Program-made: the position numbers and the translations under genes
Notes under the pieces: generated by a model
What the model saw: the letters and a program-made list of their open reading frames with translations, nothing else
Told to the model about the DNA's origin: nothing
The model's database searches: none
Source: Sulfolobus sp. E5-1-F
Lineage (GTDB): Archaea > Thermoproteota > Thermoprotei_A > Sulfolobales > Sulfolobaceae
DNA: 64,000 nt
Direction of reading: 5' to 3'
Assembly (NCBI RefSeq): GCF_009601705.1
Contig: NZ_CP045687.1
Span: 251,527 to 315,526, forward strand
Shown here: piece by piece, positions 1 to 64,000 of the stretch
Layout: the number at the start of each line of letters is the position of its first letter
How positions within the stretch are numbered: position 1 is the first letter of the stretch

Positions 1-2
1 GG

Positions 3-281
3 GTAAATTATACTGATCACTACTGTGTTTATCAAGTTCTTGATAAACGCGTAGCTAGTAAGAAGTACACTTACATTGTGGAGAGCCATAATTCTTGGTG
101 TAGGTCTCATCTTGCTAGGTTAGCTAGGGATACTAGGGCTGTTAATAGGAGTCAGAGGATGGTGGATTACAGTTTAGCCTTGTTGAACGTTATGTATCCT
201 CACGTGTTCTCAAGGGAGATAACTCCCTTAAACGAGACTTACTTGAGGACAGTACAGTATATTAGAGACTGTCTGATATAA
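3..281 (+). CDS. IS1-family transposase, C-terminal part (starts before the window)
   Basis: The reading frame is open from the first bases, so the gene begins upstream of the window and only about 92 C-terminal residues are seen. They carry the end of the catalytic domain of IS1-type transposases: a YTDHY segment, then VESHN followed by R..LARL.R.T.AVNRS, which is the conserved basic tail of this family. The enzyme would act on the ends of its own element as a DDE-type recombinase. The left part and left terminal repeat are outside the window, so the element cannot be named, nor can it be said whether the gene is intact. Confidence 0.75.
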   Translation, partial: VNYTDHYCVYQVLDKRVASKKYTYIVESHNSWCRSHLARLARDTRAVNRSQRMVDYSLALLNVMYPHVFSREITPLNETYLRTVQYIRDCLI

Positions 282-651
282 TTTTACTAACAGTTCTCGA
301 ATAAGATGACTGCATGAGAACACTCCCGCTATGTTTAGTATTAACTTTGCTTCTTTTACTATTAATGGAAATTCTTTGATATTAGTCTCACTCATCATTT
401 GCAGACTATCTCAACTTAATGCGGTTTATATCAAAAGATAGTTAGTGGTATGAAATCCACTGCGTAGGGCCCGAAGTTGTCCCACGATTAGCAGTTGAGG
501 TTAAGTCCTATTACCTAATATAGAGATTAAATGAGAGTATAGTAACAAACGGTAATCAACTATTGCGTAAAATATTTTAGAAATAGTTAGACTATTCTAC
601 ATTGGCTATTTATACAACTCTTTTTTACTTTTAAAATTTTAATTATCATAT
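282..651. other. Intergenic stretch after the IS1-type gene
   Basis: No convincing gene or RNA is visible in these 370 bases. The first part should contain the right end of the IS1-type element, but no terminal repeat can be paired because the left end is missing. A short GC-richer patch near 470-495 stands out from the AT-rich background without a clear meaning. The last 50 bases are very AT-rich, with TATA-like strings at about 606-613 and 628-640 that could serve the gene starting at 652. Confidence 0.4.
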
Positions 652-1482
652 ATGGAAATAGATATAAAAACTCCCTTTTCATCTGTCAAAATTAATAATT
701 ATAGGAAGGAGATTGAGATAATTAGTGTAAAGGACAGGATAATTATAGGAAGGATTTACTATTATCTGACAAAGACAATTTTCTTACTCCCAAGACTTTA
801 CGGAATAATGGCAAAGGATCCGTTATTGGATTGGAAGAGGGAGCTGGAAATGCAATTCACACAAATTTTGACAAATGAGCTATCATTAGCTAGATTAGTT
901 AATGTTAATGCGAACTTTAAAATGTATACCCCAAAATTATTAATTGAAGGAAACCTTAATGACGGTAAGGTAGATGCAAGAGTTGAATTAAAGGTTCTAC
1001 CTGAATTAGGACAAGAAAACATTGTTAGAAGTTTAGTTAAGATAGATTCGTTTTATTTCTCAGATATTAACAAAAAGAGGCCATATATCATACCGGCAAT
1101 TAGGGCTGGTTTAGTTGCTTCATTTTACAGATTTCTTCCAATTAAGTTTGAACAATCACCCGGTATTCCGAAAACTCTAGGAATAATATCAGACTTCATA
1201 AATTCTTTAGTTTTACCCCAGGGATATTCTGAGGTGATTTTAGGACATAAAATCTACATTAAAGACGATGACGTTTATTGTGATAATGATATAATATATA
1301 ATGCAAATCCGGAAATATTGAGCTTATTCCCGATTATGTTTTTTATTAAGAATACAAGTGATAATGATATAATAATAATCGAGGAACCAGAGGCTCATCT
1401 AAAGGAATTTAAGGATACTTTAAAAGAATTAATAAGCAAATCTAAGGCAAAGATAGTACTAGTTAATAGTGAAGGTCTCTAG
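652..1482 (+). CDS. Degenerate ABC/SMC-type ATPase-like protein, function unknown
   Basis: This 276-residue protein ends with a strong Walker B/D-loop signature, a run of isoleucines followed by EEPEAHL at about residues 242-252, as in the small AAA/ABC ATPases related to RecF and SMC. A P-loop is expected near residues 30-45, but that place reads VKDRIIIGRIYYYLTK, without a GxxxxGK[ST] motif. The protein is therefore probably a decayed or non-hydrolysing member of the family. The stop codon TAG lies exactly in the CTAG target duplication of the IS5-like element that follows, so the insertion did not shorten the protein. The middle of the protein (residues 60-230) resembles nothing I recognise. 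Confidence 0.55.
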   Translation: MEIDIKTPFSSVKINNYRKEIEIISVKDRIIIGRIYYYLTKTIFLLPRLYGIMAKDPLLDWKRELEMQFTQILTNELSLARLVNVNANFKMYTPKLLIEGNLNDGKVDARVELKVLPELGQENIVRSLVKIDSFYFSDINKKRPYIIPAIRAGLVASFYRFLPIKFEQSPGIPKTLGIISDFINSLVLPQGYSEVILGHKIYIKDDDVYCDNDIIYNANPEILSLFPIMFFIKNTSDNDIIIIEEPEAHLKEFKDTLKELISKSKAKIVLVNSEGL

Positions 1483-2284
1483 AGAGAGTGTCCCAAACGC
1501 AAATAATTCAATAAATCTATGTACAGATTTATAGAGAATTATTCAAAAGACAAGATAAACTGCTGAGAAATTATGAATTTTCTCTTGAAGCTAAAAGTGG
1601 AGTAATACTTAAAGGGAACCGGGAGGGTGTAATACTGATTCCCATGATCCAACAGGAAAGGTCCTACACCCCACCGGTTCCCAAAGAATACTTATCGGCA
1701 AAGCATAAAACTCTTGTGAAAATGAACTACGTACTAACCACGTTCACTGCATTCTCTGGTCTCTCCGACCTCTACGTACTAAGAGCATTAATAGTAATGG
1801 TAGTATGGACATGCTCCTACAGGGACGTATGGTGCTACTACCATACCGATATCGTAGTCAGATGGTTCCTAGGAGAACCTAAATCGAAATCAGAAATCCA
1901 TAGGAGAGCTAAGAGGCTAAAGATGGAGATAAAGGACGTGTTCAAGAAGTACGTAAAGGAATTGGAGACAAGAATGAACATGCTGAACAATTACCTACCG
2001 AGCAGCGCACTATACGGTAGAGTAGGGAAGCTCTGGGCCGTAGACTCCTTCCTCATTGAAGTCCCCTTCGGCAAGACTAACAAGGAGACTTTTAAGAAGA
2101 AATTCGAACTTGAATTGAGGAGGAGGAACTACAAGCAAGCTGCTAAACTGCTTTACCATTACTTGAATAGTAAGGTGAGGAGGAGGTTCAAGGGGGAGTT
2201 CGCTAAGAAGAGGAACAGAAGTTACTTCGGCTTCAAGGTATTCACTCTCATGTCACCAACAATGATCGTTCACGAGATTCAAGT

Positions 2285-3670
2285 CAGTATGGGGATTTCT
2301 TTTATCTTGATATAAACTAAAAAATACTAAGATAGTATTAAACTAACATTAACCCCATTAAAATATATTATATTGTGCTAAAGTAGAAGAAAAATAGCAC
2401 TTTTCCTAATCAAGTGAAGAGGAATATAGAATTTATTGCACGTGAGATAAAGGGAAAGCGAGAGTGAGTCAATTCAAGTAAACAAGTAAACGAGTATACA
2501 AACAAACTGGGTAGTCCAAGTAAGATTTAGAACTCGTTTGAGATCCCTCTCCCCTCATCTCAGTCGAGGAAAGAGAGATCATCTCGTCTGCAAACTCCCT
2601 CAACTTGATCCTCCGACGAGATGAGAGAATAAACCAAGCATTAACTATGAGATACGAGATGAGGACGATAACCAACTCCTTCCTCACGTCACAAGTCCTC
2701 GTCCTTATCCTAAAGCTCTCAAGGGAACGAAATGCAGTCTCTATTCCCCACCTCCTCCTATACATCTCAGCCAAGAAAATGGCCTCGTACTCCGAAACCC
2801 TACTCCTCACCAAAAACGAGACTAACCTATCTCCCTCCCTCAAGATAACCAAATAAGCTCCAGAACGATGCCTCTTAACCAAGAAACCCGTATAGGTTAC
2901 CCCAGCGTAGGTTACATTAATCTCCTCCAACTCCTTGAGGTAATTCTTATACATGTTCAACCTAGCTGCTATGACGAAGTCAACTCCCCTCTCCACGAGG
3001 AACGAGAGTACCTCGTTCACGGCGAACTCCCTATCGGCGAAGATAATTGTTAGCTTGAATCCCAGCTCCTTGACTTGTCTCTCGAGGTTTGTGAAGATTT
3101 CCTTGAAGTTCTTTGTTACGTTCTTCTCGGTAACGGGTTGGACGCTTATGAATCCCTTAACTCTTCCCATGAGGTAGATCGCTATTTGGACTAGTCCATA
3201 GGTTGTGCCCTTGGTTGGTTTTATTCTCGCTAGTAAGTTCTTTGATTTGTGGTATTGTGGTATTGCGTGGAAGTCCACTGCTACCCTCTTGTCCCTGACC
3301 TTGAGGAGTTTTTTAGCCTGTTCCTCTATTGCGCTTATCACGTTTTCAGCTTTCACCGAGTTTAGGGCGTTGAGCGCGTATTTTCCCTCGTTTCCAAGCT
3401 CGCTTAAGTATCTTCCTCTAGCTTTCAAGAGTGCTCTCAAGATCTTTTTTACCTTCTCATCTGGGAGAGAAAGGAATATTAGGGAGAAAAGGGATAATAA
3501 ATTCTTGAAGGCGGACCTAACGTAAGTTCTATTATGGTCTGTTGTACTGGTCATACGTTAGGTTCGCCTTCCTTATATACAAACTTTTCTCCTATTTTAC
3601 ATTTTGAAATTTAGCCTTATTGTATTTTATTTAATGCGTAATTTTCGCTAAAAACGAAATCCCCATACTG
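2285..3670 (-). mobile_element. ISH3-like (IS4 superfamily) element, copy 1, nested
   Basis: The 1386-bp element has 15-bp perfect terminal inverted repeats (CAGTATGGGGATTTC) and is flanked by the 4-bp direct repeat AAGT (2281-2284 and 3671-3674). It sits inside the transposase gene of the IS5-like element. An apparently identical copy in the same orientation lies at 38031-39416, exactly 35,746 bases further on, flanked by ATGT. Size, repeats and transposase type suggest the ISC1359/ISC1439 group of Sulfolobus elements, but this name is from memory. Confidence 0.92.
2469..3554 (-). CDS. ISH3-like transposase (361 aa)
   Basis: This complete DDE transposase shows the first Asp in VAVDFHAIPQYH (near residue 95), the second in FADREFAV (near residue 173) and the final Glu in the Y..RWGIE..FR motif (YRRRWGIETAFRSLE, near residue 270), the order expected for IS4-superfamily enzymes. 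A basic N-terminal helical region probably binds the terminal repeats. The start ATG lies about 116 bp inside the right end, so the whole element is one gene plus ends. The copy looks intact and its product is identical to that of the copy at 38215-39300, which implies recent movement. Confidence 0.93.
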   Translation of the reverse strand: MTSTTDHNRTYVRSAFKNLLSLFSLIFLSLPDEKVKKILRALLKARGRYLSELGNEGKYALNALNSVKAENVISAIEEQAKKLLKVRDKRVAVDFHAIPQYHKSKNLLARIKPTKGTTYGLVQIAIYLMGRVKGFISVQPVTEKNVTKNFKEIFTNLERQVKELGFKLTIIFADREFAVNEVLSFLVERGVDFVIAARLNMYKNYLKELEEINVTYAGVTYTGFLVKRHRSGAYLVILREGDRLVSFLVRSRVSEYEAIFLAEMYRRRWGIETAFRSLESFRIRTRTCDVRKELVIVLISYLIVNAWFILSSRRRIKLREFADEMISLSSTEMRGEGSQTSSKSYLDYPVCLYTRLLVYLN

Positions 3671-4138
3671 AAGTGGAAATGGCTAACTTCCCCGACAACA
3701 AGGTTTTCTCGGTCAGCGGTTACAAGGTGGTGGATAGGGGGTTTCTAGGCAAATCGTCGACTTGGTTGATCGGTTTTCCAAGTTTCAGAAGGTACGTGGA
3801 GTTTTTCGGGATCTTCTTGAGGAGGTATTGGAGACCCTACGCGACAAACCGGGAGATGAACTCTTCGTTTATGTAATAGCGTTGATCTACAACGCCATGA
3901 TCTACACGTCTGTATTGTCACGAGTTCCAGAGAGTTAAGACGTTGAGAAACGAGAGCAGTGTAGGCTATGTTTGAAATTCTGTTTTTCTCCACAACCTAT
4001 TATTTTCTATTACAATATAAAATTAATCTTCTGCTGTATTGAAAGATATAATTGTATTTAACGCTTTATTTTATATAATATTATATTTCTCCCCTTCAAG
4101 CTTTATTGAATTATTTGTAATCGGGACACTCTCTCTAG

Positions 4139-4510
4139 GCCAAAAATTGTTATAGTGAGAAAATAAACGTTAAGATTCATTGTGAAATTATAAAGAATTT
4201 ATGTTTGATACTAAATTGCGATAAATTTCATTTTTACTTAGAATAGAAACATTCAAAATATTTCTTTTTATCTCAAGGTATTAGTGGATTGTTAAGTTTT
4301 TTAAGACAAAATTAGTATAGAGATAAGCTAATTTATTACCAGTATTATTATATATCTCTTTATTAAATCTAAAAGTCCTACTTCCGTGAATGACAGAGAA
4401 GATAATTTTATTTTCCTATAACTAAAATATTACTAGAATTTATTGTTTAAAGACCGAATGTCACCGAAAGATTTATATAGAATTATTTTTATAAAGTTAT
4501 CAGAGGTTCA
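4139..4510. other. AT-rich intergenic region before the pilin gene
   Basis: No gene is visible. The left border is the target site of the IS5-like element. The right border holds the promoter of the pilin-like gene. The DNA in between is AT-rich without obvious repeats or RNA structure. Confidence 0.5.
4472..4479 (+). promoter_or_regulatory. TATA box of the pilin-like gene
   Basis: The string TTTATATA is preceded by a purine-rich BRE-like CGAAAGA. It lies about 25 bases before a likely start site near 4500. A short leader with the Shine-Dalgarno-like GAGG at 4503-4506 precedes the ATG at 4511, so unlike most genes here this one seems to have a leader. Confidence 0.6.
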
Positions 4511-4939
4511 ATGGTTAGTAAGAGGAAAAACACTAAGGCTTTATCTGGTGCTGTAACTGCACTAATACTTGTAATAGCATCAGTAATAATAGCACTAGTA
4601 GTTGTGGGATTTGCCTTCGGACTATTCGGAGCCTTCTCATCATCACCAAACATACACCTAGTAAGCGCATACATAAAAGGTGGTGTGTTATATATTACGC
4701 TAAGTAATACTGGTTCAGCAAGCGGTCAAGTACTTGGAGTAATAGCGCAAGCAGGAGGTAGCGTGGCTTCCATATCTACAACAATTATTATTCCTGCAGG
4801 TGGCATTACAAATATATCAGTGACTATAACGGGTAGTAATGGTATTTCGAGCCTGACTCCTGGTGAGACAGTAACTTTTCAAGTTGTTACTAATACTGGT
4901 GAATCAGTTTCTGGTGTAGCAACAGTACTAAGCAGCTGA
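4511..4939 (+). CDS. Type IV pilin-like protein (Aap-type) with class III signal peptide
   Basis: The 142-residue protein starts with a short basic stretch (SKRKNTKA) followed directly by LSGAVTALILVIASVIIALVV. This is the class III signal peptide cut by PibD after the Ala, leaving the hydrophobic helix that drives pilus assembly. The mature part is small, rich in Gly, Ser and Thr and mostly beta-forming, as in the archaeal adhesive pilins AapA/AapB. No assembly ATPase or membrane platform gene is next to it, so it must use machinery encoded elsewhere or act as a minor pilin. It has its own strong promoter and stands alone. Confidence 0.8.
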   Translation: MVSKRKNTKALSGAVTALILVIASVIIALVVVGFAFGLFGAFSSSPNIHLVSAYIKGGVLYITLSNTGSASGQVLGVIAQAGGSVASISTTIIIPAGGITNISVTITGSNGISSLTPGETVTFQVVTNTGESVSGVATVLSS

Positions 4940-4950
4940 TGGGGAATTAA

Positions 4951-5025
4951 GTGAAGAAATTTTTTGTCTATTCCGTTCTTCTAGCGATTTTTCTCTTATC
5001 CTATACCCTCTTAGCCCCCATATAA
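4951..5025 (+). CDS. Possible 24-residue hydrophobic peptide
   Basis: A GTG-started frame just behind the pilin gene encodes MKKFFVYSVLLAIFLLSY followed by TLLAPI, a basic start followed by a single hydrophobic helix, like an isolated signal anchor. A GGGGA stretch is 5-10 bases before the start. It could be a small membrane peptide co-transcribed with the pilin, the remains of a longer secreted protein, or chance. Nothing else supports it. Confidence 0.25.
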   Translation: MKKFFVYSVLLAIFLLSYTLLAPI

Positions 5026-5032
5026 ACATTAT

Positions 5033-5040
5033 TATTTAAA
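5033..5040 (+). promoter_or_regulatory. TATA box for the leaderless DUF2203 gene
   Basis: TATTTAAA is centred 26 bases before the GTG start at 5062, the spacing expected for a leaderless transcript. It supports this GTG as the true start. Confidence 0.6.
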
Positions 5041-5061
5041 CTTTCGTACTTACTTATAATT

Positions 5062-5427
5062 GTGGAATATCCCTACTTTGACTTGGAGACTGCTAGAGAA
5101 CTATTACCATGGCTTAGAAATCGCTTGATACAGCTAAGGAAGATAAAGAACGAGATTGAACTTCTATTAGTTAATGGCGATAAGTACGCTTTGCAACAAT
5201 ATGCAAGCGAGACAAAAAAGATTATTGATGAAATTATCTCTAAAGGTATTATATTAAGGGATATTGATTTAGGCTTGGTGGATTTTCCTGCAATTATAAA
5301 CAATAAACCCGCATTTTTCTGCTGGAAACTGGATGAGGATGACATATTATATTGGCATTACGTTGATGAAGGATTTAGGGGAAGGAAGCGACTGAGTGGT
5401 TATGAAGATGTTCTTAGTTTACGTTAA
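5062..5427 (+). CDS. DUF2203 family protein
   Basis: The 121-residue protein has the layout of the DUF2203 family: an N-terminal YFDLETARELLPWLRN helix, a second helical stretch with many Lys and Glu, then GIILRDIDLGLVDFPA and the conserved end with W.....DILYWHYVDEGFRGRK. The family is widespread in bacteria and archaea and has no established function. It starts with GTG at the distance from its TATA box expected for a leaderless mRNA. The next gene begins 32 bases later on the same strand, with its own AT-rich upstream region. Confidence 0.8.
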   Translation: MEYPYFDLETARELLPWLRNRLIQLRKIKNEIELLLVNGDKYALQQYASETKKIIDEIISKGIILRDIDLGLVDFPAIINNKPAFFCWKLDEDDILYWHYVDEGFRGRKRLSGYEDVLSLR

Positions 5428-5459
5428 TTTTATTTATTTTAACTTATTAACAATCCCTA

Positions 5460-7649
5460 ATGTTCGTTGGACAAAGTATCAAAAGAAAGGAGGATTTAAA
5501 GTTCATAACTGGTTCTGGTAGATATATTGACGACATTGAGTATCCGGGATCCTTATATCTTTATATAGTTAGAAGTCAAATTGCACATGCTAGGATTAAG
5601 AAGATTGATGTTAGCGATGCGTTAAAAGTTAGTGGGGTTATCGGGGTCATTACCGGCTTAACTATTCCTTTTGAAAATAGACCTAATAATTGGCCAATGG
5701 CAAAGGATGAGATATTATATGTTGGACATCCTATTGCTGCAATTTTAGCTACTGATAAATACGTTGCGGCTGATGCTTCTGATTTGATTCAAGTAGATTA
5801 CGAGGAATTACCAGCAGTTATTGATCCTGAGAAGGCTTTGAAGGATGATATTAAGGCAGTTGAAGGTAGGAGTAATATTGCTTATAAGAAGGTTTATAGT
5901 GCTGGTGACCCAGAAAAGGCACTTTCCAATTCAGATATTGTATTAGAGGAGAGGTTTGAGATATCCAGGGTTTATCCCTCACCGATGGAAACTAGAGGTT
6001 TACTTTCAGTGTATCAAGAAGGTAGTTTATTAGTTTATGCCTCTACCCAATCCGCTCACTATATGAGGAGGTATTTGTTGTCGGTTTTTGGCAATAAGGT
6101 TAGGGATATAAGAGTTATTCAGGCTGATGTTGGAGGTGCCTTTGGGGCTAAGCTATTTCCATATGCGGAGGATTTCATAACCGTTTATGCTAGTTTACAA
6201 TACAAGAGGCCCGTAAAGTGGTTTGCTTTAAGGAGTGAGGATATAAGGAGTATGTATCATGGTAGGGGGCAGATACATAAGGTTAAGTTTGGAGCTAAAA
6301 AGGATGGTACTTTAACTGGGATAATAGATGATGCGATTATTGACTTAGGCGCTGCTTCTCATGGAACTTACCTAGTGGATATAGCAGCCACAATGTTACC
6401 TGGGCCTTATAGGGTTAGAGATTTGAGAGTTAACGCTTATGGTGTTTACACTAATAAGACTCCTTTAGATCAATATAGGGGTGCTGGCAGACCGGAAGCA
6501 GCTTTCGTATACGAAAGAATAATGGATATTATTGCTGACGAACTGAAATTAGACCCCATAGCGGTTAGGAAAAGGAACATAATAACTGAATTACCTTATA
6601 TTAATCCTCTTGGTTTAAAGTATGATTCTGGTAATTACTTAAAATTGCTGGAAAGAGCTGAGAAGGTCTATAGGGAGTTTGAGGAAAGAGCTAATGAATT
6701 AAGAAAACAAGGTAGGAGAGTTGGCGCCGGTTTATCGTTCTATCTAGAGCAGAATAACTTTGGTCCTTGGGAGAGCGCTTCAGTTAGAATTAAGGCTGAT
6801 GGTAAGGTTCAAGTGATTATAGGTGCTAGCCCACATGGTCAAGGTGCTGAAACTGGTATTGCTCAAATCGTTGCTGACGAATTGGGAGTAAGCGTTGACG
6901 ATGTTGAAGTAATCTGGGGGGATACTGCTCTAATAGGTGAGGGTTTTGGTACTTACGGTAGTAGGAGTTTAACCTTAGCTGGTAATGCTGCGTTATTAGC
7001 TGCTAGAAGGGTAAAAGACAAGGCTTTAAGGTTAGCTGCACAATTTATGAAGTCTGATGTTCAAGAGCTCGAATATAAGGATGGTAAGGTTATTAATCCT
7101 AAAAGCGGTAAGGCAATGAGCTTGAAGGAAATTGCTGCTCGTAATATGGCTAGTTTAGGTGGTATTTGGGAGTATAAGGAAGAACCTGGACTAGAAGCTA
7201 CTGGATATTTCGGATTCGATAATCTAACTTACCCCTATGGTTCACATGTTGTTTTAGCAGAGGTCGATGAATCTGGAAAGGTAAAGGTAATAGATTATTA
7301 CGCTATTGATGATATAGGTACTGTTGTGAATCCAATGTTAGCTGAGGCTCAAGTTATAGGAGGAGTAATTCAAGGATTTGGCGAGAGCGTATTGGAGGAG
7401 ATTGTGTATGACGAGAATGGCAATTTGATAACTGGTAATTTATCTGATTACGCTATACCTACTGCAGTTGAAGCGTTCAATATTAAATGGGAGTACATGG
7501 AAGAGGGGAAGTCTGAGGCTCCATTGCCAGCAAAGGGAATTGGTGAGGGAGCAACTATTGGTACTCCACCAGCATTAATAAGGGCTATAGAGAAGGCAAT
7601 AGGTAAGAGGTTGACTAGATTACCAAGTAGGTTAGAAGATTTGATATGA
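5460..7649 (+). CDS. Molybdopterin-binding large subunit of an aldehyde oxidase / xanthine dehydrogenase family enzyme
   Basis: The 729-residue protein matches the catalytic subunit of molybdenum hydroxylases. The aldehyde oxidoreductase hammerhead domain comes first (residues 1-120), followed by the molybdopterin domains. Cofactor-binding signatures include GGAFGAK, QYRGAGRPEA near residue 338 and GQGAETGIAQIVADE. The catalytic Glu lies in GIGEGATIGTPPA near residue 697. The QYRGAGR loop is of the aldehyde-oxidase type, not the AYRCSFR type of CO dehydrogenase, so the substrate is more likely an aldehyde or heteroaromatic compound. In Sulfolobus such enzymes act as glyceraldehyde oxidoreductase with FAD and 2Fe-2S subunits. 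No gene for either partner is adjacent, so the subunit is an orphan here. Confidence 0.88.
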   Translation: MFVGQSIKRKEDLKFITGSGRYIDDIEYPGSLYLYIVRSQIAHARIKKIDVSDALKVSGVIGVITGLTIPFENRPNNWPMAKDEILYVGHPIAAILATDKYVAADASDLIQVDYEELPAVIDPEKALKDDIKAVEGRSNIAYKKVYSAGDPEKALSNSDIVLEERFEISRVYPSPMETRGLLSVYQEGSLLVYASTQSAHYMRRYLLSVFGNKVRDIRVIQADVGGAFGAKLFPYAEDFITVYASLQYKRPVKWFALRSEDIRSMYHGRGQIHKVKFGAKKDGTLTGIIDDAIIDLGAASHGTYLVDIAATMLPGPYRVRDLRVNAYGVYTNKTPLDQYRGAGRPEAAFVYERIMDIIADELKLDPIAVRKRNIITELPYINPLGLKYDSGNYLKLLERAEKVYREFEERANELRKQGRRVGAGLSFYLEQNNFGPWESASVRIKADGKVQVIIGASPHGQGAETGIAQIVADELGVSVDDVEVIWGDTALIGEGFGTYGSRSLTLAGNAALLAARRVKDKALRLAAQFMKSDVQELEYKDGKVINPKSGKAMSLKEIAARNMASLGGIWEYKEEPGLEATGYFGFDNLTYPYGSHVVLAEVDESGKVKVIDYYAIDDIGTVVNPMLAEAQVIGGVIQGFGESVLEEIVYDENGNLITGNLSDYAIPTAVEAFNIKWEYMEEGKSEAPLPAKGIGEGATIGTPPALIRAIEKAIGKRLTRLPSRLEDLI

Positions 7650-7668
7650 AATTTTTCTTTTTTATAAA
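7650..7668 (+). terminator. T-rich terminator after the molybdenum hydroxylase gene
   Basis: Directly after the stop codon the coding strand reads ATTTTTCTTTTTT without a hairpin, the usual form of archaeal termination signals. The next gene has its own promoter 40 bases later. Confidence 0.5.
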
Positions 7669-7707
7669 ATAACTTAAAATTCTTTTGACAATAGTATAGA
7701 TAGAAAG

Positions 7708-7716
7708 CTATTTAAG
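7708..7716 (+). promoter_or_regulatory. TATA box for the leaderless rhodanese gene
   Basis: CTATTTAAG is centred about 29 bases before the ATG at 7742, fitting a leaderless mRNA. Confidence 0.55.
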
Positions 7717-7741
7717 TAAAAATAAACACTGTTAAAGTAGT

Positions 7742-8149
7742 ATGACTCAGGTAATAGAATCCTATTCCTCACCATTTTATAAGAATATAATTGATCTACC
7801 TCCATCAGTAGTGAGAAAACTTTGGAAAAGTAAAAAGATAATGATACTCGATGTCAGAACGCCACAAGAATATGAGGATCATCATATACCTGGAGCAATT
7901 TTAGCACCCTTAGACTATTTGGAACATCTAACTGAACTTTTCGAAGATAAGGAGGTAGCGGTAGTATGTGAGCATGGAAATAGGGCGAGATACGCTACAT
8001 ATGGATTACCTCATCTCTACAAGAAAAGAGCTTACTACATGATCGGAGGAATGGCATTATGGATGGCGATGGGTTATGAGGTGGAAAGTGGAGTTGATAA
8101 GAATGGAGTACTATGGCAAAAGATCATAGAAAAGAAGTTTAACTATTAA
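7742..8149 (+). CDS. Single-domain rhodanese (sulfurtransferase)
   Basis: The 135-residue protein is one rhodanese domain: ILDVRTPQEYEDHHIPGA for the first conserved region, and the active-site loop CEHGNRA with the catalytic Cys at residue 76. It ends with GGMALWMAMGYEV, the usual last helix. Such proteins move sulfane sulfur from thiosulfate or persulfides to acceptors in the cytoplasm. The loop sequence gives no strong clue to the partner. The 3' end overlaps by 11 bp the 3' end of a convergent pilin-like gene. Confidence 0.85.
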   Translation: MTQVIESYSSPFYKNIIDLPPSVVRKLWKSKKIMILDVRTPQEYEDHHIPGAILAPLDYLEHLTELFEDKEVAVVCEHGNRARYATYGLPHLYKKRAYYMIGGMALWMAMGYEVESGVDKNGVLWQKIIEKKFNY

Positions 8150-8537
8150 CTACTTGAGCAGTTACTGGAACGTAAATAGTGTTTTGGTTAGTTACTACTA
8201 CTAAAGTTAAGCTAACCGTTTGTATTCCGTTAGGAAAGACAAATCGAGTGTTTATACTATAGATATGTTGACCTACTAACAATTCGTAGCTAACATTATG
8301 CAAAGTAGTGTTGTAAATTACTCCTACTATCTTAGCATTACTAAAGGAGTTTTCAAGTGTTATATTAAGTATCCCATAACTTGTTATAAGAGCTGGGCCA
8401 AACTGTCTTACTTCTCCATAACTACTCCCAAAATACCCTAAATATGAAAATAATATTGAAACTAATGCTATTGCTAAGATCACTGAGGCTAATAGTACTA
8501 TCATCATAGTCACGGAATCACTTAAACCTCTTCTCAT
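8139..8537 (-). CDS. Pilin-like protein with class III signal peptide
   Basis: The 132-residue product begins MRRG|LSDSVTMMIVLLASVILAIALV, a basic tip, a Gly before the cut site and a long hydrophobic helix as in proteins processed by PibD. The rest is beta-rich with several N-x-S/T sites (NITLENS, NTTLHNVS), typical of glycosylated surface proteins. It resembles a minor pilin or pseudopilin rather than an archaellin, and no assembly genes are near. Its start is fixed by a TATA box 25 bases upstream. Confidence 0.65.
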   Translation of the reverse strand: MRRGLSDSVTMMIVLLASVILAIALVSILFSYLGYFGSSYGEVRQFGPALITSYGILNITLENSFSNAKIVGVIYNTTLHNVSYELLVGQHIYSINTRFVFPNGIQTVSLTLVVVTNQNTIYVPVTAQVVNS

Positions 8538-8557
8538 ATACGTATTTTGATTCTTGA

Positions 8558-8567
8558 TATATATAAA
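8558..8567 (-). promoter_or_regulatory. TATA box of the minus-strand pilin-like gene
   Basis: On the minus strand the string TTTATATATA is centred 25 bases before the ATG at 8537, consistent with a leaderless transcript. Confidence 0.6.
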
Positions 8568-8634
8568 TTAAACTGTTTTATATAGATTTTTATAGCGATT
8601 TTTATATACATTTATACGTGTTCAGTTAAAAAGG

Positions 8635-8642
8635 TTTATATA
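8635..8642 (+). promoter_or_regulatory. Promoter-like TATA element without an obvious gene
   Basis: AAAAGGTTTATATAGAATT closely resembles the promoter at 4466-4484 (GAAAGATTTATATAGAATT). The predicted start would be near 8665, over 110 bases before the aminopeptidase start at 8779, which has its own TATA-like CACTTTAAGC near 8747-8756. It may make a leadered transcript or a small RNA. Confidence 0.3.
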
Positions 8643-8778
8643 GAATTGAAGACGTTTATTGTCTGTCCTTCAGTATACAATAACGCATTAGGCATAAAGA
8701 TATAGCACAACGTATTCGAAATCTATGAATCAAGTTTTAATAGAAAACACTTTAAGCTTCATTATATCATAAAAACAC

Positions 8779-11135
8779 ATGATAAAGGTTAGTAGGTACG
8801 AGATTTTTCTTGATTTTAACTTTCAAGGTGGAGATTATAAAGGATATGAGAAAATTGAAATAGAAACCAATGAAGATACAGTAACGTTAGATGCCGTGGG
8901 TTTGAAAATAACCAAGGTGAAAGTGAACGGAAAAGAGACAGAATTCTCGCAAGATGAGAATAAGGTGATCATAAAGAGTGGAGCGTTTTCTGGAAATTTA
9001 GAAGTAGAGTTTGATGGAAGGATTACGGAAAAGAAATTAGTTGGTATTTACAAAGCTTCCTATAAAGATGGATACGTTATTAGTACGCAGTTTGAGGCTA
9101 CTCACGCTAGAGACTTTATACCTTGCTTTGATCATCCTGCCATGAAGGCTAAGTTTAAGTTAACTGTTAGAGTTGATAAAGGGCTAAAGGTAATATCCAA
9201 TATGCCAATAGTGAGAGAAAAGGAAGATAATGGGAAAGTAATATACGAATTTGACGAAACTCCTAAAATGTCAACTTATTTGTTATACCTAGGAATAGGG
9301 AACTTTGAGGAAATTAGAGATGAAACCAAAACTCCCACAATTATAGTAGCCACAATACCGGGTAAAGTACAAAAAGGAAGATTCCCCATGGCGATCTCAA
9401 GAAATGTAATAGAGTTTTATGGAAAGTATTTTGAGATTCCTTACCAATTGCCTAAACTACATTTAATAGCAATACCAGAATTCGCATATGGCGCTATGGA
9501 GAATTGGGGTGCTATTACTTTTAGGGAGACTGCTTTGCTGGCTGACGATTCTTCTTCAATTTCTCAAAAGTTCAGGGTTGCTGAGGTTGTTGCTCATGAA
9601 TTGGCTCATCAGTGGTTGGTAATTTGGTAACTTTGAAGTGGTGGGATGATTTATGGCTAAACGAGAGCTTCGCAACATTCATGAGTCATAAGGCTATTTC
9701 ACAATTATTCCCTTCATGGAAATTCTGGGACTATTTCGTTTTAAACCAGACTTCTAAAGCCTTAGAAAAGGACTCTGTATCGACTACACATCCAATAGAG
9801 GCACATGTAAAAGACCCTAATGAAGTAGAACAAATGTTTGACGATATTAGTTATGGTAAGGGGGCTAGTATTTTGAGGATGATCGAGGCTTATGTTGGTG
9901 AGGAGAATTTTAGGAGAGGGGTTGTTAATTACTTAAAGAAGTTCTCGTATTCGAACGCTCAAGGTTCTGATTTATGGAATTCGATTTCTGAAGTTTATGG
10001 TTCCGATATTTCCCCAATAATGGCTGATTGGATAACTAAACCTGGTTATCCAATGGTTAGAGTTAGCGTCTCTGGAAAACACGTGAGCCTGGAGCAAGAG
10101 AGATTTTCATTAACAAGTAATGTCGAGAACCTAATTTATAAGATCCCTCTTACTATGGAGGTTAACGGCAAGGTTGTAACTCATTTATTAGATAAGGAGA
10201 GAGATACTATAGTATTTGAGGAAGATGTAAGGAGCTTAAAGGTTAATGTAAATAGGACTGGGTTTTACAGAGTGTTTTATTATAACAACTCCGATCTAGT
10301 ATTTAATAGTAATTTATCAGAACTTGACAAGTGGGGTATTATAAACGATTATTGGGCTTTCCTATTGGCTGGTAAAATAGGTTTCAAGGAATATGATAAG
10401 GTAATATCTAGATTCTTTAACGATAAGGATTTCTTACCGGTTAATGAGCTTTCTAATGAATTATTTACACTTTACGCAATAAATCCAGATAAATATCAAG
10501 ATATTGCAAAGGAATTTCATAGAATTCAGCTAAAAAACTGGAGAAATTCAAAGGATGAATTAGGAAGATTGACGTACTCAAACATTCTCTATAGACTTGC
10601 CGCAATGGATGATGAGTTCTCTTTAGGCCTTTCAGAGCTATTCAGATTTTACGATTCTCTAGATTCTGATACTAAACAAGGAGTGGCTGTAGCATATGCT
10701 ATAACCTATGAAGATAATTCCGTTGACGAGTTGTTAGAGAGGTTTAGGAAGGAAACCTTTGATGAGGAGAAGCTTAGATATTTAACCGCAATGTTACTTT
10801 TCAAGAAGCCTTACCTTGTGGGAAACACCTTAAGTTTAATACTAAGTGGTGAGATTAAGAAGCAAGATATTCCTTTAACTTTAAGCACAGCTGCTTACAA
10901 TCCTTACGCTAAGAGCGCAGTACGAAGCTGGATTAAGATGCATATTAACTTCATGAGAGAGGCCTATAAGGGTACTGGAATACTTGGGAGAAGACTTGCT
11001 GAGGTTATTCCATTGATAGGAATAGGGGCGGAAAAAGAAATTGAGCAGTTCTTTAGCAATCTTAATATGCCAGAAGCGGAGAGGGGAATAAGGACAGGAT
11101 TAGAGCTACTTAAAGCGTATTCGAGGTTAAAGTAA
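8779..11135 (+). pseudogene. M1-family aminopeptidase (tricorn-interacting-factor type), frameshifted in the active site
   Basis: Two frames together encode a zinc aminopeptidase of about 785 residues, the size of Sulfolobus Ape2/tricorn-interacting factor F2/F3 homologues. The first frame (8779-9630) holds the N-terminal beta domain, the exopeptidase motif GAMEN ([15 protein letters not shown]) and the zinc motif HELAH at residues 273-277. It then ends because the expected TGG TTT GGT reads TGGTTGGT at 9613-9620, one T short. The other frame (from about 9612 to 11135) continues with [21 protein letters not shown], which supplies the third zinc ligand (the Glu in NE). No single product therefore contains a complete zinc site unless ribosomes shift by -1. 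The gene would digest peptides released by the proteasome or tricorn. It may be a real mutation or a sequencing error. Confidence 0.85.
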
Positions 11136-11184
11136 TAAAGGTTTTTTAACATCTACCTTTTAACTTTTAACAGAAGTAGACGAT

Positions 11185-11535
11185 ATGGATAAGTATAAAC
11201 TAGCTCTATTAGGCGAAGCTGGTGCAGCTGGATTAGATAGGGGATTTTCAATCAGATATAAGATATTTTGTGAGTCCTACTCAAATGAGGTATCCCACTG
11301 GAAGTATTTTCAGAAATATAGGAGATCATTCCTAGAGAAACCAGTATATTATGCTTTTTCAGTCTTAGGTTTTATAATCTCGTTATTTGGGATAAAGGCT
11401 GTTAAAAAGGTTAATGAGATTGTGGAAAGAAACGCTATTGAGTTTTACAAGAATAACTTTAATCAGAATGACGAGGATATAAAGAGAATTTTGGAGGATG
11501 AGGAAAAACACTTCGTAATGTCGACTGATACTTAA
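11185..11535 (+). CDS. Small conserved protein, possibly ferritin-like helical
   Basis: The 116-residue product is mainly helical. It has one hydrophobic segment (about residues 54-70, YYAFSVLGFIISLFGIKAV) and a C-terminal helix with ILEDEEKH, an E-x-x-H spacing seen in ferritin-like and COQ7-like diiron proteins. A second metal-binding half is not obvious, since EVSHWKYF near residue 36 is the only other candidate. I do not recognise the family. The gene starts 50 bases after the aminopeptidase and ends 30 bases before the endonuclease IV-like gene, which has its own TATA-like box. Confidence 0.5.
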   Translation: MDKYKLALLGEAGAAGLDRGFSIRYKIFCESYSNEVSHWKYFQKYRRSFLEKPVYYAFSVLGFIISLFGIKAVKKVNEIVERNAIEFYKNNFNQNDEDIKRILEDEEKHFVMSTDT

Positions 11536-11564
11536 ATAAGCTTTTGTATAAGAAGTTTAAATTG

Positions 11565-12395
11565 ATGGCAAAAATATATTTAGGTCCAGCTGGGGTTCCT
11601 CATTCAGCTAAAAAGAAGAATACAATTGAGGGTATAAGGACTGTTAAGGAGTTAGGTTTAAACGCAATGGAAGTTGAGTTCGTTCAAGGCGTGAGAATGA
11701 GTAGGGAAACTGCAGAGGAAACTGGGCAGGTTGCGAAGGAATTGGGAGTTAGGTTATCAGTTCACGCTCCTTATTTCATCAATTTATGTTCAGAAGAAAA
11801 GGAAAAAATTGAGTCTTCGAAGCAGAGAATTTTAGATACTGCAGATAGGGCTGAGTTGATGGGGGCTGACGCTATAGCTATTCATATTGCATTTTATGGA
11901 AAGATGACTCCTGAGGAATGCTATCAGAAAGTTAAAGAAGGATTAGGAGAGGTAATAGATAAGGCTAGAGAAATGGGAATAAAGAACGTTAAGTTTGGTG
12001 TTGAAACTATGGCTAAGGAAACTGCCTTTGGTACTTTAGATGAGGTTATTTCGATATCTAAGGAACTAAAGGGTGTGATACCTTACATAGATTGGGCTCA
12101 TACTTTTGCTAGACAAGGTGGAGAAATAGATTATGGGAAGATCATAGATAGGTTAGTTAAGGAATTGAGTTTAACCCACATAAATTCCCACTTCGAATCA
12201 CTGGTTTCCAGAAAAGGAAAATATGTAGATGAGCATATCCCTATAGATGCTAACGCTCCGCCGTTTGAACCATTAGCAAAGGAGTTGCTTAAAAGGGACA
12301 TTTCAATAACATTAATATGTGAAAGTCCGGAATTAGAAAGAGATGCGTTAAAAATGAAGGAGGTATTGGAGAGACTTGGATACAGACTCGACTGA
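11565..12395 (+). CDS. Endonuclease IV family TIM-barrel protein (AP endonuclease / sugar isomerase-like)
   Basis: The protein (about 276 residues from this ATG) is an AP-endonuclease-2 type TIM barrel. Visible metal-site elements are VHAPYFINL near residue 73, the HI in AIHIAFYG, GVETM, the DWAHTFAR segment, HINSHFES and a C-terminal CESPELERDALKM. Bacterial Nfo cuts DNA 5' to abasic sites with three zinc ions, and archaeal members of this length do the same or act as isomerases. An upstream in-frame TTG at 11544 exists, but TTAAATAAG at 11533-11541 is at the right distance for a leaderless mRNA starting at the ATG used here. The phosphatase gene overlaps the last 20 bases. Confidence 0.78.
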   Translation: MAKIYLGPAGVPHSAKKKNTIEGIRTVKELGLNAMEVEFVQGVRMSRETAEETGQVAKELGVRLSVHAPYFINLCSEEKEKIESSKQRILDTADRAELMGADAIAIHIAFYGKMTPEECYQKVKEGLGEVIDKAREMGIKNVKFGVETMAKETAFGTLDEVISISKELKGVIPYIDWAHTFARQGGEIDYGKIIDRLVKELSLTHINSHFESLVSRKGKYVDEHIPIDANAPPFEPLAKELLKRDISITLICESPELERDALKMKEVLERLGYRLD

Positions 12396-13077
12396 AATAT
12401 TAATAGCTTCAGATTACGATAGAACACTAGCCAATGAAGAGAATAATTTTGTAATATCACCAATTGTTGCACAAAAGATAAATGAATTTTCAAAAAAATA
12501 TAAGTTTGTTGTAGTGACTGGTAGAGAAAAGAAATTTATAGAGAAATTAGCTCTTGGTTTAAGACCTACTGCGTGGATATTGGAGAATGGTTCCCTAATA
12601 CTTTTCAATAATAAGGAGTTTATACTTTGTGAAAAGAGTTGGTTTGAAAGAGATAGGAAGAAGATAATTGAAATATTAGATAGTCTCAAGATTAGGTATT
12701 CTATAGGTAGGGTTATAATATATGTTGATGGTTATGGATCTAAATTAGATATGCTGAGTGAAATAGAAAAGTATGGAAGAATAGAAGTGAACAGAAACGA
12801 CGCTATGATTTTACCTAAAGGTGTGGACAAGGGTACAGGAGTTTTAAAGTTTAAGGAATTAATTGGGTTTAAGGGAAAGATAATAGCCTTAGGAGATAGT
12901 GAAAACGATTATGCGTTATTTAGAGTTGCAGACATTAAAGTAGCAGTTGCAAATGCAATACCTAAAATAAAGGAAATTGCTGATATAGTAACTAAAAATC
13001 CTAATGGTTTAGGAGTATTGGAGATTTTAGATAAGATATTATCTGAGAATTTTAGAAAAGAAATAGATATCTACTAA
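12376..13077 (+). CDS. HAD phosphatase, archaeal phosphoglycolate phosphatase type
   Basis: The 233-residue protein carries all HAD motifs: DYDRT (Asp13/Asp15) as nucleophile and acid, VTGRE as motif II, KGVDKGTGVL with the motif III lysine, and GDSENDYALF as motif IV. The inserted cap is of the C2B type. This set and the length fit the archaeal phosphoglycolate phosphatase / sucrose-phosphatase-like group, which clears 2-phosphoglycolate or related small phosphates in the cytoplasm. It starts with TTG inside the end of the endonuclease IV-like gene, so the two are probably translated from one mRNA. An abasic-site nuclease beside a phosphoglycolate phosphatase is notable, since 2-phosphoglycolate arises from oxidatively broken DNA ends. 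Confidence 0.78.
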   Translation: MDTDSTEILIASDYDRTLANEENNFVISPIVAQKINEFSKKYKFVVVTGREKKFIEKLALGLRPTAWILENGSLILFNNKEFILCEKSWFERDRKKIIEILDSLKIRYSIGRVIIYVDGYGSKLDMLSEIEKYGRIEVNRNDAMILPKGVDKGTGVLKFKELIGFKGKIIALGDSENDYALFRVADIKVAVANAIPKIKEIADIVTKNPNGLGVLEILDKILSENFRKEIDIY

Positions 13078-13653
13078 GAACTCGTGAACTCTTTTAACAT
13101 GCCAAGGATAATACGGTTTTAATCTATATTTCTCAGATAATATTTCAGCAGAAAATCCGTACTCTTTAGCAGTATTGAGGATAATTTCCCTTGATTTTTC
13201 ATTAGACTTATGTATAGAGTAGACTACATCAGCAATGTTAAATGCTGTTCGCAAAAACTTAATATCAATTCCTTTATTAACTACTCCGAATGGCGGATTT
13301 TGAATTACAGTATTGAATCTACCATAAAACTGAGTTACATCAGCGTTTAATAATTCTATATCTAGGTTTAATTCCCTTTTTGTACTTCTTGTGATCTCTA
13401 ATGATTCCAGATCAATCTCCACACAAGTGCAATACGCACCTAAAAGTGAAGCCGCATAGCAGAAAACGCCAGTTCCACAACCTAAATCAGCAACCTTCTT
13501 ATTGCTTATATGCCCAGATATATATGCGTGCCAAACTATTTGAGCTACTATTGGTGAAGGTGTCACGTACTGTTCTAGTTCGTATTTAGGATTTGGATGC
13601 GGTCTTGAATACTTTTCTAGGAATTTTTCAATTTCCCTTTTACTAATTCTAAT
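13039..13653 (-). CDS. METTL5-like N6-adenine methyltransferase
   Basis: The product has a class I SAM-binding domain (VADLGCGTGVFCYAASLLGA) and the NPPFG motif of enzymes that methylate an exocyclic amino group of adenine. It ends with the HVKRVHEFLVDIYFF strand of the METTL5 group, which methylates small-subunit rRNA. A GTG at 13566 would begin right at the conserved LEQYVTPSP segment and lose the N-terminal helix. The same frame remains open back to an ATT at 13653 reading (M)RISKREIEKFLEKYSRPH, which matches family N-termini, so the true start is probably this ATT or is otherwise unusual. It overlaps the HAD gene before it by 37 bp and the convergent phosphatase gene by 39 bp. Confidence 0.75.
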   Translation of the reverse strand: MRISKREIEKFLEKYSRPHPNPKYELEQYVTPSPIVAQIVWHAYISGHISNKKVADLGCGTGVFCYAASLLGAYCTCVEIDLESLEITRSTKRELNLDIELLNADVTQFYGRFNTVIQNPPFGVVNKGIDIKFLRTAFNIADVVYSIHKSNEKSREIILNTAKEYGFSAEILSEKYRLKPYYPWHVKRVHEFLVDIYFFSKILR

Positions 13654-14285
13654 GCTTCCAATAAATTGGTCACCTTATTTTCCTTTATTTCGGGGTAGAA
13701 CCCCAATCTATCCAAAAGTATTGCCTCAAGACCAGCTCTTTTCGCACCAACTACATCTATTTCATAAATGTCACCTATATGAATTCCGTTACTTTTGGCT
13801 ATTTCCATGGCATAGGAAAAGATCTTTGGATGAGGTTTCATAACGTTCAAATCACAAGAGGCCACTATACCATCAAAGTACTTCTTAATCCCCAGATCTT
13901 CTACTATTTTATAAATACTCCTAGTTGCATTACTTACTAAGACCAGTTTGAATCCTAGTTTTTTAGCTTCTTCTAGAAACGTAATTGAATCGTCATAGAG
14001 CTCATATTCCCCAGATAATAGATTTTTTTTATTTAATCTGGCTATTAATTCTTGATCTGGATATATATTAAGTTCATAAAATAGTTCCCTAAAATCAAAA
14101 GCTGAAAGACCTCCATATTCTGGACTAGGATAGTGATGTTTTCCTAGAATCTTCGCAACTGCCTTAAAAACCCTCTTTTCGTCAACATTATAGCCCATTT
14201 CTTGAAGAGCATAAGCAATATTCTCGTGATATCTTGGTTTAAAGTGCACTAGCGTTTCTCCTAAGTCTACGAATATTGCCTTCAT
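13617..14285 (-). CDS. HAD-superfamily hydrolase (C1 cap)
   Basis: The 222-residue protein has the HAD motifs VDLGETL (the nucleophile Asp is present, but the usual second Asp is replaced by Gly), SNAT as motif II, KPHPKIF with the motif III lysine, and a motif IV region GDIYEIDVVGAKRAG. The C1-type helical cap lies between residues 16 and 95. Lack of the general acid Asp is seen in some HAD members with phosphonatase-like or other chemistry, so the activity is uncertain. It is the second gene of a minus-strand run: HTH/zinc-ribbon regulator, this gene 11 bases later, then the overlapping METTL5-like gene. Confidence 0.7.
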   Translation of the reverse strand: MKAIFVDLGETLVHFKPRYHENIAYALQEMGYNVDEKRVFKAVAKILGKHHYPSPEYGGLSAFDFRELFYELNIYPDQELIARLNKKNLLSGEYELYDDSITFLEEAKKLGFKLVLVSNATRSIYKIVEDLGIKKYFDGIVASCDLNVMKPHPKIFSYAMEIAKSNGIHIGDIYEIDVVGAKRAGLEAILLDRLGFYPEIKENKVTNLLEALELVKGKLKNS

Positions 14286-14296
14286 ATATACTCGCT

Positions 14297-14602
14297 TTAC
14301 TTGTTCCTAATTAAAAATTTTGGCATTTCAATTTTCTCAGACTTGCAAATTGGGCATCTGCTAGGCCTTTTAATTTTCTCAGAATTAAATATGTAACCAC
14401 AGCTCTTGCACCTAGCCGGTATCATTATGAGTATATAACCTTTCCTTTTACTTGACCTTGCTAGATGCTCTAGATGATCGTAAATCTCTTTTTCCTTCCT
14501 AATATCTAATCTTCTCATTATCTCCTTAGCAGTTAACGGTTCATCTGAATAAGATAGCAAGAGGAATATTTTTTCTCTAGTTGTTAAGAAGTCTGTATTC
14601 AA
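14297..14602 (-). CDS. Winged-helix and zinc-ribbon transcription regulator
   Basis: The 101-residue protein joins a winged-helix domain (TTREKIFLLLSYSDEPLTAKEIMRRLDI) to a C-terminal zinc ribbon, CKSCGYIF then RPSRCPICKSEKI, with four Cys in two CxxC knuckles. This fusion is known in archaea as a predicted regulator family (COG3357). It starts with TTG and overlaps by 26 bp the end of the broken RmlD-like gene upstream, so it was probably the next gene of that operon. Its targets cannot be read from the sequence. Confidence 0.72.
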   Translation of the reverse strand: MNTDFLTTREKIFLLLSYSDEPLTAKEIMRRLDIRKEKEIYDHLEHLARSSKRKGYILIMIPARCKSCGYIFNSEKIKRPSRCPICKSEKIEMPKFLIRNK

Positions 14603-14781
14603 TTAAGCTCAATATACTCTCTTTTGCATCAATTTTAATATTATATGCTCTTAAAAGCCAATCATCTAGTGAAAAATCTCTCTGTCGATTATCAATTTCA
14701 ATAACTTGATTTCCAAAGATATCCGAAAGATAACTACATATGTCAAAAAGAGATACTCTATTACTCCCTACGTTTATTACT

Positions 14782-14935
14782 CCTTATATAGGTTAATTAG
14801 CTGGGGAGAGTAATACTTTCCTCAGCTGGGGAAATATGGTCGATTTTACTCCTGAAGCCAAGTCTTCGGGCAAGGGCGTGACAAGCCCCTACCATCGGAC
14901 TGAACATTGTGAAAACATTCACGAATATAGGAGTG
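14782..14935 (+). ncRNA. Candidate bridge RNA region in the IS110 left end
   Basis: Four hairpins follow one another: 14805-14821 (GGAGAG/CTTTCC, loop TAATA), 14851-14870 (CCTGAAG/CTTCGGG), 14874-14888 (GGGC/GCCC) and 14909-14922 (GTGAA/TTCAC). A TATA-like CTTATATAG at 14783-14791 would start transcription near 14813. IS110-group elements are known to encode a structured bridge RNA in the end upstream of the transposase gene, which pairs with target and donor DNA. The first 34 codons of the transposase frame fall in this region, so they may be non-coding. The RNA itself is an inference. Confidence 0.4.
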
Positions 14936-15909
14936 ATAATAAGGTAGGGGTAATTGGAATAGACGTATCAAAAGAACACTTGATAACAAGTAAGGGGAGG
15001 GTGAGAAAATTCACGAACAACGAGGAAGGTTACGAGAAAATACTAAGCATGAAACCAAACATCATCATAATAGAACCAACTGGAGTATACTCAACAAGAC
15101 CTTCTCAATACTTCAAGGAGAGAGGAGTAAAGGTATTACAAGTAAGCCCAAACTTGTTGTGGAAGCAAAAGGACGTAAGGGGGAAGAAAACAGATTTTTA
15201 CGACGCCGAGAAACTTGAAAACATGGTTAATAATGCTAGAGAATACACCCACAACCCATTGAAGGAGCTAGTCTCACTCTACCTCTTCATGAAAGATATA
15301 CAGATAAAACAAGAGAACAGATTGAAGAGAACACTCTTCCTCGTTACAGACGATGAGAAGATAAGTGAGGAGAGGTTGGAGAAGTTCTCAAAGGGTGACT
15401 TCTCAGACGTAAAGCTGTACCAACTAGAATACACTAACACGGTACTGCGAGAGATCCAAGTATTAGCTAAAACATTACTTCAAACTAGAGAAGAGTTAGA
15501 AAGGGTGAGGGGAATGATCGAGGAACAAGTGCCTGAAGACCACGTTCTACTCACAATTCCAGGGGTAGGGAGACTAGCAGCTGGGATAATAATTGGGGTT
15601 GTGGGGGATATTAAGCGTTTTCCAAGTCCAGAGTCCTTCGTAGCATATTGTGGTCTTGATCCAGTGGTGGAGAGGAGTGGTAGGGTTGAGATCAGAAAGG
15701 GGATTTCTAAGAGGGGTAATAAGTACTTGCGTAGCTTGTTCTACTTCCTTGCCTTGACTCAGTACTCTCGTAATCCAACGCTTCTCAAGTTTCACGAGTC
15801 GCATAAGGATAGGCTTAAGGGTAGGAAGTTGTATACTGCTTTGGCTAGGAAGTTGGCTAGGATAGTGTGGAGTGTTTGGTATAATAATAAGCCTTATGAG
15901 GTGAAGTGA
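14836..15909 (+). CDS. IS110-family transposase
   Basis: The protein (up to 357 residues) has an N-terminal RuvC-like DEDD domain starting VGVIGIDVSKEHL, with the Glu in IIIEPTGVYST and acidic residues in KKTDFYDAEKL. The C-terminal Transposase_20 domain reads LLTIPGVGRLAAGIIIG, SPESFVAYCGL and the serine region RKGISKRGNKYLRSLFY. The pair of domains is diagnostic for IS110 recombinases. The ATG at 14836 adds about 34 residues before the RuvC domain. An in-frame GTG at 14878 is an alternative start, and the leading part may be RNA rather than protein. The gene looks complete. Confidence 0.9.
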   Translation: MVDFTPEAKSSGKGVTSPYHRTEHCENIHEYRSDNKVGVIGIDVSKEHLITSKGRVRKFTNNEEGYEKILSMKPNIIIIEPTGVYSTRPSQYFKERGVKVLQVSPNLLWKQKDVRGKKTDFYDAEKLENMVNNAREYTHNPLKELVSLYLFMKDIQIKQENRLKRTLFLVTDDEKISEERLEKFSKGDFSDVKLYQLEYTNTVLREIQVLAKTLLQTREELERVRGMIEEQVPEDHVLLTIPGVGRLAAGIIIGVVGDIKRFPSPESFVAYCGLDPVVERSGRVEIRKGISKRGNKYLRSLFYFLALTQYSRNPTLLKFHESHKDRLKGRKLYTALARKLARIVWSVWYNNKPYEVK

Positions 15910-15923
15910 TCCTCCCCTAATCA

Positions 15924-15951
15924 CCACGCGGATTGAAAGAAGTCCGCGTGG
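15924..15951 (+). repeat. Perfect 9-bp hairpin in the IS110 right end
   Basis: CCACGCGGA (15924-15932) pairs with TCCGCGTGG (15943-15951) around a 10-base loop. It is GC-rich in an AT-rich genome, 14 bases after the transposase stop. It may terminate or stabilise the transposase mRNA, or mark the right end for the recombinase. Confidence 0.65.
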
Positions 15952-18814
15952 CAATCGTAGCTGACACTATGCTTAGAATTCAACCGAAATGTTTATTACT
16001 GAACTGCCCTTGCCTCCTTTTCAATAAGTGATTTAATTACTTTAGCTAATGTATTCAGATCTATAATTGAGATATAAAAGTTTTTATTACACTTTAGTAC
16101 TTTTCCCATCATGGAAGCTTTAATAAACGGAAATAGAAAACCCTTGTACGATAACGAAAATAGTGCTCCAACTCTTAAAACTAAGTAATTACCTAACGAT
16201 ATAATACTACTCTCTCCTACTAGTTTAGTTAATCCGTAATAATTTAGTGGATTAGGAGTATTATGTTCCTTGTAGAAACCTTTCTTCCCATCGTAAATTA
16301 AAAAAGAAGAAAGAAATACATTTAAGCTTCCCACTTTAGACCCAGCTCTAGCTATGTTAATTGCGTACCAAGTGTTAAATGACCAGGCTAAAGGAGGATT
16401 TGCGTTGCTTTCGAAAATTGGTATTTCAAAAGTATGTATTATGACATCTGGTTTTTCTCTTAAAACCTTTGAGGAACTATCAACTATTACAATCTCATTA
16501 TCTTTACTACCGAGAAATTTAGCAATTGCTTTAGCAATATCTCCTTCATCAGTAACTCCAATTTTCAATATCTACCATCATGCAGAACTACAATTAAAAA
16601 GTTTTCCGATAATTAGATAACATTAATACGAGAGTGTTAAAAATTACCCTAACTTAAAGTTTTGCTTATCTCAGTTGTAATAACGCTTTTCAATTGATCA
16701 GTATGATCCCTTAATAACTGTATGATAGCTGAGATAACTACATTCTCATCATATTCCTCCGTTACCCTACTTTTCAATAATGAGGCAAACGGCTGTATAA
16801 TCTTGTCTAATTCAATGGATGATAAAGTGTTAGATATTTCTTTCACATACTCAGCTAATATAATTGCTTTATCTATAGAAGATTCGGAAGACTTTTGCTT
16901 TATATTACCAGATAATTTAGATGCAATCGTCTTACCTACATTATCAACTACTTGAACTATAATAGGTTCAATAATCTTCTTATACTCATCAACACCAGAA
17001 GTGGAAAATGCTGCTGTATCGGCTATTAGGTTTACTTGAGAGTTAAGAGACGATAATATACTCGCAACTAGCTCTCTCTTTATGTATTCTTTACTATTCT
17101 CATCTAGCTGGAAAGATACTACTTGATATTGCACACTTTGTATTCCTAGTTTCTCCGCTAAGAATTCTATTAACGTTACGGCATTTATCCCAACACTTCT
17201 GAACTTAGCCGCAGCTAATGGGCATAGTGTAACTACTTTCCCATATCTTTCTCCTATAGCTCTAGCCATTAGGTCAGCTCTCTTCCCCAAACTCTTTTCT
17301 AAGATTGCACCGGAACAACCTTCGATCTTCTTAACTCTAAATCCTTTCTCGCTCAACCTTTTAATTACCTCATCGGAATACTCAGAGGAGAAACAAGCTA
17401 CATGTAAGTTTATATTCTCATTACTCCCATCGATAACTATAGACTTTAGTAGTCTAAGTTCTAAAGGCACTACTTCGAAATATACTTCTGCTCCTGCTAA
17501 TTTAGAGTAGTCTTTATATGCAGTTGAAAATGTTCTATAATCTTCAGGAGTAATAGTAATTATTTCTAATGAGTTGTTAACTGTATCCAAATTTTGCTTC
17601 ATTTTCTCTAAGAACCTATTTCCATTTCCGCTTATATAATCTAGAAATCCACTATCTGCAGATGTACCTACTACTTTAACCTTTAGTCCCATCTTTTTAA
17701 GTATTTTTAATGCTGTGATGGCTACTGCAGGATTACTTACAGCATTCTTACCAATCCATAACACAAATTGACTACCTGGATCATTTACTGAGGCTAACTC
17801 TGGATCAGAAAAGAGAGATAGCTCAACTGTTGGTTCCTCTGGTAATTTCTTTGCAACTAGACTGTTTAATTTGATCAATAGTGTGGAAATCGGAATTCGT
17901 GCTGGGCATACTCCATCACAAAGACCACACTTATGACAGCCTGAAATCTCAGCTATTACACTGTCTGGTATGTCAATGGAACCGTTTAATTCATAATAAG
18001 CTATTGCACCCCTAACGAAATCAAACATACCCTTTGGAGCGTAAGGCCATTGAGGAATCAGCCTATATTGTGGACAGACAGTAACACACATAGAACAATC
18101 TATACACATAAGACTATAGTCAGCAAAATCCTCCAAATATCTCCTCACATGCTTGAAACCCTCAACTTCACCACCTGGAGATAATCTTTTAACAAAGCCA
18201 ATCGCAAACCTAAAGTTTAAGGCTTCTTGCTGCCTTCTTGGAATTTCTAGAACAGCCTTAGCCCTAATCTTAGGATCAAAAAGCTTACCGGGATTAAAAA
18301 TTTCATCCGGATCAGTCTCTTCCTTATACTTACTTATAACTTCGTATCTATCAACTCCTAAATCACTAAATGTTTTCCCCATGCTGTTCAATCTATTTTT
18401 AGTATATTTGTGAGCAAAGATACCTACCGATAAAAGAGAACCATCAACTTTTACGAATTCATCCATCATTAGTGTGTTCTTAGCTAAATCATACAATATC
18501 TTCCTATCGACTGGACTCACTGAAATCTGAGTGAACGCATTAACTAAAAGAACTTCCCTTCTCTCTAAAGCTATATCTACATCAAATCCGCCATCAGGAG
18601 ATAGCTCACCTAATTTACCTATAGATTTTTCTAGATTCTTTAACAAATCTAAAAGTCTAGTATAATGTATTAAGCCATGTTGGTGTATCAGAAGACCTTG
18701 TGTCCTCAATGCTGCTGCAACACCATGATTAAATGACCACCAGCCAGTCCATTCCCCTTCAAAGACCTTACCGCCATAGGCTTGAGCAATCTTATAGATT
18801 TTAGGTTCGACTAG

Positions 18815-20077
18815 AGAGAGTGTCCCAAACGCAAATAATTCAATAAATCTATGTACAAGTTTTTAGAGAATTATTCAAAAGACAAGATAAACTGCTGAGA
18901 AATTCTGAATTTTCTCTTGAAGCTAAAAGTAGAGTAATACTTAAAGGGAACCGGGAGGGTGTAATACTGATTCCCATGATCGAACGGATAAATTATTGCA
19001 CCGTCCCGGTTCCCAAAGAATACTTATCGGCAAAGCATAAAACTCTTGTGAAAATGAACTACGTACTAACCACGTTCACTGCATTCTCTGGTCTCTCCGA
19101 CCTCTACGTACTGAGAGCATTAATAGTAATGGTAGTATGGACATGCTCCTACAGGGACGTATGGTGTTACTATCATACCGATATCGTAGTCAGATGGTTC
19201 CTAGGAGAACCAAAATCGAAATCAGAAATCCATAGAAGAGCCAAAAGGCTCAGGATGGAGATAAAGGACGTGTTCAAGAAGTACGTAAAGGAGTTGGAGA
19301 CAAGAATGAACATGCTGAACAATTACTTACCCAGCAGCGCACTATACGGTAGGGTAGGGAAGCTTTGGGCCGTAGACTCCTTCCTCATTGAAGTGCCGTT
19401 CGGCAAGACTAACAAGGAGACTTTTAAGAAGAAATTCGAACTTGAATTAAGGAGGAGGAACTACAAGCAAGCAGCTAAACTGCTTTACCATTACCTGAAT
19501 AGTAAGGTGAGGAGGAGGTTCAAGGGAGAGTTCGCTAAGAAGAGGAACAGGAGTTACTTCGGCTTCAAGGTATTCACTCTCATGTCACCAACAATGATCG
19601 TTCACGAGATTCAAGTGGAAATGGCTAACTTCCCCGACAACAAGGTCGGCTTCTCTGTCAGCGGTTACAAGGTGGTTGATAGGGGGTTTCTAGGTAAGTC
19701 GTCAACTTGGTTGATCGGTTTCCCAAGTTTCAGAAGGTACGTGGAGTTTTTCGGGATCTTCTTGAGGAGGTATTGGAGACCCTACGCGACAAACCGGGAG
19801 ATGAACTCTTCGTTTATGTAATAGCGTTAATCTACAACGCCATGATCTACACGTCTGTATTGTCACGAGTTCCAGAGAGTTAAGACGTTGGGAAACGAGA
19901 GTAGTGTAGGCTATGTTTGAAATTCTGTTTTTCTCTATAACCTATTATTTTCTATTACAATATAAAATTAATCTTCTGCTGTATTGAAAGATATAATTGT
20001 ATTTAACGCTTTATTTTATATAATATTATATTTCTCCCCTTCAAGCTTTATTGAATTATTTGCAATCGGGACACTCT
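18815..20077 (+). mobile_element. IS5-like element, copy 2
   Basis: The 1263-bp element has inverted ends AGAGAGTGTCCC / GGGACACTCT and the direct repeat CTAG (18811-18814 and 20078-20081). The empty target can be rebuilt from the reading frame of the disrupted gene as GGTTCGA-CTAG-AGGTGA. Apart from a short diverged patch at the start of the transposase gene it is almost identical to copy 1 at 1483-4134 and has the same orientation. Confidence 0.88.
18976..19821 (+). CDS. IS5-like transposase (281 aa)
   Basis: The frame is open over the whole length and contains the DDE elements VDSFLIEVPFG, FGFKVFTLMSP and DRGFLGKSSTWL, with an RRYVEFF segment where the final Glu is expected. It ends at NSSFM. 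Right after this stop the -1 frame continues for about 20 codons with the hydrophobic stretch VIALIYNAMIYT, which looks like the natural C-terminus. The gene may therefore need a ribosomal frameshift or carry an old frameshift shared by both copies. A 17-base upstream context with GGGAGGGTG could serve as ribosome site. Confidence 0.8.
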   Translation: MIERINYCTVPVPKEYLSAKHKTLVKMNYVLTTFTAFSGLSDLYVLRALIVMVVWTCSYRDVWCYYHTDIVVRWFLGEPKSKSEIHRRAKRLRMEIKDVFKKYVKELETRMNMLNNYLPSSALYGRVGKLWAVDSFLIEVPFGKTNKETFKKKFELELRRRNYKQAAKLLYHYLNSKVRRRFKGEFAKKRNRSYFGFKVFTLMSPTMIVHEIQVEMANFPDNKVGFSVSGYKVVDRGFLGKSSTWLIGFPSFRRYVEFFGIFLRRYWRPYATNREMNSSFM

Positions 20078-20954
20078 CTAGAGGTGATCTAGGAGATGGG
20101 TATAATATTACCATATTCCATTTTTGAGGTTCTAATGGTGCCTTATACTTCTCAGCCATGTATGTGGAAATATATGGACCTCTAACTTGAACGTGCCAGG
20201 CCGGAATCACTTCCCTATAAAATTCTCCAACAGCGTGCATCATCTGGTCCAAATTATCAAAGGAAATGACCATAGCTTCGGTTGGAGCGAAATTCCTGAG
20301 CTTTAACCCAGCTTTAACTATTATACCAGTAGTACCTTCTGCTCCACAAACCAATGCTAAATCCTTGCCCTCTAGTCTAACTAAGTCCCCTTTTGGATTT
20401 ACCATTTCGACGAAACTAACAGTATCAGAAATAAAACCGTATTCATATGAACCTATTCCTAAAGAGTCACTGGCAATCCCTCCTCCTACAGTTGAATCGT
20501 ATGAAGATGGAAAAGTCCTTAATTGCAGTCCTTTCTGCTGGGCATAAATATCAACAAGTTTCCATGTAGCACCGGGCTCAACTATTGCCATCTTATTAGC
20601 CTCATCTATAGTCACGTTCGTCATCTTTGAAAAGTCTAGTAATATTCCTCCATCCGCTGGTATTGCATTACCATATCTATTTGTACCTCTACCATAAGGC
20701 ACTATTGGTATTTTATATTTGAGTGCTAATCTAACTACGTTAATAACATCTTCAACCGACTTAGGATAAACGACGTAATCTGGCACAATGTTAATCCTTA
20801 TCCCAGACCAGACTAGTTCTGGAACGAAGCCGAAATCTACTGAATGAGATAATCTCTCTACTAATTCATCATGGAAATTTTCGCCAAGTAAACTTTTCAA
20901 TTCCTCCGCCAAACCCATATTACTACCCTTAAATGTTATATATCATTCTAGCAT

Positions 20955-21374
20955 TTATATATTCTTTAAAGTCTCTATTATTGCTTTCTGTACGTAATCG
21001 TAATACTCTCTTGACTGCTCTTTTCTTGGCACGAAATTTTTCATTATATCCGGATCTCGGGACCATGTCGGAACTACATGAAAATGAGAGTGAAATACTA
21101 CTTGTCCTGCACTCTTTCCAATATTGGTTAATATTCTTATACCATCAGCGTTCAAAGCTTTCTTTACTGCAATAGAAATCTTTCTTACAGCCGTACATAA
21201 ATATGGTATGACATCTTCAGAAATCTCTAAAAAATTCTCATAGTGAGTTTTAGGTACTACCAAAGTATGTCCAGGCGTAATAGGAAACTTATCTAAAAAC
21301 GCAACTACCTTATCATCACTATATACAATATATCCATGATCTCTTCCTTCAATAATATTACAGAAGATACACAT
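20955..21374 (-). CDS. HIT family nucleotide-binding protein
   Basis: The 139-residue protein has the histidine triad HSHFHVVP with His95, His97 and His99, and the N-terminal CIFCNIIEG motif typical of HINT-like members. PITPGHTLVVPK is the conserved strand pair that forms the nucleotide pocket. These enzymes hydrolyse nucleoside phosphoramidates, adenylylated lysine or dinucleoside polyphosphates. The gene lies 36 bases downstream of the start of the divergent-looking broken oxidase gene; both are on the minus strand but probably separate units. Confidence 0.9.
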   Translation of the reverse strand: MCIFCNIIEGRDHGYIVYSDDKVVAFLDKFPITPGHTLVVPKTHYENFLEISEDVIPYLCTAVRKISIAVKKALNADGIRILTNIGKSAGQVVFHSHFHVVPTWSRDPDIMKNFVPRKEQSREYYDYVQKAIIETLKNI

Positions 21375-21597
21375 CTGTATTTACCCTCATTATCACAGAA
21401 TTATAAATTTATTTGCAAAAAATCCCTTACTATCCAACTGAATTCTTTATAGTGAAGTTTCAATTTCTGATTTAAGTTTTTGTCAATTGCTTTAGAACAT
21501 ATTATGAATATCCCTTAATAAATTACGTAGGCTTCAAGGTTTAAAAACAAAGATATCTCTGATTTACCTTAAGTCTTTATATAAAATTAAAAACGAG

Positions 21598-21813
21598 TTA
21601 AATGCTAAACTTCGCTTTAATATAATCGCCTTTTTCAGTTATTAATTCTATAATATGATCTCCCTTTATAGGGATAAAATCGCTTATCTCTATAGCTATA
21701 TTTTTAACTCCATAGGGTATGTACTCTGGATTATATTTATATGCCATCTTACCGTCAATTCTAATTGCCACAATTTTACCTGAAATCTTATCAGTTTGCA
21801 ACCAAACTTTCAT
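21598..21813 (-). CDS. Small beta-rich hypothetical protein (71 aa)
   Basis: Starting at the ATG of MKVWLQTDKISGK the protein has 71 residues, mostly alternating strands, and ends in a basic KAKFSI. An upstream in-frame start (21828 or further) is possible, but the TTTAAA box at 21838-21843 is 28 bases from the start chosen here, which fits a leaderless transcript. I do not recognise the family. It is divergent to the DedA-like gene and shares its TATA box. Confidence 0.5.
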   Translation of the reverse strand: MKVWLQTDKISGKIVAIRIDGKMAYKYNPEYIPYGVKNIAIEISDFIPIKGDHIIELITEKGDYIKAKFSI

Positions 21814-21837
21814 ATCTATAAACTTCATTGCACAATG

Positions 21838-21843
21838 TTTAAA
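21838..21843. promoter_or_regulatory. Palindromic TATA box serving two divergent leaderless genes
   Basis: TTTAAA is its own reverse complement. Its centre is about 28 bases from the ATG at 21869 on the plus strand and about 28 bases from the ATG at 21813 on the minus strand. Both distances are those of leaderless archaeal promoters, so a single TBP site could direct both genes. No second TATA-like string is as well placed for either. Confidence 0.55.
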
Positions 21844-21868
21844 AATAATAGAGCTATGATATAGAGTA

Positions 21869-22474
21869 ATGTTAACAACCCAAGAACTAATAGTAATATT
21901 CGTCATCTCGTTCATAACAAATGCAACTCCATTCTTTGGAGCTCCTTACACCCTAATAACTACATCAATATTAATAAAGAGTGGAGTCTCACCCTTATCG
22001 CTAATATTGGCCATAATACTAAGCGGGCTTGGAGCTTCATTATCTAAGTTAGTAATGTACGCATTGGGAATAGCCATAAGAAAACCTCTAAAAAACAATA
22101 AGAATATCCTCTTTATAGAAAAGATTAGCAAGAGTTATGGATTTTATGTTGCGTTATTAATACTATCCATATTACCAATTTTACCATTAGACGACTATAT
22201 ATTCCTCGCGGGGGGAATAGCTAAGCTTTCGGTTTTTAAGATGGTAATGGTTTCAATAATAAGTAAGATTATAAAAAGTGGAATTGAAATAGGCATAGAA
22301 CTAACTGGAATATCTTTAGTAGCCTCACTACTTGACATAAACGCATTTGAACTTTCCATAATTTCGGCCGTAGTATTCGCTTTGTTAGGAGTCTTATTCT
22401 TCAAATTAGATTGGGAGAAACTTCTGAAGAAAGGAGAAAAATTCTTAAGAGAAAAACTAAAAAATAATTTATGA
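21869..22474 (+). CDS. DedA/VTT-like membrane protein
   Basis: The 201-residue protein has about five hydrophobic segments. Its features recall the DedA/SNARE-associated (VTT) family: an N-terminal re-entrant-like stretch with FFGAPYTL, a GLGASLSKLVMYALG segment in place of the family's G-A-x-x-G-x-x-x-x-Y-x-x-G, and SILPILPLDDYIFLAGG. Members of the family scramble or flip lipids or support membrane potential. The assignment is by pattern only. The start codon of the NUDIX gene overlaps the stop codon (ATGA), so the two are co-translated. Confidence 0.6.
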   Translation: MLTTQELIVIFVISFITNATPFFGAPYTLITTSILIKSGVSPLSLILAIILSGLGASLSKLVMYALGIAIRKPLKNNKNILFIEKISKSYGFYVALLILSILPILPLDDYIFLAGGIAKLSVFKMVMVSIISKIIKSGIEIGIELTGISLVASLLDINAFELSIISAVVFALLGVLFFKLDWEKLLKKGEKFLREKLKNNL

Positions 22475-22974
22475 AAATTTTTAGCGGTAAAAAATTTGAA
22501 GTATTTATAGATAAGGTGAAGTTGCCTAATGGATATGAAAGGGAATTAGAATTCGTAAAACATAGGGGTTCTGTCGTAATAATACCTAGAATAAACAATA
22601 ATGAAATAATAATGATAAGGCAATTTAGACCTGTAATAGGTAAATGGATATATGAGTTACCAGCAGGGACGATCGAGGAAGGAGAAGATCCATTAAATAC
22701 TGCTAAAAGGGAATTAGTTGAGGAAATAGGATATGAAGCTGGGAAGATGACAGAAATAATAAGTTTCTACGCCTCCCCTGGCATAACTACTGAATATATG
22801 AGGTTATACCTAGCTGAAGATCTTAAATACGTTGGAGCTAAACCGGAACCATATGAGATCATAGAACCCATTAGAGTAAGTATAGATGAGGCTATAAAAA
22901 TGGTAAGAGAAAGAAAAATAGAAGATGCAAAAACGATAATAGGAGTATTTGCGTTAAATGAACTCTTGGAATAA
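22471..22974 (+). CDS. NUDIX hydrolase, ADP-ribose pyrophosphatase type
   Basis: The 167-residue protein contains a full NUDIX box, GTIEEGEDPLNTAKRELVEEIGYEAG, with the REL..EEIG core that binds magnesium. The preceding IRQFRPVIGKWIYELPAGTIE is typical of ADP-ribose pyrophosphatases, which split ADP-ribose to AMP and ribose 5-phosphate. It overlaps the DedA-like gene by four bases. With the NAD synthetase pair 4 kb away there may be a link to NAD turnover, but this is not shown by the sequence. Confidence 0.85.
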   Translation: MKIFSGKKFEVFIDKVKLPNGYERELEFVKHRGSVVIIPRINNNEIIMIRQFRPVIGKWIYELPAGTIEEGEDPLNTAKRELVEEIGYEAGKMTEIISFYASPGITTEYMRLYLAEDLKYVGAKPEPYEIIEPIRVSIDEAIKMVRERKIEDAKTIIGVFALNELLE

Positions 22975-23363
22975 AAAAGATGAATATAGATAAATCTAAA
23001 ATTGTTTAATATTGCAAAATATTATAATAAAGTTCCTAATTGTTGTTAAATCCCAAGATGAGTTAAACATAAATACTGAATCTAACCTGGCAAATGAACT
23101 ATAGATGATGAGCGTACAGAATGCGAAGATTGTTTCTAGAATGAAATATAAATTGAACTCAATAGTAAAAAATATTCTTAGGAGATGGTTTAGGGGAAAG
23201 TATTAATTCTTTTAGGAAAAATTCTATCAAAGTTTTTACATGTAAAATTAGCATTGAAAAATTCAATGTAAGTAAAGATACTCTATTACATGTAGATAGG
23301 GTAAGTATGGGTGTTGATGTTATAATAAAAATGGCTATCGAAGAATATGAAATACTAAACATT
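22975..23363. other. Intergenic stretch with a decayed reading frame
   Basis: Two short plus-strand frames can be joined by one frameshift near 23175. The first starts ATG at 23108 (MSVQNAKIVSRMKYKLNSIV) and the second runs to a stop at 23372 with EKFNVSKDTLLHVDRVSMG. The rest is AT-rich without recognisable structure. Confidence 0.35.
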
Positions 23364-23372
23364 TTAAATTAG
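23108..23372 (+). pseudogene. Possible decayed small gene
   Basis: Joined across a frameshift the region would encode about 87 residues, basic at the start and ending in an amphipathic helix (VIIKMAIEEYEILNILN). The end overlaps the convergent HemQ-like gene by 9 bp. I do not recognise it. It could be chance, as AT-rich DNA here often stays open. Confidence 0.2.
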
Positions 23373-24035
23373 AAATAGATCTAGGCCCTTTAGCTCTCCC
23401 ACAAGTATTGGTTCTTCTTTTGTTATCCATTTTCTTGCCTTGACTTCTCTAAGAGCCTCTACAACTTCAACCCAACTCTCTATATCTGGAATCTCATAAA
23501 CTACAACGAACTCGTAATCGCCAACCCCAAAAGAGTAAGTAGTATATGACCTAATTCCCTTGTTTTTTGGATGAGTTCGAGCAGTTTCAATATGCTCTTT
23601 CATTATTTTTTCCCTTTCTTCAAATGGAAGAAGATACCATTCTACATCCTTTTTCATGGGATATGCTACAAAATACCTTAAAGGCTCTAATGAGAGAACC
23701 TTCTTAATGTCAAAATTTCCTCTTGTATATGGAGACGACCTATAAATGGAAAACAAAGATAATGATTCATAACCTAAATCCCTTAGTTTGGAAAGTAAAG
23801 TATATTTAAATTCTATCAATTTTGACGTTTCGGAGGAAGTTACCCAATAGATAATATCACTATCATTCCTAAGAGAAATGTATTTTTTTAGTGAAATTAG
23901 ATTATTCTTAAACTGCGATTCCACAGATTCTATCTCATTTATTATATTTCTTCTCTCCTCTCTACTACTACTCCACCATCTATTTGAAAGTTTTATTGAT
24001 GAAATGTAAAAGTAAGCTGAACTACTTTGGCTCAT
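23364..24035 (-). CDS. Chlorite dismutase family protein (HemQ-like)
   Basis: The 223-residue protein follows the Cld/HemQ fold. An N-terminal half contains SSAYFYISSIKLS. The conserved second half reads YFVAYPMKKDVEWYLLPFEEREKIMKEH, SYTTYSFGVGDYEFVVVYEIPDIESWVEVVEALR and a final EPILVGEL. HemQ-type members decarboxylate coproheme III in haem synthesis, while others use haem to split chlorite. The residues seen fit the HemQ side. The start overlaps the end of the gene before it by 14 bp, so both form one minus-strand unit. Confidence 0.78.
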   Translation of the reverse strand: MSQSSSAYFYISSIKLSNRWWSSSREERRNIINEIESVESQFKNNLISLKKYISLRNDSDIIYWVTSSETSKLIEFKYTLLSKLRDLGYESLSLFSIYRSSPYTRGNFDIKKVLSLEPLRYFVAYPMKKDVEWYLLPFEEREKIMKEHIETARTHPKNKGIRSYTTYSFGVGDYEFVVVYEIPDIESWVEVVEALREVKARKWITKEEPILVGELKGLDLFLI

Positions 24036-25209
24036 TATCCTCTAAGTCTTGAATAATGTCATTATACAATATTAATACTTCTTCCAAATTTGCCAAATAA
24101 GCTATTAAGTTGTTAGATAAATTCTGTCTAATGTATTCGTCAAGTAAATCTAATCCATCTGCTGTAGGACCATTCATTATTCTTTCAACATACTCTTCGA
24201 ATTTTTTCTTTGAATCGGCAAGTATTATAAAAGCTATAGGTATAATACTCAATATATCCTTGGATGTAGAATTAACATCCTTAACTACATCAGAACTTAC
24301 TCCGCTATAATGAATAGAACTCAATCCATATTTCTTAGTTACTCTACTTTCAACTTTATTTTTTAACTTATCCATAGATAAAGCTAGGTTAAAAATAGAA
24401 GACGGATTGCCAATAATAATATCTACCCCAACACTATTGGAAATTCTATCCAAGTACATTATTGCCCTAAGTAATCTAGCTAATTTGTGTTTTTTGACTG
24501 AAGTAGGCTTCTTTCCTACGTTAAATCCTATCAAGTACTTGAAGATACATCCTGCGTAAATAGTTTTACCATTTTGTATAGGATTTTCGGCTGGTAATAG
24601 ATTATATTCTACAAATTCTCTATAAATCAAAGTATATTCCTCTTCATTTATCAAAGACTTTAAGTAGTCCTCAAAATTCTCTATGTTTTCTCTCCTCGAT
24701 TCAACAACTTGACCCAACTCATTGTATTTCTTAATTATTGGGGGATTGTACGACATATCAATAAATATTTGAAGTATAGGAAAGGAATCCTCACTCCTTA
24801 ATACAGTTGCTGCATAAGCATTATTAGGAAATTTAACAACACCCACTATTACTCTAGAATTTACATCACTAGATAGCGCTACGTGTTTTGAAGAAGCTAA
24901 GGCTAATCTTTCCATATCAAACCATTCTTTGCTTAATCGTAGAGTCTCTGAATTAGTATCGATATTTCCGTAATTGTAAACTATCGAATCTACCTTTAAT
25001 TCTTCTGCTACTTCCTCTATCACGTCCTTAATAAGAGAATCTATTTGAGGTACAGGCGGCAATATATAGTGCTCCTCAGTCTTATATATATGTACTCCAT
25101 TATCTTGAAGCTTTATTAACATTATCTCCTTTCTGTTACCCTTATCGTCAATTAAAGAGCATAGAATCTCTGGTTTTTCAGGGTTTGAGTATACTTCTAA
25201 TAATCCCAC
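24022..25209 (-). CDS. Hypothetical 395-aa protein, co-transcribed with the HemQ-like gene
   Basis: The protein is soluble, without signal peptide or membrane segment. An N-terminal part (residues 1-130) is beta-rich, a middle part has SVKKHKLARLLRAIMYLDRISNSVGVDIIIGNPS, and the C-terminus is acidic and helical. The middle carries short stretches that recall NurA-type nuclease folds only weakly, and no catalytic pattern is visible. I do not recognise the family. The 14-bp overlap with the HemQ-like gene suggests coupled translation. Confidence 0.6.
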   Translation of the reverse strand: MGLLEVYSNPEKPEILCSLIDDKGNRKEIMLIKLQDNGVHIYKTEEHYILPPVPQIDSLIKDVIEEVAEELKVDSIVYNYGNIDTNSETLRLSKEWFDMERLALASSKHVALSSDVNSRVIVGVVKFPNNAYAATVLRSEDSFPILQIFIDMSYNPPIIKKYNELGQVVESRRENIENFEDYLKSLINEEEYTLIYREFVEYNLLPAENPIQNGKTIYAGCIFKYLIGFNVGKKPTSVKKHKLARLLRAIMYLDRISNSVGVDIIIGNPSSIFNLALSMDKLKNKVESRVTKKYGLSSIHYSGVSSDVVKDVNSTSKDILSIIPIAFIILADSKKKFEEYVERIMNGPTADGLDLLDEYIRQNLSNNLIAYLANLEEVLILYNDIIQDLEDNEPK

Positions 25210-25564
25210 TTATCCCATCCTACTTAAATTTGTTAATACAGATACTTTTATTAGGGTTATGGTAGAAAAACCTTTTCCAAGCTCAATAGAAATAACTGCC
25301 CCCACAATTATTTACAAGTTCTTCCTATCCCTTAAGTAAGTTTTACTCTAAACTTCAATTATAATAGCGATATCGTTCGAAAGCCGTTCTCTGGTATATA
25401 CGGAGAGGAATTTAATTCAGATTTCCTCCATTTCCTTAAGGGATTTCGAGCATAAATTCTGTCTCATAGAATTGAGAGCGTTATATGCTAGAATTCGTCT
25501 AGATCTAAATTTTTATTGTATTACCTAGTTATAACTAGTTCTGGATTACGAATGTCCAAAATAA
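25210..25564. other. Intergenic region with a palindrome before the THEP1 gene
   Basis: This 355-bp gap has no supported gene. A 26-codon frame starting ATG at about 25260 ends early and lacks signals. The right end holds a T-rich TATA-like element (25507-25517) and the 14-bp palindrome at 25525-25538. Confidence 0.5.
25525..25538. promoter_or_regulatory. 14-bp perfect palindrome near the THEP1 start site
   Basis: CTAGTTATAACTAG is self-complementary over its full length. It covers the place where transcription would begin if ATTTTTATT at 25509-25517 is the TATA box, 27 bases before the GTG at 25565. A dimeric regulator bound here would block the promoter. Confidence 0.4.
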
Positions 25565-26134
25565 GTGATAAATAAAGATAAATCAGTAGAGTCATTGATA
25601 TACTTAATGTCAGCAGAATCAAATAAGGCCTTAAGAATATTTATAACTGGTAATCCTGGTGTCGGAAAAACTACAATATTACTCTTTTTAATTAATAAAT
25701 TAATTGAAAGCAATTATAAGGTTGCAGGATTCTATTGCCCAGAGGTGAGAGAAAATGGAAGAAGAATAGGTTTTAGAATAGTAGATATATCCACTAATGA
25801 AGGAGACTGGTTAGCTAAGGAAAATGCAATTGGGAGAATAAAAATAGGGAAGTATACCGTGTTAGAAGATAATGCTAAAAGAATAGCTGAAATTACACTA
25901 TCTAACATTAGCAAGGCAGACATTTTGGCAATAGACGAAATTGGACCAATGGAGCTAAAAATACCTATAGTAAAGAAACTAATTGAGACTACCCTAAATA
26001 GTCAAAAGCCTTTAATTGCAGTATTGCATAAAACACAAAAACCCATGGGAGGAAGAACATACGTAATTACTGTTGAAAATAGAGATTCTATAAAGTATGA
26101 GATTTTGAATTATATATTAAGTAGTCTAGATTAA
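25565..26134 (+). CDS. THEP1-type nucleoside-triphosphatase
   Basis: The 189-residue protein has the Walker A motif GNPGVGKTT (residues 29-37), the Walker B ILAIDEIGPMEL and the KPLIAVLHKT segment of the archaeal THEP1 NTPase family. Purified homologues hydrolyse ATP, GTP and other NTPs, with an unknown role, possibly on RNA or tRNA. A later ATG at 25610 would give 174 residues beginning just before the P-loop strand and is a fair alternative start. The gene stands alone behind a palindromic site. Confidence 0.85.
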   Translation: MINKDKSVESLIYLMSAESNKALRIFITGNPGVGKTTILLFLINKLIESNYKVAGFYCPEVRENGRRIGFRIVDISTNEGDWLAKENAIGRIKIGKYTVLEDNAKRIAEITLSNISKADILAIDEIGPMELKIPIVKKLIETTLNSQKPLIAVLHKTQKPMGGRTYVITVENRDSIKYEILNYILSSLD

Positions 26135-26214
26135 CTTCCTCCACGACTTTTTCTGAATTCTTTAATATCAGATTTCATTATACGTTAAATATTGCCTCAA
26201 CAAATATTCTCATC

Positions 26215-27057
26215 ATGGTGATGCACGAATACATTAGAAGATCACTTACAATAGATTGTGAAGCTGTAACTAATTATATTGTAGAAAGGATAAGAGAGTA
26301 TCTTGAATTTAGCAAGAAGAAAGGTGGGGTGATAGGAGTAAGTGGAGGAATAGATTCAGCAGTAACAGCAACGTTACTTGCTAAAGCTACCGATAATTTC
26401 TTTATACTTCTCATGCCTTCATCTTCAACGCCAAAGATAGATTTGGAAGACTCTTTCGAAATGATAAGACTCCTCAACGCACAAAATAAGTATAAATTGA
26501 TTAATATAGATGAAATTGTGAACTTATTCTCAAATAAAATAGAAACAGATAACAAATACATAATAGGTAACATAAAAGCTAGAGTTAGGATGATAATACT
26601 TTACGCGTATGCGCAAATGTTAGATTACCTAGTAGTAGGAACCGGGGATAAGAGTGAGCTACTATTGGGATATTTCACAAAGTATGGAGATGGAGGTGCT
26701 GATATTTTACCAATAGGTGATTTGTATAAGACACAAGTTAGGATGCTAGGAAAATGTTTAGGAATACCGGAAAGGATAATTACAAAACCAAGCTCCCCAG
26801 CCTTATGGGAAGGACAAACTGCTGAAGGCGAATTAGGAATCGATTACGAAACAATAGATTCAATATTATACTTAAGATTTGACGAAATGAGAAGTGAAGA
26901 TGAGATAGTGAAAATGCTAGGAATCCCTTTAGATACTATTAAAAAAGTTGATAGACTAGTTAAAATCTCTCAGCACAAAAGACTACCTCCAGAGATATTT
27001 AGATTAAGTGGTAGAGCCATAAACTCAGATTGGAGGTTTCCTAGAAGATGGGCATAA
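26215..27057 (+). CDS. nadE: NAD+ synthetase
   Basis: The 280-residue protein contains the ATP pyrophosphatase loop SGGIDSAV (residues 43-50), LVVGTGDKSELLLGYFTKYGDGGADI with the NAD-adenylate-site residues, LPIGDLYKTQVR and KPSSPALWEGQTAEGELG. The enzyme adenylates deamido-NAD and amidates it with ammonia in the last step of NAD synthesis. It has no fused glutaminase domain. The next gene, a nitrilase-family amidase, overlaps it by 10 bp and could deliver ammonia from glutamine. Confidence 0.95.
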   Translation: MVMHEYIRRSLTIDCEAVTNYIVERIREYLEFSKKKGGVIGVSGGIDSAVTATLLAKATDNFFILLMPSSSTPKIDLEDSFEMIRLLNAQNKYKLINIDEIVNLFSNKIETDNKYIIGNIKARVRMIILYAYAQMLDYLVVGTGDKSELLLGYFTKYGDGGADILPIGDLYKTQVRMLGKCLGIPERIITKPSSPALWEGQTAEGELGIDYETIDSILYLRFDEMRSEDEIVKMLGIPLDTIKKVDRLVKISQHKRLPPEIFRLSGRAINSDWRFPRRWA

Positions 27058-27860
27058 AAGTCGAATTAGCTCAAATAAGATCTTATCCTGGAGATGTATA
27101 TAGAAACTATAAGAAACATTTAGAGATCATAGAGACCAGCACTGCAGACTGTGTAATCTTTCCTGAACTCTCCTTAACTGGTTACATTATTAAAGATCTG
27201 ACATATGAGATATATAAGGATGCAGAGGAGGCTACACATAAAATAGCAGAGAGAGTTAATAAGTGTGTAGTATTTGGAACAATAAAGGAAGTTAGGAAAG
27301 GAATATTAAGGAATTCAGCGGCAGTTATCATTAATGGGAAATTAGATTATATATTTAAGTTTTATCTCCCAACATATGGATTATTTGAAGAAAGAAGGTA
27401 CTTCCAAAGAGGAGATCCACTAAAGGATTTGAAAATCTTTGAGTATAGGGATTTAAAATTCGGAGTAGTAATTTGTGAAGATGCATGGCACCCAGAGCCA
27501 ATAGAGGCTCTATCACTTATGGGAGCTGACGCAATTTTCGTACCTTCTGCTTCGCCAATGCGAAAACTAAGTGAAAAGTTGGCAATAGAAGAGAGTTGGG
27601 ATTCACTTTTGAAGGCTCACTCATTAATGAATACTGTTTGGACTGTTTTCACAAACGTTGTAGGTAGTCAAGAGGAAGAGTACTTTTGGGGAGGATCTAG
27701 AGTGGTTTCACCATTAGGAGATGTAAAACTTAAACTAAAACTATTTTATGAGGATAGGGGAGTTACGGAGCTTACTGAGAATGAGTTGCTTAGGGCTAGG
27801 TTCTTTAGTAGCTATAGAGATCATATAAGGGAGTTTCATTCAATTCTTGATAAGCTATAA
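27048..27860 (+). CDS. Nitrilase-superfamily amidase, likely glutaminase partner of NadE
   Basis: The 270-residue protein has the complete nitrilase triad: Glu40 in FPELSLTGY, Lys104 in KFYLPTYGLFEE and Cys143 in VICEDAWHP. In most bacteria and eukaryotes the glutaminase domain of glutamine-dependent NAD synthetase is a nitrilase-type domain fused to the N-terminus of NadE, and its Cys sits in the same C-E-D-x-W context. Here the two are separate and the amidase starts inside the end of nadE. This points to a two-subunit glutamine-dependent enzyme, although a general carbon-nitrogen hydrolase cannot be excluded. Confidence 0.85.
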   Translation: MGIKVELAQIRSYPGDVYRNYKKHLEIIETSTADCVIFPELSLTGYIIKDLTYEIYKDAEEATHKIAERVNKCVVFGTIKEVRKGILRNSAAVIINGKLDYIFKFYLPTYGLFEERRYFQRGDPLKDLKIFEYRDLKFGVVICEDAWHPEPIEALSLMGADAIFVPSASPMRKLSEKLAIEESWDSLLKAHSLMNTVWTVFTNVVGSQEEEYFWGGSRVVSPLGDVKLKLKLFYEDRGVTELTENELLRARFFSSYRDHIREFHSILDKL

Positions 27861-27896
27861 CTTTTATAACTGTATAAATGATATACATAATTGGGT

Positions 27897-28181
27897 ATGA
27901 TTTCTCAAAGATTTAACTTAAATCTCTTACTCTTACTTATAATTATAATTCTACTCATTGTAGCTATATTCTATCCAGTAGCGCTTATTCCCGCAGCCAT
28001 AGCAGGTGTGTTCATAGATGGATATCCTTTTGCAAGAATTTTTATACCGATACCATTACTAATATTATTTCTTTTAGGTATTCATAGTGATTTTTATGCA
28101 TTTGGTGCGTTAGCAATGATACTATTATTAGTTCTATTATTTATTAGAAGTATTACCAGGCATCTTAGTTTTAAATTTTAA
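27897..28181 (+). CDS. Small membrane protein with three helices
   Basis: The 94-residue protein starts with a short N-terminal tail (MISQRFNLN) and has three hydrophobic segments: LLLLLIIIILLIVAIFY, then a part with the turn FIDGYPFARI, and IPIPLLILFLLGI to VLLFI. It ends in a short basic tail. The TTG at 27891 is another possible start, 25 bases from TTTTATAAC. I know no function. It is followed by a second small membrane protein gene, and both precede the HTH regulator. Confidence 0.5.
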   Translation: MISQRFNLNLLLLLIIIILLIVAIFYPVALIPAAIAGVFIDGYPFARIFIPIPLLILFLLGIHSDFYAFGALAMILLLVLLFIRSITRHLSFKF

Positions 28182-28212
28182 ATTTATTAATCACTATGAC
28201 GCTATTTTACAT

Positions 28213-28341
28213 ATGAACAGTTTAATAAAGGCCTTACTTATATTAAATCTAATATTATCTATCACTTTATCAGAACTTTTTGTAATTCCTCTCGTTTTAC
28301 TTACAGCAAAATTCATTTTATCTGGTGTAAAAAGAGATTAG
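28213..28341 (+). CDS. 42-residue membrane peptide before the HTH/LysO genes
   Basis: ATG at 28213 opens a frame of 42 codons with two hydrophobic stretches (ALLILNLILSITLSELFVIP and LVLLTAKFILSG), ending KRD. AATTTATTA centred 26 bases before the ATG is a good leaderless promoter. The stop codon TAG lies inside the 18-bp palindrome upstream of the HTH gene. The protein is too small to be compared by eye, but the promoter and composition support a real gene. Confidence 0.45.
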   Translation: MNSLIKALLILNLILSITLSELFVIPLVLLTAKFILSGVKRD

Positions 28342-28355
28342 AACAGCTGTTCTAA
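28338..28355. promoter_or_regulatory. 18-bp perfect palindrome, likely operator of the HTH regulator
   Basis: TTAGAACAGCTGTTCTAA is self-complementary over 18 bases. It ends 8 bases before the TATA-like GTTTTATC (28364-28371), which is 26 bases from the ATG at 28393. This is where a dimeric winged-helix repressor or activator would bind next to the BRE/TATA of its own gene. Confidence 0.6.
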
Positions 28356-28392
28356 GGCGTAGGGTTTTATCACTCCCTTCAATTTTTAATTT

Positions 28393-28662
28393 ATGCTACT
28401 AAGATTGGATGAGATCTTCCAAAACAAGGGATGGGATACAAGAAAAAAGATATTAAATGAATTGAAAAATAAACCGCAGACAGCTTATGAATTGTCTAAA
28501 AAGTTAGGATTGAATTATTCTACAGTGAAGTATCATTTAGAAATTTTAGAAAAAGTTGGACTAATAAACGTAAATAGATACAAGACAAAATATTTTTATG
28601 TAATTTCAAAGAACTATAAAATAGTTGAAAAGTATTTAGAGGAGGAAATAGCAAAAAGATAG
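28393..28662 (+). CDS. ArsR-type winged-helix transcription regulator
   Basis: The 89-residue protein is a single winged helix: a first helix with WDTRKKILNELKNKP, the helix-turn-helix TAYELSKKLGLNYSTVKYHLEILEKVGLI, and a wing with NRYKTKYFYVI. No metal-binding Cys motif is present, so it does not look like a metal sensor. It is followed after nine bases by the LysO-type exporter gene, and an 18-bp palindrome lies directly before its promoter, so autoregulation together with the exporter is likely. Confidence 0.8.
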   Translation: MLLRLDEIFQNKGWDTRKKILNELKNKPQTAYELSKKLGLNYSTVKYHLEILEKVGLINVNRYKTKYFYVISKNYKIVEKYLEEEIAKR

Positions 28663-28671
28663 CTGAAAAAC

Positions 28672-29571
28672 TTGAACAGTATCTCAATATTTTTCATAAT
28701 ACTATATCTAATATTTTTAGTTATAGGTAAGATAAAATATGTAAAAAGAGTTGAGAAAATCGTAGACATTGTAGTTATCCTTCTCATACTATCAATCTCG
28801 TATTGGGCAGGGGAAGAAATTGCGAGTAATCAAATATTTGGTTTGCTTATAAACTCATTAATACTAGGCACATTATCAATAATTATTACATACTTTTCCG
28901 GAGTGGCAATAAGGCACTTCAGTAATACGAAACCATTAATGAAGGCTAAAAGAGAAAAGATGATTATCAGCAACAGTAATAAACAGACGATAATAAAATA
29001 CATGCTACCTTTTGTGATTGGATGGATACTCGGATTATTGTTTCATATTAGCAACACTATTATCGTGAGCTTAGTAGATTACGAGTTATATGCTTTAGCC
29101 TCAGTATTGGGCTATATTATGGGAAAGGACGTTAGCCGTAAAGTAATCCTAAGGAGTAGCAAAGATTCCTTAATCTCATTATTTATAACAATTCTTGGTG
29201 ATATAATACTAGCTTTAGTTATGTACATGCTACACGTAACTACCTTTACAATTTCGCTTGCTATTGCATTGGCTAGTGGATGGTACAGCTATGTTGGACC
29301 ACTGGTAGCAGTAAACTCTGATCCATACTTAGGTACCTTAGCTTTTCTTGTAAATTTCCTAAGAGAACAACTAACTTATGTTTTAGTTCCTCTTCTTCTT
29401 AAATTGAAATTTGAACCTAGATCTGCAATTGCAGTGGGAGGTGCAACATCAATGGATACTACGCTCCCACTTTATGTAGAAGTTTTGGGAAAAGATTATG
29501 CCTTGTCTGCAATGATCTCAGGGGTAATATTAACGATCGTAATACCAATTATTTTACCACTAATAGTCTAA
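28672..29571 (+). CDS. LysO-type (DUF340) membrane exporter
   Basis: The 299-residue protein has about eight to nine membrane segments and the DUF340 hallmarks in its second half: ASGWYSYVGPLVA, LGTLAFLVNFLREQLTYVLVPLL and GGATSMDTTLPLYVEV. E. coli LysO (YbjE) of this family exports lysine. Here the substrate may be lysine or another amino acid. It starts with TTG nine bases after the regulator gene, so both are expected on one mRNA. The end overlaps the convergent gene by four bases. Confidence 0.82.
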   Translation: MNSISIFFIILYLIFLVIGKIKYVKRVEKIVDIVVILLILSISYWAGEEIASNQIFGLLINSLILGTLSIIITYFSGVAIRHFSNTKPLMKAKREKMIISNSNKQTIIKYMLPFVIGWILGLLFHISNTIIVSLVDYELYALASVLGYIMGKDVSRKVILRSSKDSLISLFITILGDIILALVMYMLHVTTFTISLAIALASGWYSYVGPLVAVNSDPYLGTLAFLVNFLREQLTYVLVPLLLKLKFEPRSAIAVGGATSMDTTLPLYVEVLGKDYALSAMISGVILTIVIPIILPLIV

Positions 29572-30122
29572 ATCTTTCCTATTTTTATCAAAATGAGTAC
29601 TGCAATAACTATTACAATAAAAAGGATAATTAGTGGCAAGTAACTATATATTGTTGGAGATTGTGATACATTATCAGAATTTGTCTGAAAGATATATATT
29701 TGTACATTTTGACTCGTACCATTAGCCTGATAAAGAATATTATCATGATATGTGAGAGTCAATGTAATTTCTTCTCCAAATAGTTTTAAAAATCCCTTAT
29801 ATACGGAGACATTGACATTATTTTGTATTTTACTCATATATAAGCTCATATTCTCAATTGTGTTCCCATTTATGAGAAATTGTGGAGGAAATAGGGAATA
29901 ATTATAGATTGTGAAGATCTTATTATAAACTATGCTTCCATTAGAATTATAGATTGTAAAATTATAGGTTAAAGGAGATACTGATAATATAGTATAATTA
30001 TATGTGTATACATATAAAGTGTTATTATAAATTATTTGGACATTATAAGAGAAGGATTGATGAGGGGAAAGAGGTATTGAAATTAATAATATAAGAAATA
30101 TGAATACCAGTTGATAAACCAT
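29568..30122 (-). CDS. Membrane-anchored surface protein of unknown function
   Basis: The 184-residue protein begins with a signal-like segment (MVYQLVFIFLILLISIPLS) and ends with a hydrophobic anchor (PLIILFIVIVIAVLILIKIGKI). In between lies an extracellular Tyr- and Asn-rich beta domain with at least nine N-x-S/T sites. This layout, with both ends anchored, occurs repeatedly in Sulfolobales, and another case is at 58801. I do not recognise the family. Confidence 0.6.
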   Translation of the reverse strand: MVYQLVFIFLILLISIPLSPHQSFSYNVQIIYNNTLYVYTYNYTILSVSPLTYNFTIYNSNGSIVYNKIFTIYNYSLFPPQFLINGNTIENMSLYMSKIQNNVNVSVYKGFLKLFGEEITLTLTYHDNILYQANGTSQNVQIYIFQTNSDNVSQSPTIYSYLPLIILFIVIVIAVLILIKIGKI

Positions 30123-30156
30123 ACATTAATAACTCTCTTTTAACTTTATAAAAACT

Positions 30157-30888
30157 ATGAGCGATGAATGGATTAAGATCTTTGAGTCTGATTTTTACGT
30201 TCGTGAAATGATAAAGGTATGGGACGAGGGAGAAAAGTGGGCCAACTGGATAGATGAAGTAGTAAGTAAATACAAGCTTGAAAAGAAGGTTCTTGATGTA
30301 CCTTGTGGAATTGGTAGGGTTTCATATTTCCTCGCAAATAGGGGCTATAAGATTACTGGAATAGATATTTCAGAAAAAATGATATCGATGGCGAGAACTA
30401 ATATTCAAAACGGAAAATTCATAATAGGTGATATGAGAAAAATAAAGGAAATAATTGGTGACGAAAAATATGATCTTGTCATAAATATCTATAATAGTCT
30501 TGGATATTATTCCGAAGAAGATGACCTAAAAATTTTAGAATCTTTAAGAAATAGTACAAAGAAGATATTAGTAATTAACCTAGATAATAGAGACTATATA
30601 ATATATAATAGACCAAATGAGTACTATACTTATATACCACCGTATTTAGTGTACTCTAAAGTGGACTTTGAGCAAGAAACTTCCAGGCTAATAATATATA
30701 GAAAATACTACATAAATGACAAGGAAGTAGGAGAGATAACTTACAAGCAAAGGTTATATAGCATCCATGAGATTTTAGCCCTACTCAAAAAGGCTGGATT
30801 AAATCCAGTGGAAGTGGTATCAGGATATTCTTGGAAAAAATTCAGCATAATGGATCCGGAAATGACAATAATAGCTACGCCAGCTTAG
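30157..30888 (+). CDS. Class I SAM-dependent methyltransferase
   Basis: The 243-residue protein has motif I VLDVPCGIGR (residues 45-54), the acidic motif II in ITGIDISEKM and motif III region FIIGDMRKI, followed by DLVINIYNSLGYYSEEDD, the pattern of small-molecule or general methyltransferases of the UbiE/Methyltransf_25 type. The C-terminal half with EVGEITYKQRLYSIHEILALLKKAG is as in SmtA/Bud23-like proteins. The substrate is not evident. It is followed by a long gene-poor stretch. Confidence 0.82.
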   Translation: MSDEWIKIFESDFYVREMIKVWDEGEKWANWIDEVVSKYKLEKKVLDVPCGIGRVSYFLANRGYKITGIDISEKMISMARTNIQNGKFIIGDMRKIKEIIGDEKYDLVINIYNSLGYYSEEDDLKILESLRNSTKKILVINLDNRDYIIYNRPNEYYTYIPPYLVYSKVDFEQETSRLIIYRKYYINDKEVGEITYKQRLYSIHEILALLKKAGLNPVEVVSGYSWKKFSIMDPEMTIIATPA

Positions 30889-31551
30889 ACAACTGATTTC
30901 CTTTGAAAAGTGAAGCTTTCAGCTCTAATTACCTTCATGATTCAATATTTTTAACTAGATGTAGGGACAATTTGAAGTATTCTTGATTCCACTTATCTAC
31001 ATGGTTATATGCATAAAATGAAAATAATATTTGAAGCTACCTTACTCAGACAATAGGAATAATAAAATATCGGAAAGGAGTGAAAAAGCTGGATATTTGC
31101 GACTTTCTAATTATTTGAATGTACAACGGTTAATGATCTTAAGATATATACAATATTTCTTAAAAAACAAAAGCAAAAATGAATGTCTCAAAACCTTAAA
31201 AATAATGTAATTTTACAAGAACTTCTGAACTCTCTCCAGATTCCTTGAGTGGTTTAAAAACGTGACACATCATATAGATTAAGGGGGAGTTAGACGAGGT
31301 TAAGGGTTTAAATACAATTTAATCTGTAGTGTTATAAATCCTTTTCATTAATTTTTAATAGCTTATACTTTTAGTACTTTAAGTATACTACTCAATCACT
31401 TCGATAAAATTTGGAATTTATCCCCTGAATTCACTATCGAAGTTATATAGTTGTTTTAGATCAGCATTTATTTTATTATATAATTAGCTACAAAATCCTA
31501 TGGCTTATACTTTTAAAATACGCTTATATTCCAGTAACTCTATATTTCATA
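30889..31551. other. Gene-poor region upstream of the IS6-like element
   Basis: In 660 bases no gene is supported. The 13-mer GCTTATACTTTTA occurs twice near 31365 and 31503. The end, up to the target site TGAGTAAA, must contain the original promoter of the reductase gene now at 32389; TTATATT near 31523-31529 is the best TATA candidate. The rest shows no clear RNA fold or repeat. Confidence 0.45.
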
Positions 31552-31576
31552 TGAGTAAAGAGTGTGGTCAACAATT

Positions 31577-32243
31577 TTATGCATTTGAGATATTTGCATT
31601 TATTATCACTCCCCTATCCACTAAATATACTTGAGTGTAAAGAATGTTGTAGATTAGGAAGAAGGTCGAGAGCCAACTCGTAATCGTTAACCTATTGGAA
31701 CTCCAGGGGGAATGGAGGTCCATAGAGGAGAGCCTATGCTTCAATGTCCTTGCTCAGCGTAATCCCTCCTACCAAACGTAACCCTTTTGTGCTTAACATT
31801 AAACCAGTCAAATGCATTATAAGCTGGTAGCCCGTCATGAAAGTAAATCACTCGATCAACCCTCTTAAAGTACCTACTCGCAATTTCCTCAATCCCCCTC
31901 ATGTTAACTATTAACACGTGAAACCACTCCTCAAGCCATGAAGAAGGGAATAGCCTTAGTCACAACATCCCTAACGATCCAAACGTAATAATAATTACCC
32001 CCTAACGCAAACAACCTTAGTCTCGTCAATAGCGTAAAGACTCAAGGACACAACGTACTTAACCCTACCAAGCCTCTTATAATAGTAAAGCAAGGTGGAG
32101 TGTGGTATACTCCAAGAGGATAAGCCAGCTAGATAACTCGCTAAGCCTAACGCGATCTCCTCCCTAACGTGAAATCTTGGCTTAAGATTAATATTATACT
32201 CCATTAGGATTAAAATAACTTGGGTTAGACGGGGATATTCCAT
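31577..32243 (-). pseudogene. IS6-like transposase with several frameshifts
   Basis: The pieces read in order: LTQVILILMEYNINLKPRFH and LSSWSIPHSTLLYYYKRLG, YAIDETKVV with the first Asp, then after a one-base shift VWIVRDVVTKAIPFF, then EEWFHVLIVNMRGIEE and VIYFHDGLPAYNAFDWF with the second Asp, then HRLSSMDLHSPWSS and a short tail. At least three frame changes separate them. Together they make about 220 residues, the usual IS6 length. Confidence 0.78.
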
Positions 32244-32353
32244 CTATTAGGCATGTGCTCACCAATAAAAATCCCGTGCTCACCCAAAAAGGTATTACGC
32301 TAAATAAAAACAATTTATTTCTATAATAGAAGCAACTTATACGATTAATTTCA

Positions 32354-32366
32354 AATTAATTAAATT
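32354..32366 (+). promoter_or_regulatory. TATA-like element inside the IS6 end, likely promoter of the reductase gene
   Basis: AATTAATTAAATT lies in the terminal region of the IS6-like element. Its centre is 28 bases before the ATG at 32389, the spacing of a leaderless archaeal promoter. The insertion separated the gene from its original upstream DNA, so this element is the nearest usable promoter. Confidence 0.5.
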
Positions 32367-32382
32367 GTTGACCACACTCTGA

Positions 32383-33456
<1,074 letters not shown>

Positions 33457-33488
33457 CTCTTTTTACTTATCCTTTCCTATTCTACTAT

Positions 33489-34286
33489 ATGAATTTTATT
33501 ACATTTGCTGAGAAGTTAGGAATTGATCGTGAAGCTGCGATAAAAGTTTATAGGCTATTTAATGGTGGTTACTTTGAAAGTTTATACTATTCGAAGCCTC
33601 CTATTCTTCATAAGCTTAGAGAATGGCCTAGAAAATATCTAAGTAAAAAACTTGTATTGATAAGAAATATTCAATTAAATCAGGCGTTTGAAGCCTTAAT
33701 ATGGGGAGACATAATAGCAATCTATGGGATGTCTTCGACATTAATCAATAAGCCAATTAAATATGATATTTTGGAGAAAAACGTGGAGTACGTATATGAA
33801 GAAATTAAAAAGTTCTCCCTCTCCAACAATTTTACAGACTATCCAACCGCGTTAAGTTTAGATTTTGTTAAGGTAGATTTTTCGCCATTCGTAAATGACT
33901 TAACTAGTAAGAGAAAAGAGGAAATAGAAGCTAGTGATTCAGAAATAATTAATGATATTGCATATGATAGTAAATTAATGGAAGAGATAAAAGTTAGATA
34001 TCCCTGGGCTAAGAACGTTAAAAGAGAGAACGCTATAAGGGCTTTTCAGTTATCTGAAAGAGTGAATGAATTCGTAGACTATGTTATACCATTTATATAT
34101 TATTTAGCAGCATCGAAAACACTTCATTTCGATTATACTCTAATAAGCAATACAATTTCAGATACAGTAAAAATAGTCGAAGAAGAAGGAAGTAAGGCAA
34201 TAAAAGAACAGGAAGTAAGTAGTGAATACCAACGAAAAGTAAAAGAACTTTTTCAACTTATTATTACTACCCTTAATTACTTTTAG
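33489..34286 (+). CDS. Hypothetical 265-aa helical protein
   Basis: The protein is soluble and largely helical, with an aromatic-rich first part (YFESLYYSKPPILHKLREWPRKYL), a central charged region, and a C-terminal helix ending in LFQLIITTLNYF. No catalytic motif or membrane segment is seen and I do not recognise the family. CTTTTTACTTA at about 33458-33468 is at the leaderless distance from the ATG. It precedes another small unknown gene with its own TATA box. Confidence 0.6.
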   Translation: MNFITFAEKLGIDREAAIKVYRLFNGGYFESLYYSKPPILHKLREWPRKYLSKKLVLIRNIQLNQAFEALIWGDIIAIYGMSSTLINKPIKYDILEKNVEYVYEEIKKFSLSNNFTDYPTALSLDFVKVDFSPFVNDLTSKRKEEIEASDSEIINDIAYDSKLMEEIKVRYPWAKNVKRENAIRAFQLSERVNEFVDYVIPFIYYLAASKTLHFDYTLISNTISDTVKIVEEEGSKAIKEQEVSSEYQRKVKELFQLIITTLNYF

Positions 34287-34318
34287 GTTTATATACCATT
34301 TCGGCATAAAGATAATAC

Positions 34319-34663
34319 GTGACAACAAGAGGAAAAGAACAACAGAAAAAAAGAAGATATAGTGAAAGCATCACTGCATTTAAAAAAGAATTAAAAGCGT
34401 TAAGCTTTGAGCCAATTTATGGAGAGTCCATAAAAGATATTATAACTAGATTAACGGTAAAAATTGAGGAGATTGCTAACCAATATAAATATACAGTTGA
34501 ATTTCCAGAGAAAGCCGAAATAGAGGCTGAAGGAGATATTTACTATTTCATATATCCTATAACCTTAAAGACTAAGACAGGGAAGAAAAAAATCTATCTT
34601 CACGTTCAATATCTAATGTATGATCAAAGTCAATGGGCCGGAATGATAACTGGAGTTAAATAA
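34319..34663 (+). CDS. Hypothetical 114-aa basic protein
   Basis: The protein has a basic N-terminal helix (TTRGKEQQKKRRYSES), a helical part and a C-terminal beta domain (IYYFIYPITLKTKTGKKKIYLHVQYLMY). The GTG start is 27 bases from GTTTATATA near 34288, supporting a leaderless mRNA. It may bind nucleic acid, judged only by charge. Its end overlaps the convergent sedolisin gene by 8 bp. I do not recognise the family. Confidence 0.55.
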   Translation: MTTRGKEQQKKRRYSESITAFKKELKALSFEPIYGESIKDIITRLTVKIEEIANQYKYTVEFPEKAEIEAEGDIYYFIYPITLKTKTGKKKIYLHVQYLMYDQSQWAGMITGVK

Positions 34664-37600
34664 ATTTCTTTCTTCTTATCCTTATGAGAATTAAAATGAT
34701 AATTGTTACAATGTCTAACGCCACACCTATAATAATCAAAATTGGATTGCCCACGCTTAAATATCCTGATTTGATATAATTACTACCAATTGTTGTGATA
34801 TAATTTACATTATTACCTATAGTACTATTTATCTTTATTATTTGAGAATTAATTAAACTCACATTCAATGCCCTAGAATTTATCAAGGTTACTGAACCGT
34901 TTTCAACTATTAGATTACGTATTATACTATTAACAAACGTAGCGTTATGACCAACTATTATAGCATTATCTATAAATTCATTGAAGGCTATAGTACCATT
35001 GAATGCACGCACATACACATATGGTAAGACTACGAATTGGCTCGAAGGCGATAGTGGATTTATGGATAAGGTATTCACGTCTAGCGTAGCAGGGAAACTC
35101 GTAGGAATTCCATCCGCTGATATCCCTTCCACGTAAACATACCAATAACCAGATATACCATAAGTAGAATATCCTAAGGAGTTAGAAGATGATCCACTGG
35201 GGATTTGTAATTTACCGATCCAACTGCCGTTAAAGTATGTTAGAGGTACACTATATTGTAGTTGTAAGTTGTCAAACTGGCTAGAAAGATAAGAAGGAAC
35301 AATAATAGCGGAAAATGAGCCACATTTGACCTCAGTACCATTAGGATAAGTAATATTAGCTATTATGTAAATCTGTTGGTTTTGGTATACGATACTGGTA
35401 TTGGGTATTATTCTAACCTTAACATTAAGTGAATAAGGAGACACGTAAATTTGAGTTACACCTATGCCTTTCGCAGTAAAGTTAGAAGCGTTGTAAATTG
35501 CCTTAGCTACAACATAATAGTATCCGGGCTTCAATTTTGGCAAGGTAATTTGGGTTATATATATTAAAGTATTTTGATAAGTGATTGCATTTACGGGTAT
35601 AGAGTAAACTTCGGCACCGGATATGTTATAGAAACTTACCGTAACGTTTGGCGATCCCGTTGCTAAGGCTTCGGCAAGTATAGTAACGTTTTGACCAGGA
35701 GAGACTACAACTGGGTTTGTGAAGATTGGAGGATATACTGCATCAAGAATATATATTCCGCTAACGAATTCATCGAAACCAAATACATTCGGTATTTTAA
35801 TAAAGTAGACACCACTTACAATAGTACTTGGCAACTGATAGACCCCAGTAAGGTAACCAAATTGTATTTGTATACCTAAAACGGAAAGGTTTATCACTGG
35901 AGTTCTTTGCAATAGAACACTTGAAACAATTGACATCTTGTTGTCTATCTGATCATATTTATATATTATAGCTGTAAGATTTGGAGGATTCTTTACCAGA
36001 GAACCGTTAGGATATATAAGTTGAACCACTATAGGAACGGATTCAGGTTGTGGGAATAATGCAATAGGGGGAAAGATGAATTGGGCCTGATAGCCAATAG
36101 TAACGTAAGTATCACCTTCCAAATTATCAGCTTTTACTATTACCTCTTGTATACCACTTCCACTTGCAATAAACTTGCCAACCCAATAAGTTCCATTAAA
36201 TGATAATGGGAACTGCTGAATAACAGAACTGCCATTAAAAACCATTCCAATTACGCTTGATGGCATTATTCCGGAAATATTAGCGACTACTTTTACGACT
36301 TGTCCATCTAAATATGTACTATTATAGACTGCAACAGCAATAGTAGGGGAATGCATTACTTTAGGTAGTAATTGATACAGATATCCAGCATTTATTGACC
36401 CTAAACCAGTTACAGGATTTAACTCAGAGGAGTTAACATAATAAGGTGTATTATATCCAAACCTTATAGGCGTTAATGCGCTTGTATTTCTCAGCTCATA
36501 AAGGTAAGGATTTACAAATCCCAACCTACCATATTCTTGAGTCATTAAGTCAATAATCCCGCTAACTACTGGTGTAGCTAACGATGTACCTCCAACTAGG
36601 TAAGTTTGATTGTAGTAATATAAGATAAAAACACCAGTATATGGATTGGCATCAGCTACAACATCCGGAACTAATCTAAAACCATTACTGCCTTGATACG
36701 AAGGTGCTGGGAACAGTGTACTATATCCTCCAGTGGTAGCCCCTAGAACACTTTCCCCGCTCCACGCTGTCTCAATAGTCTTATTTCCTGAGATGTAAAC
36801 AGATGAACCACCTACTGCTAAAACATAAGGTATCGAAGCTGGGAATATTACGGAACCTTGTGGAGCTAAGAAGTAATTATAACCATTTCCGCCTGCGTCA
36901 CCAGATGCTGCGGTGAAAGTAATTCCCTCTACTTCACCTAGCCAGTATTCATACATTAACGAGTTGACATATGAAAGAGGAATTAGCCCTAAATCTACGT
37001 AAAGTTCAGGGATACCAAAGCTCTGTGATAGGACATTTACCTCATTTTGCTGAACTATATATGCTATAATTGCAGGAAGAGGAATATTTGGATTAGCGAC
37101 GTATAAAACAATTCCAGCATCGGGAGCTATAATATGTGCATACTCGATATCTAACGAGATCTCCATTGCCCAGCCTGTTGTTATACCATCATTAGGATTA
37201 TAAGCCCCTATAGGAACGATTTTAAAGAACGGAGGATTAGAAATATTGTATTGTTTATCAAATTCTTCTAATTGTTGCTGAATGTATGGGTCACCGTAAA
37301 AATCCAATACTCCTATAACAGTGCCTTTTCCAGTTATATTATGGGCATGTAGCCAAGTAATATTATAGGCATCAAGTAATTGACTAGGCGCTAAAGCATT
37401 ATATGCTACTGCTTGTGTAATGTTATAGAGCGTCGTAGGTTTATTTAGAATTAATGAAGTAATATTGGTACCTATTACAATAGCGTTTGGAATAACTGGA
37501 GATCCGGAAAACTCATAGAATTTCTTCCCATCAAATTCATAAACATAGAATTTTCCATTTAACACTTTTTCTAACTTGGAAACGGTTCCGCTAGCTAATA

Positions 37601-37892
37601 TCACATTCATATAGCTAGCTGCAGATATATTTAATTGCCTTAACTGAGATAAGGTTCTTGAAATTTCCTCAGTTGGAATGAAAAGCTTCTCCACTTGACT
37701 CTGATTTAATACAATATGTTGCTGAACATACTGTTGTAAAAGTGTTAAATTATTAGGTGGAAAAACTATAGCTACAGTTAAGTAATAGTTTGGAGATAAT
37801 GTAGAGATGGATTGGTTATTTATATTTGTCATAATCAATGGTAGAACGATACCACTTAAGGTTAAAATCAATAAAAATGTACTCCATATCAT
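34656..37892 (-). CDS. Secreted, membrane-anchored sedolisin (S53 pro-kumamolisin) protease
   Basis: The protein (1078 residues from this ATG) starts with a signal peptide (MIWSTFLLILTLSGIVLPLI). A pro-kumamolisin activation domain follows, then the S53 catalytic domain with Glu244 and Asp248 (WAMEISLDIEYAH), oxyanion Asp332 (AASGDAG) and Ser437 (GGTSLATPVV). A long beta-domain region with many glycosylation sites leads to a C-terminal anchor plus basic tail (IRIRRKK). It should digest protein outside the cell at acid pH. An upstream TTG at 37970 would add 26 residues, but the TATA box at 37916-37923 is 28 bases before the ATG used here. An ISH3-like copy sits about 110 bp upstream of the promoter. 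Confidence 0.88.
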   Translation of the reverse strand: MIWSTFLLILTLSGIVLPLIMTNINNQSISTLSPNYYLTVAIVFPPNNLTLLQQYVQQHIVLNQSQVEKLFIPTEEISRTLSQLRQLNISAASYMNVILASGTVSKLEKVLNGKFYVYEFDGKKFYEFSGSPVIPNAIVIGTNITSLILNKPTTLYNITQAVAYNALAPSQLLDAYNITWLHAHNITGKGTVIGVLDFYGDPYIQQQLEEFDKQYNISNPPFFKIVPIGAYNPNDGITTGWAMEISLDIEYAHIIAPDAGIVLYVANPNIPLPAIIAYIVQQNEVNVLSQSFGIPELYVDLGLIPLSYVNSLMYEYWLGEVEGITFTAASGDAGGNGYNYFLAPQGSVIFPASIPYVLAVGGSSVYISGNKTIETAWSGESVLGATTGGYSTLFPAPSYQGSNGFRLVPDVVADANPYTGVFILYYYNQTYLVGGTSLATPVVSGIIDLMTQEYGRLGFVNPYLYELRNTSALTPIRFGYNTPYYVNSSELNPVTGLGSINAGYLYQLLPKVMHSPTIAVAVYNSTYLDGQVVKVVANISGIMPSSVIGMVFNGSSVIQQFPLSFNGTYWVGKFIASGSGIQEVIVKADNLEGDTYVTIGYQAQFIFPPIALFPQPESVPIVVQLIYPNGSLVKNPPNLTAIIYKYDQIDNKMSIVSSVLLQRTPVINLSVLGIQIQFGYLTGVYQLPSTIVSGVYFIKIPNVFGFDEFVSGIYILDAVYPPIFTNPVVVSPGQNVTILAEALATGSPNVTVSFYNISGAEVYSIPVNAITYQNTLIYITQITLPKLKPGYYYVVAKAIYNASNFTAKGIGVTQIYVSPYSLNVKVRIIPNTSIVYQNQQIYIIANITYPNGTEVKCGSFSAIIVPSYLSSQFDNLQLQYSVPLTYFNGSWIGKLQIPSGSSSNSLGYSTYGISGYWYVYVEGISADGIPTSFPATLDVNTLSINPLSPSSQFVVLPYVYVRAFNGTIAFNEFIDNAIIVGHNATFVNSIIRNLIVENGSVTLINSRALNVSLINSQIIKINSTIGNNVNYITTIGSNYIKSGYLSVGNPILIIIGVALDIVTIIILILIRIRRKKFI

Positions 37893-37915
37893 TAAAGTAA
37901 GATGTATTTTCTGAG

Positions 37916-37923
37916 TGTATATA
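37916..37923 (-). promoter_or_regulatory. TATA box of the sedolisin gene
   Basis: On the minus strand TTATATAC is centred 28 bases before the ATG at 37892. It argues that transcription starts at this ATG and that the farther TTG is not used. Confidence 0.6.
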
Positions 37924-37947
37924 ATTTTTCCCAAGCTTCTTATGCTA

Positions 37948-37965
37948 TTTAACTCCCCAGTTAAA
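37948..37965. promoter_or_regulatory. Dyad TTTAACT-CCCC-AGTTAAA upstream of the sedolisin promoter
   Basis: Seven-base arms TTTAACT and AGTTAAA surround CCCC. The site is about 25 bases upstream of the TATA box, a usual place for an activator. A nearly identical dyad lies at 41101-41118 beside the replication origin. Confidence 0.45.
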
Positions 37966-38030
37966 ACCAAGAATGAGGAAAGGACCTCATAAACCTACAC
38001 ATTTGGTAATACATCTAATAAATTCAATGT

Positions 38031-39416
38031 CAGTATGGGGATTTCTTTTATCTTGATATAAACTAAAAAATACTAAGATAGTATTAAACTAACATTAACC
38101 CCATTAAAATATATTATATTGTGCTAAAGTAGAAGAAAAATAGCACTTTTCCTAATCAAGTGAAGAGGAATATAGAATTTATTGCACGTGAGATAAAGGG
38201 AAAGCGAGAGTGAGTCAATTCAAGTAAACAAGTAAACGAGTATACAAACAAACTGGGTAGTCCAAGTAAGATTTAGAACTCGTTTGAGATCCCTCTCCCC
38301 TCATCTCAGTCGAGGAAAGAGAGATCATCTCGTCTGCAAACTCCCTCAACTTGATCCTCCGACGAGATGAGAGAATAAACCAAGCATTAACTATGAGATA
38401 CGAGATGAGGACGATAACCAACTCCTTCCTCACGTCACAAGTCCTCGTCCTTATCCTAAAGCTCTCAAGGGAACGAAATGCAGTCTCTATTCCCCACCTC
38501 CTCCTATACATCTCAGCCAAGAAAATGGCCTCGTACTCCGAAACCCTACTCCTCACCAAAAACGAGACTAACCTATCTCCCTCCCTCAAGATAACCAAAT
38601 AAGCTCCAGAACGATGCCTCTTAACCAAGAAACCCGTATAGGTTACCCCAGCGTAGGTTACATTAATCTCCTCCAACTCCTTGAGGTAATTCTTATACAT
38701 GTTCAACCTAGCTGCTATGACGAAGTCAACTCCCCTCTCCACGAGGAACGAGAGTACCTCGTTCACGGCGAACTCCCTATCGGCGAAGATAATTGTTAGC
38801 TTGAATCCCAGCTCCTTGACTTGTCTCTCGAGGTTTGTGAAGATTTCCTTGAAGTTCTTTGTTACGTTCTTCTCGGTAACGGGTTGGACGCTTATGAATC
38901 CCTTAACTCTTCCCATGAGGTAGATCGCTATTTGGACTAGTCCATAGGTTGTGCCCTTGGTTGGTTTTATTCTCGCTAGTAAGTTCTTTGATTTGTGGTA
39001 TTGTGGTATTGCGTGGAAGTCCACTGCTACCCTCTTGTCCCTGACCTTGAGGAGTTTTTTAGCCTGTTCCTCTATTGCGCTTATCACGTTTTCAGCTTTC
39101 ACCGAGTTTAGGGCGTTGAGCGCGTATTTTCCCTCGTTTCCAAGCTCGCTTAAGTATCTTCCTCTAGCTTTCAAGAGTGCTCTCAAGATCTTTTTTACCT
39201 TCTCATCTGGGAGAGAAAGGAATATTAGGGAGAAAAGGGATAATAAATTCTTGAAGGCGGACCTAACGTAAGTTCTATTATGGTCTGTTGTACTGGTCAT
39301 ACGTTAGGTTCGCCTTCCTTATATACAAACTTTTCTCCTATTTTACATTTTGAAATTTAGCCTTATTGTATTTTATTTAATGCGTAATTTTCGCTAAAAA
39401 CGAAATCCCCATACTG
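38031..39416 (-). mobile_element. ISH3-like element, copy 2
   Basis: The 1386-bp element has the same 15-bp terminal repeats CAGTATGGGGATTTC as copy 1 and is flanked by the 4-bp repeat ATGT (38027-38030 and 39417-39420). I see no difference from copy 1 at 2285-3670, and it points in the same direction. It lies in the gap between the sedolisin and isocitrate dehydrogenase genes and leaves both promoters intact. Confidence 0.92.
38215..39300 (-). CDS. ISH3-like transposase (361 aa), copy 2
   Basis: The product is residue for residue the same as that of the copy at 2469-3554, with DDE elements VAVDFHAIPQYH, FADREFAV and YRRRWGIETAFRSLE. As the gene is complete in both places, either copy can supply the enzyme that moves the other. 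Confidence 0.93.
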   Translation of the reverse strand: MTSTTDHNRTYVRSAFKNLLSLFSLIFLSLPDEKVKKILRALLKARGRYLSELGNEGKYALNALNSVKAENVISAIEEQAKKLLKVRDKRVAVDFHAIPQYHKSKNLLARIKPTKGTTYGLVQIAIYLMGRVKGFISVQPVTEKNVTKNFKEIFTNLERQVKELGFKLTIIFADREFAVNEVLSFLVERGVDFVIAARLNMYKNYLKELEEINVTYAGVTYTGFLVKRHRSGAYLVILREGDRLVSFLVRSRVSEYEAIFLAEMYRRRWGIETAFRSLESFRIRTRTCDVRKELVIVLISYLIVNAWFILSSRRRIKLREFADEMISLSSTEMRGEGSQTSSKSYLDYPVCLYTRLLVYLN

Positions 39417-39561
39417 ATGTAACGACTTAATATAACTTAATAAGTTATGTGAAGCACTTGTCCACTAAAGTAAATTATCGTTTTAGGAAGCTCGGTAACT
39501 GTTTATAAAAGATCATCAACAAAATAAACTTCATTTTTTAATGCTAAAATGTGAACAGTGA

Positions 39562-39569
39562 TTTTAAAA
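39562..39569 (+). promoter_or_regulatory. TATA box of the isocitrate dehydrogenase gene
   Basis: TTTTAAAA is centred 26 bases before the ATG at 39592, as expected for a leaderless gene. It is about 145 bases downstream of the ISH3-like copy. Confidence 0.6.
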
Positions 39570-39591
39570 CTCCATATTAGAGATAGATTTT

Positions 39592-40830
39592 ATGCAAAAG
39601 ATACCAGAAGATGGAGAAGTAATTAAATTTGAAAATGGAAAATGGATTGTACCTAACAACCCAATAATTCTATACGTTGAAGGGGATGGGATAGGACCAG
39701 AAATAACACACGCTGCAATGAAGGTCATAGATAAAGCAGTTGAAAAAGCTTATGGATCTAGTAGAAAAATTAAATGGGTAGAAGCTCTAGCTGGAGACAA
39801 GGCAGAAAAACTAACCGGAAATAGATTCCCTAAAGAGACAGAGGAATTGATAGAGAAGTATAGGGTCTTATTAAAAGGACCTTTGGAAACACCAATAGGC
39901 AAAGGATGGAAATCTATTAACGTTGCAATCAGATTAATGTTGGATCTTTACGCAAATATTAGGCCAGTAAAATACATTCCGGGTATAGAGAGTCCCATTA
40001 AGAACGCTGATAAGATTGATATGATAATATTTAGGGAAAATACTGATGATTTATACAGAGGAATAGAGTATCCTTATGATAGTGAACAAGCTAAAAAAAT
40101 TAGAGATTTCCTCGAAAAAGAGTTAGGGGTGGAGATAGAGGACGACACTGGCATTGGTATAAAAGTTATTAGTAAGTTTAAGACGCAAAGGATTGCAAGA
40201 ATGGCCATAAAATACGCTATAGAACATAAACGAAAGAAAGTTACGATAATGCACAAAGGTAATGTGATGAAATACACTGAAGGGGCATTTAGAGAATGGT
40301 CATATGAGGTTGCAACAAAAGAGTTCAGAGATTACGTTGTTACTGAAGAAGAGATTACGAAGAACTACAATGGAGTACCTCCATCTGGGAAAGTTATAAT
40401 AAATGATAGAATAGCCGATAATATGTTCCAACAGATAATTACTAGACCAGACGAATATGATATAATATTAGCGCCTAATGTAAATGGGGATTACATATCA
40501 GATGCAGCAGGCGCATTGGTAGGAAATATTGGAATGTTAGGTGGTGCAAACATAGGTGATACTGGAGGCATGTTCGAGGCGATACATGGTACCGCACCTA
40601 AATACGCTGGTAAGAATGTTGCAAATCCTACGGGAATAATAAAAGGTGGAGAGTTAATGTTAAGGTTTATGGGATGGGATAAGGCAGCTGATTTAATAGA
40701 TTCAGCAATTATGGAGTCCATAAAGCAAAAGAAGGTTACCCAAGATCTCGCTAGGTTTATGGGTGTAAGAGCATTATCGACCACTGAATATACTGATGAA
40801 TTAATATCAATAATCGATACGATATCTTAA
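39592..40830 (+). CDS. icd: Isocitrate dehydrogenase (NADP-type)
   Basis: The 412-residue protein has the signatures of the isocitrate/isopropylmalate dehydrogenase family: YVEGDGIGPEIT at the start, the substrate loop around KGPLETPIGKGWKSINVAIRLMLDLYANIRP with the Ser and Arg residues that bind isocitrate, the RENTDDLYRGIEY segment, and NVNGDYISDAAGALVGNIGMLGGANIG with the metal-binding Asp residues. The longer form with EAIHGTAPKYAGKNVANPTG fits NADP-dependent isocitrate dehydrogenase. It oxidises isocitrate to 2-oxoglutarate in the citric acid cycle. In S. solfataricus, as I recall, icd lies two genes from cdc6-3, just as here. Confidence 0.94.
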   Translation: MQKIPEDGEVIKFENGKWIVPNNPIILYVEGDGIGPEITHAAMKVIDKAVEKAYGSSRKIKWVEALAGDKAEKLTGNRFPKETEELIEKYRVLLKGPLETPIGKGWKSINVAIRLMLDLYANIRPVKYIPGIESPIKNADKIDMIIFRENTDDLYRGIEYPYDSEQAKKIRDFLEKELGVEIEDDTGIGIKVISKFKTQRIARMAIKYAIEHKRKKVTIMHKGNVMKYTEGAFREWSYEVATKEFRDYVVTEEEITKNYNGVPPSGKVIINDRIADNMFQQIITRPDEYDIILAPNVNGDYISDAAGALVGNIGMLGGANIGDTGGMFEAIHGTAPKYAGKNVANPTGIIKGGELMLRFMGWDKAADLIDSAIMESIKQKKVTQDLARFMGVRALSTTEYTDELISIIDTIS

Positions 40831-40922
40831 TTTTTACAGTAAATTTCCTCTGTTACTACAGCATCAATATACCCTAAATTGTTTTTTGTCTCTCAGTGAA
40901 TTTCCTCTGTTTCCGATGAAAG

Positions 40923-40989
40923 CTGTTCTTTTTTACTTGGTCTAAATTATACAAACAATTTTCTTTTTTAATTTACTAATATAATGTTT
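40923..40989. other. AT-rich putative duplex unwinding element of the origin
   Basis: Between the second and third boxes the DNA is rich in T-runs and TTTAATTTACTAATATAA-like strings, more AT-rich than its surroundings. Its position between oppositely oriented boxes is that of an unwinding element. Confidence 0.5.
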
Positions 40990-41100
40990 CAGAGGAAATT
41001 AGCTGTGTGTTCCTTTAAAAATAATATTACTTTATACAAAGGTATTACTTTAGGTTAATGATAGGGTATTTTAACCTTCAACAACGTCAGAAATTTACTG

Positions 41101-41118
41101 TATAACTGGGGAGTTAAA
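41101..41118. promoter_or_regulatory. Dyad TATAACT-GGGG-AGTTAAA at the edge of the origin
   Basis: This 18-mer has one mismatch in its arms. It shares TAACTGGGGAGTTAAA with the minus strand of the dyad in front of the sedolisin promoter (37948-37965). It directly adjoins the last origin box. Confidence 0.45.
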
Positions 41119-41284
41119 AGCTATCTATTCTGAAAATTTTACAAAAAACTACTCAATAATTATGCTAATAATGTCTATACGGTCATGTTACCTATTTGTA
41201 AGGGCAAATTATTTTTAGATTTTATACAGTTAAGAGTCTAACAATTTTGAAAAGATTAATAAGTAACTTTTTTAACCTAGCTAT

Positions 41285-41587
41285 GTGGCAATGGTTATTA
41301 GGCGTACGTTTATAAAGTCTACCTTAGCGGTGTCTTTTTCAATATCTTATTTATTGTACCTTATTGCTAGGGTCTCTTTCGGATCTGGTAAACTCGCCTT
41401 TATTATAGCATTATTGCAATTGTATCCCTATTTCCTAATCGAATATTTACCTACAGTACAAGTTGTTTCGTTATTCTTTCAGTCGCTTTTATTACTTCTT
41501 TTTGCTATTTTGATTTTACTGATTACTTACATGTTATTTTCATTCTATAAATTATACAAAATTGTTAAAACCTCAATTTTGAAGTAA
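41285..41587 (+). CDS. Small membrane protein between the origin and cdc6-3
   Basis: The 100-residue protein has three hydrophobic segments (AVSFSISYLLYLIARVSF, AFIIALLQLYPYFLIEYL and a long LFFQSLLLLLFAILILLITY), with basic ends. The start may be GTG 41285 or ATG 41291. AGATTAATAAG near 41253-41263 is at the leaderless distance from the GTG. I do not recognise the family. Its position beside the origin is shared, from memory, with S. solfataricus. Confidence 0.5.
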   Translation: MAMVIRRTFIKSTLAVSFSISYLLYLIARVSFGSGKLAFIIALLQLYPYFLIEYLPTVQVVSLFFQSLLLLLFAILILLITYMLFSFYKLYKIVKTSILK

Positions 41588-41596
41588 TATTGATAT

Positions 41597-41641
41597 AACC
41601 TGTGGTCTAGATATTACCAACAGAGTCATAGGAAACAGGTT
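41597..41641. promoter_or_regulatory. Inverted repeat with GGAAAC before cdc6-3
   Basis: AACCTGT (41597-41603) and ACAGGTT (41635-41641) form an inverted repeat across 31 bases. The right arm belongs to ATAGGAAACAGGTTTAAC, which holds the GGAAAC core of Cdc6 boxes and the TATA-like GGTTTAAC 26 bases before the GTG of cdc6-3. This suggests that an Orc1/Cdc6 protein controls this gene. Confidence 0.4.
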
Positions 41642-41667
41642 TAACAGTAGAAACATTAGAAGCTAGT

Positions 41668-42846
41668 GTGATAAGGGAGACATTGAAAGGTGGTAAGGGT
41701 GAAGTCATAAAAAACCCTAAGGTCTTTATCGATCCGTTATCTGTATTTAAGGAGATACCGTTCAGAGAGGATATATTAAGGGACGCTGCAATAGCTATTA
41801 GGTATTTTGTCAAGAATGAGGTCAAGTTTTCGAACTTATTTCTTGGATTAACCGGTACTGGAAAGACTTTCGTGAGTAAATACATCTATAACGAGATTGA
41901 GGAGGTTAAGAATGAGGATGAGGAATATAAGGATGTAAAACAAGCTTATGTTAATTGCAGAGAAGTTGGTGGAACACCACAAGCAGTGTTGTCATCATTA
42001 GCTGGTAAGCTGACTGGTTTTTCAGTGCCTAAGCACGGTATTAATCTAGGCGAGTACATTGATAAGATAAAGAATGGTACTAAGAACACAAAGGCCATAA
42101 TATATCTTGATGAAGTTGACACATTGGTTAAGAGGAGAGGGGGAGATATAGTACTTTATCAACTGCTAAGGTCAGATGCTAATATATCAGTTATTATGAT
42201 TAGCAATGACATAAATGTTCGTGACTATATGGAACCTAGAGTTTTATCATCCTTAGGTCCTTCAGTTATTTTTAAACCTTATGATGCAGAGCAACTTAAA
42301 TTTATCCTTTCAAAGTATGCAGAATATGGTTTAATAAAAGGTACCTATGATGATGAAATACTAAGTTATATTGCAGCTATCTCTGCTAAAGAACACGGTG
42401 ATGCAAGAAAGGCAGTCAATTTGCTTTTCAGAGCAGCTCAGCTAGCTTCTGGTGGGGGCATGATTAAAAAGGAGCATGTAGATAAGGCGATAGTGGATTA
42501 TGAACAAGAGAGACTCATAGAGGCCGTCAAAGCCCTTCCTTTTCACTATAAATTGGCTTTAAGGAGTCTAATAGAATCAGAGGATGTGATGTCTGCTCAT
42601 AAAATGTATACTGATCTTTGTAATAAATTCAAGCAAAAGCCTTTATCGTATAGAAGATTTTCAGATATAATATCGGAACTGGATATGTTTGGGATAGTTA
42701 AGATAAGGATAGTTAATAGGGGTAGAGCCGGTGGAGTTAAGAAGTATGCTTTAGTGGAAGATAAGGAGAAGGTGTTGAGGGCACTTAATGAGACTTTTGA
42801 AGATAGTATTGGTATTGGTGATTTTGATGATGTGGGAGAAAATTAA
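41668..42846 (+). CDS. cdc6-3: Orc1/Cdc6 replication initiator, Cdc6-3 type
   Basis: The 392-residue protein has an AAA+ module with Walker A GLTGTGKT (residues 60-67), Walker B IIYLDEVD (residues 144-151) and sensor 1 ISVIMISND. An [15 protein letters not shown] sensor 2 region and a C-terminal winged helix ([22 protein letters not shown]) follow. Sequence and length agree with what I remember of S. solfataricus Cdc6-3, crystallised with Cdc6-1 on oriC2 DNA. It binds origin boxes and helps load the MCM helicase. GTG is the only reasonable start because a stop lies 39 bases upstream. The next gene overlaps its last 17 bases. Confidence 0.88.
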
Positions 42847-43147
42847 GAGGCTAGAAGAGAGACTATATGAACTAAGAAGGGAAATTGAGGAAGTTGAAAA
42901 GGAATTAGAAGGATTACCAAGCGGACATCTTGAGGTAAAGGTAATTAATGGAAACATTTACTATTACTTAAGGTATTGGGAAGATGGTAAATTAAAGAGC
43001 AAATATGTTGGCAAATTTGCTAGTGATATTAAAGAAAAACTTACAAGAAGCGAGCAATTAAGAAGAAGATTAACACAATTAAAAGAGGAAGAAAAGAAGT
43101 TATCCAATATTATTAACAAAGTAGAAAAGATTATTACTGATTATTAA
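42830..43147 (+). CDS. Coiled-coil protein co-translated with cdc6-3 (DUF6788-like)
   Basis: From the ATG at 42830 the protein has 105 residues: an N-terminal coiled coil ([20 protein letters not shown]), a short beta hairpin with [20 protein letters not shown], then a second helix with many Lys and Glu. The hairpin pattern, Y-x-x-x-R-x-x-x-G-K-x-K-x-x-Y-x-G, is like DUF6788 proteins found in many mobile and archaeal contexts. The overlap with cdc6-3 suggests a linked role, perhaps binding the initiator, but this is inference. Confidence 0.6.
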
Positions 43148-43219
43148 ACATGTCTCTATATGTATGTTTTACTTTAAGATAGTCTTAAATAACCTATTCT
43201 CTATAGATATAGAATAGTG

Positions 43220-44050
43220 ATGCCTGTGATAATAGTATCGGCTCAGACATCGATTTCCCAAGCGTTATCTGGTATAGCTACTAGTATTATCGATGCAATA
43301 CCTTCTATAATACTATTTGTAATAATACTATTAATAGGTTATATAATAGGTAATATAGTAGCGTATTCTATTAGGGCGTTCTTAGGTAGGATTTTTAGAG
43401 AGGAACACGTTAGAGCTAGTGTTGACATAATAGCAGGTACGGTAAAGGCGTTAATCATATTAATTGCATTGTCAATAGCTCTTTCTTTTCTACAGTTGGG
43501 AGCAGCTTCTGGATATGTTCAACAGATAGCTAATTATTTACCTAAATTAGCTGGGGCTATAGTACTCCTTACCATAGGCTTAACTCTAGTCAATATTCTG
43601 GTTGATTACATGCAGAGGCAAATAGGAGCTAGATCTCAAGATGACTTGATAACTGCGATATTTAACGTTCTGAGGTTTGGTCTTTATGCTGCTATCTTAA
43701 CTGTTGCCGCATCCTTAGCAATTTTCAGTGTTATACCATATGTTGATCCTTATGTATTTTATGCGATAATATTAGGTGCCGTAATACTATATGCCGCATA
43801 TGCCTTAATTGATAAAGTACTAGTTCCTTTTGCGAACTCTAATCCAGATTTAGCCTATGTCGCAAATTACGGTAGATTAATATTATATATTATTGTACTA
43901 TTAATTGCAATCGCTATAATAGTTGAACCCTTCGGAAATGTTACATCAATAATATACGCTATATCGTGGGGTCTGGCAATAGCTTTTGCCATAGCATTAA
44001 TTCCTCTGGTTATAAGTTTGGTAAAGAAATTCTTGGCAGAAATTAAATAA
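43220..44050 (+). CDS. Multi-pass membrane protein with conserved TM-helix repeats (MscS-related)
   Basis: The 276-residue protein has six or seven membrane helices in two similar halves. IPSIILFVIILLIGYIIGNIVA and LPKLAGAIVLLTIGLTLVNIL are both of the P-x-x-x-x-x-x-x-L-L-x-G form of the conserved TM helix that precedes MscS-type channels. The MscS beta domain itself is missing. It is likely a small channel-like or scaffold protein of the membrane. A GTG three bases earlier is also possible as start. Confidence 0.65.
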   Translation: MPVIIVSAQTSISQALSGIATSIIDAIPSIILFVIILLIGYIIGNIVAYSIRAFLGRIFREEHVRASVDIIAGTVKALIILIALSIALSFLQLGAASGYVQQIANYLPKLAGAIVLLTIGLTLVNILVDYMQRQIGARSQDDLITAIFNVLRFGLYAAILTVAASLAIFSVIPYVDPYVFYAIILGAVILYAAYALIDKVLVPFANSNPDLAYVANYGRLILYIIVLLIAIAIIVEPFGNVTSIIYAISWGLAIAFAIALIPLVISLVKKFLAEIK

Positions 44051-44097
44051 GTCTTTATAACAAGCCTTTTTTAAACTCTAGTTACCCTATTATTTTT

Positions 44098-44400
44098 ATG
44101 AGTGGAATTTCCTCGAAGGAATTAGAGGAACTTAAAAATAGTGGTTGGCTGATATTAGAAGATGGAAAGAAGGTTAAAAAGGAATTTAAGTTTAAGGATT
44201 TTAAGCAATCAATAGATTTCTTGAAAGATATTCAACCGTCAGCAGATGCTTTGGATCATCATCCTGATGTTTGTGTTTATTATAATAGAGTAATAGTGGA
44301 ATTAACAACTCATGATGTAGGCGGATTAACAGATCTTGACTACAAATTAGCTATAAAAATTGATGAACTTTACAAATTGAAAACTAGCAATTTGCAATAA
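44098..44400 (+). CDS. Pterin-4a-carbinolamine dehydratase (PCD/DCoH)
   Basis: The 100-residue protein has the PCD motif AD..DHHPDV.V.YN.V...L.THD.GGLT..D: here ADALDHHPDVCVYYNRVIVE followed by LTTHDVGGLTDLD. The two His in DHHP and the later His dehydrate the carbinolamine of pterin or molybdopterin cofactors. In archaea without pterin-dependent hydroxylases it may serve molybdopterin metabolism. A gene for a molybdenum hydroxylase is in this window (5460), but not adjacent. It stands alone. Confidence 0.9.
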   Translation: MSGISSKELEELKNSGWLILEDGKKVKKEFKFKDFKQSIDFLKDIQPSADALDHHPDVCVYYNRVIVELTTHDVGGLTDLDYKLAIKIDELYKLKTSNLQ

Positions 44401-44466
44401 GAATTGACGTGTAAAATAATGATAGTGTTTTTGTAAGTTAAGTCTAGTACTCCGTTTATTAAAATT

Positions 44467-44976
44467 TTAAGAAGTTAGAAGGAACTCAATACGTTCTCTT
44501 CCACCAACTTTAATTCCTTTATTTACTTTAATTTTTAGGAAGTTTTCTAATATAGTGATCTCTCCTTTCATTTTAACGTTCAGTATTTTTCCGGGAAATC
44601 TCCATATTGCCTCATATGGATATTCTGTGATCTCCTCCTCGTAGAAGTTTTCGTAGACGTTTACTCCTTTCCTTAATTTTCCCCTAAACACTATTATAAA
44701 TTCAATAACGGGATGGGTAATATCTAAAAGGAAAATGTCTGTACTAACTACTTTAGCTCTTGTAGATCTATCATTTATTATTATCTTCTCCTCATCTAAA
44801 AAATTCTGCATGTTTCCCTTAACTATCTCCATTTCTTTATCTAGCATTTCTCTTGTTAGACTTGCATAGTAATTTTCAGGATCATAATAATAGAAAAAAG
44901 TGTATTGTGTAACGTTACCCACTTTATCCATAACGAAATTTCCTAAGCCGAATATTGGAGTTACTTTTTCACTCAT
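44467..44976 (-). CDS. Hypothetical 169-aa protein
   Basis: Starting at MSEKVTPIFGLGNFV, whose ATG overlaps the stop of the previous gene (ATGA), the protein is beta-rich with a YTFFYYYDPENYYAS stretch and ends in KVGGRERIEFLLTS. A GGAGG eight bases before the ATG supports this start rather than the longer frame. It looks like a soluble ligand-binding protein of the SRPBCC kind (helix-grip), but this is a guess from strand pattern. It is coupled to the Cys-containing protein upstream. Confidence 0.55.
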   Translation of the reverse strand: MSEKVTPIFGLGNFVMDKVGNVTQYTFFYYYDPENYYASLTREMLDKEMEIVKGNMQNFLDEEKIIINDRSTRAKVVSTDIFLLDITHPVIEFIIVFRGKLRKGVNVYENFYEEEITEYPYEAIWRFPGKILNVKMKGEITILENFLKIKVNKGIKVGGRERIEFLLTS

Positions 44977-45686
44977 CTTTTCCTCCTTTTCTTTCCTATC
45001 TCTGCTTGTAAATAGGGCTGTAACACTTCTTTTAGTGCTGGACATTCATTTAACTTTCGTTTTAACTCAGTTAGGAAACAACATAGTGCTCCTAATCTCT
45101 CCATACTTGTAAACTTTATCGAGTTTTGTGGCCTTTCAGTGGATATCGTTAAGAATCTGGCTTGGCCAGATAATGCCTTTAAATAGAGTCTGTCAGTTGA
45201 AGCTAATTCCGTAGTTGTCCACTTTCCCTCAGTGGATTCTGGTAATTTTATTTCATTCCAAGATACGTTATTACATTCAGTTTGACATTCAAATTCCTCA
45301 TCTGTACTAATTAAGTCTACGACCTCCGCCTCTGTAATCTGTGCTGTAGGTGATAAAAAGTTTGACATTGAAGTTTTTAATTCCTCCCTTTGATATGCAC
45401 AACACGCTAGAGTTTGTAATTCGTCCACCATTTCGAAATCTCTTAGATTTATGTTATTTGTCCCTCTTACAGTAGATATTGTAAGCAATGTAAGTGAATT
45501 AGGAAGCATGAGTACTTCGAATTTAAAATAATTTGAATCAGCTATTCTTATAATATAGGTTTTATTTTCTTCATTAGATAATTTTCTAAAACTTTCAAAT
45601 TTTTCCCGAAGGAGATTAGAATCGCAGTTAGGTACAAGAAATGAGAAACCTCTTATTTCCCTTATTGACTTCGTTGAACACTTCAT
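44973..45686 (-). CDS. Hypothetical 237-aa protein with several Cys
   Basis: The protein has two similar beta-alpha halves, each with a 'TLLTIST...N.I...' like strand (LTLLTISTVRGTNNINLRDF and RFLTISTERPQNSIKFTSME) followed by a helix with CC (LACCAYQREEL and ALCCFLTELKRKL). It is therefore an internal duplication. A central CQTEC is also present. It ends in a strongly basic tail KKRRKR. I know of no match. It shares an ATGA overlap with the gene after it. Confidence 0.55.
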   Translation of the reverse strand: MKCSTKSIREIRGFSFLVPNCDSNLLREKFESFRKLSNEENKTYIIRIADSNYFKFEVLMLPNSLTLLTISTVRGTNNINLRDFEMVDELQTLACCAYQREELKTSMSNFLSPTAQITEAEVVDLISTDEEFECQTECNNVSWNEIKLPESTEGKWTTTELASTDRLYLKALSGQARFLTISTERPQNSIKFTSMERLGALCCFLTELKRKLNECPALKEVLQPYLQAEIGKKRRKR

Positions 45687-45719
45687 CGTATATATTATAC
45701 ACTATTAAGGTATTTAACT

Positions 45720-46523
45720 TTAAGAGCTATTAAGTTCGTTTGCTTTTTGAATATCAGTATAGGCTTCATCTTCTCTCCCTAATTTCATTAGAGATTTAGC
45801 TCTCCTTACGTACGCATTTCTATATAATGGGTTGGCATTGATAGCTTTCGTATACATATTTACTGCTTCCTCTAATAATCCCCTACCTTCCTTTAATTCT
45901 CCTAAACTGAAGTATACTTCTGCATAATATGGGTTTAGATTAATTGCTATTTCCAAATCACTTTCAGCTTCCTTATAGTTTCCTAATTCTTTTTGAGCCA
46001 TAGCTCTATAAAAGTACAACTCAGCGTCAGTAGGATATTTCTCGATTGCAATACTTAAGTCAATTATAGCATCATTATATCTGCCTAATTTAAATTCTGA
46101 GATACCCCTTATCTTATATACTAAAGGATCCTCATCTTCTATAATCTTAATCTCATTTAGGGCGTTCTCGTAATTTTCCAATTTTAAATAAATCAATCCT
46201 CTTAGTTTACTAGACTCCTTAGAATTATCATCTAAATACGCTAGTGCGTCTCTATAAAGTCCTTGAATTATAAGTACTTTAGCCATTCCAATTTTATCTT
46301 GAGCTTTCTGAAAATTCTCGTAAGCTTCTTGTAGTTTTCCTAGCTCAAAGAGTATTTTTCCTTTAAGGGAGTAGGCTTCCTTGAGGTCTGGATTCTGAGC
46401 GATTATTTCATCTAATAATCTTAATGCGTAATTTAAGTTCTTGTTCTTATATTGAGTATAAGCTTCTTTCAGGCTCAAACTCTCACTTAATATATCAATT
46501 AATCTTTTTGGTAAAATAAGCAT
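45720..46523 (-). CDS. TPR-repeat protein
   Basis: The 267-residue protein is built of about seven tetratricopeptide repeats, for example NPDLKEAYSLKGKILFELGK, DAELYFYRAMAQKELGNYKE, NPYYAEVYFSLGELKEGRG and NPLYRNAYVRRAKSLMKLGR. No other domain or membrane segment is seen. Such proteins bind partner proteins. It stands 33 bases before the Cys-containing protein gene on the same strand, and may be co-transcribed with it. Confidence 0.85.
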   Translation of the reverse strand: MLILPKRLIDILSESLSLKEAYTQYKNKNLNYALRLLDEIIAQNPDLKEAYSLKGKILFELGKLQEAYENFQKAQDKIGMAKVLIIQGLYRDALAYLDDNSKESSKLRGLIYLKLENYENALNEIKIIEDEDPLVYKIRGISEFKLGRYNDAIIDLSIAIEKYPTDAELYFYRAMAQKELGNYKEAESDLEIAINLNPYYAEVYFSLGELKEGRGLLEEAVNMYTKAINANPLYRNAYVRRAKSLMKLGREDEAYTDIQKANELNSS

Positions 46524-46973
46524 TTTATATGATCTACACTTTGTTAAGGTTAGTCATTTATGAAAAATCGTGTGATAAGATAAGTTTAGTTTATTTTAAT
46601 AAAACTGAATTTTCTCTTGAGTTAGAGAGAATCAAAGGTATTATGTGTATTCACTCTCACGTCTGCGTTTTACTTAAGAAGTTGAATAAAAAGGTCAACG
46701 TATTAGTGACTTACATATTGTAAAGTTTCGGTATTGAATTCAAGATTTAGCCTTTGTACGAAAATGTTTTGAATTCAGATATTTCCCTCCATTACATGCA
46801 TCACATGAGGCAATAAGAATATTCAAGTCAACACATTATTAGAGTTTTGAAGGAAAACATTTTTTGATCATTTTGAGTTATGTGGGCATTTAATCTTCTC
46901 TACTTCATCTTGAGTCAAGGGAAAACCATTTTGTCTGAAAGTAATCATCAGAACCGAGTTCGTTCTTCATCAA
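46524..46973. other. Gene-poor stretch between the TPR gene and the GGCT-like gene
   Basis: A 64-codon plus-strand frame (46529-46723) fills part of it, but has an unusual composition, no promoter in place and overlaps the probable promoter of the TPR gene, so it is not called. A 24-codon minus-strand frame near 46950-46870 also lacks support. Nothing else is seen. Confidence 0.45.
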
Positions 46974-47804
46974 TCAAGGCATGCCAGGTTCATCATATAA
47001 TCCAGTGCTTATACACTCATTTCCCCATCCTCTCATTAGCCCTTCTCTAATTATTTTTAGATACTCTTCGCTTGGTTTCATTCTATCCTCTTTATGGCTA
47101 GAGACGTAGGCATACGCAAAATATTCTTTTCCATTTTTATCATAAACTTTCACAACTTCTCTAATATACTTTATTAAGTGTTGCTCAGCCTTATCTAACG
47201 AGTTTAAAGTATGAAGGAAAACCTTTTGCAAATATCCACATATTATGCCGTTTTCATCTTCTATTAGATTTGCGCAATAACCGTATTTGCAGGGTATGTT
47301 AAATATCAGCTTATAGCCTTTCATATAGGCTGGAATTTCACTTAACATTATATCAACTCCACGCTGATGTAAAATCTTCTCATTAGTATTTTCAGCATAT
47401 GCGAAATAGTTTACAATTATGGGCATTCCGCTCCACGCTGAGTAGTCGCCCTCTTCTATCTTATCCATATCTTTTGCTATTTCTCTGTTGTATCTGTAGA
47501 AATATACGTTATCCAAGTAATATTTTCTTTTTTGATCAAAATATACCCTTGTTTTTTCCCTCACGTACAAATCATCTGGGGATCCTTTGTAATCCTCTAC
47601 CTCATCAAGTAATTTAATTAGGTTCTCATCTATCTCATAAACTTCTCCCCAAACTATACCATCACCCTTAATTATACCTGGATAATTGCCTAAATCGTAC
47701 ATTTCATAACCTTCTATGTAACCTAGGCCTATAAACCTTGATTTAGCTACTAGGTGATTTAACTCGAAACCATATCTTAGACTACCATACACAAAAAGGT
47801 ACAT
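46974..47804 (-). CDS. Gamma-glutamylcyclotransferase-like protein with two domains
   Basis: The first 120 residues are an AIG2/GGCT domain with the YGSLR loop (MYLFVYGSLRYGFELN) and the catalytic-type Glu in LLDEVEDYKG. The second half repeats the fold (NYFAYAENTNEKIL, NIPCKYGYCANLIEDENGIICGYLQKV, LDKAEQHLIKYIR). It is thus a tandem of two cyclotransferase-like domains. Such enzymes release 5-oxoproline from gamma-glutamyl amines or peptides. It is followed after two bases by nothing on its strand, while the gene upstream is two bases away, so they are linked. Confidence 0.75.
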   Translation of the reverse strand: MYLFVYGSLRYGFELNHLVAKSRFIGLGYIEGYEMYDLGNYPGIIKGDGIVWGEVYEIDENLIKLLDEVEDYKGSPDDLYVREKTRVYFDQKRKYYLDNVYFYRYNREIAKDMDKIEEGDYSAWSGMPIIVNYFAYAENTNEKILHQRGVDIMLSEIPAYMKGYKLIFNIPCKYGYCANLIEDENGIICGYLQKVFLHTLNSLDKAEQHLIKYIREVVKVYDKNGKEYFAYAYVSSHKEDRMKPSEEYLKIIREGLMRGWGNECISTGLYDEPGMP

Positions 47805-47806
47805 AT

Positions 47807-48097
47807 TTACTCACCTAAAAATGACTCTAGCCAAAGTTCAACTTCATCTATGTTTAAAGCTTTTATAGGTTTATCGTTTTCCATAAGCGTTGTAGAATCA
47901 TAGTACGCTAATCCATCTCTTATCTTAAATTTTATAACGTAGTATCGTTGATTTGGTATCTCTCCTTCCCCTCCTGCTTCTTCAATCGTTGGAGGGTAAA
48001 ATATTGCTAGTAACTCTTCTCCGTTTTCCCTAACGTCAAGACCCCTCCTAGTAAGTATATCTATCAATTTTTTATACTCTACTGGTTTCAATATCAC
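47807..48097 (-). CDS. Hypothetical 96-aa protein
   Basis: The protein is small and acidic, with the segments EYKKLIDILTRRGLDVRENG, then YYVIKFKIRDGLAYYDSTTL and a C-terminal helix NIDEVELWLESFLGE. I do not recognise it. It overlaps the NfeD-like gene by 26 bp and precedes the cyclotransferase-like gene by two bases, so the three form one minus-strand unit. Confidence 0.55.
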   Translation of the reverse strand: MILKPVEYKKLIDILTRRGLDVRENGEELLAIFYPPTIEEAGGEGEIPNQRYYVIKFKIRDGLAYYDSTTLMENDKPIKALNIDEVELWLESFLGE

Positions 48098-48446
48098 TCA
48101 CCTTCTTTCTGACTATTAATTTCATCCCCTCTCTTCTTATAACTATTATATCTTCGTTTTTCTTTATATCCTCTAGAGCTAAGGCTCGCCAATATTCGCC
48201 CTCTACTATTACATACCCTTCTTGTCCAGATTTTATATCATCAACTGCTTTTCCAATTTTTCCCTCATAGGAGTATAAGTTTCTCCCTCTAGTTTTTATA
48301 ACAACATTAATAACCCTATATGTTAAGAAACCTAGTAGGGCCAAAGTAGGAATATCTATAATAGGGTCGGATATGTAACCAGTAATGACTAAAATTGCGA
48401 TTAAAATTGCGATAATTATCAAGGTGATTGCTACTGGGTGTGCCAC
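48072..48446 (-). CDS. NfeD-like membrane protein
   Basis: The 124-residue protein has two hydrophobic segments at the N-terminus (AITLIIIAILIAILVITGY and a second with PTLALLGFLTYRVINVV) and a C-terminal OB-fold typical of NfeD: GKIGKAVDDIKSGQEGYVIVEGEYWRALA followed by IVIRREGMKLIVRKK. NfeD proteins pair with stomatin-type SPFH proteins in membranes. Here the stomatin gene lies 1.4 kb away in a divergent operon behind a thermopsin-like gene, and the two promoters interlock in 35 bases. Confidence 0.8.
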   Translation of the reverse strand: MAHPVAITLIIIAILIAILVITGYISDPIIDIPTLALLGFLTYRVINVVIKTRGRNLYSYEGKIGKAVDDIKSGQEGYVIVEGEYWRALALEDIKKNEDIIVIRREGMKLIVRKKVSDIETSRV

Positions 48447-48481
48447 AGATTTTTTATTAGTTTAATTAGTATATATTCGTG
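48447..48481. promoter_or_regulatory. Interlocked divergent promoters of the NfeD and thermopsin genes
   Basis: Only 35 bases separate the two start codons. TTTTTATTAG (48451-48460) is 27 bases before the plus ATG at 48482. On the minus strand AATATATAC (48469-48477) is 27 bases before the ATG at 48446. The two TATA boxes thus lie inside each other's initiation regions, and both genes would be leaderless. Confidence 0.55.
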
Positions 48482-49810
48482 ATGTATAAGGTTCTGCTTA
48501 TACTAATTCTATTGTTACCATTATCAATGCCATTGACAATACATACTATTTCGCAACCTTCTTCCTTGGCTTTTCCCTCTGGAGTAACCAGTTATCCTTT
48601 GAATACAGTAATCTATACAAATTTCGTTGTGGGTAAGATCAATATTTCATATTTAAATATAGGTAGATCATACTTGCCTGGAGGAGAATATTTTACTACG
48701 GGGAATGCGTCTCTTCAGCTAAACGCTATGGTATTAGGAAAATATTGGGCACAAAATGTAATCCTATTTCATCAAATATCAAATAATACCTTTTATGCTA
48801 CACTGATAGTAAATCTTTGGAATCTCTCTGGCCCCTTTAGCAATTCAACAGGGAATTCGTTAGTATACCAAGGCCTTGGCGTAATTTGTTATCAAGGTCC
48901 AACGTTAAAGGTAAACTTACCCCTCTCCATTAGTCTATTTATGGAGATAGTTAATTCTACACTAGACTTCGGATACGATATAAATGGGGAAAGAGGGATT
49001 TACTTCCGATATCCCTTAATAGGATTATTCCAGTTAGGCGGTCTTTCATTGTTAGGATTGCCAAATGATCTAGAATTAGTTTGGGGAGGACCAGGTGGTG
49101 GAAGTGTAGTTTTTATGAACGTGACTAGCGTAGCCAATTTGTATTATTTCAATGGCAATAGTTTAAGTATTGTACCCAATGCTTACTCTATTGGATTTGA
49201 TACTGCAGAGTCAGCATTTGGGGTTAAGGTATACTCCACTTTTCCTACTGTATTCTCACCTATAGCAATAGAAACAAGTGGGGTTAACGTTCCTTCAATA
49301 TTATGGCCAATACCTCCTCACGTTTTAGTTAATCAGACTAGTGATAGAATAACTGTGAAATTATCCATAAGTAATAAGTCATTGCCTGGGCAAGAGGTCT
49401 ATTTAGAAACTGGGTTTCCTCCTTCAATTGTATCTTCTGCAGTAACGAACTCTTCTGGGATTGCAGTATTTCCTAATAACAATTATTCGTTTTACGTAGT
49501 TTATTTTCCAGGTAACTTTACGCTATCTTCTGCATATTATTTTTCCTCACCTATCCTTAATTCGCTTTCCAATAAGTTTCATTCTTACTATCAAGATTTA
49601 TTGAACTTCCTTAACTCTGCCCAAAATTCCTTTAAAAAGGGTATAAAGTCTATATTATCTAAGCAGGAGACTTCTATAACTTCTACCACATCAACTTCAA
49701 CTCCTTTAAGTTCTCCCCAATTTGGGGTCAACTTGTATATTATAGTTTACATCTTGGCTTTTGTAATAGGTATGGTTATTTCAGCAATATTAATAAGGTT
49801 CAAATTATAG
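48482..49810 (+). CDS. Thermopsin-family (A5) acid protease, membrane-anchored
   Basis: The 442-residue protein has a signal peptide (MYKVLLILILLLPLSMPLTI). The thermopsin domain includes PSGVTSYPLNTVIYTNFVVG and the highly conserved ELVWGGPGGGS. A Ser/Thr-rich spacer (TSITSTTSTSTPLSS) and a C-terminal membrane helix with a short basic end follow. Thermopsins are pepstatin-insensitive proteases acting at very low pH outside the cell. The anchor suggests that this one stays on the cell surface. It shares an operon with a stomatin-type gene starting 24 bases later. Confidence 0.85.
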   Translation: MYKVLLILILLLPLSMPLTIHTISQPSSLAFPSGVTSYPLNTVIYTNFVVGKINISYLNIGRSYLPGGEYFTTGNASLQLNAMVLGKYWAQNVILFHQISNNTFYATLIVNLWNLSGPFSNSTGNSLVYQGLGVICYQGPTLKVNLPLSISLFMEIVNSTLDFGYDINGERGIYFRYPLIGLFQLGGLSLLGLPNDLELVWGGPGGGSVVFMNVTSVANLYYFNGNSLSIVPNAYSIGFDTAESAFGVKVYSTFPTVFSPIAIETSGVNVPSILWPIPPHVLVNQTSDRITVKLSISNKSLPGQEVYLETGFPPSIVSSAVTNSSGIAVFPNNNYSFYVVYFPGNFTLSSAYYFSSPILNSLSNKFHSYYQDLLNFLNSAQNSFKKGIKSILSKQETSITSTTSTSTPLSSPQFGVNLYIIVYILAFVIGMVISAILIRFKL

Positions 49811-49834
49811 TTATATATTTGGAGGTAGTAAGAT

Positions 49835-50638
49835 TTGGCAATTAGTATAGGAGACATAGTAGGCATAGTATTTCTGATCATAATAATAATAATTTTTATT
49901 GCAATGTCATTCAGAGTAGTGAGAGAATGGGAGAGAGCCGTTGTACTGAGATTAGGGAGATTTTTAAGAATAAAAGGCCCTGGAATTATATTCCTTATAC
50001 CCTTTGTTGATAGACCATTAATAGTAGATTTAAGAGTAAATACTGTTGAGGTTCCACCTCAAACTATCTTAACTAGAGATAACGTTACTGTAAGTGTAGA
50101 CGCAGTAGTATACTATAAAGTGGTTGACCCGCAAAAAGCAGTACTAAGTGTTTACAACTATAATGTAGCAGTGCTGAATTTAGCTCAAACGTCATTAAGG
50201 GATATTGTTGGACAAATGGAATTGGACGAGCTATTAAGTAAAAGGGAAGAGATCAATAAGAGAATACAAGAAATTTTAGATGTTACGACTGAAGGGTGGG
50301 GAATTAAAGTCACCGCTGTAACTATAAGAGATATTAGATTATCTCAAGATTTACTATCTGCTATGGCGAAGCAAGCTGAGGCAGAGAGATTAAGAAGAGC
50401 AAAGGTAATACTAAGTGAAGGTGAAAGGCAAGCTGCAAGTATTTTAGCTGATGCATCCACTTATTATAAGGATAATCCATCGGCATTACAATTGAGGTTT
50501 TTAGAAACATTATCAGACATTTCACAAAGAGGAGGTTTAATAATAGTAGTTCCTGCAGGAAATGAAATATATCCTACTCTAGGTACTAGTGCTGCTTTGT
50601 CAACTCTCTCAAAAAAGTTACAAACTGAAACTAAGTAG
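49835..50638 (+). CDS. Stomatin/slipin SPFH-domain protein
   Basis: The 267-residue protein has an N-terminal membrane anchor (IVFLIIIIIIFIAMSFRVVREWERAVVLRLGRF), the SPFH domain (GPGIIFLIPFVDRPLIVDLR, TRDNVTVSVDAVVYYKV) and a helical C-terminus with QAEAERLRRAKVILSEGERQ. Slipins assemble into rings or rafts and regulate proteolysis and channels in membranes. The start is TTG, preceded by GGAGGT ten bases upstream. In other archaea the stomatin gene lies with an NfeD gene and a membrane serine protease; here the protease upstream is a thermopsin. Confidence 0.88.
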   Translation: MAISIGDIVGIVFLIIIIIIFIAMSFRVVREWERAVVLRLGRFLRIKGPGIIFLIPFVDRPLIVDLRVNTVEVPPQTILTRDNVTVSVDAVVYYKVVDPQKAVLSVYNYNVAVLNLAQTSLRDIVGQMELDELLSKREEINKRIQEILDVTTEGWGIKVTAVTIRDIRLSQDLLSAMAKQAEAERLRRAKVILSEGERQAASILADASTYYKDNPSALQLRFLETLSDISQRGGLIIVVPAGNEIYPTLGTSAALSTLSKKLQTETK

Positions 50639-50668
50639 TCAGCTGGACTAGGAGTCTTCATCTTTCAT

Positions 50669-51760
50669 TTATGTCTTTCTCATCATTAGTTCTGCTAGCT
50701 TATCATTTATATCTAAATAGTTTTCTCTAGCTAAGTTAAATAATAATGCGTATTTTTTTGCATCTTGTGAATTTATTTCAGAAAGTTCGTCAGCTAGTTT
50801 ATTTAATAACGTAACTTCTCTAACACCTTGCATAGCCCATGTGTTCAGATATTTAATTGGCGTGAGGTCAAGTTCCTTTTCGGTTAACACATCTATTCTA
50901 ACTATTGGTGATGTTATATTATACTGGTAATATATAGAGTAGATTGAGAGTGAGTCTTTAAACGCCTTTTTATATTGGATATAAGCCTTTGAGATTCCCT
51001 TTAGATCATCTGGTATTGTCTGATTATTTATTAACGAATCCCAACTTATCCATCCTAGAAAAATTGGTTTATTAAGCTCAGACCTTTCGAGCCTATATTT
51101 ATATATGATATTAGATATTATGTAATTCTCCCTTGCCTTTATCAATGCCGGATAACTGTTTAAAAATTCCTTTATCAGTATTCTGTGGGAGAAGTTCTTT
51201 ACTATTCCCACGATTAGTTTATTCTTATCCTTTAATCTTCTAAGTACTGTAGAACGATATAGTGCTAACTTATCCAAAGATAAGATATTTTCTATCTCAA
51301 CATCCTCTTCATAATATGTTGGTGGATCTACAATAGGTCCATCGATAAATATCACGTCACACTCTTCACACTTCTCAATTAGACCCGTTTCTAAAGTAAG
51401 CATAAATAAGATGGATTTGTTGGATATTACATTCTTGTCGTAGTAATTCTCTATTATCTTGAAATCTTCAGCTATATCAGAGGGAACATTCTTTTTATCC
51501 TTCTTTTTACCTAAGATTTTCACAGCTCTAGCCAAGATGAGGGTTACATCACTTAACTCTATTTCATATTTACTTCCGTCTACCGCGCACGCTATGTGAT
51601 CGGAATCTATAATCTCGTCAAGTAGTCCTATTTTTAGTTCTGTGTTATTTGAAGTAATATCGTCAAAAATTAGGTTAGTTGCCGTGTTTATTTTCTCTTT
51701 TTCATCAATATCCTTAATAGCTAGTTCATTTATCTTTTTGATTACCTCATCGATATTCAA
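50669..51760 (-). CDS. NurA-like nuclease
   Basis: The 363-residue protein has the NurA layout. The first catalytic segment is IACAVDGSKYE with Asp61, the second is VIFIDGPIVDPPTYY with another Asp near residue 139, and then VGIVKNFSHRIL and a C-terminal IRIDV segment follow. NurA is a 5'-3' nuclease that works with the HerA translocase in end resection. The last gene of the operon, it overlaps the coiled-coil gene by four bases. It is not the housekeeping NurA, because no mre11 or rad50 gene is near. The level of similarity is low and needs a profile search. Confidence 0.72.
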   Translation of the reverse strand: MNIDEVIKKINELAIKDIDEKEKINTATNLIFDDITSNNTELKIGLLDEIIDSDHIACAVDGSKYEIELSDVTLILARAVKILGKKKDKKNVPSDIAEDFKIIENYYDKNVISNKSILFMLTLETGLIEKCEECDVIFIDGPIVDPPTYYEEDVEIENILSLDKLALYRSTVLRRLKDKNKLIVGIVKNFSHRILIKEFLNSYPALIKARENYIISNIIYKYRLERSELNKPIFLGWISWDSLINNQTIPDDLKGISKAYIQYKKAFKDSLSIYSIYYQYNITSPIVRIDVLTEKELDLTPIKYLNTWAMQGVREVTLLNKLADELSEINSQDAKKYALLFNLARENYLDINDKLAELMMRKT

Positions 51761-52446
51761 ACTTTCACCTTTATCGAAATATTTCTCTCTACAAGCATTT
51801 CCATAACCTTAATAGCTTCTTGTAAGTTATCTTTACTAATCTTGATTTCGCCTTTTTCCATAAGTGCTATCAGAATATTAATCTCGTTCTGGTTTAGATT
51901 TACTTTTCTCAACTCGTTTACTATAATCCCATATACTTCATTGAGGTGTCGTTTAGCTTGTATTTCAACTTCATTCAACTTAAATAGTGATTTCTCATTA
52001 GGGATGGTAAAAGTTTTCACATCTTTTGGAATTTTAAGAAAATGATACAAGATTTTCGCATATAATTTTAGTCTATCATTTATTTCCTCGATGTTCTTAA
52101 TCTTATCTTCTATTATTTTATTTATATCTTGTTCTACGTCCTTTTCTAAGCTGTTAATTTTTCCTTTTATCTTCTCTACGTATCTGATGATCTCTTCAGC
52201 GGAATCGAATTTAATTAGTCTTTCTATATCTGCTTTAATTTCCTCAAGCTTATCTTCATACTTATTTAATTCGCTTATTTTCTTCTCTAAGCTCCTTAAT
52301 TTCTTTAGAGACTCCTTAAGGCTTTGTTTAGATATTTCTAATTCTTCTATTGTCTCAGTAATTTTTCTATCTTCCTCTCTAAGTTTTTCTACGTCTAAGT
52401 GCTGTTTATATTGGGTTAGTTTTTCTATAAACTCAGCTAAATCCAT
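51757..52446 (-). CDS. Coiled-coil protein of the HerA/NurA-like operon
   Basis: The 229-residue protein is a long coiled coil over residues 5-130 (for example EEDRKITETIEELEISKQSL), then a helical part with FLKIPKDVKTFTIPNEKSLF, ending in a short winged-helix-like region (NQNEINILIALMEKGEIKIS). It has no catalytic motif. It overlaps the large ATPase gene by 14 bp and the NurA-like gene by four bases, so it is likely a structural subunit that links them. Confidence 0.65.
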   Translation of the reverse strand: MDLAEFIEKLTQYKQHLDVEKLREEDRKITETIEELEISKQSLKESLKKLRSLEKKISELNKYEDKLEEIKADIERLIKFDSAEEIIRYVEKIKGKINSLEKDVEQDINKIIEDKIKNIEEINDRLKLYAKILYHFLKIPKDVKTFTIPNEKSLFKLNEVEIQAKRHLNEVYGIIVNELRKVNLNQNEINILIALMEKGEIKISKDNLQEAIKVMEMLVERNISIKVKV

Positions 52447-55400
52447 ATTCTTCTAGAACCTCCTTTATCTCTTGAATTAGTTGTGTTATCTTTTGCTTGT
52501 TTCTCTCCACGTTCTCCTTTAACTTAGGTAATTCCGGACTTATCTTTTCTAACTCCCTTACAATCATCTCAATATTATTTAATTGAATACCGACTTTACT
52601 TAACGATACAATTTCCTCTATTATTGTTCCTTTTAACTCATCTCCGACTATCGATATTCCATTTAATATATCTTTCAGCAATTTGAATAATATGAAATAA
52701 AGGTTTGAGTTATCTTCAACATGAATTGTGGTAAGTAAGTAATCGAGGTATCTTTTGAAAGGTTCCGTTTCTCCCTTTTCATTTATCTCTTGAATTCTCC
52801 TCGCTAGCTTATCCATGTGTATTTTGAAGTTTTCTTTGAGTTCTCTAATTATATCGTGTACTCTCTCTATTTCCTCTATTTTCTCGTTTATCTTAATATA
52901 TCTCTTAGCTTTTTCTACAACTTCTAATTTCTTGTAGATTTCCTCCACGATCATGTCTGTTTCAATAACTGATCTTTCAGTCTCTCTTAATAATTCCAGA
53001 TAAATATTCGATAAATAGAGGTAATCATAGCATAACCTTATATCTCTATTTTCAGTGCAAGATTTCTCATATGTTTCAATGACCTCTTTCATTTCTTCAA
53101 GACTTCTTACCGCAGCTCCCCTCTTTTTAGCTGTTATGAAGTATCCGTAAGCTGTATATGGATTATCTAGTTTTTCCTTTATTTTTCTTATCTGCTCACT
53201 TATTTTCATATAAATTGAGTCTTTATTTAAATATTTACTAACTTCACCACTAACTATTGACGAGTAGACTAGGAAGTCTAAGGTAGGGTTTTGCCCAATT
53301 TTTTTATCAGGGTTAAAAATTTGGTAAGCGAAGATCAAAGGATTATTTTTATAATCCTTTCTTTTGATATCTTGTGGATTTACATAGTACATTATATAAT
53401 TAAATACGACATCCTCTGCTTCTTGTTTGAATTTTTGCTTAATAAGTCCCGCAAATAGCTTAGAAAACGACGATAATGAGTCTCCAGCCAGGTCTTCGAA
53501 ATCTATGTAATTAGCTCTTATCTTTATTATATAATTGTTATGGAAGTAAGTAACTACGTCTTCAATGAATGTGTTTGATGTTTCTATATCCTCTAAATGA
53601 AATTGTTTACTTCCATACATTCTAAATTTCTCGTTAATGATTTCATTTACCTTGTCGAATACTTCATTAGCGTTAGCCATCTTTATTGAAGGGTAGAAGA
53701 TTATCCAATTAAAAGATTGTATTAGTCTCTTATTTTTAGGTATTGGAAGTTGTTTCAAATTAAGATTATCCCTTATTTTTAATAGTAGAGAGGATATCGA
53801 ATTTTTCAAATCCCCTAGTCTTAGTTCTATAGAATCCAGTCTAATTCTACTTTGTCCATAAATTTTAGAGAATAATAGATATAATAGCTGTCTTTTCTTC
53901 GGTGTAGTGATTTTTAGTTCGATCAAAGGTATTGATAGAGCGTCTAAAGTTTTCGACAATTCTTCCTTTCCTATTTGAGGCTCTATTAGAATAACACCGT
54001 GAATTATCTCATCGCTTTCTCTAATCTCTTTTATTAGACTCTTAATCTCATCCTCGGTAACAGGATTTGTTAAAATAATTGTAATTTTTTCATTTTTATC
54101 TATAATTTTTAAAAACCTTATATAGTCTTTGGTTCTATTCACACTATCTATTTTTATTCCTAAAATCTCCAAAAGATATTCTAGGGATTCGAGTTCCTTC
54201 TCTCTATCTGTAATATATGTGTTCACAAACTGTAGAGCCTTATCTCGTATTTCTCTAGATTTGAACTCTACTACTAATCCTCCTATGTTCGTATTCGCTA
54301 TGCTCTCAAAGAAGTTCCAAGATAATGCGTAGGCTTCAGTTTTACTGAATATTGTTAGTTTTTTGATATCCTCCTTTATTTTACTTATATCTATACTTTC
54401 ATATACTATATTTTCTATATTATCTGATATAAATATGTAAAAGTCGTCTTGATAATACGTTAAAAGGAAATCTTCTACGTATTCTTGTCCTTTGGGGAAT
54501 ACCTCAATCCATTTTAAGTATGGTATTAGAGCTCCTTTAACAATATGACCTTCTAATTGTTTTATGATTAATTTTTCGTCAGTGAATATTCTACTCATTA
54601 GCACCCTATATAACTTGCTTAATTCTTGAGAGTCCATTTCGTTTTCAATTCTTGCCAACGTATCTAGCTTAATTGTTTCTCCTTCTGAATTTAGACTGAT
54701 CCCTTTATCTGACCTTGCTAGTTCATTGAAAATTCTTTCTACATTAGGAAGATTATCGCAAAGTATATCGTTGAAGAACCTTACATATTTTCTTCTCTCC
54801 TGGTCTATTACCCAGTATGGTAAATCCATGTATTGGAGTATTTTGAAGTCCTTTACGTTACCCATATTTAGCATACATTTTAGCATCAGTAGAAACTCTA
54901 ATTTAGACGGATTTTCTATACTAACTTTCCTTATTCTTTCAAGGAGTGAAGGGTAGGTCTCTGAAAATAGGTTATAAATCAATCCGCCAGTTCCAAATAT
55001 TTTAGAATATGCGCTTGGAGTCATGGAAAGATATACTATTGAATTTCCGGTTGAGTTGGCTAATTCCTTTACCTTATTCCAAAAATCCTTTATCTCGCTT
55101 TGATATTCTGCAAAATAATCTACAGAGCTCTCGACCTCATCAATGAGATACACGTTGTTTCTAAACGTTAATAGATCTTCAGTTTTACTTAAAAGTTCTA
55201 CAAAAGGTACTTTTATTACATTAATATTTCTGCTTTTAGCGTATTCCTCAATAATGTCGAGAAACGTGCTTTTTCCTTGGCCCCAATCGGCCACAAGGGA
55301 TATTATTTCTGGGGATTGTTTAGTCGTAGATATTCTGTCTATCTCGTCCTTAACTTGCTTGAAAAATCTCAGTCTATTAATATAAAATGGATTTTCACTA

Positions 55401-55471
55401 ATACAAGAGAAAATTTGATATATGTAAGACGAGTCGGAGGCAGTCTCGCTTATTCTCTTATAACAACTCAC
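52433..55471 (-). CDS. Large P-loop ATPase (1012 aa) of the HerA/NurA-like operon
   Basis: The N-terminal 230 residues are an AAA+/KAP-like ATPase: Walker A variant ADWGQGKST (residues 61-69), Walker B VYLIDEVESS (residues 107-116) and a sensor-like SIVYLSMTPSAY. The rest, over 700 residues, is helical with a second alpha/beta part (about residues 440-520), and coiled coils toward the C-terminus (from about 830). It recalls large ATPases of phage-defence islands such as BrxC in layout only. It starts four bases after the end of the HerA-like gene. I do not know any described protein with this full domain order. Confidence 0.7.
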   Translation of the reverse strand: MSCYKRISETASDSSYIYQIFSCISENPFYINRLRFFKQVKDEIDRISTTKQSPEIISLVADWGQGKSTFLDIIEEYAKSRNINVIKVPFVELLSKTEDLLTFRNNVYLIDEVESSVDYFAEYQSEIKDFWNKVKELANSTGNSIVYLSMTPSAYSKIFGTGGLIYNLFSETYPSLLERIRKVSIENPSKLEFLLMLKCMLNMGNVKDFKILQYMDLPYWVIDQERRKYVRFFNDILCDNLPNVERIFNELARSDKGISLNSEGETIKLDTLARIENEMDSQELSKLYRVLMSRIFTDEKLIIKQLEGHIVKGALIPYLKWIEVFPKGQEYVEDFLLTYYQDDFYIFISDNIENIVYESIDISKIKEDIKKLTIFSKTEAYALSWNFFESIANTNIGGLVVEFKSREIRDKALQFVNTYITDREKELESLEYLLEILGIKIDSVNRTKDYIRFLKIIDKNEKITIILTNPVTEDEIKSLIKEIRESDEIIHGVILIEPQIGKEELSKTLDALSIPLIELKITTPKKRQLLYLLFSKIYGQSRIRLDSIELRLGDLKNSISSLLLKIRDNLNLKQLPIPKNKRLIQSFNWIIFYPSIKMANANEVFDKVNEIINEKFRMYGSKQFHLEDIETSNTFIEDVVTYFHNNYIIKIRANYIDFEDLAGDSLSSFSKLFAGLIKQKFKQEAEDVVFNYIMYYVNPQDIKRKDYKNNPLIFAYQIFNPDKKIGQNPTLDFLVYSSIVSGEVSKYLNKDSIYMKISEQIRKIKEKLDNPYTAYGYFITAKKRGAAVRSLEEMKEVIETYEKSCTENRDIRLCYDYLYLSNIYLELLRETERSVIETDMIVEEIYKKLEVVEKAKRYIKINEKIEEIERVHDIIRELKENFKIHMDKLARRIQEINEKGETEPFKRYLDYLLTTIHVEDNSNLYFILFKLLKDILNGISIVGDELKGTIIEEIVSLSKVGIQLNNIEMIVRELEKISPELPKLKENVERNKQKITQLIQEIKEVLEEYGFS

Positions 55472-55475
55472 ATTT

Positions 55476-57086
55476 TCACCCTTCGCTTAAAATTAAATCA
55501 ATTCTTTCCACGTTTCCAGTGTATGACCCCAACCTAGCATCCCATGGTATTCTTACCAATGCTGGACTTTTCATTATTGACATAAGCCCACTTACTATTA
55601 CGTGCCCAGTCTCTAATGACGTTAAATTTCTAGTTAACGATTCTGGTAAACCACCTGAAGCAGACATCACATACTTTACGTCCTCGTGATATATTCTATG
55701 AAAGAAGAAGGTGTTAATCATAGATAATACGTATTTATCTATAAATGCTGGTCTTTGACTTACCAGAATTAAAGAAGCTCCAAATTTCCTTCCTTGAGTT
55801 GCCAATGTTACCAATACGTCTTTTGTTAAATTGGCGTTTACTGGATAATCAACAGAAGGTATGTAGTTTTGTGCCTCTTCTATTACAAATCCCAAAAATC
55901 TTTGATTGCCGTTATATTTGGATTTTGTAAGATAATTGAAGATCAATCTAGTTATGTAACTCACGATGAGTTGTTTTGTAAGGATATCTATACCGGGTGA
56001 ACCCTCAGCTGAGAAGTCTATGATTGCCAAACCTCTATTTCTCCAAATTACTTCTAGTGTACTTTCAGTTAAAGAGGCAGAAGAGCTAACCAGTTGTAGC
56101 TTGCTAATCACCTTGTTTTTGAATATTTCTAATGCACTCGCGATTCCTCTAGCTGTGCTCGTTGTTATTCCGATATCTTTATTTTGAGCCATAGTAAGAA
56201 TCTCATTTTTTAGGTTCTCGATTCCTATCGTAGTTCCTAAAAGTGTATTATATTCCCTATTCTCGTGATTTGCTAGAACTTGCTCTAGGAAATTTAGCTG
56301 TAAGGTATTATATGAAGCCTCTCCATATTTTAGAGACATAATGAATTCAGATAATTCTCTAGGCGTGAACATGGACAAATCTATTGTAAGCTTAATGTCA
56401 TTTTGTTCCTTAGGATCCTTTAGTATATATCTCTTTATCCAACCCCTTCCCTTAGATACTACGTCAAGATTTGTTGAAGCTAAATCTATGTAGTCTCCGT
56501 TTGCGTCAACTACAATCATTGGTAAGGCTGTAATTTTATCTCCTATTTTTATGTTAGATAGGAGCTTGATTAAATATCTCATATTGTAACTCTTTCCACT
56601 CCCTGTTTCCCCAAAAACTCCTACATGCATGGTTATCGCATTAAGGTCTAGCAATAAAGGTATTTCAGAACCTGCCAAAGCCCCATACTCAACTAATCCT
56701 TTTTTGCTTTTTATACCATAAAACGAAAGTAGGTCTTTCTCATTCTTTATTTCTGGTAATCTTCTTACAAAAGAGCCCGGTTTAGGAGTAGTGTTATGAT
56801 CATATTTTTTTATTAAGTGCAAAGTAGCCTTTATTATTGTGTTCATGTCTAAAATCTGATATATTGATGGTTCTTTTAGTATTGACTTAGCTATATCTCC
56901 CTTTTCGTCAAAGAATTCATTTAGAAATTCATAGTTCTCAACTCTGACTAATGAAAGTTTATCGGAATCATCAATTAATAACAACTGTCCTATGTTTATT
57001 TCCTCGTCAGCCCTAATTAGACCTTGCAACTCATTTGCTTCGCTTTTCTGCAGTACTATTCCTATTATCTCTCCCTTTTCCATCAC
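55476..57086 (-). CDS. HerA-like DNA translocase ATPase
   Basis: The 536-residue protein has a short N-terminal HAS-barrel-like domain (EIIGIVLQKSEANELQGLI), the Walker A GETGSGKS at residues 159-166, an IVVDANGDYIDL segment after it, the Walker B FVIEEAQNYIP, and TLATQGRKFGASLILVSQRP, all typical of the HerA/FtsK branch. HerA proteins form hexamers that pump DNA and feed the NurA nuclease. Housekeeping HerA is encoded with Mre11 and Rad50; this is a paralogue in another setting. It lies 47 bases after the ArcS-like gene. Confidence 0.85.
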   Translation of the reverse strand: MMEKGEIIGIVLQKSEANELQGLIRADEEINIGQLLLIDDSDKLSLVRVENYEFLNEFFDEKGDIAKSILKEPSIYQILDMNTIIKATLHLIKKYDHNTTPKPGSFVRRLPEIKNEKDLLSFYGIKSKKGLVEYGALAGSEIPLLLDLNAITMHVGVFGETGSGKSYNMRYLIKLLSNIKIGDKITALPMIVVDANGDYIDLASTNLDVVSKGRGWIKRYILKDPKEQNDIKLTIDLSMFTPRELSEFIMSLKYGEASYNTLQLNFLEQVLANHENREYNTLLGTTIGIENLKNEILTMAQNKDIGITTSTARGIASALEIFKNKVISKLQLVSSSASLTESTLEVIWRNRGLAIIDFSAEGSPGIDILTKQLIVSYITRLIFNYLTKSKYNGNQRFLGFVIEEAQNYIPSVDYPVNANLTKDVLVTLATQGRKFGASLILVSQRPAFIDKYVLSMINTFFFHRIYHEDVKYVMSASGGLPESLTRNLTSLETGHVIVSGLMSIMKSPALVRIPWDARLGSYTGNVERIDLILSEG

Positions 57087-57133
57087 TATTTAGCATTATT
57101 TAAGAATGTTTTTAAACGATTAAGCTGCTAGGA

Positions 57134-57700
57134 TTATGACGAAATGCTCGCTATTACATTAGAAATGGTCTTGAAAGCTAACCTACCGTATGGGTAAATT
57201 GTTATTTTTAAATTTGAGATTTCAGCTGATCTTTTCACTATTTCGTAGTGATGCTTAGGTAGTATACCTATTAACCTCTTGTGCAACTTACTTATTTTTA
57301 AGAGGGGTTTAGTTAGTAATATTATAAATTCTTCTTTCTCCTCTTTACTCATAAGTCTTGGTGGATAATCGTAATTATTGAACGGATAACATTCCTCTAA
57401 TTCTTTAGGCACTAATAACATTGGTTCCGATACTGAATAGACTTGCACTTTTTCCTCTAAATTATATTTGTTTAATGTAGCATAGGCTATTTTGTGGGTA
57501 GGGGAGCGTGAATAAGGCTTAACTACTGTACAAGGTAATAGCAATCCAATTTCCTTATTTGAACTCCAATTTTCAAGGAAATAACTATGCCATCTCATTA
57601 CTACTGGGTGTTTGAATAAATCATCTATATTATCTTTTTTAGATATTCTAGTAAAATCAGGCTTAAGATATTCATATAGTTGCTCGCATGCAGAGCTCAT
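57134..57700 (-). CDS. ArcS-like (archaeosine synthase core, DUF5591) protein
   Basis: The 188-residue protein carries the full lysine-transfer motif of archaeosine synthase, PC-X3-KPY-X2-S-X2-H, as Pro56 Cys57, Lys61-Pro62-Tyr63, Ser66 and His69. The later EPMLLVPKELEECYPFNNYDYPPR is typical of the domain. Full-length ArcS has a TGT-like part before this domain, and here that part is a separate gene overlapping by 29 bp. ArcS attaches lysine to preQ0 in tRNA as a step to archaeosine. Crenarchaea of this group are thought to use other enzymes for archaeosine, so its presence inside a HerA/NurA-like operon is remarkable. Confidence 0.75.
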   Translation of the reverse strand: MSSACEQLYEYLKPDFTRISKKDNIDDLFKHPVVMRWHSYFLENWSSNKEIGLLLPCTVVKPYSRSPTHKIAYATLNKYNLEEKVQVYSVSEPMLLVPKELEECYPFNNYDYPPRLMSKEEKEEFIILLTKPLLKISKLHKRLIGILPKHHYEIVKRSAEISNLKITIYPYGRLAFKTISNVIASISS

Positions 57701-58556
57701 TTACCTCTTCCTCTATCTCATCTTCTGAAAAGTTATCTAGCTTTTTAGAATATTCTATTAATGGATTGTTAATTTCATATTCTGAATTTAAGAGTACCCA
57801 TGCATTAATTAAACTTCTGTCTATCCAATTATCAAGTCTAATTGGAAATGGATATTTTGTCCTATCTAAGAATGATAATAGAGTCTCTAATTCTTCTTCA
57901 CTCGCTCTCTTAGTCCCCCAAACTATTTTTCTTTCACCAACGTATCTTTCTCCTTTACCGGGTATAATTACCATGCCATGTATTCCCTTTATTCTGTAGG
58001 TTGAGGTATCTACACTATCAGCGTTAAAGTAGACTTTTCTCATGAACGGTGATCCAGCTCCCAATACGTGGATTTTTCCTTTCCATAATTTTCTCACTAG
58101 ATGATATATTCCTACTGCAATTTTTTTGTTACCATTTTTATTAAGGGTAGGAGGTATTATTCCACCAAATGCCACCAGATCAGTGTATTGGGAGTAGAAG
58201 TCTATAGCTATCTTTATTGATTCTACGTCATAAGCGTGTATAACTGGTACTATCTTCTTATCAAAAACCGAATATAGATATTCAAAGTATTTATAATTTA
58301 ATTCTGAAGGTTTATGGCAAGGGTTTGACGGTATATCGAGGCTCATGTATTGTGTAGCATTTAGGATTTTATATTTCTCAACAACTTTTTCTATATTAAC
58401 CTTTATTCCTTTTACCATTATTTGATATCCTCCAGAGTCCACCCATGTCTCATTTTCCCAAGACAGACTATTCCAATTTAATTGGTTTACCATTAATGGT
58501 TGTTTAAACGTCCAAACTGGGATTTTCATGTCAGGTATACCTAGTATTATCTTCAT
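57672..58556 (-). CDS. tRNA-guanine transglycosylase-like protein without zinc motif
   Basis: The 294-residue TIM-barrel protein has the TGT substrate motif WVDSGGYQ with Asp40, the SLDIPSNP loop, FGGIIPPT, HVLGAGSP and an Asp183 in ADSVDTSTY at the place of the nucleophile of archaeal TGT enzymes. The zinc-binding C-x-C-x-x-C-x(n)-H stretch of normal TGTs is absent; the only Cys residues are at 80 and 290. Such paralogues include the TGT-like part of ArcS and the DNA-modifying DpdA proteins. It is the first gene of the six-gene minus-strand operon and overlaps the ArcS-like gene. Confidence 0.75.
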   Translation of the reverse strand: MKIILGIPDMKIPVWTFKQPLMVNQLNWNSLSWENETWVDSGGYQIMVKGIKVNIEKVVEKYKILNATQYMSLDIPSNPCHKPSELNYKYFEYLYSVFDKKIVPVIHAYDVESIKIAIDFYSQYTDLVAFGGIIPPTLNKNGNKKIAVGIYHLVRKLWKGKIHVLGAGSPFMRKVYFNADSVDTSTYRIKGIHGMVIIPGKGERYVGERKIVWGTKRASEEELETLLSFLDRTKYPFPIRLDNWIDRSLINAWVLLNSEYEINNPLIEYSKKLDNFSEDEIEEEVNELCMRATI

Positions 58557-58674
58557 CTTTCCTGATATTGGTATTACTACAGGGTTAAAACCCCATCTTA
58601 TAATAATACTTTATTGTGAGGTTTAGCCTTATACATTTTAGTTAACGAAAATATTACGTAAATGCTATAGCATG

Positions 58675-58724
58675 TCAGGGAAACAACCCATCATCACCTT
58701 TTCAGTTAAGGTTGGTTTCCTCAT
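58675..58724 (-). ncRNA. C/D box guide sRNA
   Basis: On the minus strand the order and spacing are those of an archaeal C/D box sRNA. It begins with C box ATGAGGA (58724-58718, one base off the consensus), a 12-nt guide AACCAACCTTAA, then D' CTGA. A 4-nt spacer AAAG leads to C' GTGATGA, another 12-nt guide TGGGTTGTTTCC and D CTGA (58678-58675). The two 12-nt spacings are exactly the archaeal standard. The second guide matches GGAAACAACCCA, a string I recall in conserved 23S rRNA, with the 2'-O-methyl site five bases from D (an A). The first guide would target TTAAGGTTGGTT. It lies in the gap between the six-gene operon and the gene at 58801. Confidence 0.8.
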
Positions 58725-58800
58725 ACATTATGATCATTGTTTTTAGTTACTATTATCAGTTACGCTTCACTGACTGTTAGATATTAGACACGGGCTTATT

Positions 58801-59481
58801 GTGCTTAAGAGTGCAAAAATCCTTATATATATTACAATATTACTATTTATAGCAAATATTATTGGTAATGCGTATATAGTTAATGTAAAAATCTTAAGTC
58901 CTTTTCCGGTCACATTACTGATTTCTGATTCCCATGGTGTTAAATTAGTTTCTTCCAACCAAACTCTAAACGTTAACAGTTCAAATTTAACGATTCTAGC
59001 GTATGTTTTAGCCCCTTATTCGTATTCCATATATATTAACGGAAATAGGACTAGTGAATTCAACGTTAATTTGCCCAACTACTCTGAATTCAACCTCACA
59101 GTATTCGTTATTCCTAGTTACGCTTTTTTAAGAGTTACTGTAGTCGGAAAAGGCACAGTTTATATTGAATTAGATAATGGTAGTATTATTTCAGTTAGGA
59201 ACTCCTCTGTGGTCAAACTATATAATGGGTCTAACGTTCTTCTTGAGGCTAGCGGAGATCTTCTAAATTGGTCAAATGGGGCTCATACCATGACGCTTTG
59301 GTACGCAGTTAATGGTAACTCAACAATTACAGCTTTTTTTAGTAATTCTAGTATTCTTCTAAGGGCTGGTACTATTAAACCTATAATAAACTACACAGAA
59401 ATAGGACTTAGTTTATTTGCGATAGGATTTTTTGTATTATATAAAATATATTCTAGAAAGGACCAAGATACTAATGTTTGA
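58801..59481 (+). CDS. Membrane-anchored surface protein of unknown function
   Basis: The 226-residue protein starts with an uncleaved-looking hydrophobic helix (ILIYITILLFIANIIGNAYIV), carries a beta-rich outer domain with more than ten N-x-S/T sites, and ends with a second helix (IGLSLFAIGFFVLYKIY) and a charged tail. It resembles the protein at 29568 in layout but not in sequence. It starts with GTG. Its end overlaps the long frame of the next gene by four bases, although that gene probably starts later. I do not recognise the family. Confidence 0.6.
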   Translation: MLKSAKILIYITILLFIANIIGNAYIVNVKILSPFPVTLLISDSHGVKLVSSNQTLNVNSSNLTILAYVLAPYSYSIYINGNRTSEFNVNLPNYSEFNLTVFVIPSYAFLRVTVVGKGTVYIELDNGSIISVRNSSVVKLYNGSNVLLEASGDLLNWSNGAHTMTLWYAVNGNSTITAFFSNSSILLRAGTIKPIINYTEIGLSLFAIGFFVLYKIYSRKDQDTNV

Positions 59482-59522
59482 TAACAACTTTTAAATGTGA
59501 ACTCGTTACTAAAAATATTAGA

Positions 59523-61457
59523 ATGAATGAGAGATTAAGGAATTCTCAAAGTGGCTATTTGAGGAAAGCAATAAATCATCCAATAAATTGGTATACTTGG
59601 TCTAATGAAATATTTGAAATTGCGAAAAAGGAAGATAAGCCGATACTTATTGATGTAGGTGCTGCTTGGTGTCATTGGTGTAATGTTATGGATGAAGATA
59701 CCTATTCAAACCCAGAAATAGTTAAGATAGTTAACGAGAATTTCATTCCAGTTAAAGTTGATCGAGATGAAATGCCTGATCTGGATAGACTATTACAAAA
59801 CACAGCCATGGCAATAACAGGTGAGTCTGGGTGGCCTTTAACTATATTCATGACACCAGAGGGAAAGGTTTTCTTTGGCGGAACTTACTTTCCTCCGGAG
59901 GATAGGTACGGAAGAATAGGCTTTAAGACATTATTGATAGAGATTTTGAGAATATGGAGAGAAGATAGAAATCAAATATTATCATCTTCAATAGACCCTA
60001 ATACACTAATTCCTAGAAATAGTGGCGGAGTTCTAAGTTCAAGTATTTTAGATGACGCGTTTTCTTATATAACATCCTACTTTGATATTGAATATGGTGG
60101 ATTAGGGTTTGGAGCTAAATTTCCACATCCTTTTGTGGACTTACTATTCCTCAACTATAGTGCTACCAGGGGAGATGATTTAGGTAAGAAACTTGGTCTA
60201 TTTACCTTAAGGAAAATGTATTATGGTGGGATTTTTGATCAAGTTGGTGGGGGATTTCATAGATATACTGTTGACAGAGAATGGAAATTACCTCATTTTG
60301 AGAAACTACTTATAGATAATGCTGAATTGATTTATGATTATTTTACTTATTATACTGCAACTAGTGACATAGAAATTCTAGATGCCTTACGAAATTCAGT
60401 TGATTTTGTTTTAAGAGAACTGTACATAGATGGGAAAGGTTTTGCTAATAGCTTGGATGCAGATAGTGAAGGCATAGAGGGCAAATATTATACGTGGACT
60501 GAGGATGAGCTTAAAGATGCGTTAGGAAGTGATTACAGTATCGCGATTAGAATATTCGACCTTAAAAATACTGTAGAAGTTGAGGGCAGAAAAGTTCTAT
60601 TGAGAACAACTGAACTTAGGGACCTATCTAGGGTAACTGGTTTTCAAGTAAACGAAACAATAAAGAAGATAAATGAGATAAGGGCTAAATTATTGACATA
60701 TAGAGAGCAAAATAGAAAAATGCCATATAGAGATGATAATACATACACTTATCCTAACGCAAGACTAGCAGAATCCATGCTGTATTCCTCATTAATTTTA
60801 AACGAGGGTATTAAGGAGGCTAAGCTTGTTCTGAGTAAGTTAGGAAAAACTGTTAGTAGAAGATTAGATGGCGGAAGAGCTGGATTACCAGAAGACTATG
60901 CCGCAGTACTTTTAGCAATTATTTCCGCATATGAGGTATTAGGTGAAGAAAAGTATTATGATTTAGCAATTGAACTTGGTAGAAATATTGAGAGCATTAA
61001 GCCTAACAATTTTACCGATATGCCTAATGAGTCTGCAAATTCAATGTACATTAAGGCATTATTCAAGTTATCTCTATTATCTGACGAGTTTAAAGTTGAT
61101 GAAGGAAAAATTAAACCTCTAATTCCCTCTACAACAGCTGAAAATTCTCAATTTATTGCCGGTATAATTAATACTATCTCAAGCTATATTAATAATAGTA
61201 TGGCTCATGTAGTAATTGTTGATGAGAAGGATGGACTAGCGGAAAGATTACATAAAGTTGCTTTACTTACATATTATCCCTTTAAATTAGTTGAAAGGAT
61301 AGATGATAGCAGAACTGATTACGTTAGTTCAGTAATAAGAGCGATGATTAAATATAATGCGGGAAAGAGTAGGGCATATGTGTGCATAGGCAATACGTGC
61401 AGTATGCCGGTAAGTGAAGATGAAAAGGTTAAACAATTACTTAAAACCAAGCTTTAA
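59523..61457 (+). CDS. DUF255 thioredoxin-like / glycosidase-fold protein (YyaL type)
   Basis: The protein (644 residues from this ATG) has an N-terminal thioredoxin-like domain with WYTWSNEIFEIAKKEDKPILID, the CHWC active site (AAWCHWCNVMDEDTY) and SGWPLTIFMTPEGKVFFGGTYFPP. It continues into a six-hairpin (alpha/alpha)6 barrel with FDQVGGGFHRYTVDREWKLPHFEKLL and SLDADSEGIEGKYYTW. This is the YyaL/SPATA20 family, found in all domains, with uncertain function in redox or sugar chemistry. An upstream TTG at 59478 is possible, but the TATA-like ACTTTTAAAT near 59486 favours this ATG. Confidence 0.88.
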   Translation: MNERLRNSQSGYLRKAINHPINWYTWSNEIFEIAKKEDKPILIDVGAAWCHWCNVMDEDTYSNPEIVKIVNENFIPVKVDRDEMPDLDRLLQNTAMAITGESGWPLTIFMTPEGKVFFGGTYFPPEDRYGRIGFKTLLIEILRIWREDRNQILSSSIDPNTLIPRNSGGVLSSSILDDAFSYITSYFDIEYGGLGFGAKFPHPFVDLLFLNYSATRGDDLGKKLGLFTLRKMYYGGIFDQVGGGFHRYTVDREWKLPHFEKLLIDNAELIYDYFTYYTATSDIEILDALRNSVDFVLRELYIDGKGFANSLDADSEGIEGKYYTWTEDELKDALGSDYSIAIRIFDLKNTVEVEGRKVLLRTTELRDLSRVTGFQVNETIKKINEIRAKLLTYREQNRKMPYRDDNTYTYPNARLAESMLYSSLILNEGIKEAKLVLSKLGKTVSRRLDGGRAGLPEDYAAVLLAIISAYEVLGEEKYYDLAIELGRNIESIKPNNFTDMPNESANSMYIKALFKLSLLSDEFKVDEGKIKPLIPSTTAENSQFIAGIINTISSYINNSMAHVVIVDEKDGLAERLHKVALLTYYPFKLVERIDDSRTDYVSSVIRAMIKYNAGKSRAYVCIGNTCSMPVSEDEKVKQLLKTKL

Positions 61458-61468
61458 CATTTTTATTT

Positions 61469-62188
61469 ATGGGAAGGTTAGATAATAAGAAAGTAGCTAT
61501 TATAGGTGTAAGTGAAGGTTTAGGTTATGCAACGGCTTATTTTGCATTAAAAGAGGGTGCACAAGTTTGTATAAATGCGAGAAATGAAAATAAGCTAAAG
61601 AGAATGAAAGAGACTCTAAGTAAGTATGGTAATATCCAGTACGTAATTGGTGACGTCTCTAGTGCTGACGGTGCTAGGAATGTAATAGATAAGTGCGCGT
61701 CTCTCCTTAACGGAATAGACCATCTAGTGGTTACTGTTGGAGGATATGTTGAGGACACAATAGATAATTTTAGTGGATTAGAAGAGATGTTAACTAATCA
61801 CATAAAAATTCCCCTTTATGTAATCAATTCATCTCTAAGGTTTCTTAGAGAAGGCTCTAGTGTAGTTTTAGTATCATCAATGAGTGGCATTGCTAAAGCC
61901 TCACCCGACCAATTATCCTATGCAGTAGCTAAAGCTGGCTTGGCTAAGGAGGTTGAGGTCCTAGCCTCAGAATTGTTAGGGAGGGGGATTAGGGTTAACG
62001 GTATTGCTCCAACTACTATAAGTGGAGAATTCCAACCTGAAAGAAATTGGAAGAAACTTAGAAAATTAGGTGATGATATGGCTCCTCCAGAGGATTTCGC
62101 AAGGATTATTATTTGGCTTTTAACTGACGAATCGGAATGGGTAGATGGAGTGGTAATACCAGTTCATGGTGGAGCAAGGTTAAAATAG
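61469..62188 (+). CDS. Short-chain dehydrogenase/reductase
   Basis: The 239-residue protein has the SDR cofactor loop GVSEGLGYATA in place of the usual TGxxxGIG, the VGGYVED variant of NNAG, the Ser in VSSMSG, and the YxxxK pair (SYAVAKAG). INARNENK after strand 2 suggests NADP. The C-terminal GVVIPVHGGARLK is the usual end. The gene starts 11 bases after the DUF255 gene and ends one base before the TenA gene, so it lies in the same operon. The substrate is not evident. Confidence 0.88.
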   Translation: MGRLDNKKVAIIGVSEGLGYATAYFALKEGAQVCINARNENKLKRMKETLSKYGNIQYVIGDVSSADGARNVIDKCASLLNGIDHLVVTVGGYVEDTIDNFSGLEEMLTNHIKIPLYVINSSLRFLREGSSVVLVSSMSGIAKASPDQLSYAVAKAGLAKEVEVLASELLGRGIRVNGIAPTTISGEFQPERNWKKLRKLGDDMAPPEDFARIIIWLLTDESEWVDGVVIPVHGGARLK

Positions 62189-62830
62189 GTGTCTATAGTG
62201 AGTAATATTGAAAATCTTATTGAAAGTGTAGGAGAGTTATGGAACAAGTATGTTAAACATGAATTCGTACTTAAAATGAGAGACGGGTCTCTTCCAGTAG
62301 ATATTTTTAGATATTACCTTATACAAGATGGGAAATATGTAGAGGATATGCTAAGGGCATTGCTGATTGCCTCTAGCAAAGGTCCAATTGATAAAGTTAC
62401 CAAGATACTTAATTTGGTTTTTTCTACTCGGGATAAGGGCTTAGAAATTCATAGTAGACTTTATTCTAAACTGAGTATTTCTAGAGATGAGATATTAAAA
62501 ACTAGATACAATCTAATAAATTATGCGTATACGAGACATTTATACTACTATGCTAGTCTAGATTGGAATGAATTTTTGGTTGCATTGGCTCCATGTATGG
62601 TTGGATATAGTTTAATTGGCGATTATGTAGTTGAGTCTACTCACGAACTTTATAAAACATGGGCCTCATTTTATGCTTCAGATGAGTATAAGAAGAGAGT
62701 TGAGGCTATTCTTGATGCCTTAAACGAGATAAATATTACTGAAGGTCTTCTAGGTATATTTGTAGATTCTGTAAGGTTCGAGATAAGTTTCTGGGAGGCC
62801 TCTTTAAGGAAGGACCCTACGGTGTACTAG
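62189..62830 (+). CDS. TenA-family protein (thiaminase II-like)
   Basis: The 213-residue helical protein follows the TenA fold: ELWNKYVKHEFVLKMRDGSLPVDIFRYYLIQDGKYVEDM at the start, YTRHLYYYAS, then LVALAPCMVGYSLIGDYV with the conserved Cys of the P-C-x-x-G-Y motif. C-terminal ASDEYKKRVEAILD is the TenA ending. Members cleave degraded thiamin to salvage the pyrimidine. The SDR gene upstream touches it directly, so both enzymes are made together. Confidence 0.85.
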   Translation: MSIVSNIENLIESVGELWNKYVKHEFVLKMRDGSLPVDIFRYYLIQDGKYVEDMLRALLIASSKGPIDKVTKILNLVFSTRDKGLEIHSRLYSKLSISRDEILKTRYNLINYAYTRHLYYYASLDWNEFLVALAPCMVGYSLIGDYVVESTHELYKTWASFYASDEYKKRVEAILDALNEINITEGLLGIFVDSVRFEISFWEASLRKDPTVY

Positions 62831-62832
62831 AA

Positions 62833-63108
62833 ATGAGTTGGATAAGAGATACTAGTTTTCTTATGGAATGTGCTAAGAGTGGGAACATAAAGATCGAAAT
62901 CAACGTTTCTAACTATTCAATGTCCTTTAATCTCCTTAACGGAAAATACAATTTATCGTTATTTTCGTCAGATAATATAAGAATATCATATGATGGTAAT
63001 AGGCTAATTGATATGCATAACTTAAAAGTTTTGAAGGACAACGTTGCCAGAATACATATTTCTAATATGATTAGTAATATAGATAAACAACCTGGCTATA
63101 ATGTATAA
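62833..63108 (+). CDS. Hypothetical 91-aa protein after TenA
   Basis: The protein starts MSWIRDTSFLMECAKSGNIK and consists of alternating strands (IEINVSNYSMSFNLLNGKYNLSLF), as in a small beta-sandwich or barrel. It has no motif that I recognise. It begins two bases after the TenA stop codon and overlaps the next gene by eight bases, thus belongs to the operon. Confidence 0.5.
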   Translation: MSWIRDTSFLMECAKSGNIKIEINVSNYSMSFNLLNGKYNLSLFSSDNIRISYDGNRLIDMHNLKVLKDNVARIHISNMISNIDKQPGYNV

Positions 63109-63475
63109 TATTCCAGTGAAAATTCTAAATGAGAACCTAGAAGTAGTATTCAATCTTAATTTCTCATTGTTAAGTTGTTTAGATTACGGTTTAGATTATT
63201 TTCTAATCCATTTGACTAATGACTTTGCAAAGCAATCATCCCAATTTGATGTAGTAAAGAAGTTAAAATTAATACTAGGAAATGAAAAGGGGTGTATTAA
63301 GGCTATTTTAAGCTTATCTAACACCTACGAATCGGATTCTTTTTTGTTTTCTAATGATTGCATAAATTTTCAAGTTGACAAGAACGGATTCTCTAAATTC
63401 TTGAGAGATTATAGAATATTTAATGTAAAATATACAGAAGTTATAGATTATCTTAAACAAAGATTATGTCAGTAA
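63101..63475 (+). CDS. Hypothetical 124-aa protein at the end of the TenA operon
   Basis: The protein mixes strands and helices, with a first part [20 protein letters not shown], a helical region and a Phe-rich middle. Four Cys are spread over it without clear pairing. I do not recognise the family. It overlaps the gene before it by eight bases and the convergent nucS gene by seven. Confidence 0.5.
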
Positions 63476-64000
63476 CTAGAGTACTTTTGTATATCATATC
63501 TGATAAACTCAAGACCTAATTTTTGTAATAATTCTCTTGCATGACTAGTTAAATCTGGTGACACGAGTATTCCTCTCACTTTATCTCCTTTTATTTCTCT
63601 TATATATAAGTAGTACCTATATAATTGTGAGATCGCACTCAGTTGAGCTTTACTTCTCTTTACTTCAATTATTACAAAATTACCTTTTTTATCTAACCCC
63701 ACCAGATCTATTTTCCCATAAGGCGTATTATACTCTCTGGTTAACGGTACAAAGCCTTCTTCGATCATACTGGGATTTTGAATAATAGTATTTACCATGT
63801 CAATCTCCCTTCCTTTAATTATGAAATCTCCTTCCTTTACTTCAGCTGAAGTTATGTAAAATACCTCTTTCAAATCTATCTCTATTACTTCTTTTGGTCT
63901 TTTTCTTTGGGCGACTATCTTTAATGGATAATTGTTCATTATCTCTATTTTAGTTCCTGGTGGTTGCCAGTTTAACGGTTCTCTTTTCACACTTTCATGT
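63469..64000 (-). CDS. nucS: NucS/EndoMS mismatch endonuclease, C-terminal part (runs off the window)
   Basis: The frame is open to the edge of the window, so the N-terminal DNA-binding part is only partly visible. The present 177 residues include [17 protein letters not shown] and the PD-(D/E)XK nuclease core [25 protein letters not shown], with the Asp, Glu and Lys in place, then QLYRYYLYI. NucS (EndoMS) cuts both strands at mismatched bases and replaces MutS/MutL in many archaea; full proteins have about 240 residues. The GTG at 63990 is internal, not the start. Confidence 0.9.

What the first reader, a model, noticed from the sequence alone, without database searches (positions are those of the whole stretch)
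50669..58556. Six-gene operon joining a TGT/ArcS-like pair with a HerA-NurA-like machine
Six minus-strand genes follow without real gaps: TGT-like (overlap 29) ArcS-like (gap 47) HerA-like (gap 4) 1012-aa ATPase (overlap 14) coiled coil (overlap 4) NurA-like. The first pair has the hallmarks of 7-deazaguanine chemistry, the rest those of DNA translocation and cutting. In bacteria, DpdA, a TGT paralogue, puts 7-deazaguanines into DNA within modification-restriction islands that also encode ATPases and nucleases. The arrangement here could be an archaeal counterpart, or a repair or RNA-related complex. The housekeeping HerA-NurA of this group is encoded with Mre11-Rad50, so this is a second set.
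Basis: partly seen in the sequence, partly recalled or inferred. Interest (0 to 1): 0.85.

Follow-up and report, generated by a model that had tools for sequence, protein, structure and literature searches.

The report
Archaeal DNA-marking operon with HerA–NurA nuclease
A heat- and acid-loving archaeon carries a six-gene operon pairing two enzymes that probably swap guanine in its own DNA for an unusual 7-deazaguanine with a motor-nuclease machine that probably destroys unmarked DNA, and some viruses of these archaea carry the marking genes too.

Summary
They form two modules. M is a DpdA-type transglycosylase plus a stand-alone ArcS catalytic domain. R is HerA, a 1012-aa AAA+ protein, a coiled coil and NurA. 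Across 31 Sulfolobaceae genomes, 18 carry both modules intact, 12 carry neither, and one holds only a truncated M module. In nine of the 18 the modules are unlinked, so co-occurrence is not just neighbourhood. Two genera missing both modules are sisters to genera that have both.

The transglycosylase groups with phage 9g DpdA (97% hhalign probability, against 45% for the organism's own TgtA), lacks the TGT zinc site, and its model's best PDB match is the DNA preQ0 insertase DpdA. tRNA archaeosine is already covered in complete genomes by TgtA and Gat-QueC-sized proteins. RaSEA, the partner of ArcS, is absent. Spindle viruses STSV1/2/4 carry the same M pair at 60–68% identity; SIRV-type rudiviruses carry the transglycosylase alone.

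Best reading: an archaeal 7-deazaguanine restriction–modification-like system, a new variant near Dpd and HerA-capture systems. DNA modification and restriction are inferred, not shown. Against: SIRV2 that lost its transglycosylase still propagates.

The parts
57672..58556 (-). M module, gene 1: DpdA-type (DNA-type) guanine transglycosylase, 294 aa; catalytic-type Asp D40 (DSGG) and nucleophile-type Asp D183 (SVDTSTY), invariant H107 and H163, no CxCxxC zinc site
57134..57700 (-). M module, gene 2: stand-alone DUF5591 = ArcS catalytic domain, 188 aa; PC-x3-KPY-x2-S-x2-H motif invariant in 17 cellular and one viral copy
55476..57086 (-). R module, gene 1: HerA/FtsK-type translocase paralogue, 536 aa; Walker A GETGSGKS 159-166 and IEEAQ invariant in 18 genomes
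52433..55471 (-). R module, gene 2: 1012-aa AAA+ protein; P-loop DWGQGKS, Walker B LIDEVE; N-terminal domain resembles DnaA/Hda-type AAA+ (low-confidence model); complete homologues found only in Sulfolobaceae
51757..52446 (-). R module, gene 3: coiled-coil protein, 229 aa; same slot filled in all 18 genomes (a diverged 268-aa version in two)
50669..51760 (-). R module, gene 4: NurA nuclease paralogue, 363 aa; D61, E124, D140 and D290 invariant within the module family, and D61/D140/D290 shared with housekeeping NurA

Best explanation
This is a two-module, restriction-modification-like system. M module: the DpdA-type transglycosylase exchanges guanine in chromosomal DNA for preQ0, which the cell already makes for tRNA. 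The stand-alone ArcS domain then converts the nitrile, most likely by adding lysine; this would also block the reverse exchange. R module: HerA (motor), the large AAA+ protein (site recognition or loading), the coiled coil (bridge) and NurA (nuclease) form a translocating complex that degrades DNA lacking the mark. Spindle viruses carrying the M pair, and rudiviruses carrying the transglycosylase, would mark their own genomes to escape. Shown by computation: gene content, order, family membership, conserved catalytic-type residues, co-occurrence without linkage, viral copies, presence of TgtA and QueC-type proteins in complete genomes, absence of RaSEA. Inferred: DNA as substrate (about 0.75), preQ0-Lys as product (about 0.35), restriction of unmarked DNA (about 0.55).
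For: Co-occurrence: M module in 19 of 31 Sulfolobaceae genomes; the ATPase and NurA in 18 of those same genomes and intact in no other; Fisher P 9e-8 ignoring phylogeny. The modules are unlinked in nine carriers, up to about 1.3 Mb apart. Two sister-genus contrasts: g3 (no intact module) with g2 (both), support 97; g4 (neither) with g7 (both), support 93. M and R have different trees yet stay together: G050 groups with g2 for M (support 85) but branches next to its own genus for R. The only M-without-R genome, G150, keeps just a C-terminal stub of the transglycosylase. DpdA kinship: phrog_887 scores 331 bits for 9g DpdA, 150 for the window protein, and does not match a housekeeping TgtA; hhalign 97.1% (E 5.8e-11) against phage DpdA versus 45% (E 2e-4) against TgtA; best PDB fold match 7ui4, DNA preQ0 insertase DpdA. 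Not tRNA archaeosine: TgtA in 29 of 31 genomes (the two misses are the incomplete G149 and G155), Gat-QueC-sized QueC frames in 30, RaSEA over cut-off in none. ArcS transfers lysine to preQ0 nucleoside without needing tRNA, and this prevents the reverse exchange (PMC11298593). Viral copies: STSV1/2/4 pair and rudiviral transglycosylases. DpdA and 7-deazaguanines protect phage DNA from restriction (PMC6884629).
Against: No modified base has been measured here. SIRV2 mutants that spontaneously lost gp10-gp14, including the transglycosylase gp13, were reported to propagate as well as wild type in a CRISPR-null S. islandicus LAL14/1 host (PMC6315595); whether that host carries the R module is not known here. 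Among rudiviruses only SIRV-type viruses, SBRV1 and SRV gave matches, and ARV1 has no annotated transglycosylase. The locus is syntenic in two genera between ordinary genes rather than in a mobile defence island, and no similar plasmid DNA was found. None of the four R proteins is a member of a named defence system, and there are no DpdB-K homologues. With 31 genomes and shared ancestry the independent events are few.
Confidence: 0.52

Rival explanations
1. DNA is modified, but the four-gene machine is a repair, recombination or chromosome-processing complex that uses the mark as a signal, not a defence system.
For: HerA-NurA is a known DNA end-resection machine (PMC4351679, PMC5715905). The locus is syntenic in two genera between thermopsin/SPFH and DsbH/SDR genes, unlike a mobile defence island. 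The housekeeping Mre11-Rad50-HerA-NurA set is separate.
Against: It does not explain why viruses carry the M genes, nor complete absence in whole genera such as the S. acidocaldarius-like g4 and g3.
Confidence: 0.2
2. The M pair modifies RNA (tRNA or rRNA) and its neighbourhood with the HerA-NurA operon is indirect.
For: The fold is that of tRNA-guanine transglycosylases, and related stand-alone paralogues sit beside ordinary genes in other families of the order.
Against: tRNA archaeosine is already covered by TgtA and QueC-type proteins whether or not the pair is present, RaSEA is absent, the zinc site is lost, and the family groups with phage DpdA rather than TgtA.
Confidence: 0.12
3. The transglycosylase modifies a protein, by analogy with Cap10-type TGT relatives of CBASS, and thereby controls the HerA-NurA machine.
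For: The family profile also picks up Cap10 (PDB 9ntn) weakly, E 0.008. That Cap9/Cap10 act on a protein is recalled, not looked up here.
Against: DpdA 7ui4 and the archaeosine TGT match far better, no QueC partner is in the operon, and the viral copies of the M pair come without the R proteins.
Confidence: 0.06
4. Two unrelated modules share an ancestral locus and co-occur by shared descent.
For: Flanking genes show that one locus held both in g1 and g5 and that the split state in G050 and g2 may be derived. Few independent events are available.
Against: Co-occurrence persists in all nine unlinked carriers, two sister-genus contrasts lack both, and the M and R trees differ.
Confidence: 0.1

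Closest known systems
Dpd system (dpdA-K islands; 7-deazaguanine in bacterial DNA) and phage DpdA/DpdA2
   Same: DpdA-type transglycosylase as the presumed entry enzyme, preQ0 as presumed donor, modification genes coupled to ATPase and nuclease genes, viral versions of the modification enzyme.
   Different: No DpdB, DpdC or DpdD-K; an ArcS domain stands where DpdC would act; the nuclease module is HerA-NurA; the protein does not match the NCBIfam DpdA equivalog NF041059.
BREX-related capture (BRC) systems (PMC12839542)
   Same: HerA/FtsK translocase, an ORC/Cdc6-type AAA+ ATPase and a TGT in a subset of loci; proposed self-marking by 7-deazaguanine.
   Different: No PglZ, STAND NTPase, DUF4007 or GNAT found in the operon; NurA is the nuclease; an ArcS domain is present. 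Sulfolobales, ArcS and DUF5591 are not mentioned in the main text of that paper.
HerA/FtsK capture systems and DndFGH (PMC10853773)
   Same: A HerA motor coupled to an AAA+ ATPase and a nuclease, proposed to intercept invading DNA; modification and restriction modules can be decoupled.
   Different: No REase or iREase domains found, NurA instead; the mark would be a base, not phosphorothioate; here M and R are not decoupled.
ArcS/RaSEA archaeosine synthase (PMC11298593)
   Same: The DUF5591 catalytic domain and, as recalled, its signature motif.
   Different: No RaSEA in Sulfolobaceae, no other ArcS domains in this 188-aa protein, and a DpdA-type rather than TgtA partner.
Housekeeping HerA-NurA-Mre11-Rad50 operon
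   Same: HerA and NurA families, conserved metal-binding-type Asp residues.
   Different: Separate paralogues in a different operon with an unrelated AAA+ protein and coiled coil; the housekeeping set lies at about G000:C1:345237-351494.

Membership tests
DpdA (DNA guanine transglycosylase) | Sequence/profile kinship with phage DpdA above tRNA TGT | tested here: met
   phrog_887: 9g DpdA 331 bits, window 150, housekeeping TgtA no match; hhalign 97.1% versus 45%
DpdA (DNA guanine transglycosylase) | TGT-type catalytic aspartates and conserved histidines | tested here: met
   D40, H107, H163 and D183 invariant in an alignment with phage DpdA; H163 aligns with the conserved His196 noted in PMC6884629 if that is 9g numbering, and TgtA has it too
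DpdA (DNA guanine transglycosylase) | Match to the curated bacterial DpdA equivalog NF041059 | tested here: not met
   no match for the window, STSV1 or 9g proteins, so it is not filed as a bacterial-type DpdA
DpdA (DNA guanine transglycosylase) | Inserts preQ0 into DNA | not testable with these tools
   needs LC-MS/MS of DNA nucleosides
Dpd modification-restriction system | DpdB/DpdC modification partners and DpdD-K restriction genes | tested here: not met
   the operon contains none; Pfam, NCBIfam and PADLOC scans of all six proteins
ArcS (archaeosine synthase) | DUF5591 catalytic domain with PC-x3-KPY-x2-S-x2-H | tested here: met
   DUF5591 E 2.5e-18; motif invariant (that the motif is the ArcS signature is recalled, not looked up)
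ArcS (archaeosine synthase) | Full-length ArcS equivalog score and RaSEA partner | tested here: not met
   68 bits against a cut-off of 440; RaSEA below cut-off in 31 of 31 genomes
HerA-NurA helicase-nuclease | HerA Walker A/B and NurA metal-binding-type acidic residues conserved | tested here: met
Housekeeping HerA-NurA (Mre11-Rad50 operon) | Equivalog-level HerA and Mre11-Rad50 neighbours | tested here: not met
   100 bits against a cut-off of 800; the housekeeping operon lies elsewhere
BREX-related capture (BRC) system | PglZ, DUF6079, STAND NTPase and DUF4007 with HerA | tested here: not met
   no such Pfam matches in the six proteins; only HerA, a TGT and an AAA+ protein are shared in kind
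Restriction-modification-like defence | Modification and restriction modules co-occur across genomes | tested here: met
   18 both, 12 neither, 1 decayed M only
Restriction-modification-like defence | Restricts unmodified DNA | not testable with these tools
   needs transformation or virus challenge of deletion strains

The most novel reading that the evidence does not exclude
Sulfolobaceae mark their genomes with a DNA base not yet described, a preQ0-lysine 7-deazaguanine made by a DpdA-type transglycosylase and an orphan ArcS domain without RaSEA. A dedicated AAA+-HerA-NurA complex destroys DNA lacking it, and spindle viruses acquired the marking pair as counter-defence.
Probability: 0.22. 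Interest if true: 0.92.

Novelty: new variant of a known kind. Interest (0 to 1): 0.77.

Why it matters
I found no description of a chromosomal 7-deazaguanine restriction-modification system in hyperthermophilic archaea in the paper library. If true, it would give a function to the unexplained 'queuine tRNA-ribosyltransferase' genes of SIRV-type rudiviruses and the STSV spindle viruses, explain why Sulfolobales keep several HerA–NurA paralogues, predict a possibly new DNA base, and give archaeal genetics a restriction barrier that affects transformation. It is testable in genetically tractable Saccharolobus strains if they carry the operon.

Tried and rejected
The 1012-aa protein by sequence against the PDB gave only coiled-coil matches, and its structure model is poor (mean pLDDT 50, three sequences), so the DnaA/Hda-like fold matches are only a hint. 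An ATPase remnant in G084 was not confirmed by tblastn at E 1e-3 and is not counted. The viral scan with the ATPase found no relative. No similar plasmid DNA was found by nucleotide search. Transglycosylase relatives in other families of the order have neither DUF5591 nor HerA/NurA beside them and were set aside as a different context. Papers on STSV1 DNA (PubMed 15994761) and on DpdA structure (PMC10164549) were not held.
Full report
Observation. Pfam gives DUF5591 for the 188-aa protein (E 2.5e-18), the HerA central domain for the 536-aa protein (E 6.9e-37) and NurA for the 363-aa protein (E 3e-17). The 294-aa, 1012-aa and 229-aa proteins have no Pfam family above cut-off.

Two modules. Neighbourhoods were read in all carrier genomes. 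HerA, ATPase, coiled coil and NurA always stand together in that order; two g7 genomes have a 268-aa coiled coil in the same slot. The transglycosylase and DUF5591 genes stay within about 3 kb of each other, in varying orientation. All six form one run in nine genomes (G000, G146, G152, G136, G153, G151, G066, G096, G155). The modules are apart in nine others (G050 about 23 kb; G011 and G059 on separate contigs; G141, G131, G119, G078 about 1 Mb or more; G114 about 120 kb; G090 about 30 kb).

Co-occurrence. Of 31 Sulfolobaceae genomes, 19 have DUF5591 and 18 of those have the ATPase and NurA; 12 have none of them intact. Fisher P is 9e-8, ignoring phylogeny. The exception, G150, has a DUF5591 gene 86% identical to that of G050 and only a C-terminal stub of the transglycosylase. 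In a tree of housekeeping TgtA, genus g3 (no intact module) is sister to g2 (both; support 97) and g4 (neither; the size of S. acidocaldarius) is sister to g7 (both; support 93), so at least two gains or losses were concerted. M and R have different histories: G050 groups with g2 for M (85) but branches next to its own genus for R. The complete ATPase was found in no other family among 398 Thermoproteota genomes. Flanking thermopsin–SPFH and orf226–DsbH–SDR genes show a shared locus in g1 and g5. In g2 and G050 the M half keeps the DsbH side, and g3 and g4 have the DsbH side without the module.

The transglycosylase. It keeps DSGG (D40) and the nucleophile motif SVDTSTY (D183) but has no CxCxxC zinc site, which TgtA of the same genome has. 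It shares H107 with phage DpdA, where TgtA has IQGG. The phage family phrog_887 scores phage 9g DpdA 331 bits, SIRV2 248, STSV1 187, the window 150, other Sulfolobales paralogues 44–88, and does not match a housekeeping TgtA. hhalign gives 97.1% (E 5.8e-11) against phage DpdA and 45% (E 2e-4) against TgtA. A structure model (pLDDT 65) has PDB 7ui4, the DNA preQ0 insertase DpdA, as best match, E 4e-4. A broader family profile hits archaeosine TGT 1iq8 and DpdA 7ui4, and weakly Cap10. It does not match the curated bacterial DpdA model, but neither does 9g DpdA.

The ArcS domain. The PC-x3-KPY-x2-S-x2-H motif is invariant in 18 sequences. RaSEA is below cut-off in all 31 genomes, while TgtA is present in 29 (the two misses are the incomplete G149 and G155) and QueC-type frames of Gat-QueC size in 30. 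tRNA archaeosine therefore does not need this pair. T. kodakarensis ArcS adds lysine to preQ0 nucleosides without needing tRNA structure, and the adduct resists the reverse exchange (PMC11298593). A preQ0-lysine mark in DNA is therefore a reasonable prediction, but only a prediction.

Viruses. STSV1, STSV2 and STSV4 carry the same overlapping pair at 60–68% identity. SIRV-type rudiviruses, SBRV1 and SRV carry the transglycosylase, found by the window query at 29–40% identity; ARV1 lists none. Hutinet et al. counted archaeal viruses among carriers of DpdA or archaeosine-synthesis genes, and showed that DpdA is needed to modify phage DNA (PMC6884629). SIRV2 mutants that lost gp13–gp14 still propagate (PMC6315595), which weighs against a strict need in that host.

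The R machine. HerA keeps GETGSGKS and IEEAQ, and NurA keeps D61, D140 and D290, also present in housekeeping NurA. The AAA+ protein keeps its P-loop and DEVE motif. Its closest folds are DnaA/Hda-type AAA+, from a low-confidence model. HerA with an ORC/Cdc6-type AAA+ protein and a nuclease is the recipe of HerA/FtsK capture systems (PMC10853773). A TGT is added in some BRC systems (PMC12839542). The present system differs in using NurA and an ArcS domain and in lacking PglZ, STAND, DUF4007 and GNAT.

Verdict. Most likely an archaeal 7-deazaguanine modification-restriction system. Functional coupling of the modules is well supported; DNA as substrate is likely; restriction is plausible; the chemistry of the final base is open.

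Noticed in passing
L121 2793-4933 (SIRV2 gp14-gp13); L176 2441-4562 (SRV gp14-gp13): In SIRV2 and SRV the transglycosylase gene lies next to a gene annotated 'aminoacid permease'; it could be a transporter for a 7-deazaguanine precursor.
   Followed up: no
L124-L143 (families f2, f3, f4, f7, f8 of the same order): Transglycosylase paralogues of 300-400 aa related to the window protein stand alone beside ordinary genes, without DUF5591, HerA or NurA; function unknown.
   Followed up: partly
G000:C1 874997-875869 and 376870-377697 (L208, L209); L148 8743-11778; L223 6679-9623: Two further NurA-family genes each lie beside a HerA-like ORF (601 and 609 aa), so the genome has several HerA-NurA-like sets besides the window and Mre11-Rad50 ones.
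   Followed up: partly
L118 about 5975-6253 (G146:C2:1956064-1956249): A second, short fragment of the 1012-aa ATPase (57% identical over 60 residues) in G146, far from the operon.
   Followed up: partly
L108 9296-10064 (G150): An isolated DUF5591 gene 86% identical to that of G050, with only the C-terminal stub of the transglycosylase; looks like a recently transferred, decayed piece.
   Followed up: yes
PDB 9ntn (Cap10): The transglycosylase family profile picks up the CBASS protein Cap10 weakly, so TGT-like enzymes recur in defence systems.
   Followed up: no

What the first reader, a model, noticed from the sequence alone, without database searches (positions are those of the whole stretch)
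57134..58556. Split ArcS: zinc-less TGT-like protein plus free-standing PC-X3-KPY-X2-S-X2-H protein
The archaeosine synthase motif is complete in the 188-residue protein, while the TGT-like half is a separate overlapping gene with two catalytic Asp candidates and no zinc site. Sulfolobales are thought to make archaeosine through GAT-QueC, so a second, split ArcS-type pair needs another explanation.
Basis: partly seen in the sequence, partly recalled or inferred. Interest (0 to 1): 0.65.

Follow-up and report, generated by a model that had tools for sequence, protein, structure and literature searches.

The report
Archaeal DNA-marking pair with HerA-NurA partner
Two small overlapping archaeal genes look like an enzyme pair that swaps and then finishes an unusual guanine in DNA, and they come and go together with a neighbouring nuclease-helicase set, which suggests a self/non-self defence system that some viruses copy to pass as host DNA.

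Summary
The two genes exist as described (294-aa TGT-like protein, 188-aa DUF5591 protein, 29-nt overlap). The genome has its own TgtA and Gat-QueC and no RaSEA, so the pair is not needed for tRNA archaeosine. The first protein is not half of an ArcS. It is an intact, zinc-less TGT barrel with both catalytic Asp, a His where TgtA has Gln, and its best family match is the phage DpdA family. The second is a free-standing ArcS core. The same overlapping pair sits in viruses STSV1, STSV2 and STSV4; rudiviruses carry the first gene alone. In 31 Sulfolobaceae genomes, the first gene and the ATPase of a neighbouring HerA/ATPase/coiled-coil/NurA operon occur in exactly the same 18 and are absent from the same 13; an rpoB tree needs 3 to 4 changes for that pattern. 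Nine genomes have all six genes in a row. A distant Desulfurococcales MAG has TGT, DUF5591, NurA, HerA and an AAA ATPase side by side. Best reading: the pair writes a 7-deazaguanine mark into DNA, and HerA-NurA plus the ATPase act on unmarked DNA; viruses copy the writer. No modified base has been measured, so chemistry, target and defence role remain inferred.

The parts
57672..58556 (-). DpdA-type (TGT-fold) base-exchange enzyme, 294 aa; D40, D183 and H107 conserved, no zinc site, no PUA domain
57134..57700 (-). free-standing ArcS-core (DUF5591) protein, 188 aa, motif PCTVVKPYSRSPTH; overlaps the upstream gene by 29 nt
55476..57086 (-). HerA-type DNA translocase ATPase, 536 aa, Walker A GETGSGKS
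   Evidence: (Pfam DUF87 128.1 bits)
52433..55471 (-). large P-loop ATPase, 1012 aa, Walker A DWGQGKS, LIDE Walker B-like; no Pfam family over its cut-off
51757..52446 (-). coiled-coil protein, 229 aa, weak HTH matches below Pfam cut-offs
50669..51760 (-). NurA-family nuclease, 363 aa
   Evidence: (Pfam NurA 63.4 bits, cut-off 21)

Best explanation
The two genes are the writer half of a chromosomal DNA-marking system. The DpdA-type enzyme exchanges guanine in DNA for preQ0 made by the host's own pathway; the free-standing ArcS core then attacks the nitrile of the inserted base and finishes it (a lysine adduct, a formamidine like archaeosine, or an amide). STSV viruses carry a copy of the writer pair, and rudiviruses carry its first enzyme, which would let their DNA pass as self. 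Shown here: the fold, conserved active-site residues, pairing, co-distribution and synteny.
For: DpdA affinity: phrog_887 150 bits, phage 9g DpdA 331, cyanophage DpdA 217, own TgtA none; His in 42 of 42 non-TgtA rows at the column where 16 of 16 TgtA rows have Gln; no zinc cluster, as in the phage 9g-type DpdAs examined. AF2 model pLDDT 90.5; TGT fold, Z 21.8 to archaeal TGT. ArcS core with intact motif in 28 of 28. Own tRNA pathway complete: TgtA, Gat-QueC. Precedent: Vibrio phage nt-1 has a free-standing DUF5591 protein beside DpdA2 and preQ0 genes, and its DNA carries dPreQ0, dADG and dG+ (PMC6884629, passages). Pair in STSV1/2/4. Link to HerA-NurA: 18 of 18 against 0 of 13 Sulfolobaceae, 4 changes on an rpoB tree, 3 forced by well-supported branches; six genes in a row in 9 of 18; cluster in a distant MAG, L112.
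Against: No modified base was measured. The bacterial DpdA model NF041059 does not match the window protein, though it also gives phage 9g DpdA only 13.9 bits. In the tree the archaeal clade stands apart from both TgtA and phage DpdA, so ancestry is not settled; phrog_887 may include rudiviral members, which would make its score partly circular. Half of the genomes have the HerA operon unlinked. Genomes of family f3 (Ignisphaera-like) have both writer genes unlinked and no 1012-aa ATPase. There was no genome-wide background for how often unrelated genes share the 18/13 pattern. HerA and NurA are also ordinary repair proteins. Rudivirus SSRV1 of Saccharolobus solfataricus lacks the gene.
Confidence: 0.5

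Rival explanations
1. The pair marks DNA with a 7-deazaguanine, but only to protect or stabilise it; the HerA-NurA operon is a separate repair set that happens to share the distribution.
For: The pair sits away from the HerA operon in 9 of 18 genomes, and family f3 genomes have the two writer genes without the ATPase.
Against: Exact co-distribution 18/18 and 0/13 with 3-4 changes on the tree, and a cluster with NurA, HerA and an AAA ATPase in the distant L112.
Confidence: 0.2
2. The pair modifies an RNA, for example a tRNA or rRNA position other than G15, using preQ0.
For: TGT-fold enzymes and ArcS act on tRNA; the fold matches listed are all tRNA transglycosylases; ArcS works on preQ0 nucleoside itself (PMC11298593, passages).
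Against: No zinc site and no room for a PUA domain; closest assigned family is phage DpdA; the pair is carried by DNA viruses near thyX and, in STSV1 and STSV2, a DNA methyltransferase gene and is linked to DNA-processing genes.
Confidence: 0.15
3. Split ArcS in the strict sense: the two proteins together form an archaeosine synthase for tRNA G15, redundant with Gat-QueC.
For: DUF5591 core with complete motif; 68 bits to the ArcS model over model positions 267-408.
Against: TGT-like half keeps both catalytic Asp and does not match the ArcS models; RaSEA not found in this genome; Gat-QueC present; 13 of 31 family genomes lack the TGT-like gene.
Confidence: 0.05
4. Domesticated viral genes kept by chance or used against viruses by another route.
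For: Same pair in STSV viruses at 60-67% identity.
Against: Conserved chromosomal synteny with backbone genes across several genera and trees that place STSV within or beside cellular sequences point to host-to-virus transfer.
Confidence: 0.05

Closest known systems
Phage DpdA (Enterobacteria phage 9g type, phrog_887)
   Same: TGT-family protein of about 300 aa with both catalytic Asp, His in place of the TgtA Gln, no zinc cluster
   Different: Paired with an ArcS core in a cellular chromosome, no preQ0 genes alongside, forms its own clade
Vibrio phage nt-1 DpdA2 + free-standing ArcS homologue
   Same: A TGT-like protein plus a free-standing DUF5591 protein; nt-1 DNA carries dPreQ0, dADG and dG+ (PMC6884629)
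   Different: DpdA2 is a different subfamily; the nt-1 DUF5591 motif is altered; encoded by a phage with its own preQ0 genes
Bacterial Dpd modification-restriction system
   Same: TGT-type writer of 7-deazaguanine in DNA together with a restriction set (as summarised in PMC12839542)
   Different: No dpd match in the PADLOC scan of five of the six proteins; ArcS core instead of DpdC; HerA-NurA as the proposed effector
BREX-Related Capture (BRC) system (PMC12839542)
   Same: HerA/FtsK translocase with an AAA+ ATPase and, in a subset, a TGT
   Different: BRC has PglZ, DUF6079, STAND NTPase and DUF4007; NurA does not occur in the paper's main text, and no ArcS core is named in the section read
HerA-NurA DNA end-resection complex
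   Same: HerA and NurA families by Pfam
   Different: Operon with a 1012-aa ATPase and a coiled-coil protein, sporadic in Sulfolobaceae

Membership tests
TgtA (archaeosine tRNA-guanine transglycosylase) | Score over TIGR00432 cut-off (350 bits) and Pfam TGT | tested here: not met
   19.2 bits; no Pfam family
TgtA (archaeosine tRNA-guanine transglycosylase) | Zinc-binding cysteine cluster after the nucleophile | tested here: not met
   No CxC/CxxC; own TgtA has it
TgtA (archaeosine tRNA-guanine transglycosylase) | TGT barrel fold with two catalytic Asp | tested here: met
   for the 188-aa protein
ArcS (archaeosine synthase alpha) | Full-length ArcS score (NF040592, cut-off 440) | tested here: not met
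   68.1 bits over model positions 267-408; TGT-like protein no hit
ArcS (archaeosine synthase alpha) | RaSEA partner in the genome | tested here: not met
   No TIGR01210 match at E<=0.01 in G000
DpdA | Match to phage DpdA family phrog_887 | tested here: met
   150.4 bits; phage 9g DpdA 331.5, own TgtA none; the library has no curated cut-off
DpdA | Score over bacterial DpdA model NF041059 (cut-off 200) | tested here: not met
   No hit at E<=1; phage 9g DpdA also only 13.9 bits
DpdA | Inserts preQ0 into DNA | not testable with these tools
   Needs nucleoside analysis
Bacterial Dpd system | Other dpd gene products beside DpdA | tested here: not met
   No dpd hit among five of the six proteins; NurA not scanned. 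That PADLOC holds dpd models is recalled
BRC system | PglZ, DUF6079, STAND NTPase, DUF4007 | tested here: inconclusive
   None reported in Pfam scans of the operon proteins; genome not searched for them
HerA-NurA | HerA central domain and NurA domain | tested here: met
   128.1 bits and 63.4 bits

The most novel reading that the evidence does not exclude
Many Sulfolobaceae mark their chromosomal DNA with a 7-deazaguanine, possibly a base not yet described in DNA such as preQ0-lysine because RaSEA is absent, and police unmarked DNA with a HerA-NurA-ATPase machine; STSV and rudiviruses took the writer to look like self, which would also explain the unusual DNA modification reported for STSV1 (recalled).
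Probability: 0.4. Interest if true: 0.87.

Novelty: new variant of a known kind. Interest (0 to 1): 0.72.

Why it matters
It would be an archaeal chromosomal 7-deazaguanine modification-restriction system built from different parts than bacterial Dpd, explain why viruses of Sulfolobales carry transglycosylase genes annotated as tRNA enzymes, and give a concrete candidate for the DNA modification of STSV1 (recalled from the 2005 abstract). It also gives a testable role for a HerA-NurA set outside ordinary repair, by LC-MS and gene deletion in archaea that have genetic tools.

Tried and rejected
Rejected: 'ordinary TgtA'; 'split ArcS for tRNA'; 'plasmid gene' (no plasmid match for the small protein; two distant partial ones for the large; backbone synteny). 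A model of the ATPase N-terminus from two sequences was too poor to use (pLDDT 41.7), so no fold search was run with it. The A3 profile found no solved relative of the ATPase (best E 0.32). A clean correlation between rudivirus host and the gene was looked for and not found: 30 of 42 rudivirus records with the capsid gene carry it, 12 do not, including the two of SSRV1 of S. solfataricus. Of 18 IMG/VR loci only STSV1 and STSV2 have the DUF5591 gene next door. STSV1 has no significant HerA, ATPase or NurA match in its three held stretches (tblastn, best E of the four operon proteins 0.23). Fisher tests ignore relatedness and are not relied on. Rows dropped: the tree left out STSV4, G146, TgtA_L141 and the 964-aa Haloferax protein; the alignment used 15 of 19 fetched TgtA loci (L139-L157) plus the genome's own; the rpoB tree used 29 of 31 genomes, one (G125) with a partial sequence; structure alignment A2 left out L115, L127, L130 and L132. 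Weak DUF5591 hits in 500-550-aa frames may be TgtA, so the 84 of 147 count is an upper figure (69 are over the cut-off).

Papers: PMC6884629 seen as passages and sections 8 and 10; PMC11298593, PMC10101205, PMC11065993, PMC13329287 passages only; PMC12839542 passages and section 36; Xiang 2005 (STSV1) not held, recalled. That the Sulfolobaceae system was not found in print rests on the searches and 105 of one open-licence library only.

Full report
What is there. The window holds two overlapping minus-strand genes, 57672-58556 (294 aa) and 57134-57700 (188 aa), overlapping by 29 nt. The small protein is DUF5591, the ArcS core (66.8 bits, cut-off 26), and has the full PC-X3-KPY-X2-S-X2-H motif. 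The large one matches no Pfam family and only weakly TgtA (19.2 bits, cut-off 350). The window lies in a complete 2.54-Mb genome with a regular TgtA (552 bits), a Gat-QueC of 464 aa (QueC 210 bits plus a glutamine amidotransferase domain), one DUF5591 gene and no RaSEA match. The tRNA archaeosine route therefore looks complete without the pair.

The TGT-like protein. Its AlphaFold2 model is confident (pLDDT 90.5, pTM 0.90) and is a TGT barrel (Z 21.8, rmsd 3.3, 257 residues against P. horikoshii arcTGT 1j2b). D40 and D183 are invariant in 21 aligned relatives. Against 16 TgtA rows with Gln, all 42 other rows (the archaeal family, viruses, phage DpdAs, nt-1 DpdA2 and a Haloferax plasmid protein) have His at that column. 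It lacks the zinc cysteines, as do the phage 9g-type DpdAs checked. It matches phrog_887 with 150 bits; phage 9g DpdA scores 331, a cyanophage DpdA 217, own TgtA nothing. A profile of 14 cellular copies gives the cyanophage DpdA 46 bits, a Haloferax protein 36, own TgtA 16 and 9g DpdA 14.5. In a tree of 55 rows the archaeal family is a clade of its own (95/95), TgtA and phage DpdA being others; which of them is nearer cannot be told without a root. The bacterial DpdA model does not match.

Viruses. The same overlapping pair is in STSV1 (ORF18/19), STSV2 and STSV4, 60 to 67% identical, near thyX in all three and near a DNA methyltransferase gene in STSV1 and STSV2. Rudiviruses carry the first gene alone (30 of 42 records with a capsid match). 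Hutinet et al. 2019 already counted 12 Ligamenvirales and 2 Bicaudaviridae among viruses with 7-deazaguanine genes (PMC6884629, section 8), so the viral genes are not new. Phage nt-1, with DpdA2 and a free-standing DUF5591 protein, has dPreQ0, dADG and dG+ in its DNA. STSV copies group with cellular Sulfolobaceae sequences in both gene trees, with modest support for the exact place; pairwise distances of the two proteins agree (r = 0.95 over 30 pairs of proteins), which shared descent alone could also give.

Distribution. In 31 Sulfolobaceae genomes the TGT-like gene is in 18. In all 18 the DUF5591 gene is near it: overlapping in 11 (17 to 44 nt), divergent in 4, separated by up to 2.4 kb in 3. 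In the order sample of 147, 50 of the 52 genomes with the TGT-like gene also have a DUF5591 match at E<=0.01.

The neighbour. Directly downstream is an operon of HerA (536 aa), a 1012-aa P-loop ATPase, a 229-aa coiled-coil protein and NurA (363 aa). The ATPase is present in the same 18 genomes and absent from the same 13, and in the order sample of 147 it is found in 14 genomes, all of them in this family. HerA, ATPase and NurA form one block in all 18; the coiled-coil protein is recognised in 16, and the other two have a 268-aa ORF in its place. All six genes run in a row in 9 of 18 (one has a 143-aa ORF between). On an rpoB tree of 29 genomes the shared label needs 4 changes, 3 of them forced by well-supported branches, so the two blocks have come or gone together more than once. 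A case far outside the family is L112, a Desulfurococcales MAG whose TGT-like protein is 38% identical: TGT, DUF5591 (47 bits), NurA (25.5 bits), HerA (83.8 bits) and an AAA ATPase (31.8 bits) follow each other on one strand. Its ATPase scores only 7.9 bits with the Sulfolobaceae profile, so kinship there rests on the P-loop, an IDEFE/IDEVE motif and a TPSAY motif seen by eye. L113 (Njordarchaeota MAG) has the pair with a HerA-like gene about 2 kb upstream; L101 has a divergent HerA-like neighbour.

Mechanism. I propose that preQ0 from the host pathway is put into DNA by the DpdA-type enzyme and then converted by the ArcS core. T. kodakarensis ArcS adds lysine to preQ0 and accepts the preQ0 nucleoside as minimum substrate (PMC11298593, passages), so tRNA is not required in principle. 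Without RaSEA the product may stay a lysine adduct, or the core may use another amine or water. HerA-NurA with the ATPase would degrade unmarked DNA. [quoted passage not shown]); the set here has NurA and an ArcS core, and none of PglZ, DUF6079 or DUF4007 was reported for the scanned proteins.

Limits. No chemistry was measured. The background rate of genes with the same 18/13 pattern is unknown. Half of the genomes have the blocks unlinked, and the Ignisphaera-like family f3 has both writer genes without the ATPase. S. acidocaldarius appears as a named control without a DUF5591 match. That STSV1 DNA is modified in an unusual way is recalled from the abstract of Xiang et al. 2005, which is not held.

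Noticed in passing
L012 (1387-2874), L020 (616-2064); similar-sized frames in L019, L027, L033: Radical-SAM RaSEA-like domain fused to a DUF5591 core in one protein of 483-496 aa (RaSEA 77-82 bits, DUF5591 68-74 bits in the two scanned): a natural ArcS-core/RaSEA fusion elsewhere in the order.
   Followed up: partly
L070 1858-11325 (Haloferax alexandrinus plasmid pBNX82-4): Two TGT-annotated genes (964 and 344 aa) with a DUF262 gene, a BREX-type ATPase gene and a QueD-like gene: a Dpd-like cluster on a haloarchaeal plasmid.
   Followed up: no
G125:C1:29635-31430 (L215, L216): rpoB is found as two overlapping pieces in this genome, whereas 28 of 31 family genomes have one match over the cut-off.
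   Followed up: no
L065 1793-3933, L066 1808-3903: In rudiviruses SIRV2 and SIRV10 the TGT-like gene directly follows a gene annotated as amino-acid permease.
   Followed up: no
window 58801-62830: Divergent backbone block (226-aa protein, DUF255/DsbH protein, SDR, 213-aa protein) is syntenic beside the pair in several genera and marks a shared chromosomal site.
   Followed up: partly
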